A stretch of DNA of 64,000 nt from Halichondria panicea (lineage: Eukaryota; Porifera; Demospongiae; Suberitida; Halichondriidae), in the NCBI RefSeq assembly GCF_963675165.1, contig NC_087390.1:1073501-1137500 (forward strand), written 5' to 3'. This document shows positions 1 through 64,000 of the stretch, one piece after another. The notes below the pieces were generated by a model. That model had not been told where the DNA came from. It did not search any database and saw only the letters and a list, made by a program, of their open reading frames with translations. Position numbers and translations under genes: made by a program. The first letter of the stretch is position 1, and each line of letters opens with the position of its first letter.

Positions 1-358
1 GAAGAGTCAGCTGCTAGGAGACAAGCTCAGATTGACTCAAAAATGGTTAAGTAAGTGGTGCTGGTTCGTGATGAATGAACCTTGAAAGCTAAGCATATGT
101 ACAATGTCATATTGTGTACTTACACTGATTCTGGTGGTATACTATAACAATACATGTAGTAGGTAACGGAAGCTATTGTAATATATACCCTTATAATATT
201 ATGGGCTGATTTATACTGTATATGTATAATTATACTCAACAAGTTTTAACGCTGGGTTCAAACAGTACTAGAATCAACTCTGCATGTAACTACGTAGAGT
301 TCTGATGATGGATTTTTGATTTCCTTTGATTTTACTACTGTACATAGTCTGAAATGCC

Positions 359-512
359 GTACAAGGTTTTGCAGAATTTTTTCAACATCAAAAAAAGCGT
401 TGAGGGTTGAGCGTTCGGAACGTTTTGCACCACTGGTCTTCCATAATTATAAAGAACGCTCAACCCTCAACGATTTTTGTTGACGTTGCAAAGATTCTGC
501 AAAACCCTGTAT
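359..512. mobile_element. Palindromic MITE-like element
   Basis: Both ends carry an inverted ACAGGGTTTTGCAGA-type sequence. The inner arms match as GCGTTGAGGGTTGAGCGTTC against GAACGCTCAACCCTCAACG, around a short centre. It sits in a MUT intron, and a matching copy is present at the same place in unit 2, so the insertion predates the duplication. No coding capacity. Confidence 0.75.
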
Positions 513-1134
513 ATCTCTAAGTATTAAGTATTCATAAAATTAATGTGATTGGGATCAACAGAACCAGGAGTGTATGAAGAATACACTCCTGACAGAACTA
601 AAGTTATGATGTTCAGATATTACTTCCTCCCACAGACACGATAGTAGGTGTGAACAAGTACACTCTGGACAAGGAGGAGCCAGTGGAGGTGCTCTCCATC
701 GACAACGCTAAGACCATTGAATCACAGGTGAGAGGAATATATAGTTGCCAGGGATACCTGTCTATTAGCAATCCCCCTTTGCTTAATTGGGCAGACCCAC
801 AGTGGCTGCAATCAAGAGTTGACCTGCTGACATTAACCTGGCTGTATTATAGAGGGTGACCTCCTTGGGGGCCTGGGACCATAGAGCTACTATCTATACC
901 ACAATTGTCAAAGTGTTATTATTCATAACTCAATGTGACAAACAAGAATACATCGCATGTGCTACACACATCAGCATGTGCTATACATGTACCACAATAA
1001 TGAATAGAGCTATTATAGGCCAACCATCACTATGTTGTCTAATCAGACCACCATCTCACTCACCATCGCAGAAACGTAAAAACTAGAGACCATTCACAGC
1101 CTAATACAGATCGTGTATTTACAGTGCTTTTATA

Positions 1135-1397
1135 TTAAGGCCACTCCAAGTGACACTCTGGTTTCTGGTCCTGAAGTTTTTCTAATTGCATGCGGGCGGG
1201 CGGCTTTTCTCATTATGTCATTATTAATTTCACCTTATGAATCTCATTATTTTGCAAATGAATATCATTATCACACTATTTTGTACCACATGGACCATTC
1301 TGCGCATGCGTAGTAGAAATAATGAGATAGAAATCCAAGAATAAAATCTGATGCGGGCGGTGGACCAGAAACCAGAGTATCACTTGGAGTGGCCTAA
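1135..1397. mobile_element. MITE with ~35-bp terminal inverted repeats
   Basis: The ends are inverted copies: GGCCACTCCAAGTGA...CTGGTTTCTGGTCC at the left and its complement at the right, followed by CCTAA. The flanks carry TTAA and TAA, so a TTAA or TTA target is possible. It is absent from the matching intron of unit 2 (near 19550), so it inserted into unit 1 after duplication or was lost from unit 2. Confidence 0.75.
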
Positions 1398-1410
1398 TGG
1401 TATTCTTATT

Positions 1411-1461
1411 ATGCCTCGAGGCGTAGCCGCACGAGGGATACGGTAAAGCTGACTGTGTGTG

Positions 1462-1492
<31 letters not shown>

Positions 1493-2110
1493 GTGTGTGT
1501 GTATTCCAGCTATAACTGCTCAACGGTTACAATGCGACGAAAATTAACAGCTTCTATAGGCTTCTAGCCACGTTCTCTTGGATTTTGATTCGTGGATTAG
1601 CAAACTAAAGCTTCTTTCTCGAGTTATGGCTAGTTTGACTCACATTGAAGGCTGTTGCAGTCTCTTCAGAATCTTTCATAGCATCATCTGTTCGCACAAA
1701 CTTTCTATTCAACTTATGAGTTAGCCTTGCACTTAAGCGCTAGCTTTTTGTTGGCTACAAGAGTTAGAAAGAGCTGCTAAAGAAGCTAGCTATTTTAGTA
1801 GCCATTATTGATTGAACTGCAGACACACCCCTATTCCTGGATGTAGATCTAATGCGCATGCGCGCTCAATACCACGTGTAAGAGAATCCATTTTGCAGAG
1901 AATCAGCTTTGTTGAGGTCCAGGTAAGCCACAAACCAACCTTTTCTGATAATTACTCAATTTATATTATTCGTTACTGTGTTTAATCAATTGCTAACACC
2001 TATTCTGTCAATTTGAAATCATAATTATTGCAAATTATTAACCTTTCTAATACTTGTGAGCGAAAGCAAAAACATGGCGAGAGGCATTAGCACAGCGCCA
2101 GCTTGAACAC
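1411..2110 (+). repeat. Dispersed repeat with CTGT microsatellite, inserted in MUT intron
   Basis: This begins with a GCCTCGAGGCGTAGC motif and a GATACGGTA box, then a GT/CTGT run (about 1454-1502). It continues into a repeat body shared in diverged form with about 39880-40200 and 58860-59060 (+), and with about 3898-4440, 21178-21720, 42480-43060 and 61795-62340 (-). No coding sequence was recognised. Unit 2 lacks it at the matching position. Confidence 0.6.
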
Positions 2111-3187
2111 TAGTTGTACTAGTTAACAATACCTTATTGTTACTAATGTAAACGAGTACTGATTTTAGCGAATTTGTAATTAACGCTAAATTAAGTACGC
2201 GCTAATAATAAAACGCAATTAAAAAATGAATCTCATTAAAAAAATTATATTTTTATTGTTTTTTTTCTTTTTTCTTTTTTCTAATGTACTTTTGTATAAT
2301 GTAATGTACTTTTGAGAGTATGCTAAGCAAGCTAGCCCTTTCTTCATCTGTATCTACTGACTCCAAACTTTCCATTCCACCTTACTTGTACATCTTTTGA
2401 GATATATTGTGGTAATGAATTTGCCAAATCCACCAAAATTAGTACCCTAAAAACAGAGAAAAATCTGAAAACGCTAAAATTACTACCCATCAATAATAGT
2501 AACATTAAGGTACTCTTCCCTTTTGTAGGATCCCTACAACAATATAATGCGTACGTGTATTGAAGCAATGGCAGCTGTGTTTGGAGGCACTCAGTCGCTA
2601 CACACTAACTCGTTTGACGAGGCCCTCGCTCTGCCCACCCCCTTCTCAGTTCGTATTGCCAGGAACACCCAGATCATACTTCAGGAGGAGACGGGGATCA
2701 CCAATTAAGGTTAGTGGTTTTTATTGAAGCTTTTGGTTTCCTAAAACTGTTTGTTTCACCACAGATCCTAGCTAATACCTTTATGCATAATTAACATTTC
2801 TAAGAGGTACAGAATACACAGCTCAGTGCTTTAACAGTTATGTCAAAGGTAGTGAACTTCTGCGTAGATTTGACTAAGACAGTGTGTGTGAATACATGGT
2901 AAAGCATTACATGTAGTTTATGTACAGTGCTCTCTCTAGGTTTATCCATTGAATTCTAACCCTACAAACCTATCTATAGCTTGTTCAATTTTAACCATTG
3001 AATTCTAAATTGTGTACTGCAACGTACAGTTTTGTTCATCCTCTGACTCTGATTATATGTACAACTGTACGTACGTAACTTGCGTCATGTGTATGGTAAA
3101 AATAGGCTTTAAAAATATGCTAATTAGCTACGTGCACTTAATTGGTATTGGATAATGATTATACGTAATATGTGTTTGTGTGCGTAG

Positions 3188-3469
3188 GTTGCTGAGATTG
3201 CAAAGCTGATGACAGCGTATATTCGTCTGGTGGTGGTCAGAATGAAGTGATAATCCAATTCAACAGAACATTTTTATGCTGATCACACAGTTCCCTAAAA
3301 CATGAGCTAGATTGTTCTTTAGTACGCTTTAAGTCTGCTTGGATTCATCCTGTACTGCCTCCTGGCTCGCTGGTACAAGAGGAGAGTTAGAGACGAGGAC
3401 TACAATGCACACAGAGTAGTGGAGGAGGTCTATGATCGATATCTAATAAATACAAGCATCACTAACTAA
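3188..3469 (+). CDS. Two 3' exons of unknown membrane-tail gene, unit 1
   Basis: Exon-like piece 3188-3250 follows a GCGTAG acceptor. It encodes VAEIAKLMTAYIRLVVVRMK and ends in TGA. Piece 3332-3469 encodes 45 residues: a hydrophobic stretch (SLLGFILYCLLA) followed by a basic/acidic tail (RWYKRRVRDEDYNAHRVVEE) and a stop. The pattern suits a single-pass membrane protein C-terminus. The two pieces recur in all four units directly after MUT exons but do not match known MUT sequence. They may be the end of a different gene joined here by rearrangement. I do not recognise the family. Confidence 0.45.
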
Positions 3470-3709
3470 GTAGGCAGACTATTGTATGGTGAATTGTAAT
3501 TTACTCTTTGGATGAATTATAATTATAGTCATCATCTCATGCTGTTAAGTTGTTTGCAAGCACATTCATATTCAACTATAACAAATCCATAAGAACTTTG
3601 TGCAATACTGAACTTTGAAAGTTTGACAGAAATTAATAAAAGAATTCCAGTGAAGCAGTAATAAATAAAGTAGTGATTAAATGAGTGACTGTGGTATGGT
3701 ACTATAACG

Positions 3710-6700
3710 TTATGACACACTAGTACCTGGTGTGTCTAGTTCCAATGTATCATCAAAGTTTGATAGCTGGTCCATTTCAGACTTTGATACCAAATCTCTG
3801 AAACAGTCCATCAGAGTCTTTTGTGTTGCATCCTACAGAGAAGTGAACATGCACAAGGATGATACATTTAACACAGTTGTAAGTTAAGCTGATTAAATGA
3901 AAGCACCACAGGTGCTGATGCCTCGGTGGAGGTGCCAAAGCTACATAACATAATTAAAGCTACTAAGCTACACACATTGATTATAATTATCATGATAACA
4001 TTTTTTTCATGCAAAATCCAGGGAAACTCAAGGAGTGGGTAATGATCGACGATGATTGTTGTTAAAAACGATGATGCCAAAAGTTCAAGCCTAAAATTAA
4101 TGGCTGCAAGTCAGCAGAGCCTTGCAGCTCTCTTCTCACTCTTGCAGCTACCAATAGCGTGCAGAACTAACTACTAAGTAGAGTAGCAACACTCGGTAAA
4201 CAAGTTTGGCTACATGCTCTTCTGAAAAGGCTGCAATGGCATTCCAACTAGGCATAACTCGAGGAACAAAGCATTATTTTGCAAATCCACGAATTAAAAT
4301 CTAAGTAAACACGACTAGAAGCCTATAGAAACTCTTACGTGCACTTGATTCATCCTTGAGCAGCTGTAGCAGTCTACACACACACATGCACACACACACA
4401 AACACACTACCGTATACCTAGCTTGCGCATGCGCACCGAGGCATAACTATGGCTTGCACAAATGCACAGTAGAATATAATAATTAAGCAACTGAATTGCT
4501 TGGGGAAATGATCTCTGTGTGTATACGTTCGTAGTAGATTTGAAGCATCACAGATCTTAAATTATCAGACCTAAACACTTTATTCATACTTTATAAGCTC
4601 TCCACTGTTAATATTATTTAAACGGTCACACATGGAATAAGCCACCAGTCAATAAGGGACCTCTATATAGTGAAGTCTTTGCTGACCTTGGCTGTGAGTA
4701 CTGCGCTCTCTGCACTGGAGAAGTCATCTTTAGCCAGACCAGCTTGACTCAACACTGACAGTTTGTTCTGAATCAAGGGCCTGCATGTGTGAAGTGATGA
4801 CATCGTGTTTAGTGAATGGCTTGGTTCAAAACTAGATCTACATGTAATTAAATGCCACAACAAAATTACTTTCACATTACATAGTTACACTTACAGCATA
4901 AGACACTTATACATGTACTGTACATACGTTCTAATAAAACATTCAAGCACAACCTGGCTCTTACCATATAAAGTCATCCACTGTGTCCTTCGCAATGAGG
5001 TAATGGACATTGACTGACGACTTTTGGCCTATTCTGTACGCCCTGTCCTCAGCCTGTACCAGTATCTATATAGAGAACAAATCCATAATAACTATGACAA
5101 AGCAGAACCGCTGATAAAAAGGGGACCCTCCTACTACGAGATACTGTATCAATATAACCTATGTAAGCATTGCAAAAAGGAAAACTTCTCAACAATGTAT
5201 TTTCCCCGAAGTGTTCAAGCTTTTAAGAGTGTGTGCATGACTATACTTACTCCTGGGTTCCAGAACAACTCAGCAAAGATGACAGTGGAGGCAGCAGTGA
5301 GGGTGAGTCCTGCACGTGAGGAGAGATAGTGAATTGTTAGAATACTACAATCCACTCTATAAATAGAGCTATCGTAGCCCAATTTTAACAATTGATTTTT
5401 ACTGGTAGCTTAGGAAGAGCTCTCAATCACTATAAGTTGAAAAGGGCAATAATGTTTTAAGAGATCACCTTAACGAGCTCACTGTAAGCTGTCAGAAAAT
5501 CACAAAATAAATGTGACTAAACCAACAGAACTAAAGTTATGGCAACGCTGTGTGCATACTAGTCACAGTATGTTTGAGAGGTGTTGGTACCTGCATTAGC
5601 CGTGGTGATGGAGAGTACGGCCACTTGACACTGCTCGCTGTGCTGGAACTGATCACACAGGGCCTGTCTCATATCAGCTGGGGTCTTGCCGTCAATACGA
5701 ATATAGGTGATGGCCTGTATGTGGGTGGAGTGGGTGGGTTGTGTGAGGGGGGTGGGTGGAGGATCAGTATTTGATAGGGATCAACCATTAGTGTGTGTGT
5801 GTGTGCGTGTTAGTGTCTACATAAGTACGTAATCCTCCTAGAAGATACAAATAGCAAGAGTAGTAAGCTAGCTTAGTTTGGATATAATTATAGTACGTAG
5901 GATGAAATGCTGATTCAGCAACTCTTTCTCACAGGTGCCTGTACACACACTAATCCCAACCTTCTTGTCCAAAGCCTCACAGAGACCATTCAGTACAGAC
6001 ACGTGATGGCCGAACACGATGATCTTCCTACCACCCTCCAACATGTCCAGGATATAGTCCTTCACTGCCGGAAGCTTCATCTTGCCCGTCACATCAAACA
6101 GAGGGAGGAGGGCGGTCCGTCGCTCAAGCTTCTGTGGGTAATGGTGGGTGGGTGGATAAGTACACAACAGCAGGTCTGATGAACTTAAGTTCCTATAGAC
6201 AACTTGGACACTGTACAATAACATTGATTGGTATCGATCCATAACACTAGCAAAAAGCGAAAGGTAAAAAAGAGAAAATTTGGTAAGCTAAGCAGTTACA
6301 CAATACTGTTTAGAAACACTGTTTTAGAGCCTCATAGTATACACTATATGAAGTGTATGAACTTACTTTGAGTTTGCCAGCATCGTTGAGTTGTCTTTTA
6401 TAGTCTTTCCATTCTTTGCTGCCTCCCTTTAGTGACGAGAGATCCAGCAACACCTGTCATATGAATCAATTGTCAATCTAATGGTTTCAATTAACCGTGA
6501 CTAGTTACCATCTTCCTTGTTTTAGAAGGAAGTTGATCGAGAACTTCGGACTTCATCCTCCTAAATAGAAATCATACAGTTAGTTAATATACGTTACAAA
6601 TTAATAACACTACAGTGTGCACAACACTATAGACAGCATCACATGATGCATATATTATAGTAGGATGATGCTATTATTGTGTAGCTACGTATGTACATGC

Positions 6701-9700
6701 TTTGATTAACACGGAAGTACGATGTTCTTGCACACCCAGTGACATCACATGATCCCATAGATACCTGATCATGATGGAGTCTTCTAGGTAGAGCTGCAGT
6801 TCGAAGTAATAATTTCAATGGTGTTACAGTACTCTGACAGACAAAAACAGCAGGAAGAAAATTAATTATTTCATCAGTATTTACGTCAAACAACAGCAGT
6901 ACACACACACTGAAAACTGACAAGTTTGTAGAGTTCAATATCAAAATGGTCCTTCATAAACGTCGAGACTGCATCACATAAAGAGTGTGTTAAGCTCCAC
7001 AAAAAGCACATCAAATTCTCACACCGCTCAAAATAAAGATACGATGGTTTTCATTATTCTTTATTCACCTTGACTCCATTGCAGTACCTCAGTCCGAACT
7101 GGGTGTGGGACACTAGTCTGAAGTTCTTGTCCACTGCAGTGATCTGTGTGTACAGCTCAATGGGTCGGGAGAGGGCCGGTGTCCCTGACAACAGGACAGC
7201 CCTCCGAGCACTCTGGGAGGGGGGGGGACAAAACGAGTATCATACTGGTGTTCAGTAGTGTACGTGTATGTGTGCACATGCAGTAAACTGAACAAGCCTA
7301 ATATCGTACATGCAGTACATGTACTGAGTATGCGTGCATGCCATCACACCCAGCACACATCCCAAGAAAAAACTTGTTAACATGGAAATATTCAATAGAG
7401 CTAATGAATTTACTTTGAGCCATCAAATCTACGTACTTGGAATCCTTTCAAGTAATCATAGCTTCTGGGAAATCCAGCATAACTACCAGACACTATACAC
7501 TGTCTACTGTGTACCTTGATGACTGGAATGGCTGCTTTGGAGCGAGCAGTGCAATAGTTCTTGAGAAAGTGAGACTCATCCTACACAACAAAACACATCA
7601 TAATTACACCAACTCCTCATTGTAGGACATTTACAAGTCGGAATTAAGCGATTCAATCTCCATTTTAGTTTGTAGAAGTGACTTTGATAAAAGTAGTTGC
7701 ATATCATGGACCATTAAAAGTGGTCACTCAAACTCGAGTGGGTTAGTAATCTATCCCCCTCAGGTATTTAGTGATTAATTATAGCTGAATATGCATCATT
7801 GGCTGTTATGTAACATACAGTAACACAGGTGCACTAGATACCGCAATGATGGCTGAGAATCTGTGCTCTGTGATGTCCTTGCTCATCCTGACCAGCAAGT
7901 CATAGCTAATGATATTCACGAGGCAGAACGAGCCACACCCCTTTGTCGTTAGGATGACATTAATATCAGCGTCCACCAGTGAAGGAATCCATCGTTTGAA
8001 GGCCTGCACACGGGGTGGGCATAATATGAACTGTATGCTTACGCTATACATATATACACAATGGTCAGTAGAACATCAGCACCACAACTCACTTAAAAAA
8101 TTCATTTCCACATAAAGAGCAGAACACAGACTAGCGCTATTTCAACAACCCTCTATCTAAGCTCCTTTGGCCTTGAAATTAATAGTATTCGAGTCTCACT
8201 GACATGTAGCTATATTTTAGCCTAACTCACACAATTCTACTACATGTATAATTATCTTGAAATAATTGCTTAGTAGATAATAGTTTAGGCTCAACAGAGA
8301 TAGCCTCGCCCACCCACTTACCTCAGCCCAGATGAGTCTCACTGACGAGGGGCACACTACGAGGAGGGGCCAATCAGAGCGGTAGTAGGACATGACGGCT
8401 ATGGATCTATGGGGTGGGGGGGTTAGAAGTACATTTGCATTAGTAGGAATAATTGTAGAAAGAACCTATCAAGGAAATGATTGGGTGTATATAAAACTGT
8501 GTGTGTTTTGTGAGTATAACAAGTTCCTGATGACCTACAAGCTATGGCTGCCGCTCTAAAAGACAAAGTACAGTGTCAGTATCCAGACATTAACTTACTC
8601 CACTCCTTCTTTTTGGAACTCCATCAGAGCGGTGCTCAACTTTGTCTCGATCCTGCTCCAGTCAATGTCACTGGGATGGGATTTGGCCTGTATGGAATGG
8701 GACTGTGCCTGTAGCTGTGATAGGAACAGGTTTATGACTGGTCTGGGTATGAGGTCCAACTCAACATGCTTGCAGCTGCTCTGGATAGCTTTAACTGCAG
8801 AGGGGAGGGGCTGTTACAGTGGCATGGAGTCAACAACATACCCAGTGAATTGTAGTCTTCTATTCCAAAGCTCCATAAGGACGTTTTGGTATCTATAGAA
8901 AAATGTGATAAGAATGGCGTGGCCTGGGAGTGCTTTTGCAGTCAATCCACGAAATATATTCAAAGGAATTCCACAAAACTTGAAATATATTAATGCTTCT
9001 AGAGTCCATTCCACAAAGCTTAAATTTTACCCTATAATATTATGGGTATAGGACTGAGGTAATTACTAAAATCGCTATAGTCTAAAACATAATCTCACTG
9101 TAAGCTCTTGTAGGCATCTTCTTGAATATCTCAATGAGGTCATGATCGTACTGCACTTTGACCTCCAGCCTTGTCTTAGACACCATACAAACCCGTGCCT
9201 TCTTCTTGTCTCTCAGCTGGGTACACTTCACAGGGGGAGGGTGGTCAGGCGGTAGTGATGGTGATGGCTTGCAGCTCATCGCTGCTGCCACTTTAATGGA
9301 AGCATCCGGTACCGAGGTGATGGGATGAAGTGCATTCAGAGGTGGCTTAGAGTAGAATGGAGGAATTCTCGAATTTACTGGAACTGCTTAATTAGGTACC
9401 GATTTCAGAGGAGAGTTATAGAACAATGTAGACAAATGAGGAATGGACGGTTTGGAATAAAATGGTGGTTGTTGGAGACCACTTTGAAATGTCATTAATG
9501 ATGGTAGTTCATTGTGTAATGTTCCTGTTCTTGGTAATGATAGCGTCTTTGTGCTGCTGGAGCTTCCTTGGTGTGATATTAGAGGATTAGACCATTTTGA
9601 TTCTTGTACTTGATTTCCTGCACTGGAACTTGAGCTAGCTTCAGCCGAATTAGGGTGAGATCTAACGTTGTCATAGGAACTCGAACTAGGGAATGTAGAC

Positions 9701-9906
9701 GCCATCTTTGAGGTAGTAGCTGCAGACGTAGTGTAAGCGTGTCTCTTTGCAGGAGGAGGTCCCGGCTGCACACCAGTGTGGGGTGGAGCCAGTACTCTCT
9801 TGGCTGTTAGTTTGGCTTGAGCTCTTCTTCTGTTTGCCTCCATTCTCTGCAGTTGCTCAGTAGACATTCCTTCACTGCCACTAGCTGTAGGTCTACCAGG
9901 ATGCAT
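3710..9906 (-). pseudogene. SMARCAL1-like: SMARCAL1-like annealing helicase, copy 1 (disabled)
   Basis: SMARCAL1 (HARP) is an SNF2-family ATPase that reanneals RPA-coated DNA at stalled forks. Exons from 5' to 3' (-) are 9099-9906, 8842-8892, 8599-8794, 8322-8406, 7842-8003, 7515-7580, 7069-7212, about 6765-6803, 6509-6560, 6367-6453, 5961-6131, 5591-5714, 5251-5309, 4965-5065, 4687-4780 and 3710-3832. Visible parts include an RPA-binding-like helix near residues 15-34 (STEQLQRMEANRRRAQ), a HARP-type segment over exons 1-2, the motif II DESH in exon 6, LLSGTPALSRP in exon 7, and [10 protein letters not shown] in exon 14. Lesions are a TAA replacing AAA at 9388-9390, an in-frame loss of the Walker A segment at the 5' edge of exon 4, and exon 8 cut to its 3' half with its acceptor gone. 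It is a pseudogene unless the assembly is wrong. Confidence 0.88.
3898..4440 (-). repeat. Dispersed ~540-bp repeat in last SMARCAL1 intron
   Basis: It runs from a GCACC...GGTGC/GATGCCTCGG end to a TACGGTA-like end with GCGCATGCGC and a CA-rich stretch. The same element lies at the same place in units 2, 3 and 4 (about 21178, 42480, 61795), so it was present before the duplication. Partial copies on the other strand occur in MUT introns. No coding sequence was seen. Confidence 0.65.
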
Positions 9907-10065
9907 GCTTGAATCACTGAGTAGTCTCTACTACTCTCGATCTCTTTTTGATAAACCAATAATCTCATTGCAAATGGAAATGATCATCAACATAAAGGGT
10001 ATAGGGTAGAAAAAAACAGACCGTAATAATATTGTTTTGTAACAAGAATCTTTACTTCTATATGT

Positions 10066-10602
10066 ATCCGACTATAAAAACATTTGCAATGTGAAAAATT
10101 GCTAGGATTGGCCAGGGGAACCACAAAAAAGCGTGGAAACAAGAAATCAGACGAGAGCATAACTCCAATCCGTTACAACGTCAATCACATGTACTGGTAG
10201 TTTTCCCATGTTTTCCCAGCCAATATGCCACGCAATTTTTACTGGTGGAGTGATGACCAATCCCTATATATTTATCCATTTTGGAATGTGCGGGCACATA
10301 ATCATGATGATTTGTGATGAATTGATGTTCCTAATACATGCAGTGTTGAGCACAGGTATACACACAGTCCATCCATGCGTAGTATAACATGCATGCACGG
10401 ACCGTACTGGTGACCTGCATGGAATGATGTGGTGGATCTGGAACACAGTCTATTATTTAATATACTATGTATTGTACATGTTCATGACGTTGTAACGGAT
10501 TGGAGTTATGCTCTCGTCTGATTTCTTGTTTCCACGCTTTTTTGTGGTTCCCCTGGCCAATCCTAGCAATTTTTCACATTGCAAATGTTTTTATAGTCGG
10601 AT
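10066..10602. repeat. Perfect 117-bp inverted repeat around a 303-bp centre
   Basis: Arms 10066-10182 and 10486-10602 are exact reverse complements by eye. The arm sequence (GACGTTGTAACGGATTGGAG...) also occurs, diverged and singly, at about 33828-33945 and 34510-34620, where it precedes a CTTTTTTCAG acceptor-like site. It is either a young MITE or an inverted duplication of a promoter/intron segment. Confidence 0.8.
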
Positions 10603-10634
10603 TCCCTTTCTTTTTCAGTATAGTTTACGTATCA

Positions 10635-10747
10635 TGACATGCATAAGTGGAACGTCAAGAGGCAGTACAGAAGTTCAAGAAGAGAAGACAGGACTAATCA
10701 GATATCTTCTCGAATATCTCTGGACTAATAATTATAGTAATGAGTAA
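10635..10747 (+). other. Exon-like piece of a small repeated unknown gene
   Basis: After a CTTTTTCAG acceptor-like site, the sequence encodes a Gly/Ser/Glu/Lys-rich stretch (STEVQEEKTGLIRYL) in an open frame to TAA at 10747. It is similar to exon-like pieces at 34003 and 34680 that start MPKS and contain GEVQVQ. The function is unknown. It could be a decayed 5' exon. Confidence 0.3.
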
Positions 10748-11661
10748 TAATTATTGCTTGATATGTTGAATTTGTATCAGTATTAATTAAATGACAGCAA
10801 TTTTAAGAGCATGATATCTAGCCAGTGCATATAGCATGCCTGTCAGAGAAAGGGAGCTAGAGCTGAACAGTGTGATTAAAAGCAACACCTCAGGCTCTGG
10901 AAAAGCACTGCTGCACTGATTCAAGTTAGGCGCACGGTTTATTAGCCACGCCTATCTATTATTAATTGGCCACAACGCAATTGCTGTGAGTCATTAAAGA
11001 TGGCGGAATTGTCTAGGTAAGAGAAATAGAGGCTGAGAGGTCATCTGCCTCGTGGAAGCAATCGCAAATCTGAAGAAGCGCTTTGTAACCCAGGTTGTAG
11101 TCGTTTGGAAACCCTGTGCAGAATGTCCTGGAGATGGCTGTACTTGGAGCAAATGCTGGGCAAGAAACTTACTTACTTACTCACTTACTTACTTACTTAG
11201 TCAGTCAGACAAAGAGCGGTGAAATGTCGAAATAGTGCAATTTTTAAAATGACAATATTCATTCATCAAAATGTTCATGGATTATGAAATGAGAGATACA
11301 AAAAGAGAAAAGGCTAAATAAACTATCTGTCTAGCCAGTTCCTTGATGTGGCCTTTCCCTGCAGAGATAGAACAGTTTGAACATGAGTCAAAATAATTGA
11401 AATATTGCTAAACACGGGCAAACCCACTGCCAATCCTATGTAAAACCTACTGGTTTTACTAATACATGACAGTGTGCGTCTGGTAAATCATCAACATAAA
11501 ATTAACAAAATACTATAGCTAGCGAAACTACACCACAAGCTTAAATAGGAAAACACAAAACATACAGCGTTTTGTAACAAGAGTCTTAACAAGTTCTAGA
11601 ACAATTATAATATGCATGACAGCGTCTGTATAATGTTTGCTTATACTGCTACAGTAAGAAC

Positions 11662-14600
11662 TCAGTTCTGTAGTTGGCATGGCTTTTTTGCTCCACTAGC
11701 ACTACATTCACCGTCTTCATCGTCTTTAGTGTCCTCTCTCTTCCTCTTCCTCTTTAGCGGATTGGACTCTTAAAAATAGAAAATATTTCCATGTAAACTT
11801 TGAATGCTAATATAAAAGCTATAATAATTATGACTAATGTTATGCACAGTATACTAACCTTTTACTATCTCACAGATTCTTCTTGCTGTTTTGCCATCCT
11901 TCAATTTGAGGCAAATATCAACAAGCTTGCGGTAGCTTGTGGTATGTTCGTTGAGCCAAATCTCCAACACCTTCTGACCCCTCATTTCATAATCTAAGTT
12001 AGTGTCACTCTTAATACCTTGAATTTGTGCTTCAGACAGTTTCAGTGCCTGAGCATACTTCAGCCACTTTGGAAGAACTCGACCAATTTCTTGCAAAAGT
12101 TCAGACGAGCAATGCTGATCAAGTACTTCTTTCCTGATACCCACTTCCCTCACTATATTGTTTACAGTTAAATGTTGACTTCCGGGATGTTCACCTCCGT
12201 CAGGATCTTCCTTTTCGAACCAAATCAAATGTTTATTTTCTAGCTCCCCATCGTATTCATCAGGCTTTTCGGAACAATTCCAGATACAATAATCAACATT
12301 AATCTCAGCATGATGACTTCTTACGGCAGCTTGAGCTCTGTCACCATAAATACAAGGACAGAAGAAGCAGAATTCTGGGGTATCAATCGAATAATGAAGG
12401 GCTTCTTGAGAAACTCTAATTCCTTTCGAAATGTCTTCTTTGATTTTTGGACAGAGATCTTTACAAACTATTTTGCGAGCTTTCACATACACTTCTATGT
12501 GTGTGATTGAATCGACAAGAGTTACAAAACACTGAACCTTTTGATATTTAAGCTTGATGCAGTTTCTTGCTTGAGGCACTTGATCACCCAACTTACTGTA
12601 CCTTTCCCACCCACACGTTTTCATTAAGAACACCACCAGGCAGCAGAAGACCCCAGCTCGAACAGAGCCATTGGTGAAACGGACAAGAAGTGGATCGACC
12701 GTGGGCTCATGGATACAACAGTTTTTCAGCTCAGCTTGTGGTATAGATTTAAGGAGGGCAGGCATAAAGAATTGAGACGTGTTAGCAGATTCGCCTAACA
12801 GAGAATTTGTGAGAGGAGTGATCACCAAAAGTTCTTTCATGAGCTCTATCATATCCTTGGGAACAAAGATGCCAACAAGGAAGTGCTTCTTAAAATCTTC
12901 AGACTCCAGCATATCAAGTGTTAGGATGCCACCATCTCTGAACAACTTCCACTTAGGATCCATCATATGAGTTGCAAAAGTGACTTTCCCACCTCCTCTC
13001 AAAGACATCGCATATCGAACAAGATCATTGATTATCTCTAGGGGTACCTGAGGATCAACAAAGACAACTCCAGGCAGTTTCTGCGGATAGTAATGAGCGA
13101 TGCAGATTTTGTCGAAATAATCAAGAGCAGAATCTATGTCATCTGTATCTGGCTGTAGTTGTTTAGCAACAGATACACACTCGCTTTTAGTGAGAATATG
13201 TCTCCCAACTTTAGTGCAGAACTCCTGCAAGGAGAGCTCCAGAGCAAACCATCGGAGTGGAACTTTATCTTCAAAAAACGGAGACTCTTCTACGGCATTC
13301 CGAATAGTATGTGCAATAGTTTGCGTGTCTTCATCTCGAGATATTGCATTCAAAGCAAGTATTTGTTGGGTCATTTGTTTGTCGCTGTATAATCGAAAGT
13401 ATTCTGGAATCAAGGCACTGAGTTCTTCATTTTTTTCCTCAAGGGTTGCTGACAGAACTGAAGGAGGATCATCCTTGAATGCGTCTTTGAATGTGCCCAC
13501 AAAAATACATCGTGGCTTCTTTTCATGTGTGTTCACCGACATTAGAGATTGAACGAGACTCAGAATAGTTTCCCTGTGTGACAAATGTGAGAGTGAAGGA
13601 GTGCCGACTTGTTGTCCTCCTATATAGAACTCATCAGAGGGATAATCGTTAAAAGTGTCCGTGAGCTTCATTACGTATATACCAGCTGAAGTTCCTCGTG
13701 TGAAAAGAGGTGCAATATCGTGAAACTGTGGTTGGCCTCCACTGTCGGTAACACGTATCGTCATGGTACCAAACAATTCTTCGCCACTTTTATGTCGTAC
13801 GCTTGTTGATACTGCCATTGAACTTATTTTCTCGAGATCATCAACAATATCAACAACAGCGTTTACCGCTGCTTGTGAGTGATCATAAATATCTTCAGCA
13901 GCGCTTGCACTACTCTTTTTATCAACACCCTTTAACTTATATTGAGAAATAGCTTGTGAAAGTGAACTCTTCAGATCTTGCGGTGTAGTTTCAATCCATT
14001 CTTTGCTTTTGCGCATAAAATGATGACTTGCTACGGATCGAACCTGGATGGTTCTATCCAAAGGAGGCGTGCTATTTCGTTTTTCCTTTACTTTGTTATT
14101 CAATACAAGATCTTTAACACTCGTCTTTCCACTACCAGCAGGTCCCATTAGAATAACATTAACAGTTTTCAAAGTGACAAATCCATCCTTCATTGCCTCT
14201 TCAAAGTGCCGTTTAAACCCTAAATTTGATTTTAGACATTAAATGCGTGACATACATACAAATAGGCAATAACTTTGATCAAAAGACAGACTCAATTAAT
14301 TGCACTTGTCTATATAGTTAAGAATGAGTCGTCACTATTTTGATGCAAACATCTTTCAATTTTCCCCTGACATGTACATAACTGTTTTAGCGTATATAGT
14401 GATAGAATCAGCATAACACCAAGGGCATATAAAAGAAGAGAGGGCATGCAACAAATCGATTTAACGTTCTAGGCTGTATAATTATAGTAAATTCATAATT
14501 ATACCTATAAGTATTATGTCTATCCATAGGAAGCTTAGCATGGTCGTAAGTTAGCCTCATGACTATTCATACCTGTACATGCCTCCTCTATAGCCTCAGC

Positions 14601-15844
14601 GACATCATTCCGACCAACTGTTGGTGATCTGAGACTCTGACATATTTCAGAATAGGTGAGAGGGTAAGTCTTCAAGCGAACAGCTAGCATTTGACGTAGA
14701 CAGGTTAGATTGTCTCTATGTTCATCACTGATATTATTGAGGGTGTCGGGGCTCACTTTCAGCTTAAGTCCCAGGTTGAACCACTCTCCAGCGGCTTTTA
14801 TCAGTTTCTCGTAAACAGACGAAAAATCATCGATAGTCAGAATTGAGCCTATAAAAAATGTTAAGTTCAATGGCATAATAAATAACTGACAGTAGTTTAT
14901 ATTGGAGATAACACTTACCTAGACTATATATATACATGCGTGTATAATCTATAAATCAGTTGATGAGCATATTTCATAAGGAGACACCCTCTTACCAAGC
15001 GTTGGTCCAGGATTTGCTTCAACATCTCCTGACTGTAACAGTAAGCGGAATATCAGTAACAGTATATACAGACTGAGAGTGGGGGGCCGATTAGTGCTCT
15101 GAACTCTCACTTGGAACTTGGTCGGCTTTTCTTGAGTATCAAAAACTAGAAAGTAAGAGTGTTTATAATTATTGAGGCAGTAAATATTCATTTGATTACC
15201 TGATGTGGTGCAATACTGAGTGTTCCATTGTTTCCGAGGGTTCCATCTCATCAAGCAGGCAGTGATGAGTGAGTAGCAGGTGATAAGCACAACTGACAGA
15301 ATGAGAACAGCCAGTGCACTCCCCCTCCATCCCAGCTCACAAGGAAACACTCCGGTCCAACTCAAGTCAACCACAGGGCAAGCAGGACGTGGGGGAGCTG
15401 TGTAGAGTTGCATAAATATATTCATGTGCTGTGACATCACAATTGTGGGCATGACTCCGTGAATACTAAGCATGCAATGCACTATTAAATGGCTGTTTAA
15501 AATTGACCTTTAAGCATAATTATCGTGGCCAATGCCCCGTAATGCTCTGTATAATACCAAAGTGTATGATGAGAAATGTTATGCAATTATTGGTGAGTAT
15601 GCTTCACTGACTTACAGGAAAAAGTTTGTAAGAAGAGTATGTATCTGATGGTGACCATAATGATGTAGAGTTGGTAGAGGACAGGGGTGATCAACACAGA
15701 GGCAAGGCAGGCTCTGAGCTGCCAACTAGGCTGACGGAAAATCTGGGTAACATCGTCGTCCAGATCTTGCGCGGGTGGTCTGATTTTTGGAGACCATTTT
15801 CCTTCAAAGGATCTTGCAGTTGATGATCTTAAAATCCACTGCAT
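11662..15844 (-). CDS. Gene A: membrane-2A-Death-Roc-COR-Death protein
   Basis: Six exons join in one open frame of 1106 residues: 15616-15844, 15200-15397, 14996-15145, 14573-14848, 11859-14219 and 11662-11768. All junctions are GT-AG and all introns are phase 1. Order: membrane segment about 46-73; membrane segment about 105-127; hydrophobic leader about 165-180; 2A motif DVEANPGP ending at Pro190; Death-like domain about 193-285; Roc GTPase with P-loop GPAGSGKTS, switch II DSGGQPQFHD and FVGTFKD in the guanine-binding position; COR-like region; second Death domain with LLQEIGRVLPKWLKYAQ; last exon with KRKRKRED. ROCO-Death fusions are known from DAPK1-type signalling proteins. If the 2A acts, a 189-residue membrane peptide and a 917-residue cytosolic protein would be made. 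The function is probably immune or cell-death signalling (inference). Confidence 0.85.
11859..14219 (-). CDS. Gene A exon 5: Roc-COR-Death
   Basis: This single 2361-bp exon is open throughout and is entered at phase 1 after a TTTAG acceptor. The ATG in MSKI just upstream is out of frame here, so this exon is not an independent start; the next in-frame Met is in EEAMKDGF. It carries the Roc, COR-like and C-terminal Death regions. A cysteine-rich block (CFFCPCIYG) lies before the Death domain. The donor is AAAAG/GTTAGT. Confidence 0.88.
14573..14848 (-). CDS. Gene A exon 4: Death-fold cassette
   Basis: This 276-bp phase 1-1 exon encodes about 92 residues with the pattern of a six-helix Death fold (W-NLGLKL, ICQSLRSP, A-AIEEACTG). 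The same cassette occurs at 36504-36779, 49693-49968 and 54728-55006. Its symmetric phase allows it to be moved or skipped without a frameshift. Confidence 0.75.
15003..15026 (-). other. 2A-type ribosome-skipping motif, gene A
   Basis: The bases encode DVEANPGP, which fits the D(V/I)ExNPGP 2A consensus exactly, preceded by a Leu-rich stretch (LLLIFRLLLQSG). In known 2A peptides the ribosome fails to form the Gly-Pro bond and resumes at Pro. It is in frame with exons on both sides. Confidence 0.85.
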
Positions 15845-16394
15845 CTCTTCAGAATATTTTCAGGCTATTTGTAACAGTTTCCAGATAGATTATTGTAAAC
15901 TGTAAAGCCTACAAGCCAAATACAACACTCTCCTAGATCAGTAGACTGTGTAGATCTAGCTGCAAAGATTGTTGTGTTGTTCTTGGCTCGCCCCCTTTTC
16001 TGCATGCACCCCACCTGTCACTCCCACCAGTGAATTCATGGAGAGGAGATATAGATCTAGATCTATAGGATATATCTAGGAGTGCATGAATAAAGAACAA
16101 CACAACAATCTTTGCAGCTAGCTCTGCTGATCCTAGGAGAGTGTTATCAAGTTGTTGATCTGAGCAATGCTGAGGGGCAGTAGATTTTAAATACTATATG
16201 GATAGATTTTAGTACGTATCTTGTGTTAGAAGGTCAGGGCCATTATTCATTGATTTACGGTTTGCTATACTCCCCTTTGAGACCTCATACTCCCAATAAG
16301 GGGTGTGTGTGCGCCAGGCAGTCATCTGGCTGTTTAAAGTATGGTTCAGACCATTCCACACCCCTAGCTTTTACTGCTTTCTCTCTCTGCGCAG
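15845..16394. promoter_or_regulatory. Head-to-head spacer, gene A / unit-2 MUT
   Basis: Gene A starts at 15844 on -, and MUT-derived exons follow on +. The spacer contains an imperfect inverted repeat. Its arms are near 15927-15985 and 16087-16147 and contain AACACTCTCCTAG and GCAAAGATTGTTGTGTTGTTC. One arm alone is found in the matching spacers at about 38147-38190 and 57245-57290. It is probably a bidirectional promoter (inference from position). The canonical first MUT exons are missing here. Confidence 0.5.
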
Positions 16395-18110
16395 TACATG
16401 CCTCAGTACAATTCCATCTCCATCTCTGGCTACCACATCAATGAGGCTGGGGCTGACCCTGTGCTGGAGTTGGCCTTCACTGTGGCCGATGGGCTAGAGC
16501 ACTGCAGGATAGGTGTGTGAGGTGTGGTGTGTGTGGGGTGTGGGGTGGGTGGGATGGAGGCTGGGACTGACCCTGTGCTGGAGTTATTCACTGTGGCCGA
16601 TGGGCTAGAGTACTGCAGGACAGGTGTGTGAGGTTTATGGGCTTGAGGGGTGTGGAACTACTACGCCATGGAGTGTATTATTTTAGTGGGGATTTATATA
16701 GTCATCAATAATTATTTTAGAGTACTTCCCTGCATTGCTAGCTGATAGTTTTTTGGGGTTCGTGTACTGTTTTTAATCATTGTGATGTGATTGTAAGGCG
16801 CATGCATATAGATAGATTTTAGTACGTATATCTTGTGTTATTCATAGATTTGGAATAATGGTTTGCTATACTCCCCTTTGAGACCTCATACTTTGAATTT
16901 CTTTGACACTGATCCCAATAAGGGGTGTGTGTGCGCCCGCCAGTCTGTTCAAAATAGCAGTATAGCATTATCATAGTACTATGCATAATTACCCGAGGCT
17001 GTGTCGATAGATAGATTTTAGTGCGTATCTTGTGTTAGAAGGTCAAGGCCATTATTCACATACTTAGGTCATTTGGTTTGCTGTGCTCCCCTTTGAGACC
17101 TCATACTTTGACACTGATCCCAATAAGGGGAGGGTAAGCGCCAGTCAGTCTGGCTGTTCAAAGCGTGGTTGTAGATCAGAAGGTCAGGGCCATTATTCAT
17201 AGATTTAGGAATAATGGTTTGCTGTACTCCCCTTTGAGACCTCATACTTTGAATGTATTCACACTGATCCCAATAAGGGGTGTGTGCGCCAGACTAATCA
17301 GGGTTTCATCTAGTAGGGGGCGGGGGGCGGAAGCTTACCCCCCAAAAGAGAGGGGAAAATAGGGAAGAGAGGGAGTTTGAGTACTAGACCCAACAATATT
17401 TAGACACAGTCTTTTGCTAGAGGATAATTGGTCATCATCCATCATCTAGTCTTACCACAAATCTATTCATTGCTTTTGGTAGTACATGTGGTTTCTGGTG
17501 TATACTTGCACAATAACAAGCTAGCATACCAAGAGTAGGGCTGTCCCAAAAAATTTGCCTATTAGCAATTTTTCTTCCTCAATCATTGTGATGTGATTCG
17601 TTGAAGGCACATATTCGTACTTGATTTTAGTGCGTATATAATAGTTAGACACTGTTTTGGAGGTGTCTATGGGATTTAGAAGCCCAAAGGCACTGATTTA
17701 GTATCCCGAGTGTAGCGAGGGTACTACAAGTGGCTGAGGGCTTCTAAATCACATGGACACCGACAAAACAGTGTCTAACTCATTTAGATACTAGTGCGCA
17801 TGCGCAAACTGCTTGACTACAATACAATTACTTGACAACGGAATACTAGGTATACTATAAGTAAATTTGCAGGTATACTAAGTCCCATAGTATACCTGCT
17901 CTGAGGCACTTTTCCCATGTACTTCCCATGTAGATCTTATCAACTAGTGTCTAACTTGTGTTAGAAGGTCAAGGCCATTATTCACATACTTAGGAATAAA
18001 TTCATTTGGTTTGCTATACTCCCCTTTGAGACCTCATACTTTGAATTTCTTTCACACTGATCCCAATAAGGGGAGGGTAAGCGCCAGTCAGTCTGTTCAA
18101 AATAGCTGTA
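16196..18110 (+). repeat. Locally amplified ~150-bp repeat in unit-2 MUT
   Basis: Copies lie at about 16196-16345, 16808-16945, 17007-17160, 17175-17300 and 17950-18095. Each runs from GATTTTAGTACGTATCTTG through CTCCCCTTTGAGACCTCATA and CCCAATAAGGGG to GCGCCAG. The block surrounds a MUT exon and occupies the space where upstream MUT exons should be. The units are diverged and not strictly head-to-tail. Confidence 0.75.
17639..17781. mobile_element. Palindromic MITE, TAGTTAGACACTGTTTT family
   Basis: The ends TAGTTAGACACTGTTTTGG and its complement enclose inner inverted arms (GTGTCTATGGGATTTAGAAGCC). The centre contains CCCGAGTGTAGCGAGGGTAC. Related copies are at 35805-35959 (opposite orientation) and 54315-54455. 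Confidence 0.8.
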
Positions 18111-18797
18111 TAGCATTATCATAGTACTATATACATGCATAATTATACTAGCTACTCTAGACCGATGCTAATTCTGTGTATGAGTATGATTCTCAATACA
18201 ACTTTGCCCCCCCCCCTCTTCCTTCCAGATCAGTGATCCTTGGGGAGGGTCTTATCTGATGGAGGCCCTCACTGATCAGGTGTACGAGTCAGCACTCAAC
18301 ATCATCAATGAGGTACATACAAGAGACACCTTACACGGTGTTGTCCTCTAATGCAGTAAGCTTGTAAATTGTACTAAATACAAATGTTATAGCAATTTCC
18401 ATTGACTGGTTAGCTTGTTCAAGTGAAATCCAATCCTATAAATTCCATTGAATGTTTCCCTCCTCTAGATTGAGGACATGGGTGGTATGGCTAAAGCTAA
18501 GTAAGTGGTCCTGGTTTGTGACGAATGAAGCTTGAAAGCTAAGCATATGTACAATGTCATATTGTGTACTTATACTGATTCTGGTGGTATACTATAACAA
18601 TACAGTCATTATAGTAGGGTAACGGAAGCTTATTGTATATATACCCTTATAATATTATGGGCTGATTTATACTCAACAATTAAGTTTTAACGCTGGGTTC
18701 AAACAGTATATACTAGAATCATCTCTGTAACTACGTAGAGTTCTGATGGTGGATTTTTTTTATTTTCCTTTGATTTTACTACATAGTCTGAAATGCC

Positions 18798-18957
18798 ATA
18801 CAGGGTTTTGCAGAACCTTTGCAACATCTACAAAAAGCGTTGAGGGTTGAGCGTTCCTCATATGGAACGTTTTGCACCACTGGTCTTCCATATAAGGAAC
18901 ACTCAACCCTCAACGCCTTTTGTTGATGTTGCAAAGATTTCTGCAAAACCCTGTATA
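18798..18957. mobile_element. Palindromic MITE-like element, unit-2 copy
   Basis: This is the unit-2 counterpart of the element at 359-512, with the same GGGTTTTGCAG ends and GCGTTGAGGGTTGAGCGTTC arms, in the same intron position. Confidence 0.75.
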
Positions 18958-20270
18958 TCCCTCTAAGTTCATAAAATTAATGTGATTGGGATCAACAGAA
19001 TAAAGTTAGGATGTTCTAATTGTTAGATATTACTTCCTGCCATGCACAGACACGATAGTTGGTGTGAACAAGTACACTCTGGACAAGGAGGAGCCAGTGG
19101 AGGTGCTCTCCATCGACAACGTTAAGACCATTGACTCACAGGTGAGAGGAATATAGTTGCCAGGGATACCTGTCTGTATAGTGGCCCCTTGCTTGGGTAT
19201 GCAGACAAACCAACAGTGGTTGCAATAAAGAGTTGACATAGGTCCCATTAATTTGGCTGTATTATATAGAGGGTGACCTCCTTGGTACTAAAACAGACTT
19301 AATTGTTTTCTTGTGTTCGAAGTGTCATTATTCATAACTCAATGTGACAAACAATACATTGTTACACACATTGCATGTGCTACACATGTACCACAATAAT
19401 GAGTAGAGCTATTATAGGCTGACCATAACTATGTTGTCTAATCAGACCACCATCTCCCCACCATTGCAGCAACATAAACTGGAGACCCTCCGCTCCACTA
19501 GAGACCAATCACAGCCCAATGCAGGTTGTGTATATACAGTGCTTTTATATTTATGGTGTACTAGTTAACAATACTCTTCCCTTCTGCAGGATCCCTACAA
19601 CAATATAATGTGTACGTGTATTGAAGCAATGGCAGCTGTGTTTGGAGGCACTCAGTCGCTACACACTAACTCGTTTGACGAGGCCCTCGCTCTGCCCACC
19701 CCCTTCTCAGCTCGTATTGCCAGGAACACCCAGATCATACTTCAGGAGGAGACAGGGATCACCAAGGTTAGTGGTTGTTATTGATGATACCAAGCTTTTG
19801 GTTTCCTAAAACTGTTTGTTTCACCACAGATCCCACCACAGATCCTAGCTAATACCTTTATGCATAATTAACATTTCTAAGAGGTACAGAATACACAGTG
19901 CTTTTAACAGTTATAATTATGTCAAAGGTAGTGACCTTCTGCGTACATTTGACTAAGACAGGGTGTGTGAATACATGGTAAAGCATTACATGTAGTTTAT
20001 GTACAGTGCTCTCTCTAGGTTTATCCATTGAATTCTAACCCTACAAACCTATCTATAGCTTGTTCAGTTTTAACTATTGAATTCTAAATTGTGTACTGCA
20101 ACGTACAGTTTTGTTCATCCTCTAACTCTGATTGTATGTACAACTGTACGTACGTAACTTACGTCATGTGTATGATAAAAATAGGCTTTAAAAATATGCT
20201 AATTAGCTACGTGTACTTAATTGGTCTTGGATAATGATTATACGTAATATGTGTGTGTTTGTGTGCGTAG

Positions 20271-20758
20271 GTTGCTGACATTGCAAAGCTGATGACAGCG
20301 TATATTCGTCTGGTGGTGGTCAGAATGAAGCGATAATCCAATTCAACAGAACATTTTTATGCTGATCATAAAGTTCCCCAAAACATGAGCTAGATTGTCT
20401 TTAGTACGCTTTGAGTCTGCTTGGATTCATCCTGTACTGCCTCCTGGCTCGCTGGTACAAGAGGAGAGTTAGAGACGAGCACTATCATGTACAACATGCG
20501 GAGATTATTTGCTGCTTGTATGAGTTTAAATTTTTTGTCCTCTACATATGCTGGCGAGTGTATAAGTGGTGCAATTCACCCCCAAAATAATACAATGGTA
20601 CTGGAATCAAGGCCGCTCTGAGTCTGCTTGGATTCATCCTGTACTGCCTCCTGGCTCGATGGTACAAGAGGAGAGTTAGAGACGAGGACTACAATGCACA
20701 CAGAGTGGTGGAGGAGGTCTATGATCGATATCTAATAAATCCAAGCATCACTAACTAA
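20271..20758 (+). CDS. 3' exons of unknown membrane-tail gene, unit 2, with exon duplication
   Basis: 20271-20336 encodes VADIAKLMTAYIRLVVVRMK plus Arg and a stop. The membrane-tail exon appears twice: a truncated copy at about 20414-20484, and a full one at 20621-20758 (SLLGFILYCLLARWYKRRV to INPSITN, then TAA). The intervening 140 bp is unrelated sequence. Identity is unknown, as in unit 1. Confidence 0.45.
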
Positions 20759-20998
20759 GTAGGCAGACTATTGTATGGTGAATTGTAATTTACTCTTTTA
20801 ATGAATTATAATTATAGTCATCATCTCATGCACATGCTGTTAAGTTGTTTGCAAGCACATTCATATTCAACTATAACAAATCCATATTGTGCAATACTGA
20901 ACTTTGAAAGTTTGACAGAAATTAATAAAAGAATTCCAGTGAAGCAGTAATAAATAAAGTAGTGATTAAATGAGTGACTGTGGTATGGTACTATAACG

Positions 20999-23900
20999 TT
21001 ATGACACACTAGTACCTGGTGTGTCTAGTTCCAATGTATCGTCAAAGTTTGATAGCTGGTCCATTTCAGACTTTGATACCAAATCCCTGAAACAGTCCAT
21101 CAGAGTCTTTTGTGTTGCATCCTACAGAGAAGTGAACATGCACGAGGATGATACATTTAACACAGTTGTAAGTTAAGCTGATTAAATGAAAGCACCACAG
21201 GTGCCGATGCCTCGGTGGAGGTGCCAAAGCTACATAACATAATTAAAGCTACTAAGCTACACACATTGATTATAATTATCATGATAAACATTTTTTTCAT
21301 GCAAAATCCAGGTGGGTAATGATCGACGATGATTGTTGTTAAAAACGATGGATGCCAAAAGTTCAAGCCTAAAATTAATGGCTGCAAGTCAGCAGAGCCT
21401 TGCAGCTCTCTTCTCTCACTCTTGCAGCTACCAATAGCGTGCAGAACTATAACTACTAAGTAGAGTAGCAACACTCGGTAAACAAGTTTGGCTACATGCT
21501 CTTCTGAAAAGGCTGCAATGGCATTCCAAGTAGGCATAACTCGAGAACGAAGCATTATTTTGCAAATCCACGAATTAAAATCTAAGTAAACATGACTAGA
21601 AGCCTATAGAAACTCTTACTTGCACTTGATTCATCCTTGAGCAGCTGTAGCAGTCTACACAGACACACACACAAACACACTACCGTATACCTCGCTTGCG
21701 CATGCGCACCGAGGCATAACTATGGCTTGCACAGATGCACAGTAGAATATAATAATTAAGCAACTGAATTGCTTGGGGAAATGGTCTCTGTGTGTATACG
21801 TTCATAGTAGATTTGAAGCATCACAGATCTTGAATTATCAGACCTAAACACTTTATTCGTACTTTATAAGCTCTCCACTGTTAATATTATTTAAACGGAA
21901 CAAACCATATCATCAGTTTCAGACCTATAATATAGTAAGCTATTATAATAATTATAAGTACGTGCATGGCTTGCACTGAATGCATGGGAATAAAATAATG
22001 TATCTGTGTGTATACATTTGTGTTGATAACAGTGGAAGCATCACAGATCTTATCAGACCTAAACACTCTTTATAAGCTCTCTACTGTTTAAACGGTCACA
22101 CATGGAATAGCCACGTAAGATAAGCACCAGTTTCAGTAAGGGACCTCTATAGTGAAGTCTTTGCTGACCTTGGCTGTGAGTACTGCGCTCTCTGCACTGG
22201 AGAAGTCATCTTTAGCCAGACCAGCTTGACTCAACACTGACAGTTTATTCTGAATCAAGGGCCTGTGCATGTGTGAAGTGATGACATCGTGTTTAATGAA
22301 TTAAGTGAATGGGGTTCAAAACTACATGTAAACAAAATGCCACAAAAAAATTACTTCACATTACATAGTTACACCTTCATATGCCCTTGGTTACACTTAC
22401 AGCATAAGACACTTATACATGTACTGTACATACGTTCTAATAAAACTTCAAGCACAACCTAGCTCTTACCATATAAAGTCATCCACTGTGTCCTTCGCAA
22501 TGAGGTAATGGACATTGACTGACGACTTTTGGCCTATTCTGTACGCCCTGTCCTCAGCCTGTACCAGTATCTATAGAGAACAAATCCATAATAACTATGA
22601 CAAAGCAAAACCGCTGATAAAAAGGGGACCCTCCTACTACGAGATACTGTATCAATATAACCTATGTAAGCATTGCAAAAAGGAAAACTTCTCAACAATG
22701 TATTTTTCCCGAAGTGTTCTAAGTACATCAAGCTTTTAAGAATGTGTGCATGACTATACTTACTCCTGGGTTCCAGAACAGCTCAGCAAAGATGACAGTG
22801 GAGGCAGCAGTGAGGGTGAGTCCTGACCGTGAGGAGAGACAGTGAATTGTTAGAATACTTATACAATCCACTCGAGTTATTCAATTTCAAACATTTTATG
22901 ATTTTCAGAAGGCTTTTTAGATGGTATGCTCAATTCTCACATTTGGGCACATTTGGAACGGGCCATAATTTTCTTCATGGGCTATGGGCTCTATATAATA
23001 ACACCTGCATTAGCCGTGGTGATGGAGAGTACGGCCACTTGACACTGCTCGCTGTGCTGGAACTGATCACACAGGGCCTGTCTCATATCAGCTGGGGTCT
23101 TGCCGTCAATACGAATGTAGGTGATGGCCTGTGTGTGGGTGGAGTGGGTGGGTTGTGTGAGGGGGGTGGGTGGAGGATCAGTAATTGATAGGGATCAACC
23201 ATATATAGTGTGTGTACATGTGTGTGTGTGTTAGTGTCTTATGTAATGCTCCTAAAAGATACAAATAGCTAGAGTAATAATTTGAAGTGTACATAGGATG
23301 AAATGCTGAGTCAGCAATTCCTTCTCACACAGGTGCCTGTACACACACTAATTCCAACCTTATTGTCCAAAGCCTCACAGAGACCATTCAGCACAGACAC
23401 GTGATGGCCGAACACGATGATCTTCCTACCACCCTCCAACATGTCCAGGATATAGTCCTTCACTGCCGGCAGCTTCATCTTTCCCGTCACATCAAACAGA
23501 GGGAGGAGGGCGGTCCGTCGCTCAAGCTTCTGTGGGTAATGGTGGGTGAGTGGATAAGTACACAACAGCAGGTCTGATGAACTTAAGTTCCTATAGACAA
23601 CTTGGACACTGTGCAATAACATTGATTGTAACACATACATGTAGCAAAAAGCGGGGAAAAAGAGCAAATTTGGTAAGCTATATATAAGCAGTTATACAAT
23701 ACTGTTTAGAAACACTGTTTTTAGAGCCTCATAGCATACACTATATGAAGTGTATGAACTTACTTTGAGTTTGCCAGCATCGTTGAGTTGTCTTTTATAG
23801 TCTTTCCATTCTTTGCTGCCTCCCTTTAGTGACGAGAGATCCAACAGCACCTTCATATGAATCAATTGTCAATCTAATGGTTTCAATTAACCGTGACTAG

Positions 23901-26900
23901 TTACCATCTTCCTTGTTTTAGAAGGAAGTTGATCGAGAACTTCAGACTTCATCCTCCTAAATCAAAATCATACAGTTAGTTAATATACGTTACAAATTAA
24001 TAACACTACAGTGTGCACAACACTATAGACAGCATCACATGATGCATATATTACAGTAGGATGATGCTATTATTGTGTAGCTACGTATGTACATGCTTTG
24101 ATTAACACGGAAGTACGATGTTCTTGCACACCCAGTGACATCACATGATCCCATAGATACCTGATCATGATGGAGTCTTCTAGGTAGAGCTGCAGTTCTG
24201 ACATGTTGGAAGCACCACTGAAGTCCCATCCAAACTGACTCTATACAATTAATTATGGGATGTAGTATAATTATACAGTACTCTGACAGACAAAAACAGC
24301 AGGAAGAAAATTCAGTATTTACGTCAAACAACAGCAGTACACACACACACTGACAACTAACAAGTTTCTAGAGTTCAATATCAAAATGGTCCTTCATAAA
24401 CGTCGAGACTGCATCACATAAAGAGTGTGTTAAGCTCCACAAAAAGCACATCAAATTCTCACACTGTTCGAAATAAAGATACGATGGTTTTCATTGCTCT
24501 TGATTCACCTTGACTCCATTGCAGTACCTCAGTCCGAACTGGGTGTGGGACACTAGTCTGAAGTTCTTGTCCACTGCAGTGATCTGTGTGTACAGCTCGA
24601 TGGGTCGGGAGAGGGCGGGTGTCCCTGACAACAGGACAGCCCTCCGAGCACTCTGGGGGGGGGGGGGGCGGATGAACATACTGGTGTATAGTAACTAGGT
24701 ATGTGTGTACATGTATGCAGTAAATATCACACTTGTGTACAGCTAGTACAGCGTTTGTGTATGCAATACATGTACTGTGTTTTCACAGAATGCCTTATAC
24801 TGGATGCTGTTTCAGAGAAACTTGTTAATATAGCAATATTCAGTAGCGCCAATGAATTTACTTTGAGCCATCAAATCTACGTACTTGGAATCCTTTCAAG
24901 TAATCATAGCTTCTGGGCAACCCAGCATAACTACCAGACACTATACACTGTCTACTGTGTACCTTGATGACTGGAATGGCTGCTTTGGAGCGAGCAGTGC
25001 GATAGTTCTTGAGAAAGTGAGACTCATCCTACACAACAAAACACACATCATGATTATAAACTCTAGCCAGAATTAAGCAAATCTCCATTTAGTTAGGTGG
25101 CCACATAATTACTTTATATAAGGCAATTAAGTGGCCCCCAGCTATACCCAAGGTACTTAGCGATTATAGCTGAATATGCAATTTGCTGTTATGTAACAGG
25201 TGCACTAGATACCGCAATGATGGCTGAGAATCTGTGTTCTGTGATGTCCTTGCTCATCCTGACCAGCAAGTCATAGCTAATGATATTCACGAGGCAGAAC
25301 GAGCCACACCCCTTTGTCGTTAGGATGACATTAATATCAGCGTCCACCAGTGAAGGAATCCATCGTTTGAAGGCCTGCACAGGGTGGGCATAATATGTAC
25401 TGTATGCTTGCATTATATGAATGAACCTCCACCACATGAGCCCATGAGCAAAAACATTCATTTCCACATAAAGAGCAGAACACAGCCTAGCGTTATTTCA
25501 ACAACCCTCTATCTAAGCTCCTTTGGCCTTGAAATTAATAGTATTCGAGTCTCACTGACATACATGCTATTTTAACTGCCCTAATTCTACATATAATTGC
25601 CTAGTAGATAATAGTTTACGCTCAACAGAGAAAGTAGTAACAAGTTAGAGAAAGCCCCACCCGCCCACTCACCTCAGCCCAGGTGAGTCTCACTGACGAG
25701 GGGCACACTACGAGGAGGGGCCAATCAGAGCGGTAGTAGGACATGACGGCTATGGCCTGAAGTGTCTTGCCTAGTCCCATATCATCAGCTATCAACACTC
25801 GGCCATCACGCTTGATCGAGTATCTGTGGGGGTGGGGTTAGAGGATAATCAAATGAGCGTGGTATTGTAGTGGGAATAATTGTCGAAACAACCGATCAGG
25901 GAAATGGGATATATATAATCTACTGTGTGTGTTTTGTGAATATAGCAAGTTATGATAATTACACAGGCTATGGCTGCCGCTCTAAAACATTGTCAGCTAC
26001 TCAGACATTAACTTACTCCACTCCTTCTTTTTGGAACTCCATCAGAGCGGTGCTCAACTTTGTCTCGATCCTGCTCCAGTCAATGACACTGGAATGGGAC
26101 TTGGCCTGTATGGAATGGGACTGGGCCTGTAGCTGTGATAGGAACAGGTTTACGACAGGTCTGGGTATGAGGTCCAACTCCACATGCTTGCAGCTGCTCT
26201 GGATAGCTTTAACTGCAGAGGGGAGGGGTTGTTACAGTGGCATGGAATCAACAACATACCCAGTGAATTGTAGTCTTCTATTCCAAAGCTCCATAATGAC
26301 GTTTTGGTATCTATAGAAACAATTTTGATATTAATGGCGTGGCCTGGGAGTGCTTCTGGTAAGCAGTCAATCCATGATTTTTATTCAAAACAAAATAGTT
26401 TTAGGGGCCATTCCATAAAACACTTAATGCTCTGAAAATTTCACGCTTAAGGTAGAGAGGAGGATGAGGTAATTATATACTGGTATGTTTATACATAATT
26501 ATGTTTACAATAAAATTATTAGTCTAAAACATAATCTTACTGTAAGCTCTTGTAGGCATCTTCTTGAATATTTCGATGAGATCATGATCGTACTGCACTT
26601 TGACCTCCAACCTTGTCCTGGACACAATACAAACCTGTGCCTTCTTCTTGTCTCTCAGCTGGGTACACTTCACAGGGGGAGGGTGGTCAGGCGGTAGTGA
26701 TGGTGACGGCTTGCGGCTCATCGCTGCTGCCACTTTAATAGAAGCATCTGGTACTGAGGTGATTAGATGAGGTGCATTCAGAGGTGGCTTAGAGTAGAAC
26801 GGAGGAATTCTCGAATTTACTGGAACTGCTTTATTAGGTGCCGATTTCGGAGGAGAGTTATGGAACAATGTAGACAAATGAGAAGTGGATGGTTTGGAAT

Positions 26901-27329
26901 AAAATGGTGGTTGTTGGAGACCAGTTTGAGATGTCATTGATGATGGGAGTTCATTGTGTAATGTTCCTGTTCTTGGTAATGAGAGCGTCTTTGTGCTGCT
27001 GGAACTTCCTTGGTGTGATATTAGAGGATTAGACCATTTTGATTCTTGTACTTGATTTCCTGCACTGGAACTTGAGCTAGCTTCAGCAGAATTAGGATGA
27101 GATCTAACGTTGTTATAGGAACTCGAACTAGGGAATGTAGACGCCATCTTTGAGGTAGTAGCTGCAGACGTAGTGTAAGCGCGTCTCAAGGTCCCTGCAC
27201 ACCAGTGTGGGGTGGAGCCACTCTCTTGGCTGTTAGTTTGGCTTGAGCTCTTCTGTTTGCCTCCATTCTCTGCAGCTGCTCAGTAGACAATTCTTCACTG
27301 CCACTAGCTGAGGGTCTACCAGGATGCAT
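20999..27329 (-). pseudogene. SMARCAL1-like: SMARCAL1-like annealing helicase, copy 2 (frameshift in exon 1)
   Basis: Sixteen exons are recognisable: 26541-27329, 26260-26310, 26017-26212, 25673-25823, 25213-25374, 24963-25028, 24509-24652, 24161-24240, 23905-23956, 23764-23850, 23359-23529, 23005-23128, 22764-22822, 22470-22570, 22169-22262 and 20999-21121. Exons 2-16 keep correct phases and all main SNF2 motifs, including Walker A DDMGLGKT (exon 4), DESH (exon 6) and RAYRIGQ (exon 14). Exon 1 has lost 13 bp net near 27187-27205 relative to copy 1. This ends the frame at a TGA after about 46 codons and separates the RPA-binding-like N-terminus from the HARP and helicase parts. A downstream start (MASTFPSSSS, about 27145) could still give a shortened helicase. 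This is the best preserved complete copy, so the label is uncertain. Confidence 0.82.
21178..21720 (-). repeat. Dispersed repeat in last SMARCAL1 intron, unit 2
   Basis: Counterpart of 3898-4440, with the GATGCCTCGG end and GCGCATGCGC near the other end. It is inherited with the duplicated unit. Confidence 0.6.
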
Positions 27330-27428
27330 GCTTGAATCACTGAGTAGTCTCTACTACTCTCTTTTTGTTAATTTTATAAACATGATATAAACTATAATCT
27401 CATTGCAAATGGAAATGATATATGAATC

Positions 27429-27457
27429 AGCCGCACCTCTGACACCGAGGTGCGGCT
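27429..27457. other. Short perfect stem-loop
   Basis: AGCCGCACCTC pairs with GAGGTGCGGCT around a 7-base loop. It lies in the 460-bp spacer upstream of SMARCAL1 copy 2. It is probably a remnant of a palindromic element; no function can be assigned. Confidence 0.4.
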
Positions 27458-27486
27458 AATTTATGAGACTAATATAGGACATAATT

Positions 27487-27672
27487 ATACCGTAAAAACT
27501 CGATTTAAAGCGACACTTTTACGTTTTTTGAAAAAGTAAAGTTTTAATGTATACACAAAAAAATTAATTTACTTTACTTTAATATAATTATAATATATAA
27601 TAATTATTATGGGCGAAATGTCCAAATGTCGCTTATTTATAGAGGGTCGCCTTAAATCGAGGTTTTACGGTA
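27487..27672. mobile_element. MITE with ACCGTAAAA...CTCGATTTAA ends
   Basis: Inverted ends (ACCGTAAAAACTCGATTTAA against its complement) enclose a very AT-rich centre with GTCGCTTATTTATAGAGGG. It is absent from the matching spacers of units 1 and 3. Confidence 0.75.
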
Positions 27673-27789
27673 ACTATACAACTTTTTGTTTTGTAACAAG
27701 AGTCTTAACAAGTTCTAAAACAATTAATGTATGCATGACAGTGTGCGTCTGGTAAATATAATGTTTGCTATACTGCTACAGTAAGAAAC

Positions 27790-30304
27790 TCAGTACGGTT
27801 GGCATGTTTTTTTTGCTCTACTAGCACTACATTCACTGTCTTCATCGTCTTTAGTGTCCTCTCTCTTCCTCTTTAGATTGTACTCTTAAAAATAGAAAAT
27901 ATTTCCATGTAAAATTTGAATGCTAATATATTATGACTAATGTTATGCACAGTATACTAACCTTTTACTATCTCACAGATTCTTCTTGCTGTTTCGCCAT
28001 CCTTAAATGTGAGGCAAATATCAACAAGCGTGCGGTAGCTTGTGTTACATTCGTTGTGCCAAATCTCCAACACCTTCTGACCTTTCATTTCATTATCTAA
28101 GTTAGCGTCAGTCTTAATACCTTGAATTTGTGCTTTAGATAGCAGAGCCTGAGCATACTTCAGCCAGTTTGGAAGAACTCGACCAATTTCTTGCAAAAGT
28201 TCAGACGAGCAATGCTGATCAAGCACTTCTTTCTTGATACCCACTTCCCTCACTACATTGTCTACAGTTAAATGTTGACTCTCGAAATGTTCACCTCCCC
28301 CAGGATTTTTCTTTTCGAACCAAATTAAATGTTTATTTTCTAACTTTCCATCGTATTCATCAGGCTTTTCGGAACAATTCCAGGTATAATCAACATCAAC
28401 CTCAGCATGATGACATTTTATGGCACCATAAATACAAGGACAGAAAAAGCAGATTTCTGGGGCATTAATCGAATAATGAAGGGCTTCTTGAGAAGCTCTA
28501 ATTCCTTCCAAAATGTCTTCTTTGATTTTTGGACAGAGATTTTCACAAATTATTTTTTTAGCATTCACATACACTTCTATTTGTGCAATTGAATCGACAA
28601 GAGTAACGAAACACTTTTTCTTTCGAAGCTTGATGCAGTTTCTTGCTTGAGGCACTTGTTCTCCCGATTTACTGTACCTTTCCCACCCACGCGTTTTCAT
28701 TAAGAACACCACCAAGCAGCAGAAGACCCCAGCTCGAATGCAGCCATTGGTGAAGCGAACAAGAAGTGGATCGACCGAGGGCTCATTGATGCAGCAGTTT
28801 TTCAACTCAGCTCGTGGTATAGACTTAAGGAGGGCAGGCATAAAGAATTGAGTAGATTCGCATAACAGAGAATTTGTGAGAGGAGATATCACTAAAAGTT
28901 CTTTCATGAGCTCTATCATATGTTTAGGAGCAAATATATTACGACCATGATGATCAGGATACCAAAAATGCTTTTTAAAATCCTCAGACTCCAGTATATC
29001 AAGTGTTAGGACGCCACCATCTCTGAGCAACTTCAACTTAATAGGATCAGAATTAAATAATTGAGTTGCAGTTGGTAAAGTATCTTCACCACCTTCTCTT
29101 AAAGACATCGCATATCGAACGAGATCATTGATTATCTCTAGGGGTACCTGAGGATCTACAAAGACAATTCCAGGAAGTTTCTGCGGATAGTAATGGACTA
29201 TGCAGATTTTGTCAAAATATTCAAGAGCAGATTCTATGTCATCGGTATGTGACTGTAGTTTTTTAGCCACATCTACACACTCACTTCTGGTGAGAATACG
29301 TCTCCCAACTTGAGTGCAGTACTCCTGCAAGGAAAGCTCCAGAGCAAACCACCGGAGTGGAACATCGTCTTCAAAAAACGGAGACCCTTCCACCACATTT
29401 CGAATAGCTTGTGCAATAGTTTGAGTGTCTTCATCTCGAGATATTGCATTTAATTCAAATATTAGTTGGGTCATTCGTCTGTCCCTGTATACTCTAAAGC
29501 ATTCAGGAATCAAGGCATGGAGTTCTTGATTTTTTTTTTTTAGGGTAGACAGAATTGAAGGAGGATCATTCTTGAATGCGTCTTTGAATGTGCCCACAAA
29601 GATGCATCGTGGCTTCTTTTCATGTGTGTTCACCGACAGGAGAGATTGAATGAGACTTAGAATAGTTTCCCTGTGTGACAAGTGTGAGAGGGAAGGAGTG
29701 CCGACTTGTTGTCCTTCTATATAGCACTCATCAGAAGGATAATCGTTAAACTTATCTGTGAGCTTCATTACGTATATACCAGCTGAAGTTCCTTGTGTGA
29801 AAAGAGGTGCAATATCGTGAAACTGTGGTTGGCCTCCACTATCGGTAACACGTATTGTCATGGTACCAAACAATTCTTCGCCACTTTTATGTATGCTTGT
29901 TGAATCTGCCATTGAACTTATTTCCTCAAGATCGTCAACAACAGCATTTACCGCTGCTTGTGAGTGATCATGAATGTCTTCAGCAGCGCTTGTGCTACTC
30001 TTTTTATGATCATCCTTTAACTTATATTGAGAAATAGCTTCAGAAAGTAAACGCTTCATATCTTGTGGTGTTATTTCCTTCCATTCTTTGCCTTTGCACA
30101 CAACATGATGACTTGATACGGATCTGACCTGGATGGTTCTATCCAAAGGACCTGTGCTATTTCGTTCTTCCTTTACTTCGTTATTCAATACAAGATCTTT
30201 AACACTCGTCTTTCCACTACCAGCAGGTCCCATTAGAATAACATTAACAGTTTTCAAAGTGACAAATCCATCCTTCATTGCTTCTTCAAAGTGCTGTTTA
30301 AATC
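27790..30304 (-). CDS. Gene B, 3' part: Roc-COR-Death exon and basic tail exon
   Basis: Exon 27962-30304 is entered at phase 1 (TTTAG acceptor), is fully open, and ends at AAAAG/GTTAGT. The final exon 27790-27884 adds a Lys/Arg-rich then acidic tail (KRKREDTKDDED) and TGA. Domains are as in gene A: P-loop GPAGSGKTS, DSGGQPQFHD, FVGTFKDAF, COR-like region, CFFCPCIYG block and a C-terminal Death domain (LLQEIGRVLPNWLKYAQ). Upstream exons are probably those at 36504-37962, which end in the matching phase across a 6.2-kb intron packed with transposons. Together they would encode about 1100 residues. Alternatively this part starts from its own promoter at MKDGFVTLK. Confidence 0.82.
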
Positions 30305-30539
30305 CTAAATTTGATTTTAGACATTAAATGCGTGACATACATACAAATATGCAATGACTTTGATCAAAAGACAAACTCAATTAAGCTTGCACATGTCTAT
30401 AGTTGAGAATGAGTCGTCATTATTTTGTATCACTATGTGTTTCAGCTTTGAAGTTAGTTAAAGTGATAGAATCAGTCTAAACTACATAACCCCAAGGGCG
30501 TATAAAAGAAGAGAGGGCATGCAACAGCAAAACATTAAA

Positions 30540-30636
30540 TTGGGCGGATGAACGTGAATGCATGTGCATAAAGTGCTAAAAATATAAATTTCTATTGTTA
30601 GCACTTCATGCACATTCACAATTCATCCGCCCCCGG
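30540..30636. mobile_element. Short palindromic element
   Basis: GGGCGGATGAACGTGAATG and its complement form the ends, with TGTGCATAAAGTGCTA-type inner arms around an AT centre. A truncated copy lies at about 52888-52952 in unit 3. Confidence 0.7.
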
Positions 30637-30679
30637 TTTGAATTCTGACTGTTATGTGCTCTCAGTGCATGTACTAAAT

Positions 30680-31200
30680 CAGAGGAGGCTGGACACGCGT
30701 CATCCGTAGCCATTAATAATTCATCATAATTCATAAATAATTCCATGAATACACTTAAAACCGAGCCTTTTCGATCCAGCTAAGTCAGCATTAATTTTTA
30801 CCTAAACTCTTCTATCTTGCTCGTCTATCTCTCTTGTATTATATCTCCTCTCCTCTTAGTTTATGAGTCGTAGTAGTTTAACACTATGATTGCTATACCT
30901 GCTACATCAAGACAAGCGTAAAAAAAACAAAGGCAAGTGCAGCAACAACTCGAAGTTTGTGACTAATCTTAGTTTCTGGCTCATTCAGTGCTTCTAGTAT
31001 GATTACAAATGTATGCTACTCAGTTTCTGGGTTTTTTTAGCATCATGTACTACTATATAGTGTGGAGTGCTAAAATCGCTTGCAGTCTTTTGTCTTAGCT
31101 GAATATAGCTACTGTTCTCTTCAACTTTTCGCATATCTCTCCATGCATGCAGGCACATTTCCGCCGTAAAACATTATGGCGCGTGTCCAACCTCCTCTGG
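30680..31200. mobile_element. Non-autonomous hAT-like element
   Basis: The ends are CAGAGGAGGCTGGACACGCG and the complement of a close match. They are flanked by an 8-bp direct repeat TACTAAAT (30672-30679 and 31201-31208), as expected for hAT insertion. No transposase is seen in about 520 bp. A copy at 53004-53520 has the same flanks, so it inserted before the duplication. Confidence 0.8.
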
Positions 31201-31440
31201 TACTAAATAGTCACTTGTGTGTGCCTTCTCTTCTTTTACAATGTATACACTCTTGATAACACAAATTGAAATGTGCACTTCTTACGGAATCTGTCTCACA
31301 TTCCTATACAAGGTATTATATTTGAAGGGCGGTTCTTTCAATAGCACACAATGTTAGGCTCATATGTGAGATGCATGCATATAATAGCTGTATACACCTA
31401 CGTATATATATACATTACTCTATCACCACAAAAGCTGATT

Positions 31441-31490
31441 GGCTAATGTGATTCACTCACTGGCTGGTTCAGGACTCGATGTTGGCCTAG
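31441..31490 (-). pseudogene. Truncated 3' exon remnant of the Death gene
   Basis: Read on -, the bases after CCTAGG encode PTSSPEPASE and a stop. This matches the short-isoform 3' exon at 54253-54308. Its 5' half is replaced by sequence also found near 30510, so it is a broken fragment. Confidence 0.5.
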
Positions 31491-31521
31491 GAAAAGAGAG
31501 GGCATGCAACAGCGAAACATT

Positions 31522-33466
31522 AAAGGGAAGGTACCATGAAAAAATAAAGTATTATTTTTTTGCCTTAAAATGTTCTTTGTGAGATATAAAATAACCTTGA
31601 TGCAAAAAAATTTTTTTTAAAATTAAAGTTTCTGAGGAACAGGATTGTTAAGAAAGGCTTAAAATTTTACTTCCTGTTGAGGTCAAATGTGGGCGCGGTC
31701 AAACGTGACGTCAGAGTAGGTACTAGTAAACATTGAATTGATGCATACCGGTGGCTGCATGAGTCTGACTGACAGACACATGTGATTTTAGCTATGATTT
31801 TCAAGCCAGTTGAGTTTTTCCTACTCCTTCTCATCTGTTGAGCATGAAAAAAGCTGCAGTGAAGATAAAACAAACGCTGTGGAGCCATATCTGTATGAGC
31901 GAGAAAGCCTTCCCATGCTAGTTTGAGTGGTGATGATGATGGTGACAAATAAGGCAGGATAGGAAATGTTAATTGACTAATTAGTATATAGACTAGGTCT
32001 ATATGTATAAGTATACAGTCATGCAATTGAGTGTGTCAGGTGTGAATGCATGCGGTAGTACGTTGTGTAGAAATGTATTATACCAATAGAGAATCAGTGT
32101 GATGGATTTGATCCTTGATATGTGGGTGCTACAGATGGCGTACACTGCCCACAAACACAGATATGGTGAGGCAGATGAGAATGAAGTATACACCAGTAAG
32201 TTTATCAGTGTGAAAGGTATAACTTTCTTAACTAGTCGGTTGTGCTGGGGCTGGCTTGGAAGACATATAATTATACGAGTTGTTCTACCAAGCTGTGCAT
32301 GCAGTATAGCTGTGATTCGTAACAAATTTCCTTCTTCTTCACATGCAGGATTATTGACTCAACCTGTATTACGTGTATTACTCTTGAGACAATTTAAAAG
32401 TTACGTTTTTGTCAATGTCGCGACAAACGTTTAGGAGAAGAAGATGCTGGGCTCAAAATTAGGTTGTATGGGATTTGACAACAGGGGGAGAGTCACCATG
32501 CATGAGTCCAAGCACTTCACACTAAACATCGACATCCTTGGTAGTTATAATTTATAATTTAGATGGGGTGTTTGAGTTACTATCGGTAATCTTTACATTA
32601 TTAACACGTCAAGTTTTGGTTTCACTTGTCTTTGCATGACAATGAGACCCTTGCTGAAGTTGTTTCCAACATGAAAATAGGAAGAGAGGTACTGCATGCA
32701 TATGTAGTCTGATCAGGAGTCTCAGTTACATGCCGGGTCTACATGCAGGAGTCACGGTATAGAGAGGTTGTCTCTTGTAAAGCATCAAGTATCAACTGCA
32801 GCGAGGTATTATAATGATACATGATTGAACAAAAACTGAAGCTATTAACCTGTCTCCGTTCTCGCTTTTCCGTATACAGCGGCCGACCGGGCACTTCTCT
32901 ATAGGGATCTCTCCATTCCATGACTCTGATCTCAGGGTCTCTCTTTTTACAGGACGATATGGCAGTTTATTTCTGAATAACTGCCTTATAGAAAACAGTT
33001 AGAATGGCTCCAGACCTCAGATCTCAGCTTCTTCCTCTTTTGGATCCCAAACTGAGCAGCAAGGGAGGTCATATCTGTGAGTTTTCACTGTACACAAAAA
33101 CAGGATTCTGTTGCTTTTCAGTGAGCTCTGGTACATAGGACTTGTTTTTCCCACTCATATTTCAACTGAGAGAACTGTATGACTGCTAGATGTAAAGGAG
33201 CAACCAGCTGCAACACACTCAACACACACAGAATACATTTTACATGCAGCACAAATGCCTACTCTGACGTCACGTTTGACCGCGCCCACATTTGACCACA
33301 ACAGGAAGCAAAATTTTAAGCCAGAAATTGTGTTTCTACAGTCCTGTTTCTCTGAAAAGTTAATTTTCAGAAAAATATTTTTTTGTCTCAGGGCTATTTT
33401 ATACCCCACAAAGAACATTTTAAGGCAAAAAATAAAACTTTATTTTTTCATGGTACCTTCCCTTTA
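31522..33466. mobile_element. ~1.95-kb element with ~200-bp terminal inverted repeats
   Basis: Left arm 31522-31720 and right arm about 33258-33466 are inverted copies, including AAAGGGAAGGTACCATG and GTCAAACGTGACGTCAGAGT. The 1.5-kb centre has no transposase that I can recognise. It contains short open pieces bounded by splice-like signals (for example around 32436-32541, KLGCMGFDNRGRVTMHE, then GGTAGT), which may be captured host exons. No clear target duplication was seen. Confidence 0.7.
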
Positions 33467-33603
33467 GGTTTGTTCCCTAATACAGTGTTTAGCACAGACA
33501 TAATTATTCAGTCCATCCATGTGTGGTGACATCGAAGTCAATTGATATGGTCTTGTGGCTAATGGAAGCTTGGAACTGGCACTGTCTCAATTCCTATATA
33601 TAA

Positions 33604-33798
33604 CGTATAGCAGGTAATTTTGGTGGGGTAAATATTCGTTATTTTCGTGGGCTCCACGAAATTTTAACGTAGGCGTGGCTTACCGGAACGTAGGAATGCG
33701 GTGCAGCCACGAGACTAAACGAAATTTTACTCACGAATATCACCGTTTTTCGAGTTGAATGAATTTTTACCCCGCGAAAATTACCCGCTATACGGTAA
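33604..33798. mobile_element. MITE with TATAGC-GGTAATTTT ends
   Basis: Its ends read TATAGCAGGTAATTTT and the complement of TTTTACCCCGCGAAAATTACCCGCTATA. Inner parts such as TTTCGTGGGCTCCACGAAATTT are also palindromic. Related elements are at about 50232-50415 and, more distantly, 53734-53968. Confidence 0.7.
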
Positions 33799-33827
33799 TG
33801 TATCATCAACACTGGCTGTATGTACAT

Positions 33828-34905
33828 GGCGTTGTAACGGATTGGAGTTATGCGCTCGCCGAATTTCTTGTTTCTTCGCTTTTTCACACTTTTCATGGCA
33901 ATCCTAGCAACGTTACACATTGCAAATGTTTTTTTAGTTTGATTCCCTTTCTTTTTTCAGTACAGAAGTATTATACTCTTCAATAATGAAATGTGAAATG
34001 TGAAATGCCTAAGAGCACTGTCAAGAAGCAAGGAGAAGTTCAAGTTCAAAAAGAGAAGAGAGGCCAGACTGGAACTGATAAACACATAATTCTTATTACA
34101 TTGTTCATGCATAATTTTATGTGGCCTATGGTAGATCTAGCCAGTAGCATATCTGAGGTGACAATGGAGAGGTCCGGGACTCAAGAGTTGAAGAAAAAGG
34201 ACTGAGGAGGTGTTGTGAGGATATTTGTCATCAGCAGGGAGAGATCTTGTATCGTAAATACTAGTTAAGTATCATCGATAAATTTCTATTGCTTCATCTG
34301 GTTGGAGATTTATCAGTCACTGAAACTGCACAGACAAAGCTTCGCAAGACTAGTAAGGACTAAAGGTAAGTGAGAAGTGCATGTGAAAGCAAAAAGGAAC
34401 AACTGGCTAACTAGTTGCTTAAGCCTCCCACTCACTTATGTCTCAGAGAGGGATTCAATTGAACCCAAAGAACCCCCTCTGAATCCGCCACTGTGACTGT
34501 ACATGTTCATGGCGTTGTAACGGATTTGGAGTTATGCGCCCGCCGAATTTCTTGTTTCTTCGCTTTTTCGCACTTTTGGCACTTTCCTGGCAATCCTAGC
34601 AACGTTACACATTGCATTACTTCGATTCCATTTCTTTTTTCAGTACAGAAGTATCAATAATGAAATGTGAAATGTGAAATGCCTAAGAGCAACGTCAGGA
34701 AGCAAGGAGAAGTTCAAGTTCAAGAAGAGAGGAGAGGCCAGACTGGAACTGATAAACACATATATAAGTGTTCATGCATAGGTCTATATACTATCAAAGT
34801 GTAAAAGTATGCATATGGTGGCCTATGGTAGATCTAGCCAGTAGCATACCTAAGGTGAGAATGGAGAGGTCCGGGACTCAAGAGTTGAAGAAAAAGGACT
34901 GAGGA
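33828..34905 (+). repeat. Two direct copies of an exon-plus-upstream segment
   Basis: Copies at about 33828-34215 and 34506-34905 share GGCGTTGTAACGGATT, a CTTTTTTCAG acceptor-like site, and an open piece starting MPKS. The latter starts at about 34003 and 34680 and reads GEVQVQKEKRGQTGTDKH in the first copy. Both continue to GAATGGAGAGGTCCGGGAC. They resemble a tandemly duplicated 5' exon of an unknown gene and relate to 10486-10747. Confidence 0.5.
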
Positions 34906-34979
34906 GGTGTTTTGTGCATCAAATGCTATGTCACAGTAGTCTCGTGAGCAGACTTGTCCTAGAGGGAACATTCCCTCCC

Positions 34980-35258
34980 TCCCACGTCTGCTCGCGAGAC
35001 TAATGTCACCCGGTTAACCAGCCACGCCCATCTCATAAGTTGCCATGTGCGTTGCTGTGGCAGTCGTTTAAAGATGGTGGAATTGCGTAGGTAAGAAAAG
35101 TGTAGCCTGAGAGGTCATCTGCCTCTTGAAAGTGAATGCAATTCTGAGAAAAACGCCCATGGTCCGGGTTCTAGTCGACTAGATGCTGTATCTAGAATTT
35201 TCTGAACATGTCTGTACAAGGAGGAAATGCTTTTCAAGTTACTAAATAATAGTTCAGT
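34980..35258. other. Diverged copy of the 10.9-11.2 kb segment
   Basis: AGCCACGCCCATCTCAT, ATGGTGGAATTGCGTAG/GTAAGA and CTGAGAGGTCATCTGCCTC correspond to sequence near 10938-11055. The ATG piece could be a tiny first exon (MVELRR). No downstream coding frame is convincing. Confidence 0.4.
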
Positions 35259-35259
35259 A

Positions 35260-35396
35260 TAGGCTGAGTCCAAGGTCTCTATGCATGCATGGGGTTTTGA
35301 GACCGAAGGCCCGAGCATCCCGAGCGTAGCTAGGGTGCTACTAAGGGCCTGAGGGTCTCAAAACTCCATAGTGACCGTTGGACTCAGCCTATAACT
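35260..35396. mobile_element. Palindromic MITE with TATAGGCTGAGTCCAA ends
   Basis: TATAGGCTGAGTCCAAGGTC at the left and its near complement at the right enclose a GGTTTTGAGACC/GGTCTCAAAAC stem. The core CCCGAGCGTAGCTAGGGTGCTAC is also found in the TAGTTAGACACTG family, so the two share a central sequence with different ends. Confidence 0.75.
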
Positions 35397-35804
35397 GATT
35401 TAGAATAGTGCTGGCTATATAAAGACAAAGAAGACTCTGAAACTAAGAGTTTCTACAAGCCTAAAGCTTCGCTCTGGCTAGTCTATATTCACATTGAAGG
35501 CAGTTTCCGTTTCTTGAGAATCATGCATAGCAAAAACTGTTAGTAGTAGTTAGTTAGCTCTGCACTAGAGCACTAGCTATTGGCATGCTATTGATGGTAG
35601 CTGCAAGAGTGAGATAAAAGCAAAGACTTAATGCACTGCATCATCGTTACTATGACTTCAACATAAACTGTGTGTACTTGGATGTTCATGTATAAAATAG
35701 ATGTTGCTATGCATTCCATGTTCCATAAAAGTTAATCTTGATATCATCTTGCCTGTAGGCATAATCAGTATCTACTTAGAAGACCTCTGACAGTGACAGG
35801 TCTA

Positions 35805-35959
35805 TATAATAGTTAGACACTGTTTTGGTGGTGTCTATGGGATATAGAAGCCTTCAGCCACTTGTATAGTACTCTCGCTACGCTCGGGATACTAAATCAG
35901 TGCCTTTGGGCTTCTAAATCTCATAGACACCTCTAAAACAGGGTCTATAACTATTATAT
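35805..35959. mobile_element. Palindromic MITE, TAGTTAGACACTGTTTT family (inverted copy)
   Basis: Ends TATAATAGTTAGACACTGTTTT and complement, in opposite internal orientation to 17639-17781; the core reads ACTCTCGCTACGCTCGGGAT. It lies in the large intron of gene B. Confidence 0.8.
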
Positions 35960-36303
35960 AATGGACCTCTCAGTGGCCAATCAGATTGCAGTATACTACT
36001 ACAAGCATTTTCTAACTTCAGTCAGACAGACAAAACGTGGTGAAATGTGAAAATAGTGCAATTTTTCAAATATCGCATGAGAATATTCATAGACTATAAT
36101 ATAACACACATTTAAAAGGCTAACTAAGCTATCTATCCAGTTGCTGTGGCCTTTCCCTGCAGCAGTCTGAATTAACACGAGTCAAAATTTGTGCAATAAT
36201 TGAAAACACACACAACTGCACTGTCAATCCTATGTACAACCTACTGGTTGTACTAATATACAATACAAACTACTCTGAGTCAGTGATTAGCTAATTAAGG
36301 TGT

Positions 36304-37962
36304 TCACTCACTGGTTGGTTCAGGATTCGTTGTAGACATATTTGTTTTAGATGGCCCAGGTAAAGTATCGTCAACTAAACAAAAGTATATACAAAAGTAC
36401 ATAGTACCTGTGGTCAACTACGTATAAACCCATTCACATACCTAAGTCTATACATAGAAATGCTTCTATGTGGTCATAAGTTAGCCTCTCACTATATTCA
36501 TACCTGTACATGCCTCCTCTATAGCCTCAGCGACATCATTCCGATCAACTGATGGTGCTCTGAGACTCTGGCATATTTCAAAATAAGTGAGCGGGCCAGT
36601 CTTCAAGCGAACAGCTAACATTTCCCGTAGACAATCCTTGTTCCTGTGATAGTCATCTTTTATATCATCGAGGGTGCCATGACCTAATCCCAGATCAAGT
36701 CCCAGGTTCACCCAGTTTCCAGCGGCTATTATCAGGTTCTTGTAAACAGAATTCAAATCACTGAGCATCAGAATTGAACCTACCAGTGAATTGTAAGTTT
36801 TGTCAATCATAACAATACATGCATGCATGTATACTCTATTAAATAGTTGATGAGCATAATTCATAAAGAGACACTCTCGTACCAAGCGTTGGTCCAGGGT
36901 TTGCTTCAACATCTCCTGACTGTAACAGTAAGCGGAATATCAGTAACAGTATACACAGACTGAGAGTGGGGGGCAACATCGGTCGATGATTAGTGCTTTG
37001 AACTCTCACTTTGAACTTGGTCGGTTTTTCTTGAGTATCAAAAACGAGTAACGTTTAAATTTATTGTGGCATTAAATATTCATTTGATTACCTGATGTTA
37101 TGCAATGCTGAATGTTCCATCGTTTCCGAGGGTTCCATCTCACCAAGCAGGCAGTAATGAGTGAGTAGCAGGTGATAAGCACAGCTGACAGAATGAGAAC
37201 GGCCAGTGCACTCCCCCTCCATCCCAGCTCACAAGGAAACACTCCAGTCCAACTCAAGTCAACCACAGGGCAAGCAGGACGTGGGGGAGCTGTGTAGAGT
37301 TGCATAAAATTTAATGTATTCATGTGCTGTGACATCACAATTGTGATAATGATTCCGTGAAGAACTAGAGCACTGAAGTGCAAACCCTCAGCGTTAATTT
37401 GAGGTTTAGTGAGTCTACAGTCTCAAGTCAAAGCCGCGTGTACATCTATAGGTCAACGTGGCAGGTTCGAGTTTTTTAGCTTCTTAGCTTTTATTTGGCA
37501 ATGAATTAAGCTTTAACATCAAAATCTGCCAACTTTAAAACTATACTACCTTGTTGTGTTGAGGCTATCCATGGTAGCTACAAACATCCAGGTGAGTATA
37601 CTCAGGATACACAGACAGACAGACAGACTAACCGACTACTATAATTATATACTACTGTTAACCCATGGTGTCGTTATATATATATGCAATTATTGGTGAG
37701 TATGATTCACTGACTCACAAGAAAAGGTTTGTAAGAAGAGTATGTATCTGATGGTGATCATAATGAGGTAGAGTTGGTAGAGGACAGGGGTGATCAACAC
37801 AGAGGCAAGGCTGGCTCTGAGCTGCCAACTAGGCATATGGAAAACCAGGGGAATATCATCTTCCAGGTCTTCCGGGTCATCGTACTCGTAGGGTGGTCTG
37901 ATTTTTGGAGACCACTTTCCTTCGAAGGATCTTGCTGTTGATGACCTCAAAATCCACTGCAT
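36304..37962 (-). CDS. Gene B, 5' part: membrane-2A-Death protein (short form)
   Basis: Exons are 37719-37962, 37092-37289, 36883-37029 or -37044, 36504-36779 and 36304-36374, joined in phase 1. The product is 311-316 residues: two membrane segments, a hydrophobic leader, the 2A motif DVEANPGP, a Death cassette, and a tail ending TTNPEPTSE. At the third exon, the base pair before the expected exon edge (37045-37046) reads CG instead of AG on the coding strand, so the usual acceptor is lost. The CAAG 15 bases further in restores the frame exactly. An in-frame Met lies just before the hydrophobic leader. Skipping the last exon would join the Death cassette, in phase, to the Roc exon at 30304 and give the long form. 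Confidence 0.78.
36890..36913 (-). other. 2A-type ribosome-skipping motif, gene B
   Basis: The bases encode DVEANPGP after a Leu-rich leader, identical to gene A. The donor that follows (CTTG/GTACGA) is weaker than in genes A and D. Confidence 0.85.
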
Positions 37963-38410
37963 CTCTTCTTCAGACTATTTATAAGATAGATATTGTATTA
38001 AAGAGTATGTAAGAGTACAAGCTAACTTGTAAAGCTTACAAGCCAAAATCCTACAGGCACCGTAGTAAACACAAGAGTAAACAAACCCACTCCCACTCTC
38101 CACCTCATCCTCCACCCTCCAGTGAACTCAGAGAGGAGATATGAACAACACAACAATCTTTGCAGCTAGCTCTGCTGATCCTAGGAGAGTGTTTGACTGA
38201 GCTCTTAAGTTGTTGATCTGAGCAATGCTGAGGGGCAGCAAAATTAATATCTAAGGTGAGCCAGGTTTGATCAGTTGATCGATTGCCCAAGTGTACACTA
38301 AACCATACTGTTAAGAGTATTCGATATGTATCTGTGTGTGTACTCCAGACTGGTGAGACTGAGGTGTGGAGGAGGGAGACCACTGACGGCCAGTCTGTGT
38401 GGTGATCACC
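37963..38410. promoter_or_regulatory. Head-to-head spacer, gene B / unit-3 MUT
   Basis: About 450 bp separate divergent starts. It contains the AACAACACAACAATCTTTGCAG segment and a probable untranslated MUT exon ending CTAAG/GTGAGC near 38254. It is probably a shared promoter, inferred from orientation only. Confidence 0.45.
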
Positions 38411-39251
38411 ATGGCAAACACAGGCTATTGCACACCACCAGAACCAGGTATTAACATTAATTATATAGAACGAACATAGTTAATACGCGTACAGTGACTG
38501 ATGCATGGCTTTCAGAAAATCATAAAAGTGGATTAACAGTACTAAATTTATGGCTGTTGGTAGATGTTCCTAAATAGAAACACACCAGTTAGTGCACTGT
38601 ATCTATCTATACCCCCAGCGGAGATGACACTGTGGGGGGTGATAAAAGAGCCAAGCCAAAGGTTTCACTAGACAAGGAGTGGGCGGCTCTAGCCAGGAAG
38701 ATGCTCAAGGGAGCTGACCCGGAGGAGAGGCTCACCTGGAGAACCCCCGAGGTGTGTGGGGGGGGAGGGGTCTAGTCTAGTAGTACCATTACCACTTTCA
38801 GGATACTGCAACAGCTATCCATTTATGTCCTAAATCACATAATTATAAAGATCTAAATATACCTCCATTATTCACTAGGAAGCGTAGAAATCATCAATGT
38901 CTATTCCAAGCACTAACTGACTGCACATGTGCTCCCTCCCTCCATCATGCACAGGGATTTGACCTGAAGCCATGCACTGCATGTACACTGCAGAGGACAC
39001 GGCTGATCATGAGAAGGAGTTACCCGGGAAGTACCCGTTCACCAGAGGATGTACACTCAGAGGCCCTGGACCATTAGACAGGTGATGAGTCACTGTCTCT
39101 AAGTGAAACAGAAGTCAAATTCATGTAATCATAGTGTAATACTAATGCTTCAATTATTAGTACCAACGGTCAATTAGTATAGCTTCTGATTTTGAACCCA
39201 TATAATTATGGCGTATAAATTTGTTTGTTTGGCTGTAATAGGCTGACAATA

Positions 39252-39548
<297 letters not shown>

Positions 39549-39879
39549 GTACGCAGGGTTCAGTACAGTTGAGGAGAGCAACAAGTTCTACAAGGCCAAC
39601 ATAGCGGCCGGTCAGCAAGGGTTGAGTGTGGCCTTTGACCTGCCCACTCACAGGGGGTACGATTCTGATAACCCCCTCGCTGTGGGGGACGTGGGAATGG
39701 CAGGGGTCGTTGTGGACTCAGTGGAGGATATGAAGGTACCTAGCCTGTGCGTGTGTATGTGCGTGTGTATAATGTATGGTTTGACTATAATGGTGTTTTA
39801 GAGTACTTATAGTGTTTGATGGGTATATAATTATATTCTACATTGTATGCTAAACATCGGTTAGCACTTTAAGAAAAAG

Positions 39880-40205
39880 ATTTAGGCATGCGATTATGCC
39901 TCAGTTGTGCATGCGTAAGCGAGGTATACGGTAGTGTGTTTGTGTATCTGTGCTATAGACTGCTTCAGCTGCTCAAGGATCAATGAAGTGCAAGTAGGCT
40001 TCTAATAATGTTTTCTTGGATTATAATTTGTAGATTTGTAAAAGAATGCTTTCTTCTCGAGTTATGCCTAGGTCTGCTTACTTGGAGTGCCATTGTAGCC
40101 TTTTTAGAAGCGTGCGTAGCAAAACTGGTCCATGGAGTGTTGTTACTCTGCTTAGTTAGCTCTGCACTAGAACGCTACCTATTGATTAGTGTATAGAAAT
40201 AGTTC
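39880..40205 (+). repeat. Dispersed repeat copy in MUT intron, unit 3
   Basis: TATGCCTCAGTTGTGCATGCG, GAGGTATACGGTAGTGTG and the body that follows match the family seen reversed in SMARCAL1 introns. It lies where a MUT exon is missing. Confidence 0.6.
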
Positions 40206-40433
40206 CTTGTTTGCAACATGCAACATAATTAGTGTGTAGACATAATTATATAATCTCTTCCCCTTCTCTCTGAATACTTGCCCCTCCCCCTGCCCCGCCC
40301 ACACAGGGAGTCAAGCTGGAGGAACTTCAGGGGACTATCCAGAACGACATCTTGAAAGAGTTCATGGTCCGCAACACGTACATCTACTCACCAGAGTTCT
40401 ATCATCGGAGATATATTCATCTTCACATCACAG

Positions 40434-41406
40434 GTTAGAATGGGTGTGGGTACTTAGGGGATTATGATTAATGTGATTTGTTAAGTGATGGGTGGATCCT
40501 TGTAAGCAATAGCATCTGTACCTTTATCCTGCAGAAGCCAGGAGTTCATGAATATTCATGTTCTCCTATGATATAGCCCAACGTTTATATCTAACGTAAT
40601 AATCATATAGATAGGTATTTCAACAAACTATAACCTGTATGTGATCACTCAAAATTAGCTTCAAAACAGGCCCATTTGGGAACATTACTAAGGCTATACA
40701 TAATGTACACCTGGTACCCATGATCTCAAACACACTGCACAATACACAACCACAATGCATGAATCTGTACCAGGACTTTCCCAAATTCAATTAGCTTATC
40801 AAACACTGTTCACACAGGACTTATACAGATTCCCAAATTCAATTAGCTTATCAAACCATAGATTGAAAAAGAAAGGGAATTGGAAACCACCTAGGCCTCT
40901 CTGTGTAATGGTTGAAACACTCCGCGTTATGATGTAGCGATCACAAATATTTTTAGTAGGTTGACCGTTCTGTGGTTGTATATTTAGCCCACTAGCCATC
41001 ACTCAGGGGCTGGGAGGTACTCTAGAGAAGTAAGGTTTACATCAATGACTAGCTCACTTTTTTAACCGCTATAAGACTACTAATTCTATGTTCACCTTTG
41101 TTCAATAATTCATACTTTTGTACAGTGTAATTATTATTATTATGTGAACACATCGAATAAAAATGGAAGTTTTAATATAACTTCCGAAAATTATTTTGAA
41201 ATGATGTATTAACCTTCATTTGTGTATGTAGGTCAGTGGATTTTAGTGCTATTCAATTTTCAATCAAATGATAGGCAATTTGGGCTTGTTTCAATAAGAA
41301 TCATGGAATGAATGTTTAATTTCTGCGTATATAGATGTTTGAAGACAGTGCATGTGTGTGAATTTTACACACGATAGAGCATTACAACTTTGCCCCCTCC
41401 TTCCAG
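40434..41406. other. Long MUT intron with minisatellite, unit 3
   Basis: No gene. It contains about two copies of a ~61-bp repeat (TCCCAAATTCAATTAGCTTA...) at about 40785-40860, expanded to more than three in unit 4, and otherwise AT-rich sequence shared with unit 4. Canonical MUT exons between DILKEFM and DPWGG are absent. Confidence 0.65.
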
Positions 41407-41766
41407 ATATAGGTGATCCTTGGGGAGGGTCTTATCTGATGGAGGCCCTCACTGATCAGGTGTACGAGTCAGCACTCAACATCATCAATGAGGTACAAGG
41501 GACACCTTGCAGTTGTATTTCTCTAATGTATAGTGCTTACTCAAGTTTAACCATTGAATTCCAACCCTATTATATATATGAATTGTACACTGCAACAGTT
41601 TTGTTCAGCCTCTGACTCTGATTGTATGTACAACTGTATGTAACTTATGTCACATCAGGAGTGCATGGTCACGTGTATAGTAAAATTAGGTTTTATAATT
41701 AGCTATAACAACTTAATTGCTCTTGGGTAACGATTATATGTAACATGTGTGTGTTTGTGTGCGTAG

Positions 41767-42047
41767 GTTGCTGAGATTGCAAAGCTGATGACAGTGTATA
41801 TATTTGTCTGGTGGTGGTCAGAATGAAGTGATAATCCAATTCAACAAAACATTTTTATGGTGATCACACAGTTCCCCAAAACATGAGCTAGACTGTCAGT
41901 CTGCTTGGATTCATCCTGTACTGCCTCCTGGCTCGCTGGTACAAGACGAGAGTTAGAGACGAGGACTACAATGCACACAGAGTGGTGGAGGAGGTCTATG
42001 ATCGATATCTAGCTTCACTAGGCAGACTATTGTATGGTGAATTGTAA
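41767..42047 (+). CDS. 3' exons of unknown membrane-tail gene, unit 3
   Basis: 41767-41826 starts VAEIAKLMT but is altered (two extra bases) and ends early. 41898-42047 encodes SLLGFILYCLLARWYKTRV to YDRYLASLGRLLYGEL and TAA. The C-terminus differs from units 1 and 2 because of a deletion after YDRYL and is shared with unit 4. Confidence 0.45.
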
Positions 42048-42296
42048 TTTACTTTAATGCTTAATTTAATTATAGGCATCATCTCACATGCTGTTGTTTG
42101 CAAGCACATTCATATTCAGTTATAACCAATAATGAATGATTCCATAAGAACTTTTCGATATAAAAGCAATGCCAAAAATCATTGAACTTTGAAACTTCGA
42201 CTACAGAAATTGAGCGATATTAATAAAAGAATTCCAGTGAAGCAGTAATAAATAAAGTAGCGATTAAATGAGTGACTGTGGTATGGTACTATAACG

Positions 42297-45200
42297 TTAT
42301 GACACACTAGTACCTGGTGTGTCTAGTTCCAATGTATCGTCAAAGTTTGATAGCTGGTCCATTTCAGACTTTGATACCAAATCTCCAAAACAGTCCATCA
42401 GAGTCTTTTGTGTTGCATCCTACAGAGAAGTGAACATGCACGAGGATGATACATTTAACACAGTTGTATGTTAAGCTGATTAAATGAAAGCACCGCGGGT
42501 GCTGATGCCTCGGTGGAGGTGCCAAAGCTACATAACATAAAGCTACATAACATAAAGCTACATAACATAAAGCTACTAAGCTACACACATTGATTATAAT
42601 TATCATGATTAATTTTACTGCATGCAAAATCCAGGGAAACTCAAGGAGTGGGTAATGATCGACGATGATTGTTGTTAAAAACGATCGATGCCAAAAGTTC
42701 AAGCCTTAAAATTAATGGCTGCAAGTCAGCAGAGCCTTGCAGCTCTCTTCTCACTCTTGCAGCTACCAATAGCGTGCAGAACTAACTACTAAGTAGAGTA
42801 GCAACATTCGGTAAACAAGTTTGGCTACGTGCATGCTCTTCTGAAAAGGCTGCAATGGCATTCCAAGTTAAGTAGGCATAACTCGAGACAAAGCATTATT
42901 TTTCAAATCCACGAATTAAAATCTAATTAAACATGACTAGAAGCCTATAGAAACTCTTACTTGCACTTGATTGATCCTTGAGCAGCTGTAGCAGTCTGCA
43001 CAGACACACACACAAACACACTACCGTATACCTCGCTTACGCATGCGCACCTGATTTTATTAGATTTTATATACACTTTCTAGTTTGTCAGTTATAGTAG
43101 CTACTTCAATGTCTTGAACGTGCATAACTATGGCTTGCACAGATGCACAGTAGAATATAATAATTAAGCAACTGAATTGCTTGGGGAAATGGTCTCTGTG
43201 TGTATACGTTCGTAGTAGATTTGAAGCATCACAGATCTTGAATTATCAGACCTAAACACTTTATTCGTACTTTATAAGCTCTCTACTGTTAATATTATTT
43301 GAACAGTCACACATGGAATAGCCACATAAGATAAGCCACACAGCAGTTTCAGTAAGGGACCTATAATTATAGTGAAGTCTTTGCTGACCTTGGCTGTGAG
43401 TACTGCGCTCTCTGCACTGGAGAAGTCATCTTTAGCCAGACCAGCTTGACTCAACACTGACAGCTTGTTCTGAATCAAGGGCCTGTGTGGGAAGTGATGA
43501 CATCGTGTTTAGTGAATTGCGCGGTTCAAAACTAGATCTACATGTAATTAAATGCCACAACAAAATTACTTTCACATTATAGCTACACTTACAGCATAAG
43601 ACACTTATACATGTACTGTACATACGTTTTAATAAAACATTCAAGCACAACCTAGCTCTTACCATATACAGTCATCCACTGTGTCCTTCGCAATGAGGTA
43701 ATGGACGTTGACTGAAGACTTTTGGCCTATTCTGTACGCCCTGTCCTCAGCCTGTACCAGTATCTATACAGAGAACAAATCCATAATAACTTTCCCCGAA
43801 GTGTTCTGTATATTCGGAGGTTTCGCTGTATGTGCATAATTATGAGTTACGTGTAAGTATGAAGCCTTCAAGAGTGTGTGCATGACTATACTTACTCCTG
43901 GGTTCCAGAACAACTCAGCAAAGATGACAGTGGAGGCAGCAGTGAGGGTGAGTCCTGCACGTGAGGAGAGACAGTCAATTGTTAGAATACTACAATCCAC
44001 TCTATAAATAGAGCTATCGTGGTCCAATTGATATTTACTTGCAGCTTAGGAAGAGCTCTCAATCACTAAAAGTTGAAAAGGGCAATAATGTTTTAAGATA
44101 CAATCTTAACGAGCTCACTGTAAGCTGTCAGAAAATCACAAAATAAATGCGACTGAACCAACAGAACTAAAGTTATGGCAACGATGTGTACATACTAGTC
44201 ACAGTATGTTTGAGAGGTGTTGGTACCAGCATTAGCCGTGGTGATGGAGAGTACGGCCACTTGACACTGCTCGCTGTGCTGGAACTGATCACACAGGGCC
44301 TGTCTCATATCAGCTGGGGTCTTGCCGTCAATACGAATGTAGATGATGGCCTGTGTGTGGGTGGAGTGTGTGGGTTGTGTGAGGGGGGTGGGTGGAGGAT
44401 CAGCAATTGATAGGGATCAACCATTAGTGTGTGTGTGCGTGTTAGTGTCTACATAAGTACGTAATGCTCCTAGAAGATACAAATAGCTAGAGTAATAAGT
44501 TTTAGTTTGGATGTAATTATAGTACGTAGGATGAAATGCTGAGTCAGCAACTACTTCTCACAGGTGCCTGTACACACACTAATCCCAACCTTCTTGTCCA
44601 AAGCCTCACAGAGACCATTCAGTACAGACACGTGATGGCCGAACACGATGATCTTCCTACCACCCTCCAACATGTCCAGGATATAGTCCTTCACTGCCGG
44701 CAGCTTCATCTTGCCCGTCACATCAAACAGAGGGAGGAGGGCGGTCCGTCGCTCAAGCTTCTGTGGGTAATGGTGGGTGGGTGGATAAGTACACAACAGC
44801 AGGTATGATGAACTTAAGTTCCTATAGACAATTTGGCACCATACAATAACATTGATTGGTATCGATCCTAGCAAAAAGTGAAAAGGCAAAAAAGAGCAAA
44901 TTTGGTAAGCTAAGCAGTTACACAATACTGTTTAGAAACACTGTTTTTAGAGCCTCATAGTATACACTATATGAAGTGTATGAACTTACTTTCAGTTTGC
45001 CAGCATCGTTGAGTTGTCTTTTATAGTCTTTCCATTCTTTGCTGCCTCCCTTTAGTGACGAGAGATCCAACAACACCTGTCATATGAATCAATTGTCAAT
45101 CTAATGACTTCAATTAACCATGACTAGTTACCATCTTCCTTGTTTTAGAAGGAAGTTGATCGAGAACTTCAGACTTCATCCTCCTAAATAGAAATCATAC

Positions 45201-48200
45201 AGTTAGTTAATATACGTTACAAATTAATAACACTACAGTGTGCACAACACTATAGACAGCATCACATGATGCATATATTATAGTAGGATGATGCTATTAT
45301 TGTGTAGCTACGTATGTACATGCTTTGATTAACACGGAAGTACGATGTTCTTGCACACCCAGTGACATCACATGATCCCATAGATACCTGATCATGATGG
45401 AGTCTTCTAGATACAGCTGCAGTTCTGACATGTTGGAAGCACCACTGAAGTCCCATCCAAACTGACTCTATACAATTAATTATGGGATGGTATAATAATT
45501 TCAATGGTGTTACAGTACTCTGACAGACAAAAACAACAGGATGAAAATTATTTCATCAGTATTTACGTCAAACAACAGCAGCACACACACACTGACAACT
45601 AACAAGTTTCTATAGTTCAATATCAAAATTGTCCTTCATAAACGTCGAGACTGCATCACATAAAGAGTGTGTTAAGCTCCACAAAAAGTACATCAAATTC
45701 TTACACTGCTCGAAATAAAGATACGATGGTTTTCATTATTCTTTATTCACCTTGACTCCATTGCAGTACCTCAGTCCGAACTGGGTGTGGGACACTAGTC
45801 TGAAGTTCTTGTCCACTGCAGTGATCTGTGTGTACAGCTCAATGGGTCGGGAGAGGGCGGGTGTCCCTGACAACAGGACAGCCCTCCGAGCACTCTGGGG
45901 GGGGGGGGACAAAATAAGTATCATACTGGTGTTCAGTAGTGTACGTGTATGTATCCCACCCAGCATACATCCCAAGAAAAAACTTGTTAACATGGAAATA
46001 TTCAATAGAGCTAATGAATTTACTTTGAGCCATCAAATCTACGTACTTGGAATCCTTTCAAGTAATCATAGCTTCTGGACAACCCAGCATAACTACCAGA
46101 CACTATACACTGTCTACTGTGTACCTTGATGACTGGAATGGCTGCTTTGGAGCGAGCAGTGCGATAGTTCTTGAGAAAGTGAGACTCATCCTACACAACA
46201 AAACACACTATCATGATTATACCAACTCCTCATTGTAGGAAATTTACAAGTCAGAATTAAGCGATTTAATCTCCATTTTAGTTTGTAGAAGTAACTTTGA
46301 TAAAAGTAGTTGCATATCATGGACCATTAAAAGTGGTCACTCAAACTCGAGTGGGTTAGTAATCTATCCCCCTCAGATATTTAGCGATTAATTATAGCTG
46401 AATATGCATCATTGGCTGTTATGTAACATACAGTAACACAGGTGCACTAGATACCGCAATGATGGCTGAGAATCTGTGCTCTGTGATGTCCTTGCTCATC
46501 CTGACCAGCAAGTCATAGCTAATGATATTCACGAGGCAGAACGAGCCACACCCCTTTGTTGTTAGGATGACATTAATATCAGCGTCCACCAGTGAAGGAA
46601 TCCATCGTTTGAATGCCTGCACACGGGGTGGGCATAATATGTACTGTATGCTTACGCTATATATATATACATATCATACGAATGGTCAGTAGAACATCAG
46701 TACCTTAAAAAATTAATTTCAAAATAAAGAGCAGAACACAGACTAGCGCTATTTCAACCACCCTCTATTAAGCCCCTTTGGCCTTGAAATTAATAGTATT
46801 CGAGTCTCACTGACATGCATGTAGCTACTTTAGCTATAATTATACTAACTCACACAATTCTACTACATGTATAATTATCTTGAAATAATTGCTTAGTAGA
46901 TAATAGTTTAATCTCAACAGAGATAGCCCCACCCACCAACTTACCTCAGCCCAGGTGAGTCTCACTGACGAGGGGCACACTACGAGGAGGGGCCAATCAG
47001 AGTGGTAGTAGGACATAACGGCTATGGCCTGAAGTGTCTTGCCTAGTCCCATATCATCAGCTATCAACACTCGGTCATCACGCTTGATCGAGTATCTGTG
47101 GGGGTGGGGTTAGAGGGTAATCAAATGAGTGTGATATTGTAATTGTCGAAACAACCTATCAAGGAAATGATAATCTACTGTGTGTGTTTTGTGAATATAA
47201 CAAGTTATGATAATTACACAGGCTATGGGTGCTGCTCTAAAACATTATCAGTATAATTATATAGTCAGTATCCAGACATTAACTTACTCCACTCCTTCTT
47301 TTGGAACTAACTCCATCAGAGCGGTGCTCAACTTTGTCTCGATCCTGCTCCAGTCAATGACACTGGGATGGGATTTGGCCTGTATGGAATGGGGCTGGGT
47401 CTGTAGCTGTGATAGGAACAGGTTTACGACAGGTCTGGGTATGAGGTCCAACTCCACATGCTTGCAGCTGCTCTGGATAGCTTTAACTGCAGAGGGGAGG
47501 GGTTGTTACAGTGGCATGGAATCAACAACATACCCAGTGAATTGTAGTCTTCTATTCCAAAGCTCCATAATGACGTTTTGGTATCTATAGAAAAAATTTT
47601 GATATTAATGGCGTGGCCTGGGAGTGCTTCTGGTAAGCAGTCAATCCATGATTTTTATTCAACAAAATAATTTTAGAGGCCATTCCTTAATGCTCTGAAA
47701 ATTTCACGCTTAAGGTAGAGAGGAGGATGAGGTAATTATATATACGGGTATGTTTATACATAATTATGTTTACAATAAAATTATTAGCCTAAAACATAAT
47801 CTTACTGTAAGCTCTTGTAGGCATCTTCTTGAATATCTCGATGAGGTCATGATCGTACTGCACCTTGACCTCCAGCCTTGTCCTGGACACAATACAAACC
47901 TGTGCCTTCTTCTTGTCTCTCAGCTGGGTACACTTCACAGGGGGAGGGTGGTCAGGCGGTAGTGATGGTGACGGCTTGCGGCTCATCGCTGATGCTACTT
48001 TAATGGAAGCATCCGGTACTGAGGTGACGAGATGAGGTGCATTTAGAGGTGGCTTAGAGTAGAACGGAGGAATTCTCGAATTTACTGGAACTGCTTTATT
48101 AGGTGCCAATTTCGGAGGAGAGTTATGGGACAATGTAGACAAAATAAATGAGAAGTGGATGGTTTGGAATAAAATGGTGGTTGTTGGAGACCAGTTTGAG

Positions 48201-48619
48201 ATGTCATTGATGATGGGAGTTCATTGTGTAATGTTCCTGTTCTTGGTAATTAGAGCGTCTTTGTGCTGCTGGAGCTTCCTTGGTGTGATATTAGAGGATT
48301 AGACCATTTTGATTCTTGTACTTGATATCCTGCACTGGAACTTGAGCTAGATATATCTAGCTTCAGCAGAATTAGGGTGAGATCTAACATTGTCATAGGA
48401 ACTCGAACTAGGGAACGTAGATGCCGTCTTTGATGTAGTAGCTGCAGACGTAGTGTACGTGTAAGCATGTCTCTTTGCAGGAGGCACACCAGTGTGGGGT
48501 GGAGCCACTCTCTTGGCTGTTAGTTTGGCTTGAGCTCTTCTTCTGTTTGCCTCCATTCTCTGCAGCTTCTCAGTAGACATTCCTTCACTGCCACTAGCTG
48601 TAGGTCTACCAGGATGCAT
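42297..48619 (-). pseudogene. SMARCAL1-like: SMARCAL1-like annealing helicase, copy 3 (exon 1 disrupted)
   Basis: All sixteen exon positions are recognisable, including 47806-48619 (exon 1), 46945-47095 (exon 4, Walker A DDMGLGKT), 45388-45467 (exon 8), 43896-43954, 43663-43763, 43389-43482 and 42297-42419 (last). Exon 1 begins MHPGRPTASGSEGMSTEKLQ. It is broken by a 10-bp insertion (ATATATCTAG near 48350, making the palindrome CTAGATATATCTAG), a TAA in the KTL context at about 48250, and a further small insertion near 48142. Exon 3 has compensating indels that keep the frame (MELVPKEGVE in place of MEFQKEGVE). Exon 14 has Phe to Cys (DDCIW). Downstream exons look functional, so loss seems recent. 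Confidence 0.85.
42480..43060 (-). repeat. Dispersed repeat in last SMARCAL1 intron, unit 3
   Basis: Counterpart of 3898-4440, with a local triplication of CATAACATAAAGCTA near 42530-42570. Confidence 0.6.
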
Positions 48620-49439
48620 GGTAGTCTCTTTAGTCTGAGTAGCTGGCTCTTAGTCTACTTGATGAAACTCTCATACTGATTAGATCTACATGTACAATTT
48701 TACACTAATAATTGCAAATTGGAAATGATCATGAAACATAGAGTATACTAACATAACCAACATACTCTATAATTATTCAGACACCACACAAATTCATTAC
48801 ACATTATTGTTCGGGACAACTACACAATAACACAGTTATTATAATCTCGTCCGGGATACTTTATTCTACTCCTAACATGAACATAGTCGATGCACTTTAT
48901 AGCACTTCTTCTTGCACTTGATGGAATATGTAATTCTCTAATTGTCGTATTGAATTTTAGACCTTTGGTGATCGGAGACCAGTCGGGAATATCCACCATC
49001 AGGTGAAGAACACGAAGAGTCTTATTTACTTTCTTACTTACATCTGCACATTCTAGGTTAACAGAGTGTTTAGTACACTGGAGAGGATATTTGCTATATC
49101 AGCTAGCAGGGAGAGAGTCTAGTAGCCTCTTTCACTCTTCGAGGAAATGCGGCCTGGGATCGAGGCTAAATACTAGTATAATAAATTCTTATTGCTTCAT
49201 CTGGTTGGATGGTGGAACGATTATAGGACTTGAGTTTTATAATTCATGAAACGAAGGTAATAATGCAGTAATACAGTGGAACATTCAATATTGGGCCCTC
49301 CAAACTATACGTAAAAGTGAAAAATACATTACCTCTCTAAATAGGGCTGTCCATTTATACTTGAAAAATGTACAAAGATATGTTTTTATTCTATCACCAT
49401 CAACACAAACTAAGCCGATTAAGATTTAAGGTGATTCAA
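48620..49439. other. Spacer between SMARCAL1 copy 3 and gene C
   Basis: About 820 bp upstream of SMARCAL1 copy 3. I see no coding exon or RNA gene. A segment near 49060-49200 resembles the AGTATATTTGTCATCAGCAGGG region near 34230. It differs from the matching spacers in units 1 and 2. Confidence 0.5.
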
Positions 49440-52400
49440 TCACTGCATGGTTGGTCCAGAAGACAATTGTTGCCTCTTAGATGGTCCAGGCAAAGTATCG
49501 TCATCTGAAAGTAAATATGGTACATGTATTATTGGACGGCAATTGAATGCTATAATTATAGTATCTAGTTTTACGTTCCTGACTATAGACTGTGGTCAAT
49601 AATCCATTCACATGTCTCTAAGCTGCATGATGTCTACTCATAGAAATGTTTATATAATGTGGTCGAGGTTAGCCTCATAACTATATTCATACCTGTACAT
49701 GCCTCCTCTATAGCCTTAGCGAGGGCATCTCGTCTAACTGCTGGTGCTCTGAGACTCTGACATATTTTAGAATAGGTGAGATTGGCAGTCTTCAAGCAAA
49801 CAGTTAGCATTTCACATAGACGGTCCTTGTTCCCGTGATAGTCATCTTTTATATCTTCGAGGGTTCCAGGATGTAATTTCAGAGCAAGTCCCAGTTCCTT
49901 CCAGCTTCCAGCAGCTTCGATCAGTTTATCATTAACAGACCCCAAATCATCGAGAGTCAGAATGGAGCCTAAAAAAACATTTTATAGGTACAATGGGATA
50001 CATGCATGCACATGGTTTAATTATGCAATATATATGAAATAGCTGATAAACAACTTGTATACGCGTATATAGGAGACATCCGCTTACCAAGTGTTCGTCT
50101 TCCTGACTCGTCTTCTTTGTACTCTTCCTTTCTCTTAACACCTATGATGGTTGATGATGGTTTGGACTCTTGAAAATATTTGTATGTAAACGTATAGAGT
50201 TGAAATGCTAACTATAATTTATATGGCTATAATAGTTAATTATAGCGGGTAATTTTCATTGGTGAAAAATGAACTACCCAATTATTTTGTATTCTAAATA
50301 TTCGTACAGCTCTTGGGGTAGAATAATTTCGCAGTTTTAATTTTCGTATGATGCTCTTCAATACGAAATGTATATACCATCATACGAAAATAACCCGCTA
50401 TAATTATATATACGGTATAATATATGGCATGATTTGTACAGCTATATAGACGATACAGAATCCACGTAGTAAGACGCTCCATTCCCTCATGTGCTCCTGA
50501 CGATATCAAGAGTTTATTAGAAAGAGTACACACATCTATTTAAAACCGTAGTATGGGGGAAATTATGTACAGGATATATATATTTTAGATCCCATTTGAA
50601 TGTGTTTAACAATATAACGGTAGTATACTAACCTTTTACTATATCTCTTGTTGTGTCGCCATCCTTAAATCTTCCGAACCAAATCAATTGTTTATTTTCT
50701 AACTCCCCATCGTATTCATCAGGCTTTTCGAAACAATTCCAGGTATAACAGTCAACATCAATCTCAGCATGATGACTTTTTGTGGCACCATGAATACAAG
50801 GACAAAAGAAGCAGACTTCTGGGGCATCAATCGAATAATGAAGGGCTTCTTGAGAAACTCTAATTCCTTCCGAAATGTCTTCTTTGATTTTTGGACAGAG
50901 ATTTTCACAAATTCTTTTAGGAGCTTTCACATACACTTCTATGTGTACGATTGAATCAACAAGAGTTATAAAGCAATTTCGATATTTAAGCTTGATACAG
51001 TTTCTTGCTTGAGGCACTTGTTCTCTCGACTTACTGTACCTTTCCCACCCACACGTTTTCATTAAGAACACCACCAGGCAGCAGAATACCCCAGCTCGAA
51101 TACAGCCATTGGTGAAGCGAACAAGAAGTGGATCGACCGAGCGCTCATGGTTACAGCAGTTTTTCAATTCAGCTTGTGGTATAGATTTAAGGAGGGCAGG
51201 CATAAAGAATTGAGACGTGTTAGCAGATTCGCCTAACAGAGAATTTGTGAGAGGAGTGATCACCAAAAGTTCTTTCATGAGCTCTATCATATCCTTGGGA
51301 ACAAAGATGCCAACAAGGAAGTGCTTCTTAAAATCTTTAGACTCCAGCATATCAAGTGTTAGGATGCCACCATCTCTGAACAACTTCCACTTAGGATCCA
51401 TCATATGAGTTGCAGTTGCAAAAGTGACTTTCCCATCTCCTCTCAAAGACATCGCATATCGAACAAGATCATTGATTATCTCTAGGGGTACCTGAGGATC
51501 AACAAAGACAACTCCAGGCAGTTTCTGCGGATAGTAATGAGCTATGCAGATTTTGTTGAAATAATCAAGAGCAGAATCTATGTCATCTGTATCTGGCTGT
51601 AGTTCTTTAGCCACAGATATACACTCGCTTTTAGTGAGAATATGTCTCCCAACTTTAGTGCAGAACTCCTGCAAGGAGAGCTCCAGAGCAAACCATCGGA
51701 GTGGAACTTTATCTTCAAAAAACGGAGACTCTTCTACGGCATTCCGAATAGCATGTGCAATAGTTTGCGTGTCTTCATCTCGAGATATTGCATTCAAAGC
51801 AAGTATTTGTTGGGTCATTTGTGTGTTGCTGTATACTCGAAAGCATTCAGGAATCAAGGCACTGAGTTCTTGATTTTTTTCCTCAAGGGTTGCTGACAGA
51901 ACTGAAGGAGGGTCATCCTTGAATGCGTCTTTGAATGTGCCCACAAAAATACATCGTGGCTTTTTTTCATGTGTGTTCACCGACATTAGAGATTGAACGA
52001 GACTTAGAATAGTTTCCCTGTGTGATAAGTGTGAGAGGGAAGGAGTGCCGACTTGTTGTCCTCCTATATAGAACTCATCAGAGGGATAATCGTTAAACTT
52101 GTCTGTGAGCTTCATTACGTATACACCAGCTGAAGTTCCTCGTGTGAAAAGAGGTGCAATATCGTGAAACTGTGGTTGGCCTCCACTATCGGTAACACGT
52201 ATCGTCATGGTACCAAACAATTCTCCGCCACTTTTATGTACGCTTCTTGAATCTGCTATTAAACTTATTTCCTCAAGATCATCAAGTACAGCCTTTACCG
52301 CTGCTTGTGAGTGATCATGAATATCTTCAGCAGCGCTTGTGCTACTCTTTTTATGATCATCCTTTAACTTATATTGAGAAATAGCTTCAGAAAGTAAACG

Positions 52401-52651
52401 CTTCATATCTTGTGGTGTCATTTCGTTCCATTCTTTGCCTTTGCACACAACATGGTGACTTGCTACGGATCGGACCTGGATGGTTCTATCCAAAGGACCT
52501 GTGCTATTTCGTTTATCCTTTACTTTGTTCTTCAATACAAGATCTTTAACACTCGTCTTTCCACTACCAGCAGGTCCCATTAGAATAACATTAACAGTTT
52601 TCAAAGTGACAAATCCATCCTTCATTGCCTCTTCAAAGTGCTGTTTAAATC
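49440..52651 (-). CDS. Gene C: Roc-COR exon with relocated Death domain exon
   Basis: Exons are 50633-52651 (Roc-COR), 50088-50168, 49693-49968 (Death cassette) and 49440-49504, all phase 1 and open to TGA. The Roc exon has the P-loop GPAGSGKTS, DSGGQPQFHD and FVGTFKDAF, but lacks the roughly 100-residue Death domain found at this point in genes A and B. It passes in frame from KQLIWF to GRFKDGDTTRDIVKG. A Death cassette is instead supplied by a separate downstream exon, followed by a DDDTLPGPSKRQQ tail. The 81-bp linker exon starts like the basic tail exon of gene A (ESKP, VKRKEE) and ends RRTLG like the 2A exon. Upstream exons may be those of gene D (54728-57056). The in-frame ATG at 52673 (MSKINLGFK) offers another start. 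Confidence 0.78.
50232..50415. mobile_element. MITE with TATAGCGGGTAATTTT ends
   Basis: TATAGCGGGTAATTTTCAT and the complement of GAAAATAACCCGCTATA form the ends. An inner hairpin (TTCGTATGATG/CATCATACGAA) is present. It lies in the intron between the Roc and linker exons of gene C. Confidence 0.7.
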
Positions 52652-53003
52652 CTAAATTGATTTTAGACATTAAATGCGTGACATAAATATACAAATAGGC
52701 AATGAAAAAGACAGACTCAATTAATTGCACTTGTCTATAGTTAAGAATGAGTCATCATTATTCTGGATCTTCCATGACATGTATGTAACTATGTGTTTCA
52801 GCTTAGTTAAAGTGATAGAATCAGTCTAAACTACATAACCCCAAGGGTGTATAAAATAAGAGAGGGCATGCAACAGTGAAACATTAAATTGGACGGATGA
52901 ATGTGAATGTGCATTAGGTGCTAGCACTTCATACACATTCACATTCGCCCCCGGTTTGAGTTCTGACTGTTATGTGCTCTCAGCTAGTGCATGTGTACTA
53001 AAT

Positions 53004-53520
53004 CAGAGGAGGCTGGACACGCGTCATCCGTAGTCATTAATAATGCATTATAATTCATCAATAATCCCATGAATGCGCTTAAAACCGACACTTTTTGATC
53101 TAGCTGAGTCAGCATTTTACCTAACTCTTCTATCTTGCTTGTCCATCTCTCTTGTATTATATCTCCTGTTAGTTTATGAGTCGTAGTAGTTTAAGATTAT
53201 GATTGCTATACCTGCTACATCAAGACAGGAGTAAAAAAAACAAAGGCAAGTGCAGCAGCAACAACTCAAAGTTTGTGACTCAATCTAAGTTTCTGGCTCA
53301 TTGCTTCTAGTATGATTATGCTACTCATGCAGTTTCTAGTTTCACTGGGTATTTTAGCATCATGTACTACTAGTAGTATGGAGTGCTAAAATCGCTTGCA
53401 GTCTTTTGTCTTAATTAGCTGAATAGCTATATATACTGTTCTCTGCAACTTTTCGTATATCTCTCCATGCAAACACATTTCCTCCGTAAAACATTATGAC
53501 GCGTGTCCAACCTCCTCTGA
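53004..53520. mobile_element. Non-autonomous hAT-like element, unit 3 copy
   Basis: CAGAGGAGGCTGGACACGCG ends, with TACTAAAT duplicated at 52996-53003 and 53521-53528, as at 30680-31200. Confidence 0.8.
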
Positions 53521-53733
53521 TACTAAATATTCACTTGTCAGTGGCGGATCCAGACAGGTTCCATGGGTTTCATGGACAAGAACACACTGGAGATCAACTT
53601 ACTATAGCTAGCAACTCAGCTTGAATGATCGTGATCTGTAGTTAATACTATAGGCTAAATCGTGCAATTGATATGTGGGTAGGGCTCTCTAATTCGCATC
53701 CTCATTGCTGACCCTTTTTTTAGTAAAATTACT

Positions 53734-53968
53734 GTATAGCGCGAAATTTTCGAGGGGGCTTAATTTTTGCGGATTTCGTGGGTTAGCAATCCTACACAGA
53801 AATTAAGTCCACGAAAATTATTCATTATTTATATCTGCTATAACGTGCAAATGTTGAAAGGCTTGGCTTCCGGTAAGCAGTCATTCCGCGAACATTGTGC
53901 AACGAAATGCTCAGTTTTAGAGGCCAATCCACAAAATATAAGTGCCTCAAAAATTTCGCGCTATATAC
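53734..53968. mobile_element. MITE with TATAGCGCGAAATTTT ends
   Basis: TATAGCGCGAAATTTTCGAG at the left and its complement (AAAAATTTCGCGCTATA) at the right. It lies inside sequence absent from unit 2, between GGTTCCATGGGTT and CCTCCCTCTCAACCG. Confidence 0.7.
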
Positions 53969-54314
53969 GGTAACTGTTTTGGAACCTCCCTCTCAACCGT
54001 TCCTGGATCCGTCACTGCTTGTGTGCCTTCTCTTCTTTTACAATATATATACGCTCTTGATAACACACATTTAAATGTGTACTTCTTCAGGAATCTGTCT
54101 CACATTGCACGCATATATGGTATTAAATTTGAAGGGCAGTTCTTTTAATAGCACTCAATGTTAGCCTCTTATCTGAGATGCGTGCATAAAGCTGTACACC
54201 TGTACATTGACTCTATCACCACAAAAAGTACTGATTGGCTAATGTGATTCACTCATGCACTGGCTGGTTCAGGACTCGATGTTGGCCTAGGAAAAGTATC
54301 GCCGCCATTTGAAG

Positions 54315-54455
54315 TAATAGTTAGACACTGTTTTGGAGGGGTCTATATGGGATTTAGAAGCCCAAAGGCACTGATTTAGTAACCCGAGCGTAGCTAAAGT
54401 AAAGTGGCTGAGGGCTTCTAAATCACATGGACACAGACAAAACAGTGTCTAACTC
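54315..54455. mobile_element. Palindromic MITE beside a Death-gene splice site
   Basis: TAATAGTTAGACACTGTTTTGG and complement ends, same family as 17639-17781. It begins within 10 bp of the 3' terminal exon of gene D on its intron side, so it replaces the native polypyrimidine tract. Confidence 0.78.
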
Positions 54456-55130
54456 ATTTAAATACAATTACTTGACAACAGAATACTAAGTATACTAAGT
54501 AAGTTGCAGGTATACTAAGTCCCATAGTATATACGTACCTGCTCTGAGGCACTTTTCCCATGTACTTCCCGTGTAGATCTTATCAACTAAACAATATTAT
54601 CGTATGAAGTACATAATTATAGTACCCATCGATTTAATGATAGTAAACTCATAATTATACCTAAGTATTTATGTTTATCCATAGGAAGCTTAGCATGGTC
54701 GTAAGTTAGCCTCATCACTATTCATACCTGTACATGCCTCCTCTATAGCCTTAGCGATGGCATCTCCTCTAACTGTTGGTGATCTGAGACTATGACATAT
54801 TTCAGAATAAGTGAGAGGAGGGCCAGTCTTCAAGCGAGCAGCTATCATTTCACGTAGACAGGGTTGATTGTCTTGATGTTTATCACTGATATTATGGAGG
54901 GTTTCAAAGTCTAATCCCAGGGCAAGTCCCAGGTTGAACCACTTTACAGCGGCTTGTATCAGGTTCTCGTAAACAGATGGCAAATCATTGAGAGTCAGAA
55001 TAGAGCCTACAAAATTACAAGTGCAATGTGCAATGCTCAACACATGACTTATACATGCTCACTATATGAAATAGTTGACGAGCAACTTGTTATTATACGC
55101 ATACATAAAGAGACACTGCTTACCAAGCGT

Positions 55131-55154
55131 TGGTCCAGGGTTTACTTCAACATC
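55131..55154 (-). other. 2A-type ribosome-skipping motif, gene D
   Basis: The bases encode DVEVNPGP. The only change from genes A and B is at the variable x position, so the consensus is kept in spite of the nonsense codon in exon 1. Confidence 0.85.
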
Positions 55155-55608
55155 TCCTGACTGTAACAGTAAGCGGAATATCAGTAACAGTATACACAGA
55201 CTGAGAGTGGGGGGAAACATCGGTCGATTAGTGCTCTGAACTCTCACTTGGAACTTGGTCGGCTTTTCTTGAGTATCAAAAACTAGTAAGTAAGATTATT
55301 GTGGCAGTAAAATAATACTCATTTGATTACCTGATGTGGTGCAATACTGAGTGTTCCATTGTTTTCGAGGGTTCCATCTCACCAAGCAGGCAGTGATGAG
55401 TGAGTAGCAGGTGATAAGCACAGCTGACAGAATGAGAACGGCCAGTGCACTCTCCCTCCATCCCAGCTCACAAGGAAACACTCCGGTCCAACTCAAGTCA
55501 ACCACAGGGCAAGCAGGACATGGGGGAGCTGTGTAGAGTTACATAAATATATTCATGTGCTGTGACATCATAATTGTGGTTGTGACTCCGTGAATACAAG
55601 CAGCCAAT

Positions 55609-55752
55609 CAGAGGAGGTCCGACAGGCGTGGTGCAGCTCAAGTAATTAGCCTCTGATTGCTCTCAGCAAAAACATACGACGTGGGCGGATAATTATTGCT
55701 CAATCAGAGGCTAATTGCTTGAGCTGCACCGTGCCTGTCGTACCTCCTCTGG
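55609..55752. mobile_element. 144-bp palindromic hAT-like MITE
   Basis: CAGAGGAGGTCCGACAGGCG and complement ends with a TCAAG...CTTGA inner stem, flanked by the 8-bp duplication CAGCCAAT. It lies in intron 1 of gene D and is absent from genes A and B. Confidence 0.8.
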
Positions 55753-55835
55753 CAGCCAATGCAATGTACTATTAAATGGCTGTTTAAAACTGACCTAATT
55801 ATTGTGGCCTATGCCCCGTAATGCTCTGTATAATA

Positions 55836-56758
55836 TCAAACGCGAGCGTCCAGAGTTGGGCCATGCCCAACTAGGTATATACCACTAATTAGACTACATT
55901 ACATCATCTGTAATTGATCTGATTGGCTAAAAACAGTAGATTACATGGAAGCATAATCTACAAGAAGGTACTTATTCTACAGGAAATGGGCGCATATTCT
56001 ACAGGAAATGGACACATATTCTACAGGAAATGGACGCATATTCTACAGGAAGTGACAAATAATTTGCAGGAAGTTCTCAAAAGTTGAAGTGAAATTTTTA
56101 GTGTAAGTGACAAGAAGATGACAAAAACATTATAAAAACACAGAATGCAATAGTTTGTTCAGTCAATATCCATTCTTTCCATGTCCACTGTTGCTTTGTA
56201 TTGCTTTTTCCAGTTGGGCATGGGCAAGGGGGGCCAGGAAGCATCAAAAACACTTTAGCAGTCGCTTGACACTTTCTATTGAGTTTTTTAAGGTTCCATG
56301 CCGGTCCAGTCTGCTCTATACCCCCTCCACTCCACCACAGAGCTTCATTCTTCTTCTTGTAGTGTTGCAGTCAGTTCTAGCATAGTTCTAGGTTCTTTTT
56401 ACTTGTCTGTTCTTTCCAGTATCTTCAAGAAGCGTTTCACAAGCTTTACTAAGTTTTTTCATTGTTTTGAAGCCGTCTTCTTATCTTTTTCTGTCAACTG
56501 GTGTCTCTCACAGCTCTCCAGCTCGTCCAGCTCGCACAAATTCAATTTCTGTTGCTACGCACCAAACCTGGCTTTTTATAACCACGCCTCGCGCATGCGC
56601 AATGAAGTCCAAGTTAGATAGACCACACCCACTCGTAGAATATGCGTCTTAGTAACCACCTTGGTTACGGTTAGATTTCCTCGGCTTTGCGCCTCGGGCT
56701 AACCGCAACCGCGGAGGTTACATAGACGCATATTCTACTCTTAGGTGTAGTCTATCCT
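55836..56758. mobile_element. ~920-bp insertion with tandem repeats and inverted ends
   Basis: Absent from the matching intron of gene A. It contains four copies of a ~24-bp unit (ATTCTACAGGAAATGGACGC) at about 55970-56065. It also contains an inverted pair GTAGAATATGCGTCT / AGACGCATATTCTAC around 56635-56745, with a GGTTAC...GTAACC inner stem. An open piece near 56298-56621 (+) is Ser/Leu-rich and unrecognised. Its class is unknown. Confidence 0.55.
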
Positions 56759-57056
56759 ATACGTGTATGATAAGAAATGTTATGCAATTATTGGCGAGTA
56801 TATGCTTCATTGACTCACAGGAAAAAGTTTGTAAGAAGAGTATGTATCTGATGGTGACCATAATGATGTAGAGTTGGTAGAGGACAGGGGTGATCAACAC
56901 AGAGGCAAGGCTGGCTCTGAGCTGCCAACTAGGCTTACGGAAAACCAGGGTAACATCATCTTCCAGATCTCCCAGGTAGTCATCGGGTGGTCTGATTTTT
57001 GGAGACCATTTTCATTCAAAGGATCTTGCTGTTGATGATCTTAAAATCCACTGCAT

Positions 57057-57500
57057 CTCTTCAGAATATTTTCAGGCTATTTGTAACAGTTTCCAGATGG
57101 ATCTTGTAAGAGTACAAGCTAGCTTGTAAAGCCTACAAGCCAAATACAAGTAAACACGAGATACTACGAGCCACTCCCCCTTTTCTGAGTAGAAACTTCA
57201 CCCCACCTCGTCCTCCACCCTCCAGTGAACTCATAGTCTACAACACAACAATCTTTGCAGCTAGCTCTGCTGATCTTAGGAGAGTGTTTGACTGAGCTCT
57301 TAAGTTGTTGATCTGAGCAATACTGAGGGGCAGCAAATATCTAAGGTGAGTCAGGTTTGATCAGTTGATCGATTGCCCTAGTGTACACTAAACCATTCTG
57401 TTAAGAGTATTCGATATGTATCTGTGTGTGTACTCCAGACTGGTGAGACTGAGGTGTAGAGGAGGGAGACCACTGACGGCCGGGCTGTGTGGTGATCACC
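57057..57500. promoter_or_regulatory. Head-to-head spacer, gene D / unit-4 MUT
   Basis: It matches the spacer at 37963-38410, including AACAACACAACAATCTTTGCAG-like sequence and the CTAAG/GTGAGT donor-like site at about 57344. It is a probable divergent promoter with an untranslated MUT exon (inference). Confidence 0.45.
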
Positions 57501-57560
57501 ATGGCAAACACAGGCTATTGCACACCACCAGAACAAGGTATTAAATTAATTAGTGATATA

Positions 57561-58020
57561 TACCGTATTCACCCGAATTACCAAGACACAAAAAAATAAT
57601 TACAGCTTACAGTGTCCCTTGGAATAGAGCAAGAAAAATACGTTAAAGTCGAAGTGTCCCTTGTATTAGGGTGTCCCGTAGTAATTAGAATGAATATTTC
57701 CCCATTTAAGGTACATATGCGACCTCGATTCCAGGCTGAGGCTAGCTCTGCAGCTAAAATGTCTTTCGTGCAGTTTAGAAGCTGTGTACGCGGGTTCCAT
57801 GTCTACAAAGATGTGTGGAATCCACAAATAGAAGAACAGCTGTTGATAAAACAGGAAAAAACGCTCTCGCATTGCGCATGTTCTTTTTCGTTCTAATTAG
57901 ATCTGGACGTCTAAAAATATTTACATTTCCTGTTGTTCCTTAATATAGAGTGAAAAAAATTACGTAAGTCCGAAGTGTCCCTTAGAATAGAGTGTCCCGG
58001 TAATTAGGGTGAATACGGTA
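57561..58020. mobile_element. MITE with TACCGTATTCACC ends
   Basis: TACCGTATTCACCCGAATTA at the left and the complement of TAATTAGGGTGAATACGGTA at the right. Repeated AAGTGTCCCTT(G/A)(G/T)AATA motifs lie inside both ends. It is inserted cleanly in MUT intron 1 of unit 4 and absent from unit 3. The internal open stretch (57612-57896) is not a recognised transposase. Confidence 0.8.
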
Positions 58021-58498
58021 GAACGAACATAGTTAATACACGTACAGTGACTGATGCATGGCTTTCAGAAAATCATAAAAGTGGATTAACAGTACTAAAT
58101 TTATGGCTGTTGGTAGATGTTCCTAAATAGAAACTCACCAGTTAGTGCACTGTATCTATCTATACCCCCAGCCTCCGGAGATGACACTGTGGGGGGTGAT
58201 AAAAGAAACAAGCCGAAGGTTCCACTGGACGAGGAGTGGGCGGCTCTAGCCAGGAAGATGCTCAAGGGGGCTGACCCGGAGGAGAGGCTCACCTGGAGAA
58301 CCCCCGAGGTGTGTGTGTGGGGAGGGGTCTAGTCTAGTAGTACCATTACCACTTTTAAGCTATACAACAGCTATTCCTAAATCACATGATCTAAATATAC
58401 CTCCATTATACTTATGAAGGGGTTGTTGTGCACTAGGAAGTGTAGAAATCATCAGTGTCTAACTATTATACAATCCCCAGCACTAACAAGCACTAACT

Positions 58499-58547
<49 letters not shown>

Positions 58548-58552
58548 ACACA
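58499..58552 (+). repeat. (CA)n microsatellite at a MUT acceptor, unit 4
   Basis: A CA tract of about 50 bp runs into the CACACAG acceptor at 58554. It corresponds to the ~300-bp tract in unit 3. The missing third MUT exon should lie just upstream. Confidence 0.9.
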
Positions 58553-58859
58553 GTACGCAGAGTTCAGTACAGTTGAGGAGAGCAACAAGTTCTACAAAGC
58601 CAACATAGCGGCCGGTCAACAAGGGTTGAGTGTGGCCTTTGACCTTCCCACTCACAGGGGGTACGATTCTGATAACCCCTCACTGTGGGGGACGTGGGAA
58701 TGGCAGGGGTCGCTGTGAACTCAGTGGAGGATATGAAGGTACCTAGCCTGTGCGTGCGTGTGTGCGTGTGTGTTTGGAGTACTTATAGTGTTTAATGGGT
58801 CTATAATTATATTCTACATTGTATGCTAAACATCGGTTAGCGCTTTAGGAAGAGATTTA

Positions 58860-59180
58860 GGCATGCAATTATGCCTCAGTTGTGCATGTGCAAGCGAGGT
58901 ATACGGTAGTGTGTTTGTGTATCTGTGTAGACTGCTTCAGCTGCTCAAGGATCAATGAAGTGCAAGTAGGCTTCTAGTAACGTTTTCTTGGATTGTAATT
59001 TGTAGATTTGTAAAATAATGCTTTGTTCTCGAGTTATGCCTAGGTTTGCTTACTTGGAATGCCATTGTTAGCAAAACTGGTCTATCAATCATTTCCTACT
59101 TTTTGCACCAATGTAAATTTAATAGCTATATTCTAGTGGCTTCATGTTTGGTGCCTCCCCCGAGGCATCAGCACCCGCGG
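58860..59180 (+). repeat. Dispersed repeat copy in MUT intron, unit 4
   Basis: GCATGCAATTATGCCTCAGTTG, GGTATACGGTAGTGTG and, at the far end, CCGAGGCATCAGCACCCGCGG delimit a copy of the family. It shows the element's other terminus. Confidence 0.6.
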
Positions 59181-59997
59181 TGCTTTCATTACCCTGTGCG
59201 TACTAGCCATATACATAGTGGCAGCTGAAGAACAAGTGAGGTTTATTATTGACCTAGTACAGACATTTTATCTTATTGCCTCTAGCTGTTTACACTATTC
59301 CTAAGATCTTTCACCACAAAAAATGTTCTTGGCAACATTTGCAAAGGGCTTAGATTAGTGTGTAGAAATAGTTCAAGGCAAGTGTGAAGAATCTCTACTT
59401 TAGTTTCCGGTTTCTGCCATGCCCAGATACAATCATTACCAGATCGTATTTTTCAACATGCATTAATTTTGTTTGCAACATGCAACATAATATTTTGTGT
59501 AGACATAATTATATAATCTCTTCCCTTTCTTTCTAAATACTCTGCCCCGCCCACACAGGGAGTCAAGCTGGAGGAGCTTCAGGGGACTATCCAGAACGAT
59601 ATCTTGAAGGAGTTCATGGTCTGCAACACGTACATCTACCCACCAGAGTTCTCCATGAAGATCATTGGAGATATATTCACGTTACAGGTTAGAATTGGTG
59701 TGCATGGGTACTTAGGGGATTATGTGATTTGTTAAGTGATGGGTGGATCCTTGTAAGCAATAGCACCTGTACCTTTAACCAGCGGAGTTCATGAATATTC
59801 ATGTTCTCCTATGATATCAATAGCCCAACGTTTATATCTAACGTAATAATCATATAGATAAGTATTTCAACAAACTAACCTGTATGTGATCACTCAAAAT
59901 TAGCTTCAAAACAGGCCCATTTGGGCTATACATAATGTACACCTGGTACCCATGATCTCAAACACACTGCACAATACATGACCACAATGCACCAGGA

Positions 59998-60172
59998 CTT
60001 TCCCAAATTCAATTAGCTTATCAACACTGTTCACACAGGACTTATACAGATTCCCAAATTCAATTAGCTTATCAACACTGTTCACACAGGGCTTATACAG
60101 TTTCCCAAATTCAATTAGCTTATCAAACACTGGTCACACAGGGCTTATACAGATTCCCAAATTCATCAAACC
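59998..60172 (+). repeat. Minisatellite, ~61-bp unit
   Basis: About three and a half copies of TTCCCAAATTCAATTAGCTT...CACACAGGGCTTATACAG. Unit 3 has about two copies at 40785-40860. Intronic. Confidence 0.8.
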
Positions 60173-61075
60173 ATAGATTGCAAAGGAAAGGGGATTGGAA
60201 ACCACCTGGGCCTCCCTGTGTAACGGTTGAAACACTCCGCGTTATGATGTAGCGATCACAAATATTTTTAGTAGGTTGACCGTTCTATTTAGCCCACTAG
60301 CCATCACTCAGGGGCTGGGAGGTACTCTAGAGAAGTATAAGGTTTACATCAATGACTAGCTCACTTTTTTAACTAAGACTACTAATTCTATGTTCACCTT
60401 TGTTCAATAATTCATACTTTTGTACAGTGTAATTATTATATAATTATTATGTGAACACATCGAATAAAAATGGAAGCTTTAATATAACTTGCGAAAATTG
60501 TTTTGAAATGATGTATTAACCTTCATTTGTGTATGTAGGTCAGTGGATTTTAGTGCTATTCAATTTTCAATCAAATGATAGGCAATTTGGGCTTGTTTCA
60601 ATAAGAATCATGGAATGAATGTTTAATTTCTGCGTATATAGATGTTTGAAGACAGTGCATGTGTGTGAATTTTATACATGATAGAGCATTACAACTTTGC
60701 CCCCCCCCCCTTTCCAGATAGGTGATCCTTGGGGAGGGTCTTATCTGATGGAGGGCCTCACTGATCAGGTGTACGAGTCAGCACTCAACATCATCAATGA
60801 GGTACAAGGGACACCTTGCAGTTGTATTTCTCTAATGTATAGTGCTTACTCAAGTTTAACCATTGAATTCCAACCCTATTATATATATGAATTGTACACT
60901 GCAACAGTTTTGTTCAGCCTCTGACTCTGATTGTATGTACAACTGTATGTAACTTATGTCACGTCAGGAGTGCATGGTCACGTGTATAGTAAAATTAGGT
61001 TTTATAATTAGCTATAACAACTTAATTGCTCTTGAATAACGATTATACGTAATATGTGTGTGTTTGTGTGTGTAG

Positions 61076-61354
61076 GTTGCTGAGATTGCAAAGCTGATGA
61101 CAGCGTATATTCGTCTGGTGGTGGTCAGAATGAAGTGATAATCCAATTCAACAGAACATTTTTATGCTGATCATAAAGTTCCCCAAAACATGAGCTAGAC
61201 TGTCAGTCTGCTTGGATTCATCCTGTACTGCCTCCTGGCTCGCTGGTACAAGACGAGAGTTAGAGACGAGGACTACAATGCACACAGAGTGGTGGAGGAG
61301 GTTTATGATCGATATCTAGCTTCACTAGGCAGACTATTGTATGGTGAATTGTAA
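61076..61354 (+). CDS. 3' exons of unknown membrane-tail gene, unit 4
   Basis: 61076-61138 encodes VAEIAKLMTAYIRLVVVRMK and TGA. 61205-61354 encodes SLLGFILYCLLARWYKTRV to LASLGRLLYGEL and TAA, the same end as unit 3. Confidence 0.45.
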
Positions 61355-61604
61355 TTTACTTTAATGCTTAATTATAATTATAGTCATCATCTCACATGCT
61401 GTTGTTTGCAAGCACATTCATATTCAGTTATAACCAATAATGAATGATTCCATAAGAACTTTTCGATATAAAAGCAATGCCAAAAATCATTGAACTTTGA
61501 AACTTCGACTACAGAAATTGAGCGATATTAATAAAAGAATTCCAGTGAAGCACTAATAAATAAAGTAGTGATTAAATGAGTGACTGTGGTATGGTACTAT
61601 AACG

Positions 61605-64000
61605 TTATGACACACTAGTACCTGGTGTGTCTAGTTCCAATGTATCGTCAAAGTTTGATAGCTGGTCCATTTCAGACTTTGATACCAAATCTCCAAAACA
61701 GTCCATCAGAGTCTTTTGTGTTGCATCCTACAGAGAAGTGAACATGCACGAGGATGATACATTTAACACAGTTGTATGTTAAGCTGATTAAATGAAAGCA
61801 CCGCGGGTGCTGATGCCTCGGTGGAGGTGCCAAAGCTACATAACATAATTAAAGCTACTAAGCTACACACATTGATTATAATTATCATGATTAATTTTAC
61901 TGCATGCATCCAGGGAAACTCAAGGAGTGGGTAATGATAGACGATGATTGTTGTTAAAAACGATCGATGCCAAAAGTTCAAGCCTTAAAATTAATGGCTG
62001 CAAGTCAACAGAGCCTTGCAGCTCTCTTCTCACTCTTGCAGCTACCAATAGCGTGCAGAACTAACTACTAAGTAGAGTAGCAACATTCGGTAAACAAGTT
62101 TGGCTACGTGCATGCTCTTCTGAAAAGGCTGCAATGGCATTCCAAGTAGGCATAACTCGAGACAAAGCATTATTTTGCAAATCCACGAATTAAAATCTAA
62201 TTAAACATGACTAGAAGCCTATAGAAACTCTTACTTGCACTTGATTCATCCTTGATCAGCTGTAGCAGTCTGCACAGACACACACACAAACACACTACCG
62301 TATACCTCGCTTGCGCATGCACACCGAGGCATAACTATGGCTTGCACAAATGCACAGTAGAATATAATAATTAAGCAACTGAATTGCTTGGGGAAATGGT
62401 CTCTGTGTGTATACATTCGTAGTAGATTTGAAGCATCACAGATCTTGAATTATCAGACCTAAACACTTTATTCGTACTTTATAAGCTCTCTACTGTTAAT
62501 ATTATTTGAACAGTCACACATGGAATAGCCACATAAGATAAGCCACATAAGATAAGCCATACAGTAGTTTCAGTAAGGGACCTATAATTATAGTGAAGTC
62601 TTTGCTGACCTTGGCTGTGAGTACTGCGCTCTCTGCACTGGAGAAGTCATCTTTAGCCAGACCAGCTTGACTCAACACTGACAGTTTGTTCTGAATCAAG
62701 GGCCTGCATGTGTGAAGTGATGACATTGTGTTTAATGAATGGCTTGGTTCAAAACTAGATCTACATGTAATTAAATGCCACAACAAAATTACTTTCACAT
62801 TACATAGTTACACTTACAGCATAAGACACTTATACATGTACTGTACATACGTTCTAATAAAACATTCAAGCACAACCTAGCTCTTACCATATAAAGTCAT
62901 CCACTGTGTCCTTCGCAATGAGGTAATGGACATTGACTGACGACTTTTGGCCTATTCTGTACGCCCTGTCCTCAGCCTGTACCAGTATCTATATACAGAG
63001 ACCAAACCCATAATAACTATGACAAAGCAGAACCGCTGATAAAAAGGGGACCCTCTACGAGATACTGTATCAATATAACCTATGTAAGCATTGCAAAAAG
63101 GAAAACTTCTCAACAATGTATTTTCCCCGAAGTGTTCTAAGTACATCAAGCCTTCAAGAGTGTGTGCATGACTATACTTACTCCTGGGTTCCAGAACAAC
63201 TCAGCAAAGATAACAGTGGAGGCAGCAGTGAGGGTGAGTCCTGACCGTGAGGAGAGACAGTCAATTGTTAGAATACTTATACAATCCACTCGAGTTATTC
63301 AATTTCAAACATTTTATGATTTTCAGAAGGCTTTTTAGATGGTATGCTCAATTCTCACATTTGGGCACATTTGGAACGGACCATAATTTTCTTCATGGGC
63401 TATGGGGTCTATATAATAATACCTGCATTAGCCGTGGTGATGGAGAGTACAGCCACTTGACACTGCTCGCTGTGCTGGAACTGATCACACAGGGCCTGTC
63501 TCATATCAGCTGGGGTCTTGCCGTCGATACGAATGTAGGTGATGGCCTGTGTATGGGTGAAGTGGGTGGGTTGTGTGAGGGGGGTGGGTGGAGGATCAGC
63601 AATTGATAGCGATCAACCATTAGTGTGTGTGTGTGTGTGTGTTAGTGTCTACATAAGTACGTAATGCTCCTAGAAGATATAAATAGCTAGAGTAATAAGT
63701 TTTAGTTTGGATATAATTATAGTACGCAGGATGAAATGCTGAGTCAGCAACTCTTTCTCACAGGTGCCTGTACACACACTAATCCCAACCTTCTTGTCCA
63801 AAGCCTCACAGAGACCATTCAGTACAGACACGTGATGGCCGAACACGATGATCTTCCTACCACCCTCCAACATGTCCAGGATATAGTCCTTCACTGCCGG
63901 CAGCTTCATCTTGCCTGTCACATCAAACAGAGGGAGGAGGGCGGTCCGTCGCTCAAGCTTCTGTGGGTAATGGTGGGTGGGTGGATAAGTACACAACAGC
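61605..64000 (-). CDS. SMARCAL1-like: SMARCAL1-like annealing helicase, copy 4 (3' part, runs off window)
   Basis: Visible exons from 5' to 3' are 63790-63960 ([19 protein letters not shown] to EALDKK), 63423-63546 ([10 protein letters not shown]), 63182-63240 ([12 protein letters not shown]), 62888-62988 ([10 protein letters not shown]), 62610-62703 and 61605-61727 (ending DTPGTSVS). All phases agree and no stop or frameshift is seen. These are the C-terminal RecA-like lobe motifs of SNF2 helicases. Exon 1, which is damaged in the other three copies, lies outside the window, so this copy may be the functional one. The last intron carries the dispersed repeat at about 61795-62340. Confidence 0.85.
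61795..62340 (-). repeat. Dispersed repeat in last SMARCAL1 intron, unit 4
   Basis: Counterpart of 3898-4440, with the same ends. Confidence 0.6.

Follow-up and report, generated by a model that had tools for sequence, protein, structure and literature searches.

In the sponge Halichondria panicea, an exon of 150 nucleotides probably encodes a host StopGo (2A) element within a shuffled N-terminal cassette, with skipping predicted to give a membrane leader and a cytosolic Death-ROCO protein. The exon lies in the window, the whole stretch of 64,000 nucleotides analysed here, where a single coding frame links a two-TM leader, via the 2A, to a Death-Roc-COR-Death body. Genome-wide counts, the upstream context and cross-family conservation strongly suggest that this 2A is a genuine StopGo element.

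The gene in the window and its tandem copies

In the splice model, copy 1 is a single frame of 1106 codons without a stop, spread over six minus-strand exons in the order TM exon, TM exon, 2A exon, Death, Roc-COR-Death and tail. All introns have GT donors and AG acceptors, and every one is in phase 1. The 2A exon (14996-15145), bounded by AG and GT, is in frame with the two hydrophobic exons upstream and with the Death and Roc-COR-Death exons. The predicted protein starts with MQWILRS, as do P0001 and P0006, and its 2A core begins at residue 183. The features of copy 1 are:

15616..15844, minus strand: exon 1, with start codon, basic N-terminus and TM segment 1; GT donor, open frame
15200..15397, minus strand: exon 2, with a Cys-containing loop, TM segment 2 and RWNPRK; AG/GT, phase 1; 47 genome matches
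14996..15145, minus strand: exon 3, with the hydrophobic run LSLYILLLIFRLLLQSG and the 2A core; 150 nt, phase 1 at both ends
15003..15026, minus strand: 2A core DVEANPGP; predicted Gly/Pro break after residue 189
14573..14848, minus strand: exon 4, Death domain immediately after the 2A
11859..14219, minus strand: exon 5, with Roc, COR and the second Death domain
11662..11768, minus strand: exon 6, with the basic tail PLKRKRKRE (NLS-like by eye) and the stop codon

Copies 1-3 are tandem duplicates, their units lying about 16-22 kb apart, and the Roc-COR exons of the other two copies are 83 and 89% identical to that of copy 1. The features of copies 2 and 3 are:

37719..37962, minus strand: copy 2, exon 1, from the splice model (partial exon) and comparison with P0006
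37092..37289, minus strand: copy 2, exon 2, from the splice model
36883..37044, minus strand: copy 2, 2A exon, by homology; the acceptor is CG, and P0006 fits a start 15 nt in (37029)
36890..36913, minus strand: copy 2, 2A core DVEANPGP, from the six-frame motif search
36504..36779, minus strand: copy 2, Death exon, from the splice model
27962..30304, minus strand: copy 2, Roc-COR-Death exon, from the splice model
27790..27884, minus strand: copy 2, last exon, from the splice model
55331..55528, minus strand: copy 3, exon 2, from the splice model
55124..55282, minus strand: copy 3, 2A exon, from the splice model
55131..55154, minus strand: copy 3, 2A core DVEVNPGP, from the six-frame motif search
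54728..55006, minus strand: copy 3, Death exon, from the splice model
50633..52651, minus strand: copy 3, Roc-COR exon, without the C-terminal Death part present in copies 1 and 2

Splice modelling within the window found neither the first nor the last exon of copy 3. The earlier note had placed the motif at 15003-15026, 36890-36913 and 55131-55154, and DVE(A/V)NPGP is present exactly there, on the minus strand, in all three copies. Its claim that the 2A exon is in frame with membrane exons and a Death-Roc-COR-Death body is borne out by the copy 1 splice chain, the NCBI gene models and the predicted folds. It had also pointed to the retention of the motif in three paralogues. This is true but weak evidence alone, since the copies are tandem duplicates; we therefore give conservation among them little weight and let the genome-wide data carry it. 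The 2A exon measures 150, 162 and 159 nt in copies 1-3, a multiple of 3 each time, so exon skipping would keep the frame and also yield fusions.

P0006, the H. panicea uncharacterized protein LOC135347310 isoform X2, keeps the 2A. From its residue 23 it matches the copy 2 model (1083 residues, exon 1 partial) at 1078 of 1083 positions, and the sole mismatch is VFDTQ, five residues at the start of the 2A exon. Use of an AAG acceptor 15 nt inside the exon, the usual AG reading CG in this copy, would explain why P0006 lacks these residues; the alternative acceptor preserves both the frame and the 2A. RNA reads are part of the basis of NCBI gene models of this kind. Of the 12 NCBI proteins returned, the best is 83% identical to copy 1 over the region searched and none matches it exactly; the similarity search linked no NCBI record to copy 1 or copy 3.

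Predicted folds support the COR and both Death domains: exon 4 has the six-helix Death fold, and a COR fold match follows the Roc-like part, as in ROCO proteins. Against Pfam PF00531, exon 4 scores 15.3 bits in copy 1 and 14 bits in copy 2, below the cut-off of 22.6, and in copy 3 it gives no PF00531 match. Roc scores 24.6 bits in Pfam (cut-off 27). The P-loop GPAGSGKT and DSGGQP are conserved in the Roc part, which in the predicted model lies mostly below pLDDT 50. A PDB sequence search with the Roc-COR body returned only Rab/Arf-type G3 matches (best E 0.0087), other GTPase matches and one unrelated chain; with P0018 it returned mostly ankyrin and Ig matches. A thin Roc-COR family profile (Neff 1.5) aligns to P0018 over columns 6-792 (E 6.3e-14) and to P0023 over 99 columns only (E 5.7e-8). 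Putative ROCO genes form a large expansion in the sponge genome. At least 57 Roc-COR-like regions exceed 300 bits in this genome (G000; contigs C6, C7, C8, C10, C13 and C14), 57 of 492 candidates having been scored.

Other sequences lie between and beside the copies. A methylmalonyl-CoA mutase piece (82.5 bits) and a HARP/SMARCAL1-type piece (24.7 bits, cut-off 25) are located between ROCO copies, at 39253-39798 and 26527-27279; their repeats suggest that both were duplicated along with the ROCO copies. Another Death-type exon is found downstream of copy 3, at about 49681-49970, and P0001 and P0004 end in a Death segment like it.

2A cores and leader cassettes across the genome

NPGP occurs nowhere else in the six frames of the window than in the three cores, and the number of D(V/I)ExNPGP matches expected there from residue frequencies is 3e-5. 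In the 131 Mb H. panicea genome, where the contig of the window measures 6,511,711 bases, D(V/I/M)ExNPGP has 116 matches, compared with 0 for the reversed pattern. Positions were listed for 100 of the 116, and 64 distinct sites were read (62 D-type and two N-type). Position 2 of the core is M in none of the 62 distinct D-type sites, and in 60 of them (A/S/C)G stands directly before D; the exceptions are RG in L027 (C2) and GG in L028, a retrotransposon-type frame. In the window, the StopGo core (D/G/C/N)(V/I)ExNPGP lies in an open frame and LLLQSG precedes it in all three copies, an L-rich hexapeptide ending in (A/S/C)G. This context resembles the L-rich StopGo motifs 2 and 6, which end in (A/S/C)G according to Li et al. 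(2026, PMC12846837). The same source describes one motif-6 example as active in vitro, p12 = N variants as more than 95% active, and S as favoured at the x position of L-rich motifs; the window cores, unlike these, have A or V at x.

The leader was also counted independently of the motif. The exon-2 peptide is found in at least 47 places in the genome. A D-type core lies within 500 nt of 45 of the 47 matches, and the other two (L086 and L087) have NVEANPGP cores, reading LLLLSGNVEANPGP and LLLQSGNVEANPGP, so that all 47 scored copies of TM exon 2 adjoin a 2A core. Ten 2A sites in the same clusters are without a nearby exon-2 match. A second leader type (MGISVELWRARIGLF...) has 18 matches that are 81-100% identical to the query and cover at least 108 of its 109 residues; each has a core among the 2A sites listed, and 17 are without an internal stop. 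An additional copy, split into two matches of which the second has a stop, keeps the core. Two more matches (107-109 residues; 71% and 54%) and a fragmented copy at C5:2648825-2649134 have stops inside and are absent from the 2A sites listed. N-terminal pieces of this leader occur in eight places on C11, C4, C12 and C3, seven of them within 400 nt of a listed 2A site (the exception is C4:4050687).

When the C14 and C2 families are compared, 38 positions are identical in exon 2 and 20 in the 2A exon. Their 2A ends, LLQSGDVEANPGP and LLQCGDVESNPGP, differ silently in five codons and by a residue change in two. A within-family codon comparison (26 distinct exons) was of little use, as the copies hardly differ even at silent positions and had been chosen by the motif; the count anchored on exon 2 was used in its place. 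A search limited to shared 5-residue words found no named relative outside H. panicea, a result that is not evidence of absence. P0025, one match of the similarity search, is without the 2A core.

Among 26 NCBI proteins from the homology searches, 14 hold the core in frame. It starts at residues 106-201 in P0001-P0011, at 116 in P0023 and at 415 in P0013 and P0014. By eye against the profile seeds, a Death segment follows the 2A in each of P0001-P0011. In a profile search seeded by 11 segments of these proteins, which tests association and not membership, a Death domain lies within 1500 nt downstream in 48 of the 64 distinct sites, and within 1500 nt upstream in two of 62 (L025 and L026, in a tandem run). 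Sixteen sites are without a downstream Death domain. Four are retrotransposon-type frames; the other 12 are two on C1, five on C2, one on C7, L051 on C10, the short unassigned frame L015 and both N-type sites, whose downstream stretch covered less than 90 nt. Among these 12, CARD-like segments were seen by eye after the 2A in L049 (C2), L052 (C1) and L085 (C7). Pfam gives no match in these three or in L015, L050 and L051, and in L083 it gives Death below the cut-off.

The bodies behind the C14-type 2A are diverse. They are Roc-COR in P0001-P0003 and P0006, NACHT in P0004 and P0007-P0009 (73.4 bits in P0004, 70.1 bits in P0009), a ZU5-like segment (by eye) in P0005 and dynamin N (30.5 bits) in P0011, whose leader is without the two-TM exons. 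P0010 and P0023 differ in their leaders; their cores, DVEINPGP and DVELNPGP, precede Death-type segments. Thus the predicted cassette is not a ROCO feature: a set of Death-fold genes, those for NACHT proteins among them, share it as their N-terminus. The architecture of a Death-ROCO protein with leader and 2A, as the earlier note described it, is supported; its restriction to ROCO genes was too narrow. In P0013, Death-like regions lie on both sides of the 2A, and the 2A at residue 415 would split P0013 and P0014 internally if the gene model is right.

Predicted products and rival readings

In the proposed mechanism, most ribosomes would skip the Gly-Pro bond and release a 189-residue membrane leader, and the cytosolic Death-ROCO body would then start with Pro; a minority would read through to give a leader-body fusion. 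Judged by eye from the charges, the TM segments would make a hairpin whose two ends are both cytosolic; the fusion would then keep the Death-ROCO body on the cytosolic side of a membrane instead of secreting it. A single mRNA would supply a membrane partner and a soluble signalling protein of the Death-fold type, of which a variable part would stay tethered, and the same cassette would serve NACHT, ROCO, ZU5-like and dynamin-type bodies.

Several observations bear on these products. By hydropathy, P0001-P0009 have two segments ahead of the 2A and a third that extends into it; P0010 and P0011 have one hydrophobic leader segment only. The ROCO bodies of P0001-P0003 and P0006 contain, in the COR part, one 19-residue window at a marginal hydropathy of 1.83, which does not favour a soluble body. 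Upstream regions that enter the ER by translocation can inhibit a 2A (PMC2978324), so the fusion could dominate. An N-terminal Pro has potential destabilising effects, according to Li et al. (PMC12846837), and the free body may thus be short-lived.

A possible reading, which we hold only tentatively, is simple co-expression, in which near-complete skipping delivers a matched membrane partner and soluble sensor and the fusion is a functionless by-product. It agrees with the separation of about 92.7% to almost 100% reported for four representative StopGo motifs, motif 6 included (PMC12846837), and with conservation of the leader as a protein between C14 and C2, seen in the 38 identical exon-2 positions; against it, no interaction between the leader and the Death proteins is known. 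It is unlikely that these proteins are membrane-bound receptors whose 2A skips poorly or is mostly bypassed. The core is retained in 47 of 47 cassettes, and 60 of 62 sites keep the (A/S/C)G context, although the inhibition of 2A by some translocated upstream regions (PMC2978324) and the frame-keeping loss of the 2A exon would both permit bypass. The TM-bearing NLR models of the sponge Dysidea avara, called putative membrane-bound NLRs in a report whose available text does not use the term NPGP (PMC12909245), would also fit membrane-bound receptors.

We consider it quite improbable that the 2A exon is what remains of a 2A-bearing non-LTR retrotransposon reading frame, an account that concerns its origin only and not its present activity. 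Such elements are known to carry 2A (PMC4981915); in this genome the 2A frame of L012, L016 and L028 holds PHD and/or endonuclease domains, and the residues after the 2A in L014 are those in L012. In the window genes, by contrast, a Death domain follows the 2A, and the leader exons are common to several Death-fold gene families. A chance octapeptide without recoding function has almost no probability, given the 116 genome sites compared with 0, the conserved upstream context and the core in 47 of 47 cassettes.

Returning to the exon as an active StopGo element, a doubtful extension would make this virus-type recoding signal a general front end of the Death-fold receptors of this sponge. Skipping depends on the ribosome's state and on its factors, and the cassette could therefore act as a reporter of translation stress or infection. 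Free sensors and membrane leaders would be the products of normal translation; disturbed translation would shift the ratio to tethered fusions or to the leader alone, switching the site and mode of Death-fold assembly.

Relation to known systems

The closest known system is the sea-urchin NLR signal-2A (SpNLR2A; Roulston et al., 2016, PMC4981915); the present leader is multi-pass and its bodies extend beyond NLRs. According to that source, 85 of 241 sea-urchin NLR proteins have 2A-like sequences and, in a later count, 14 of 87 NCBI entries have a 26-residue N-terminal 2A. SpNLR2A6 skips in vitro at about 80%, a qualitative estimate, and serves as a signal sequence once recoding is abolished. 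In both systems an L-rich 2A is fused to a hydrophobic leader and stands before Death-domain immune proteins that belong to a large gene family; the window genes likewise place a 2A leader before a Death-domain, immune-type protein. The dual product was shown for one sea-urchin sequence and is predicted in the sponge. The 26-residue sea-urchin 2A lies at or near the N-terminus and its uncleaved form enters the exocytic pathway, whereas the core of sponge copy 1 starts at residue 183, behind two TM exons. The sponge bodies may be ROCO, ZU5-like, dynamin-type or NACHT.

With viral StopGo/2A sequences of L-rich motif 2/6, as described in PMC12846837, the sponge elements have in common a (D/N)(V/I)ExNPGP core and an L-rich stretch ending in (A/S/C)G; they differ in belonging to host genes with introns and in having a predicted membrane protein as the upstream product. 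Like LRRK2 and the C. tepidum Roco, the window genes have a Roc-like part followed by COR, but by Pfam they lack LRR and kinase domains, and they have Death domains on both sides and a 2A leader. The sponge NCOA6-TRADD-N expansion (PMC8195603) is similarly a large set with a Death-fold N-terminal unit and a variable C-terminus; neither a 2A nor a membrane leader is mentioned in its available text. No title or opening of an abstract in the literature searched reports a 2A on ROCO proteins or sponge 2A leaders, and the survey of eukaryotic 2A by Rao et al. (2025, Cell Rep 44:115822) may list such genes.

Non-LTR retrotransposon 2A sequences belong to the same octapeptide class and occur in the same genome. 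L012, L014, L016 and L028 are non-LTR retrotransposon-type frames with their own 2A, L014 by its likeness to L012. The four frames read are of the PHD/endonuclease kind and have no Death domain within 1500 nt; among 10 stretches scanned, PHD or endonuclease follows the 2A in L012, L016 and L028 only. That the present window genes are themselves a retrotransposon frame was rejected: Death and Roc-COR follow the 2A, with no PHD or endonuclease.

StopGo has been called rare in cellular genes (PMC12846837); this one animal genome holds 116 D-type sites, at least four of those read lying in retrotransposon frames. As an instance of recoding by host genes, the cassette lends itself to direct testing. 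If the elements are active, sponge receptors that seem membrane-bound by their TM segments may in fact be soluble proteins accompanied by a separate membrane partner, and exon shuffling would be seen to carry a recoding element from one kind of immune-type body to another.
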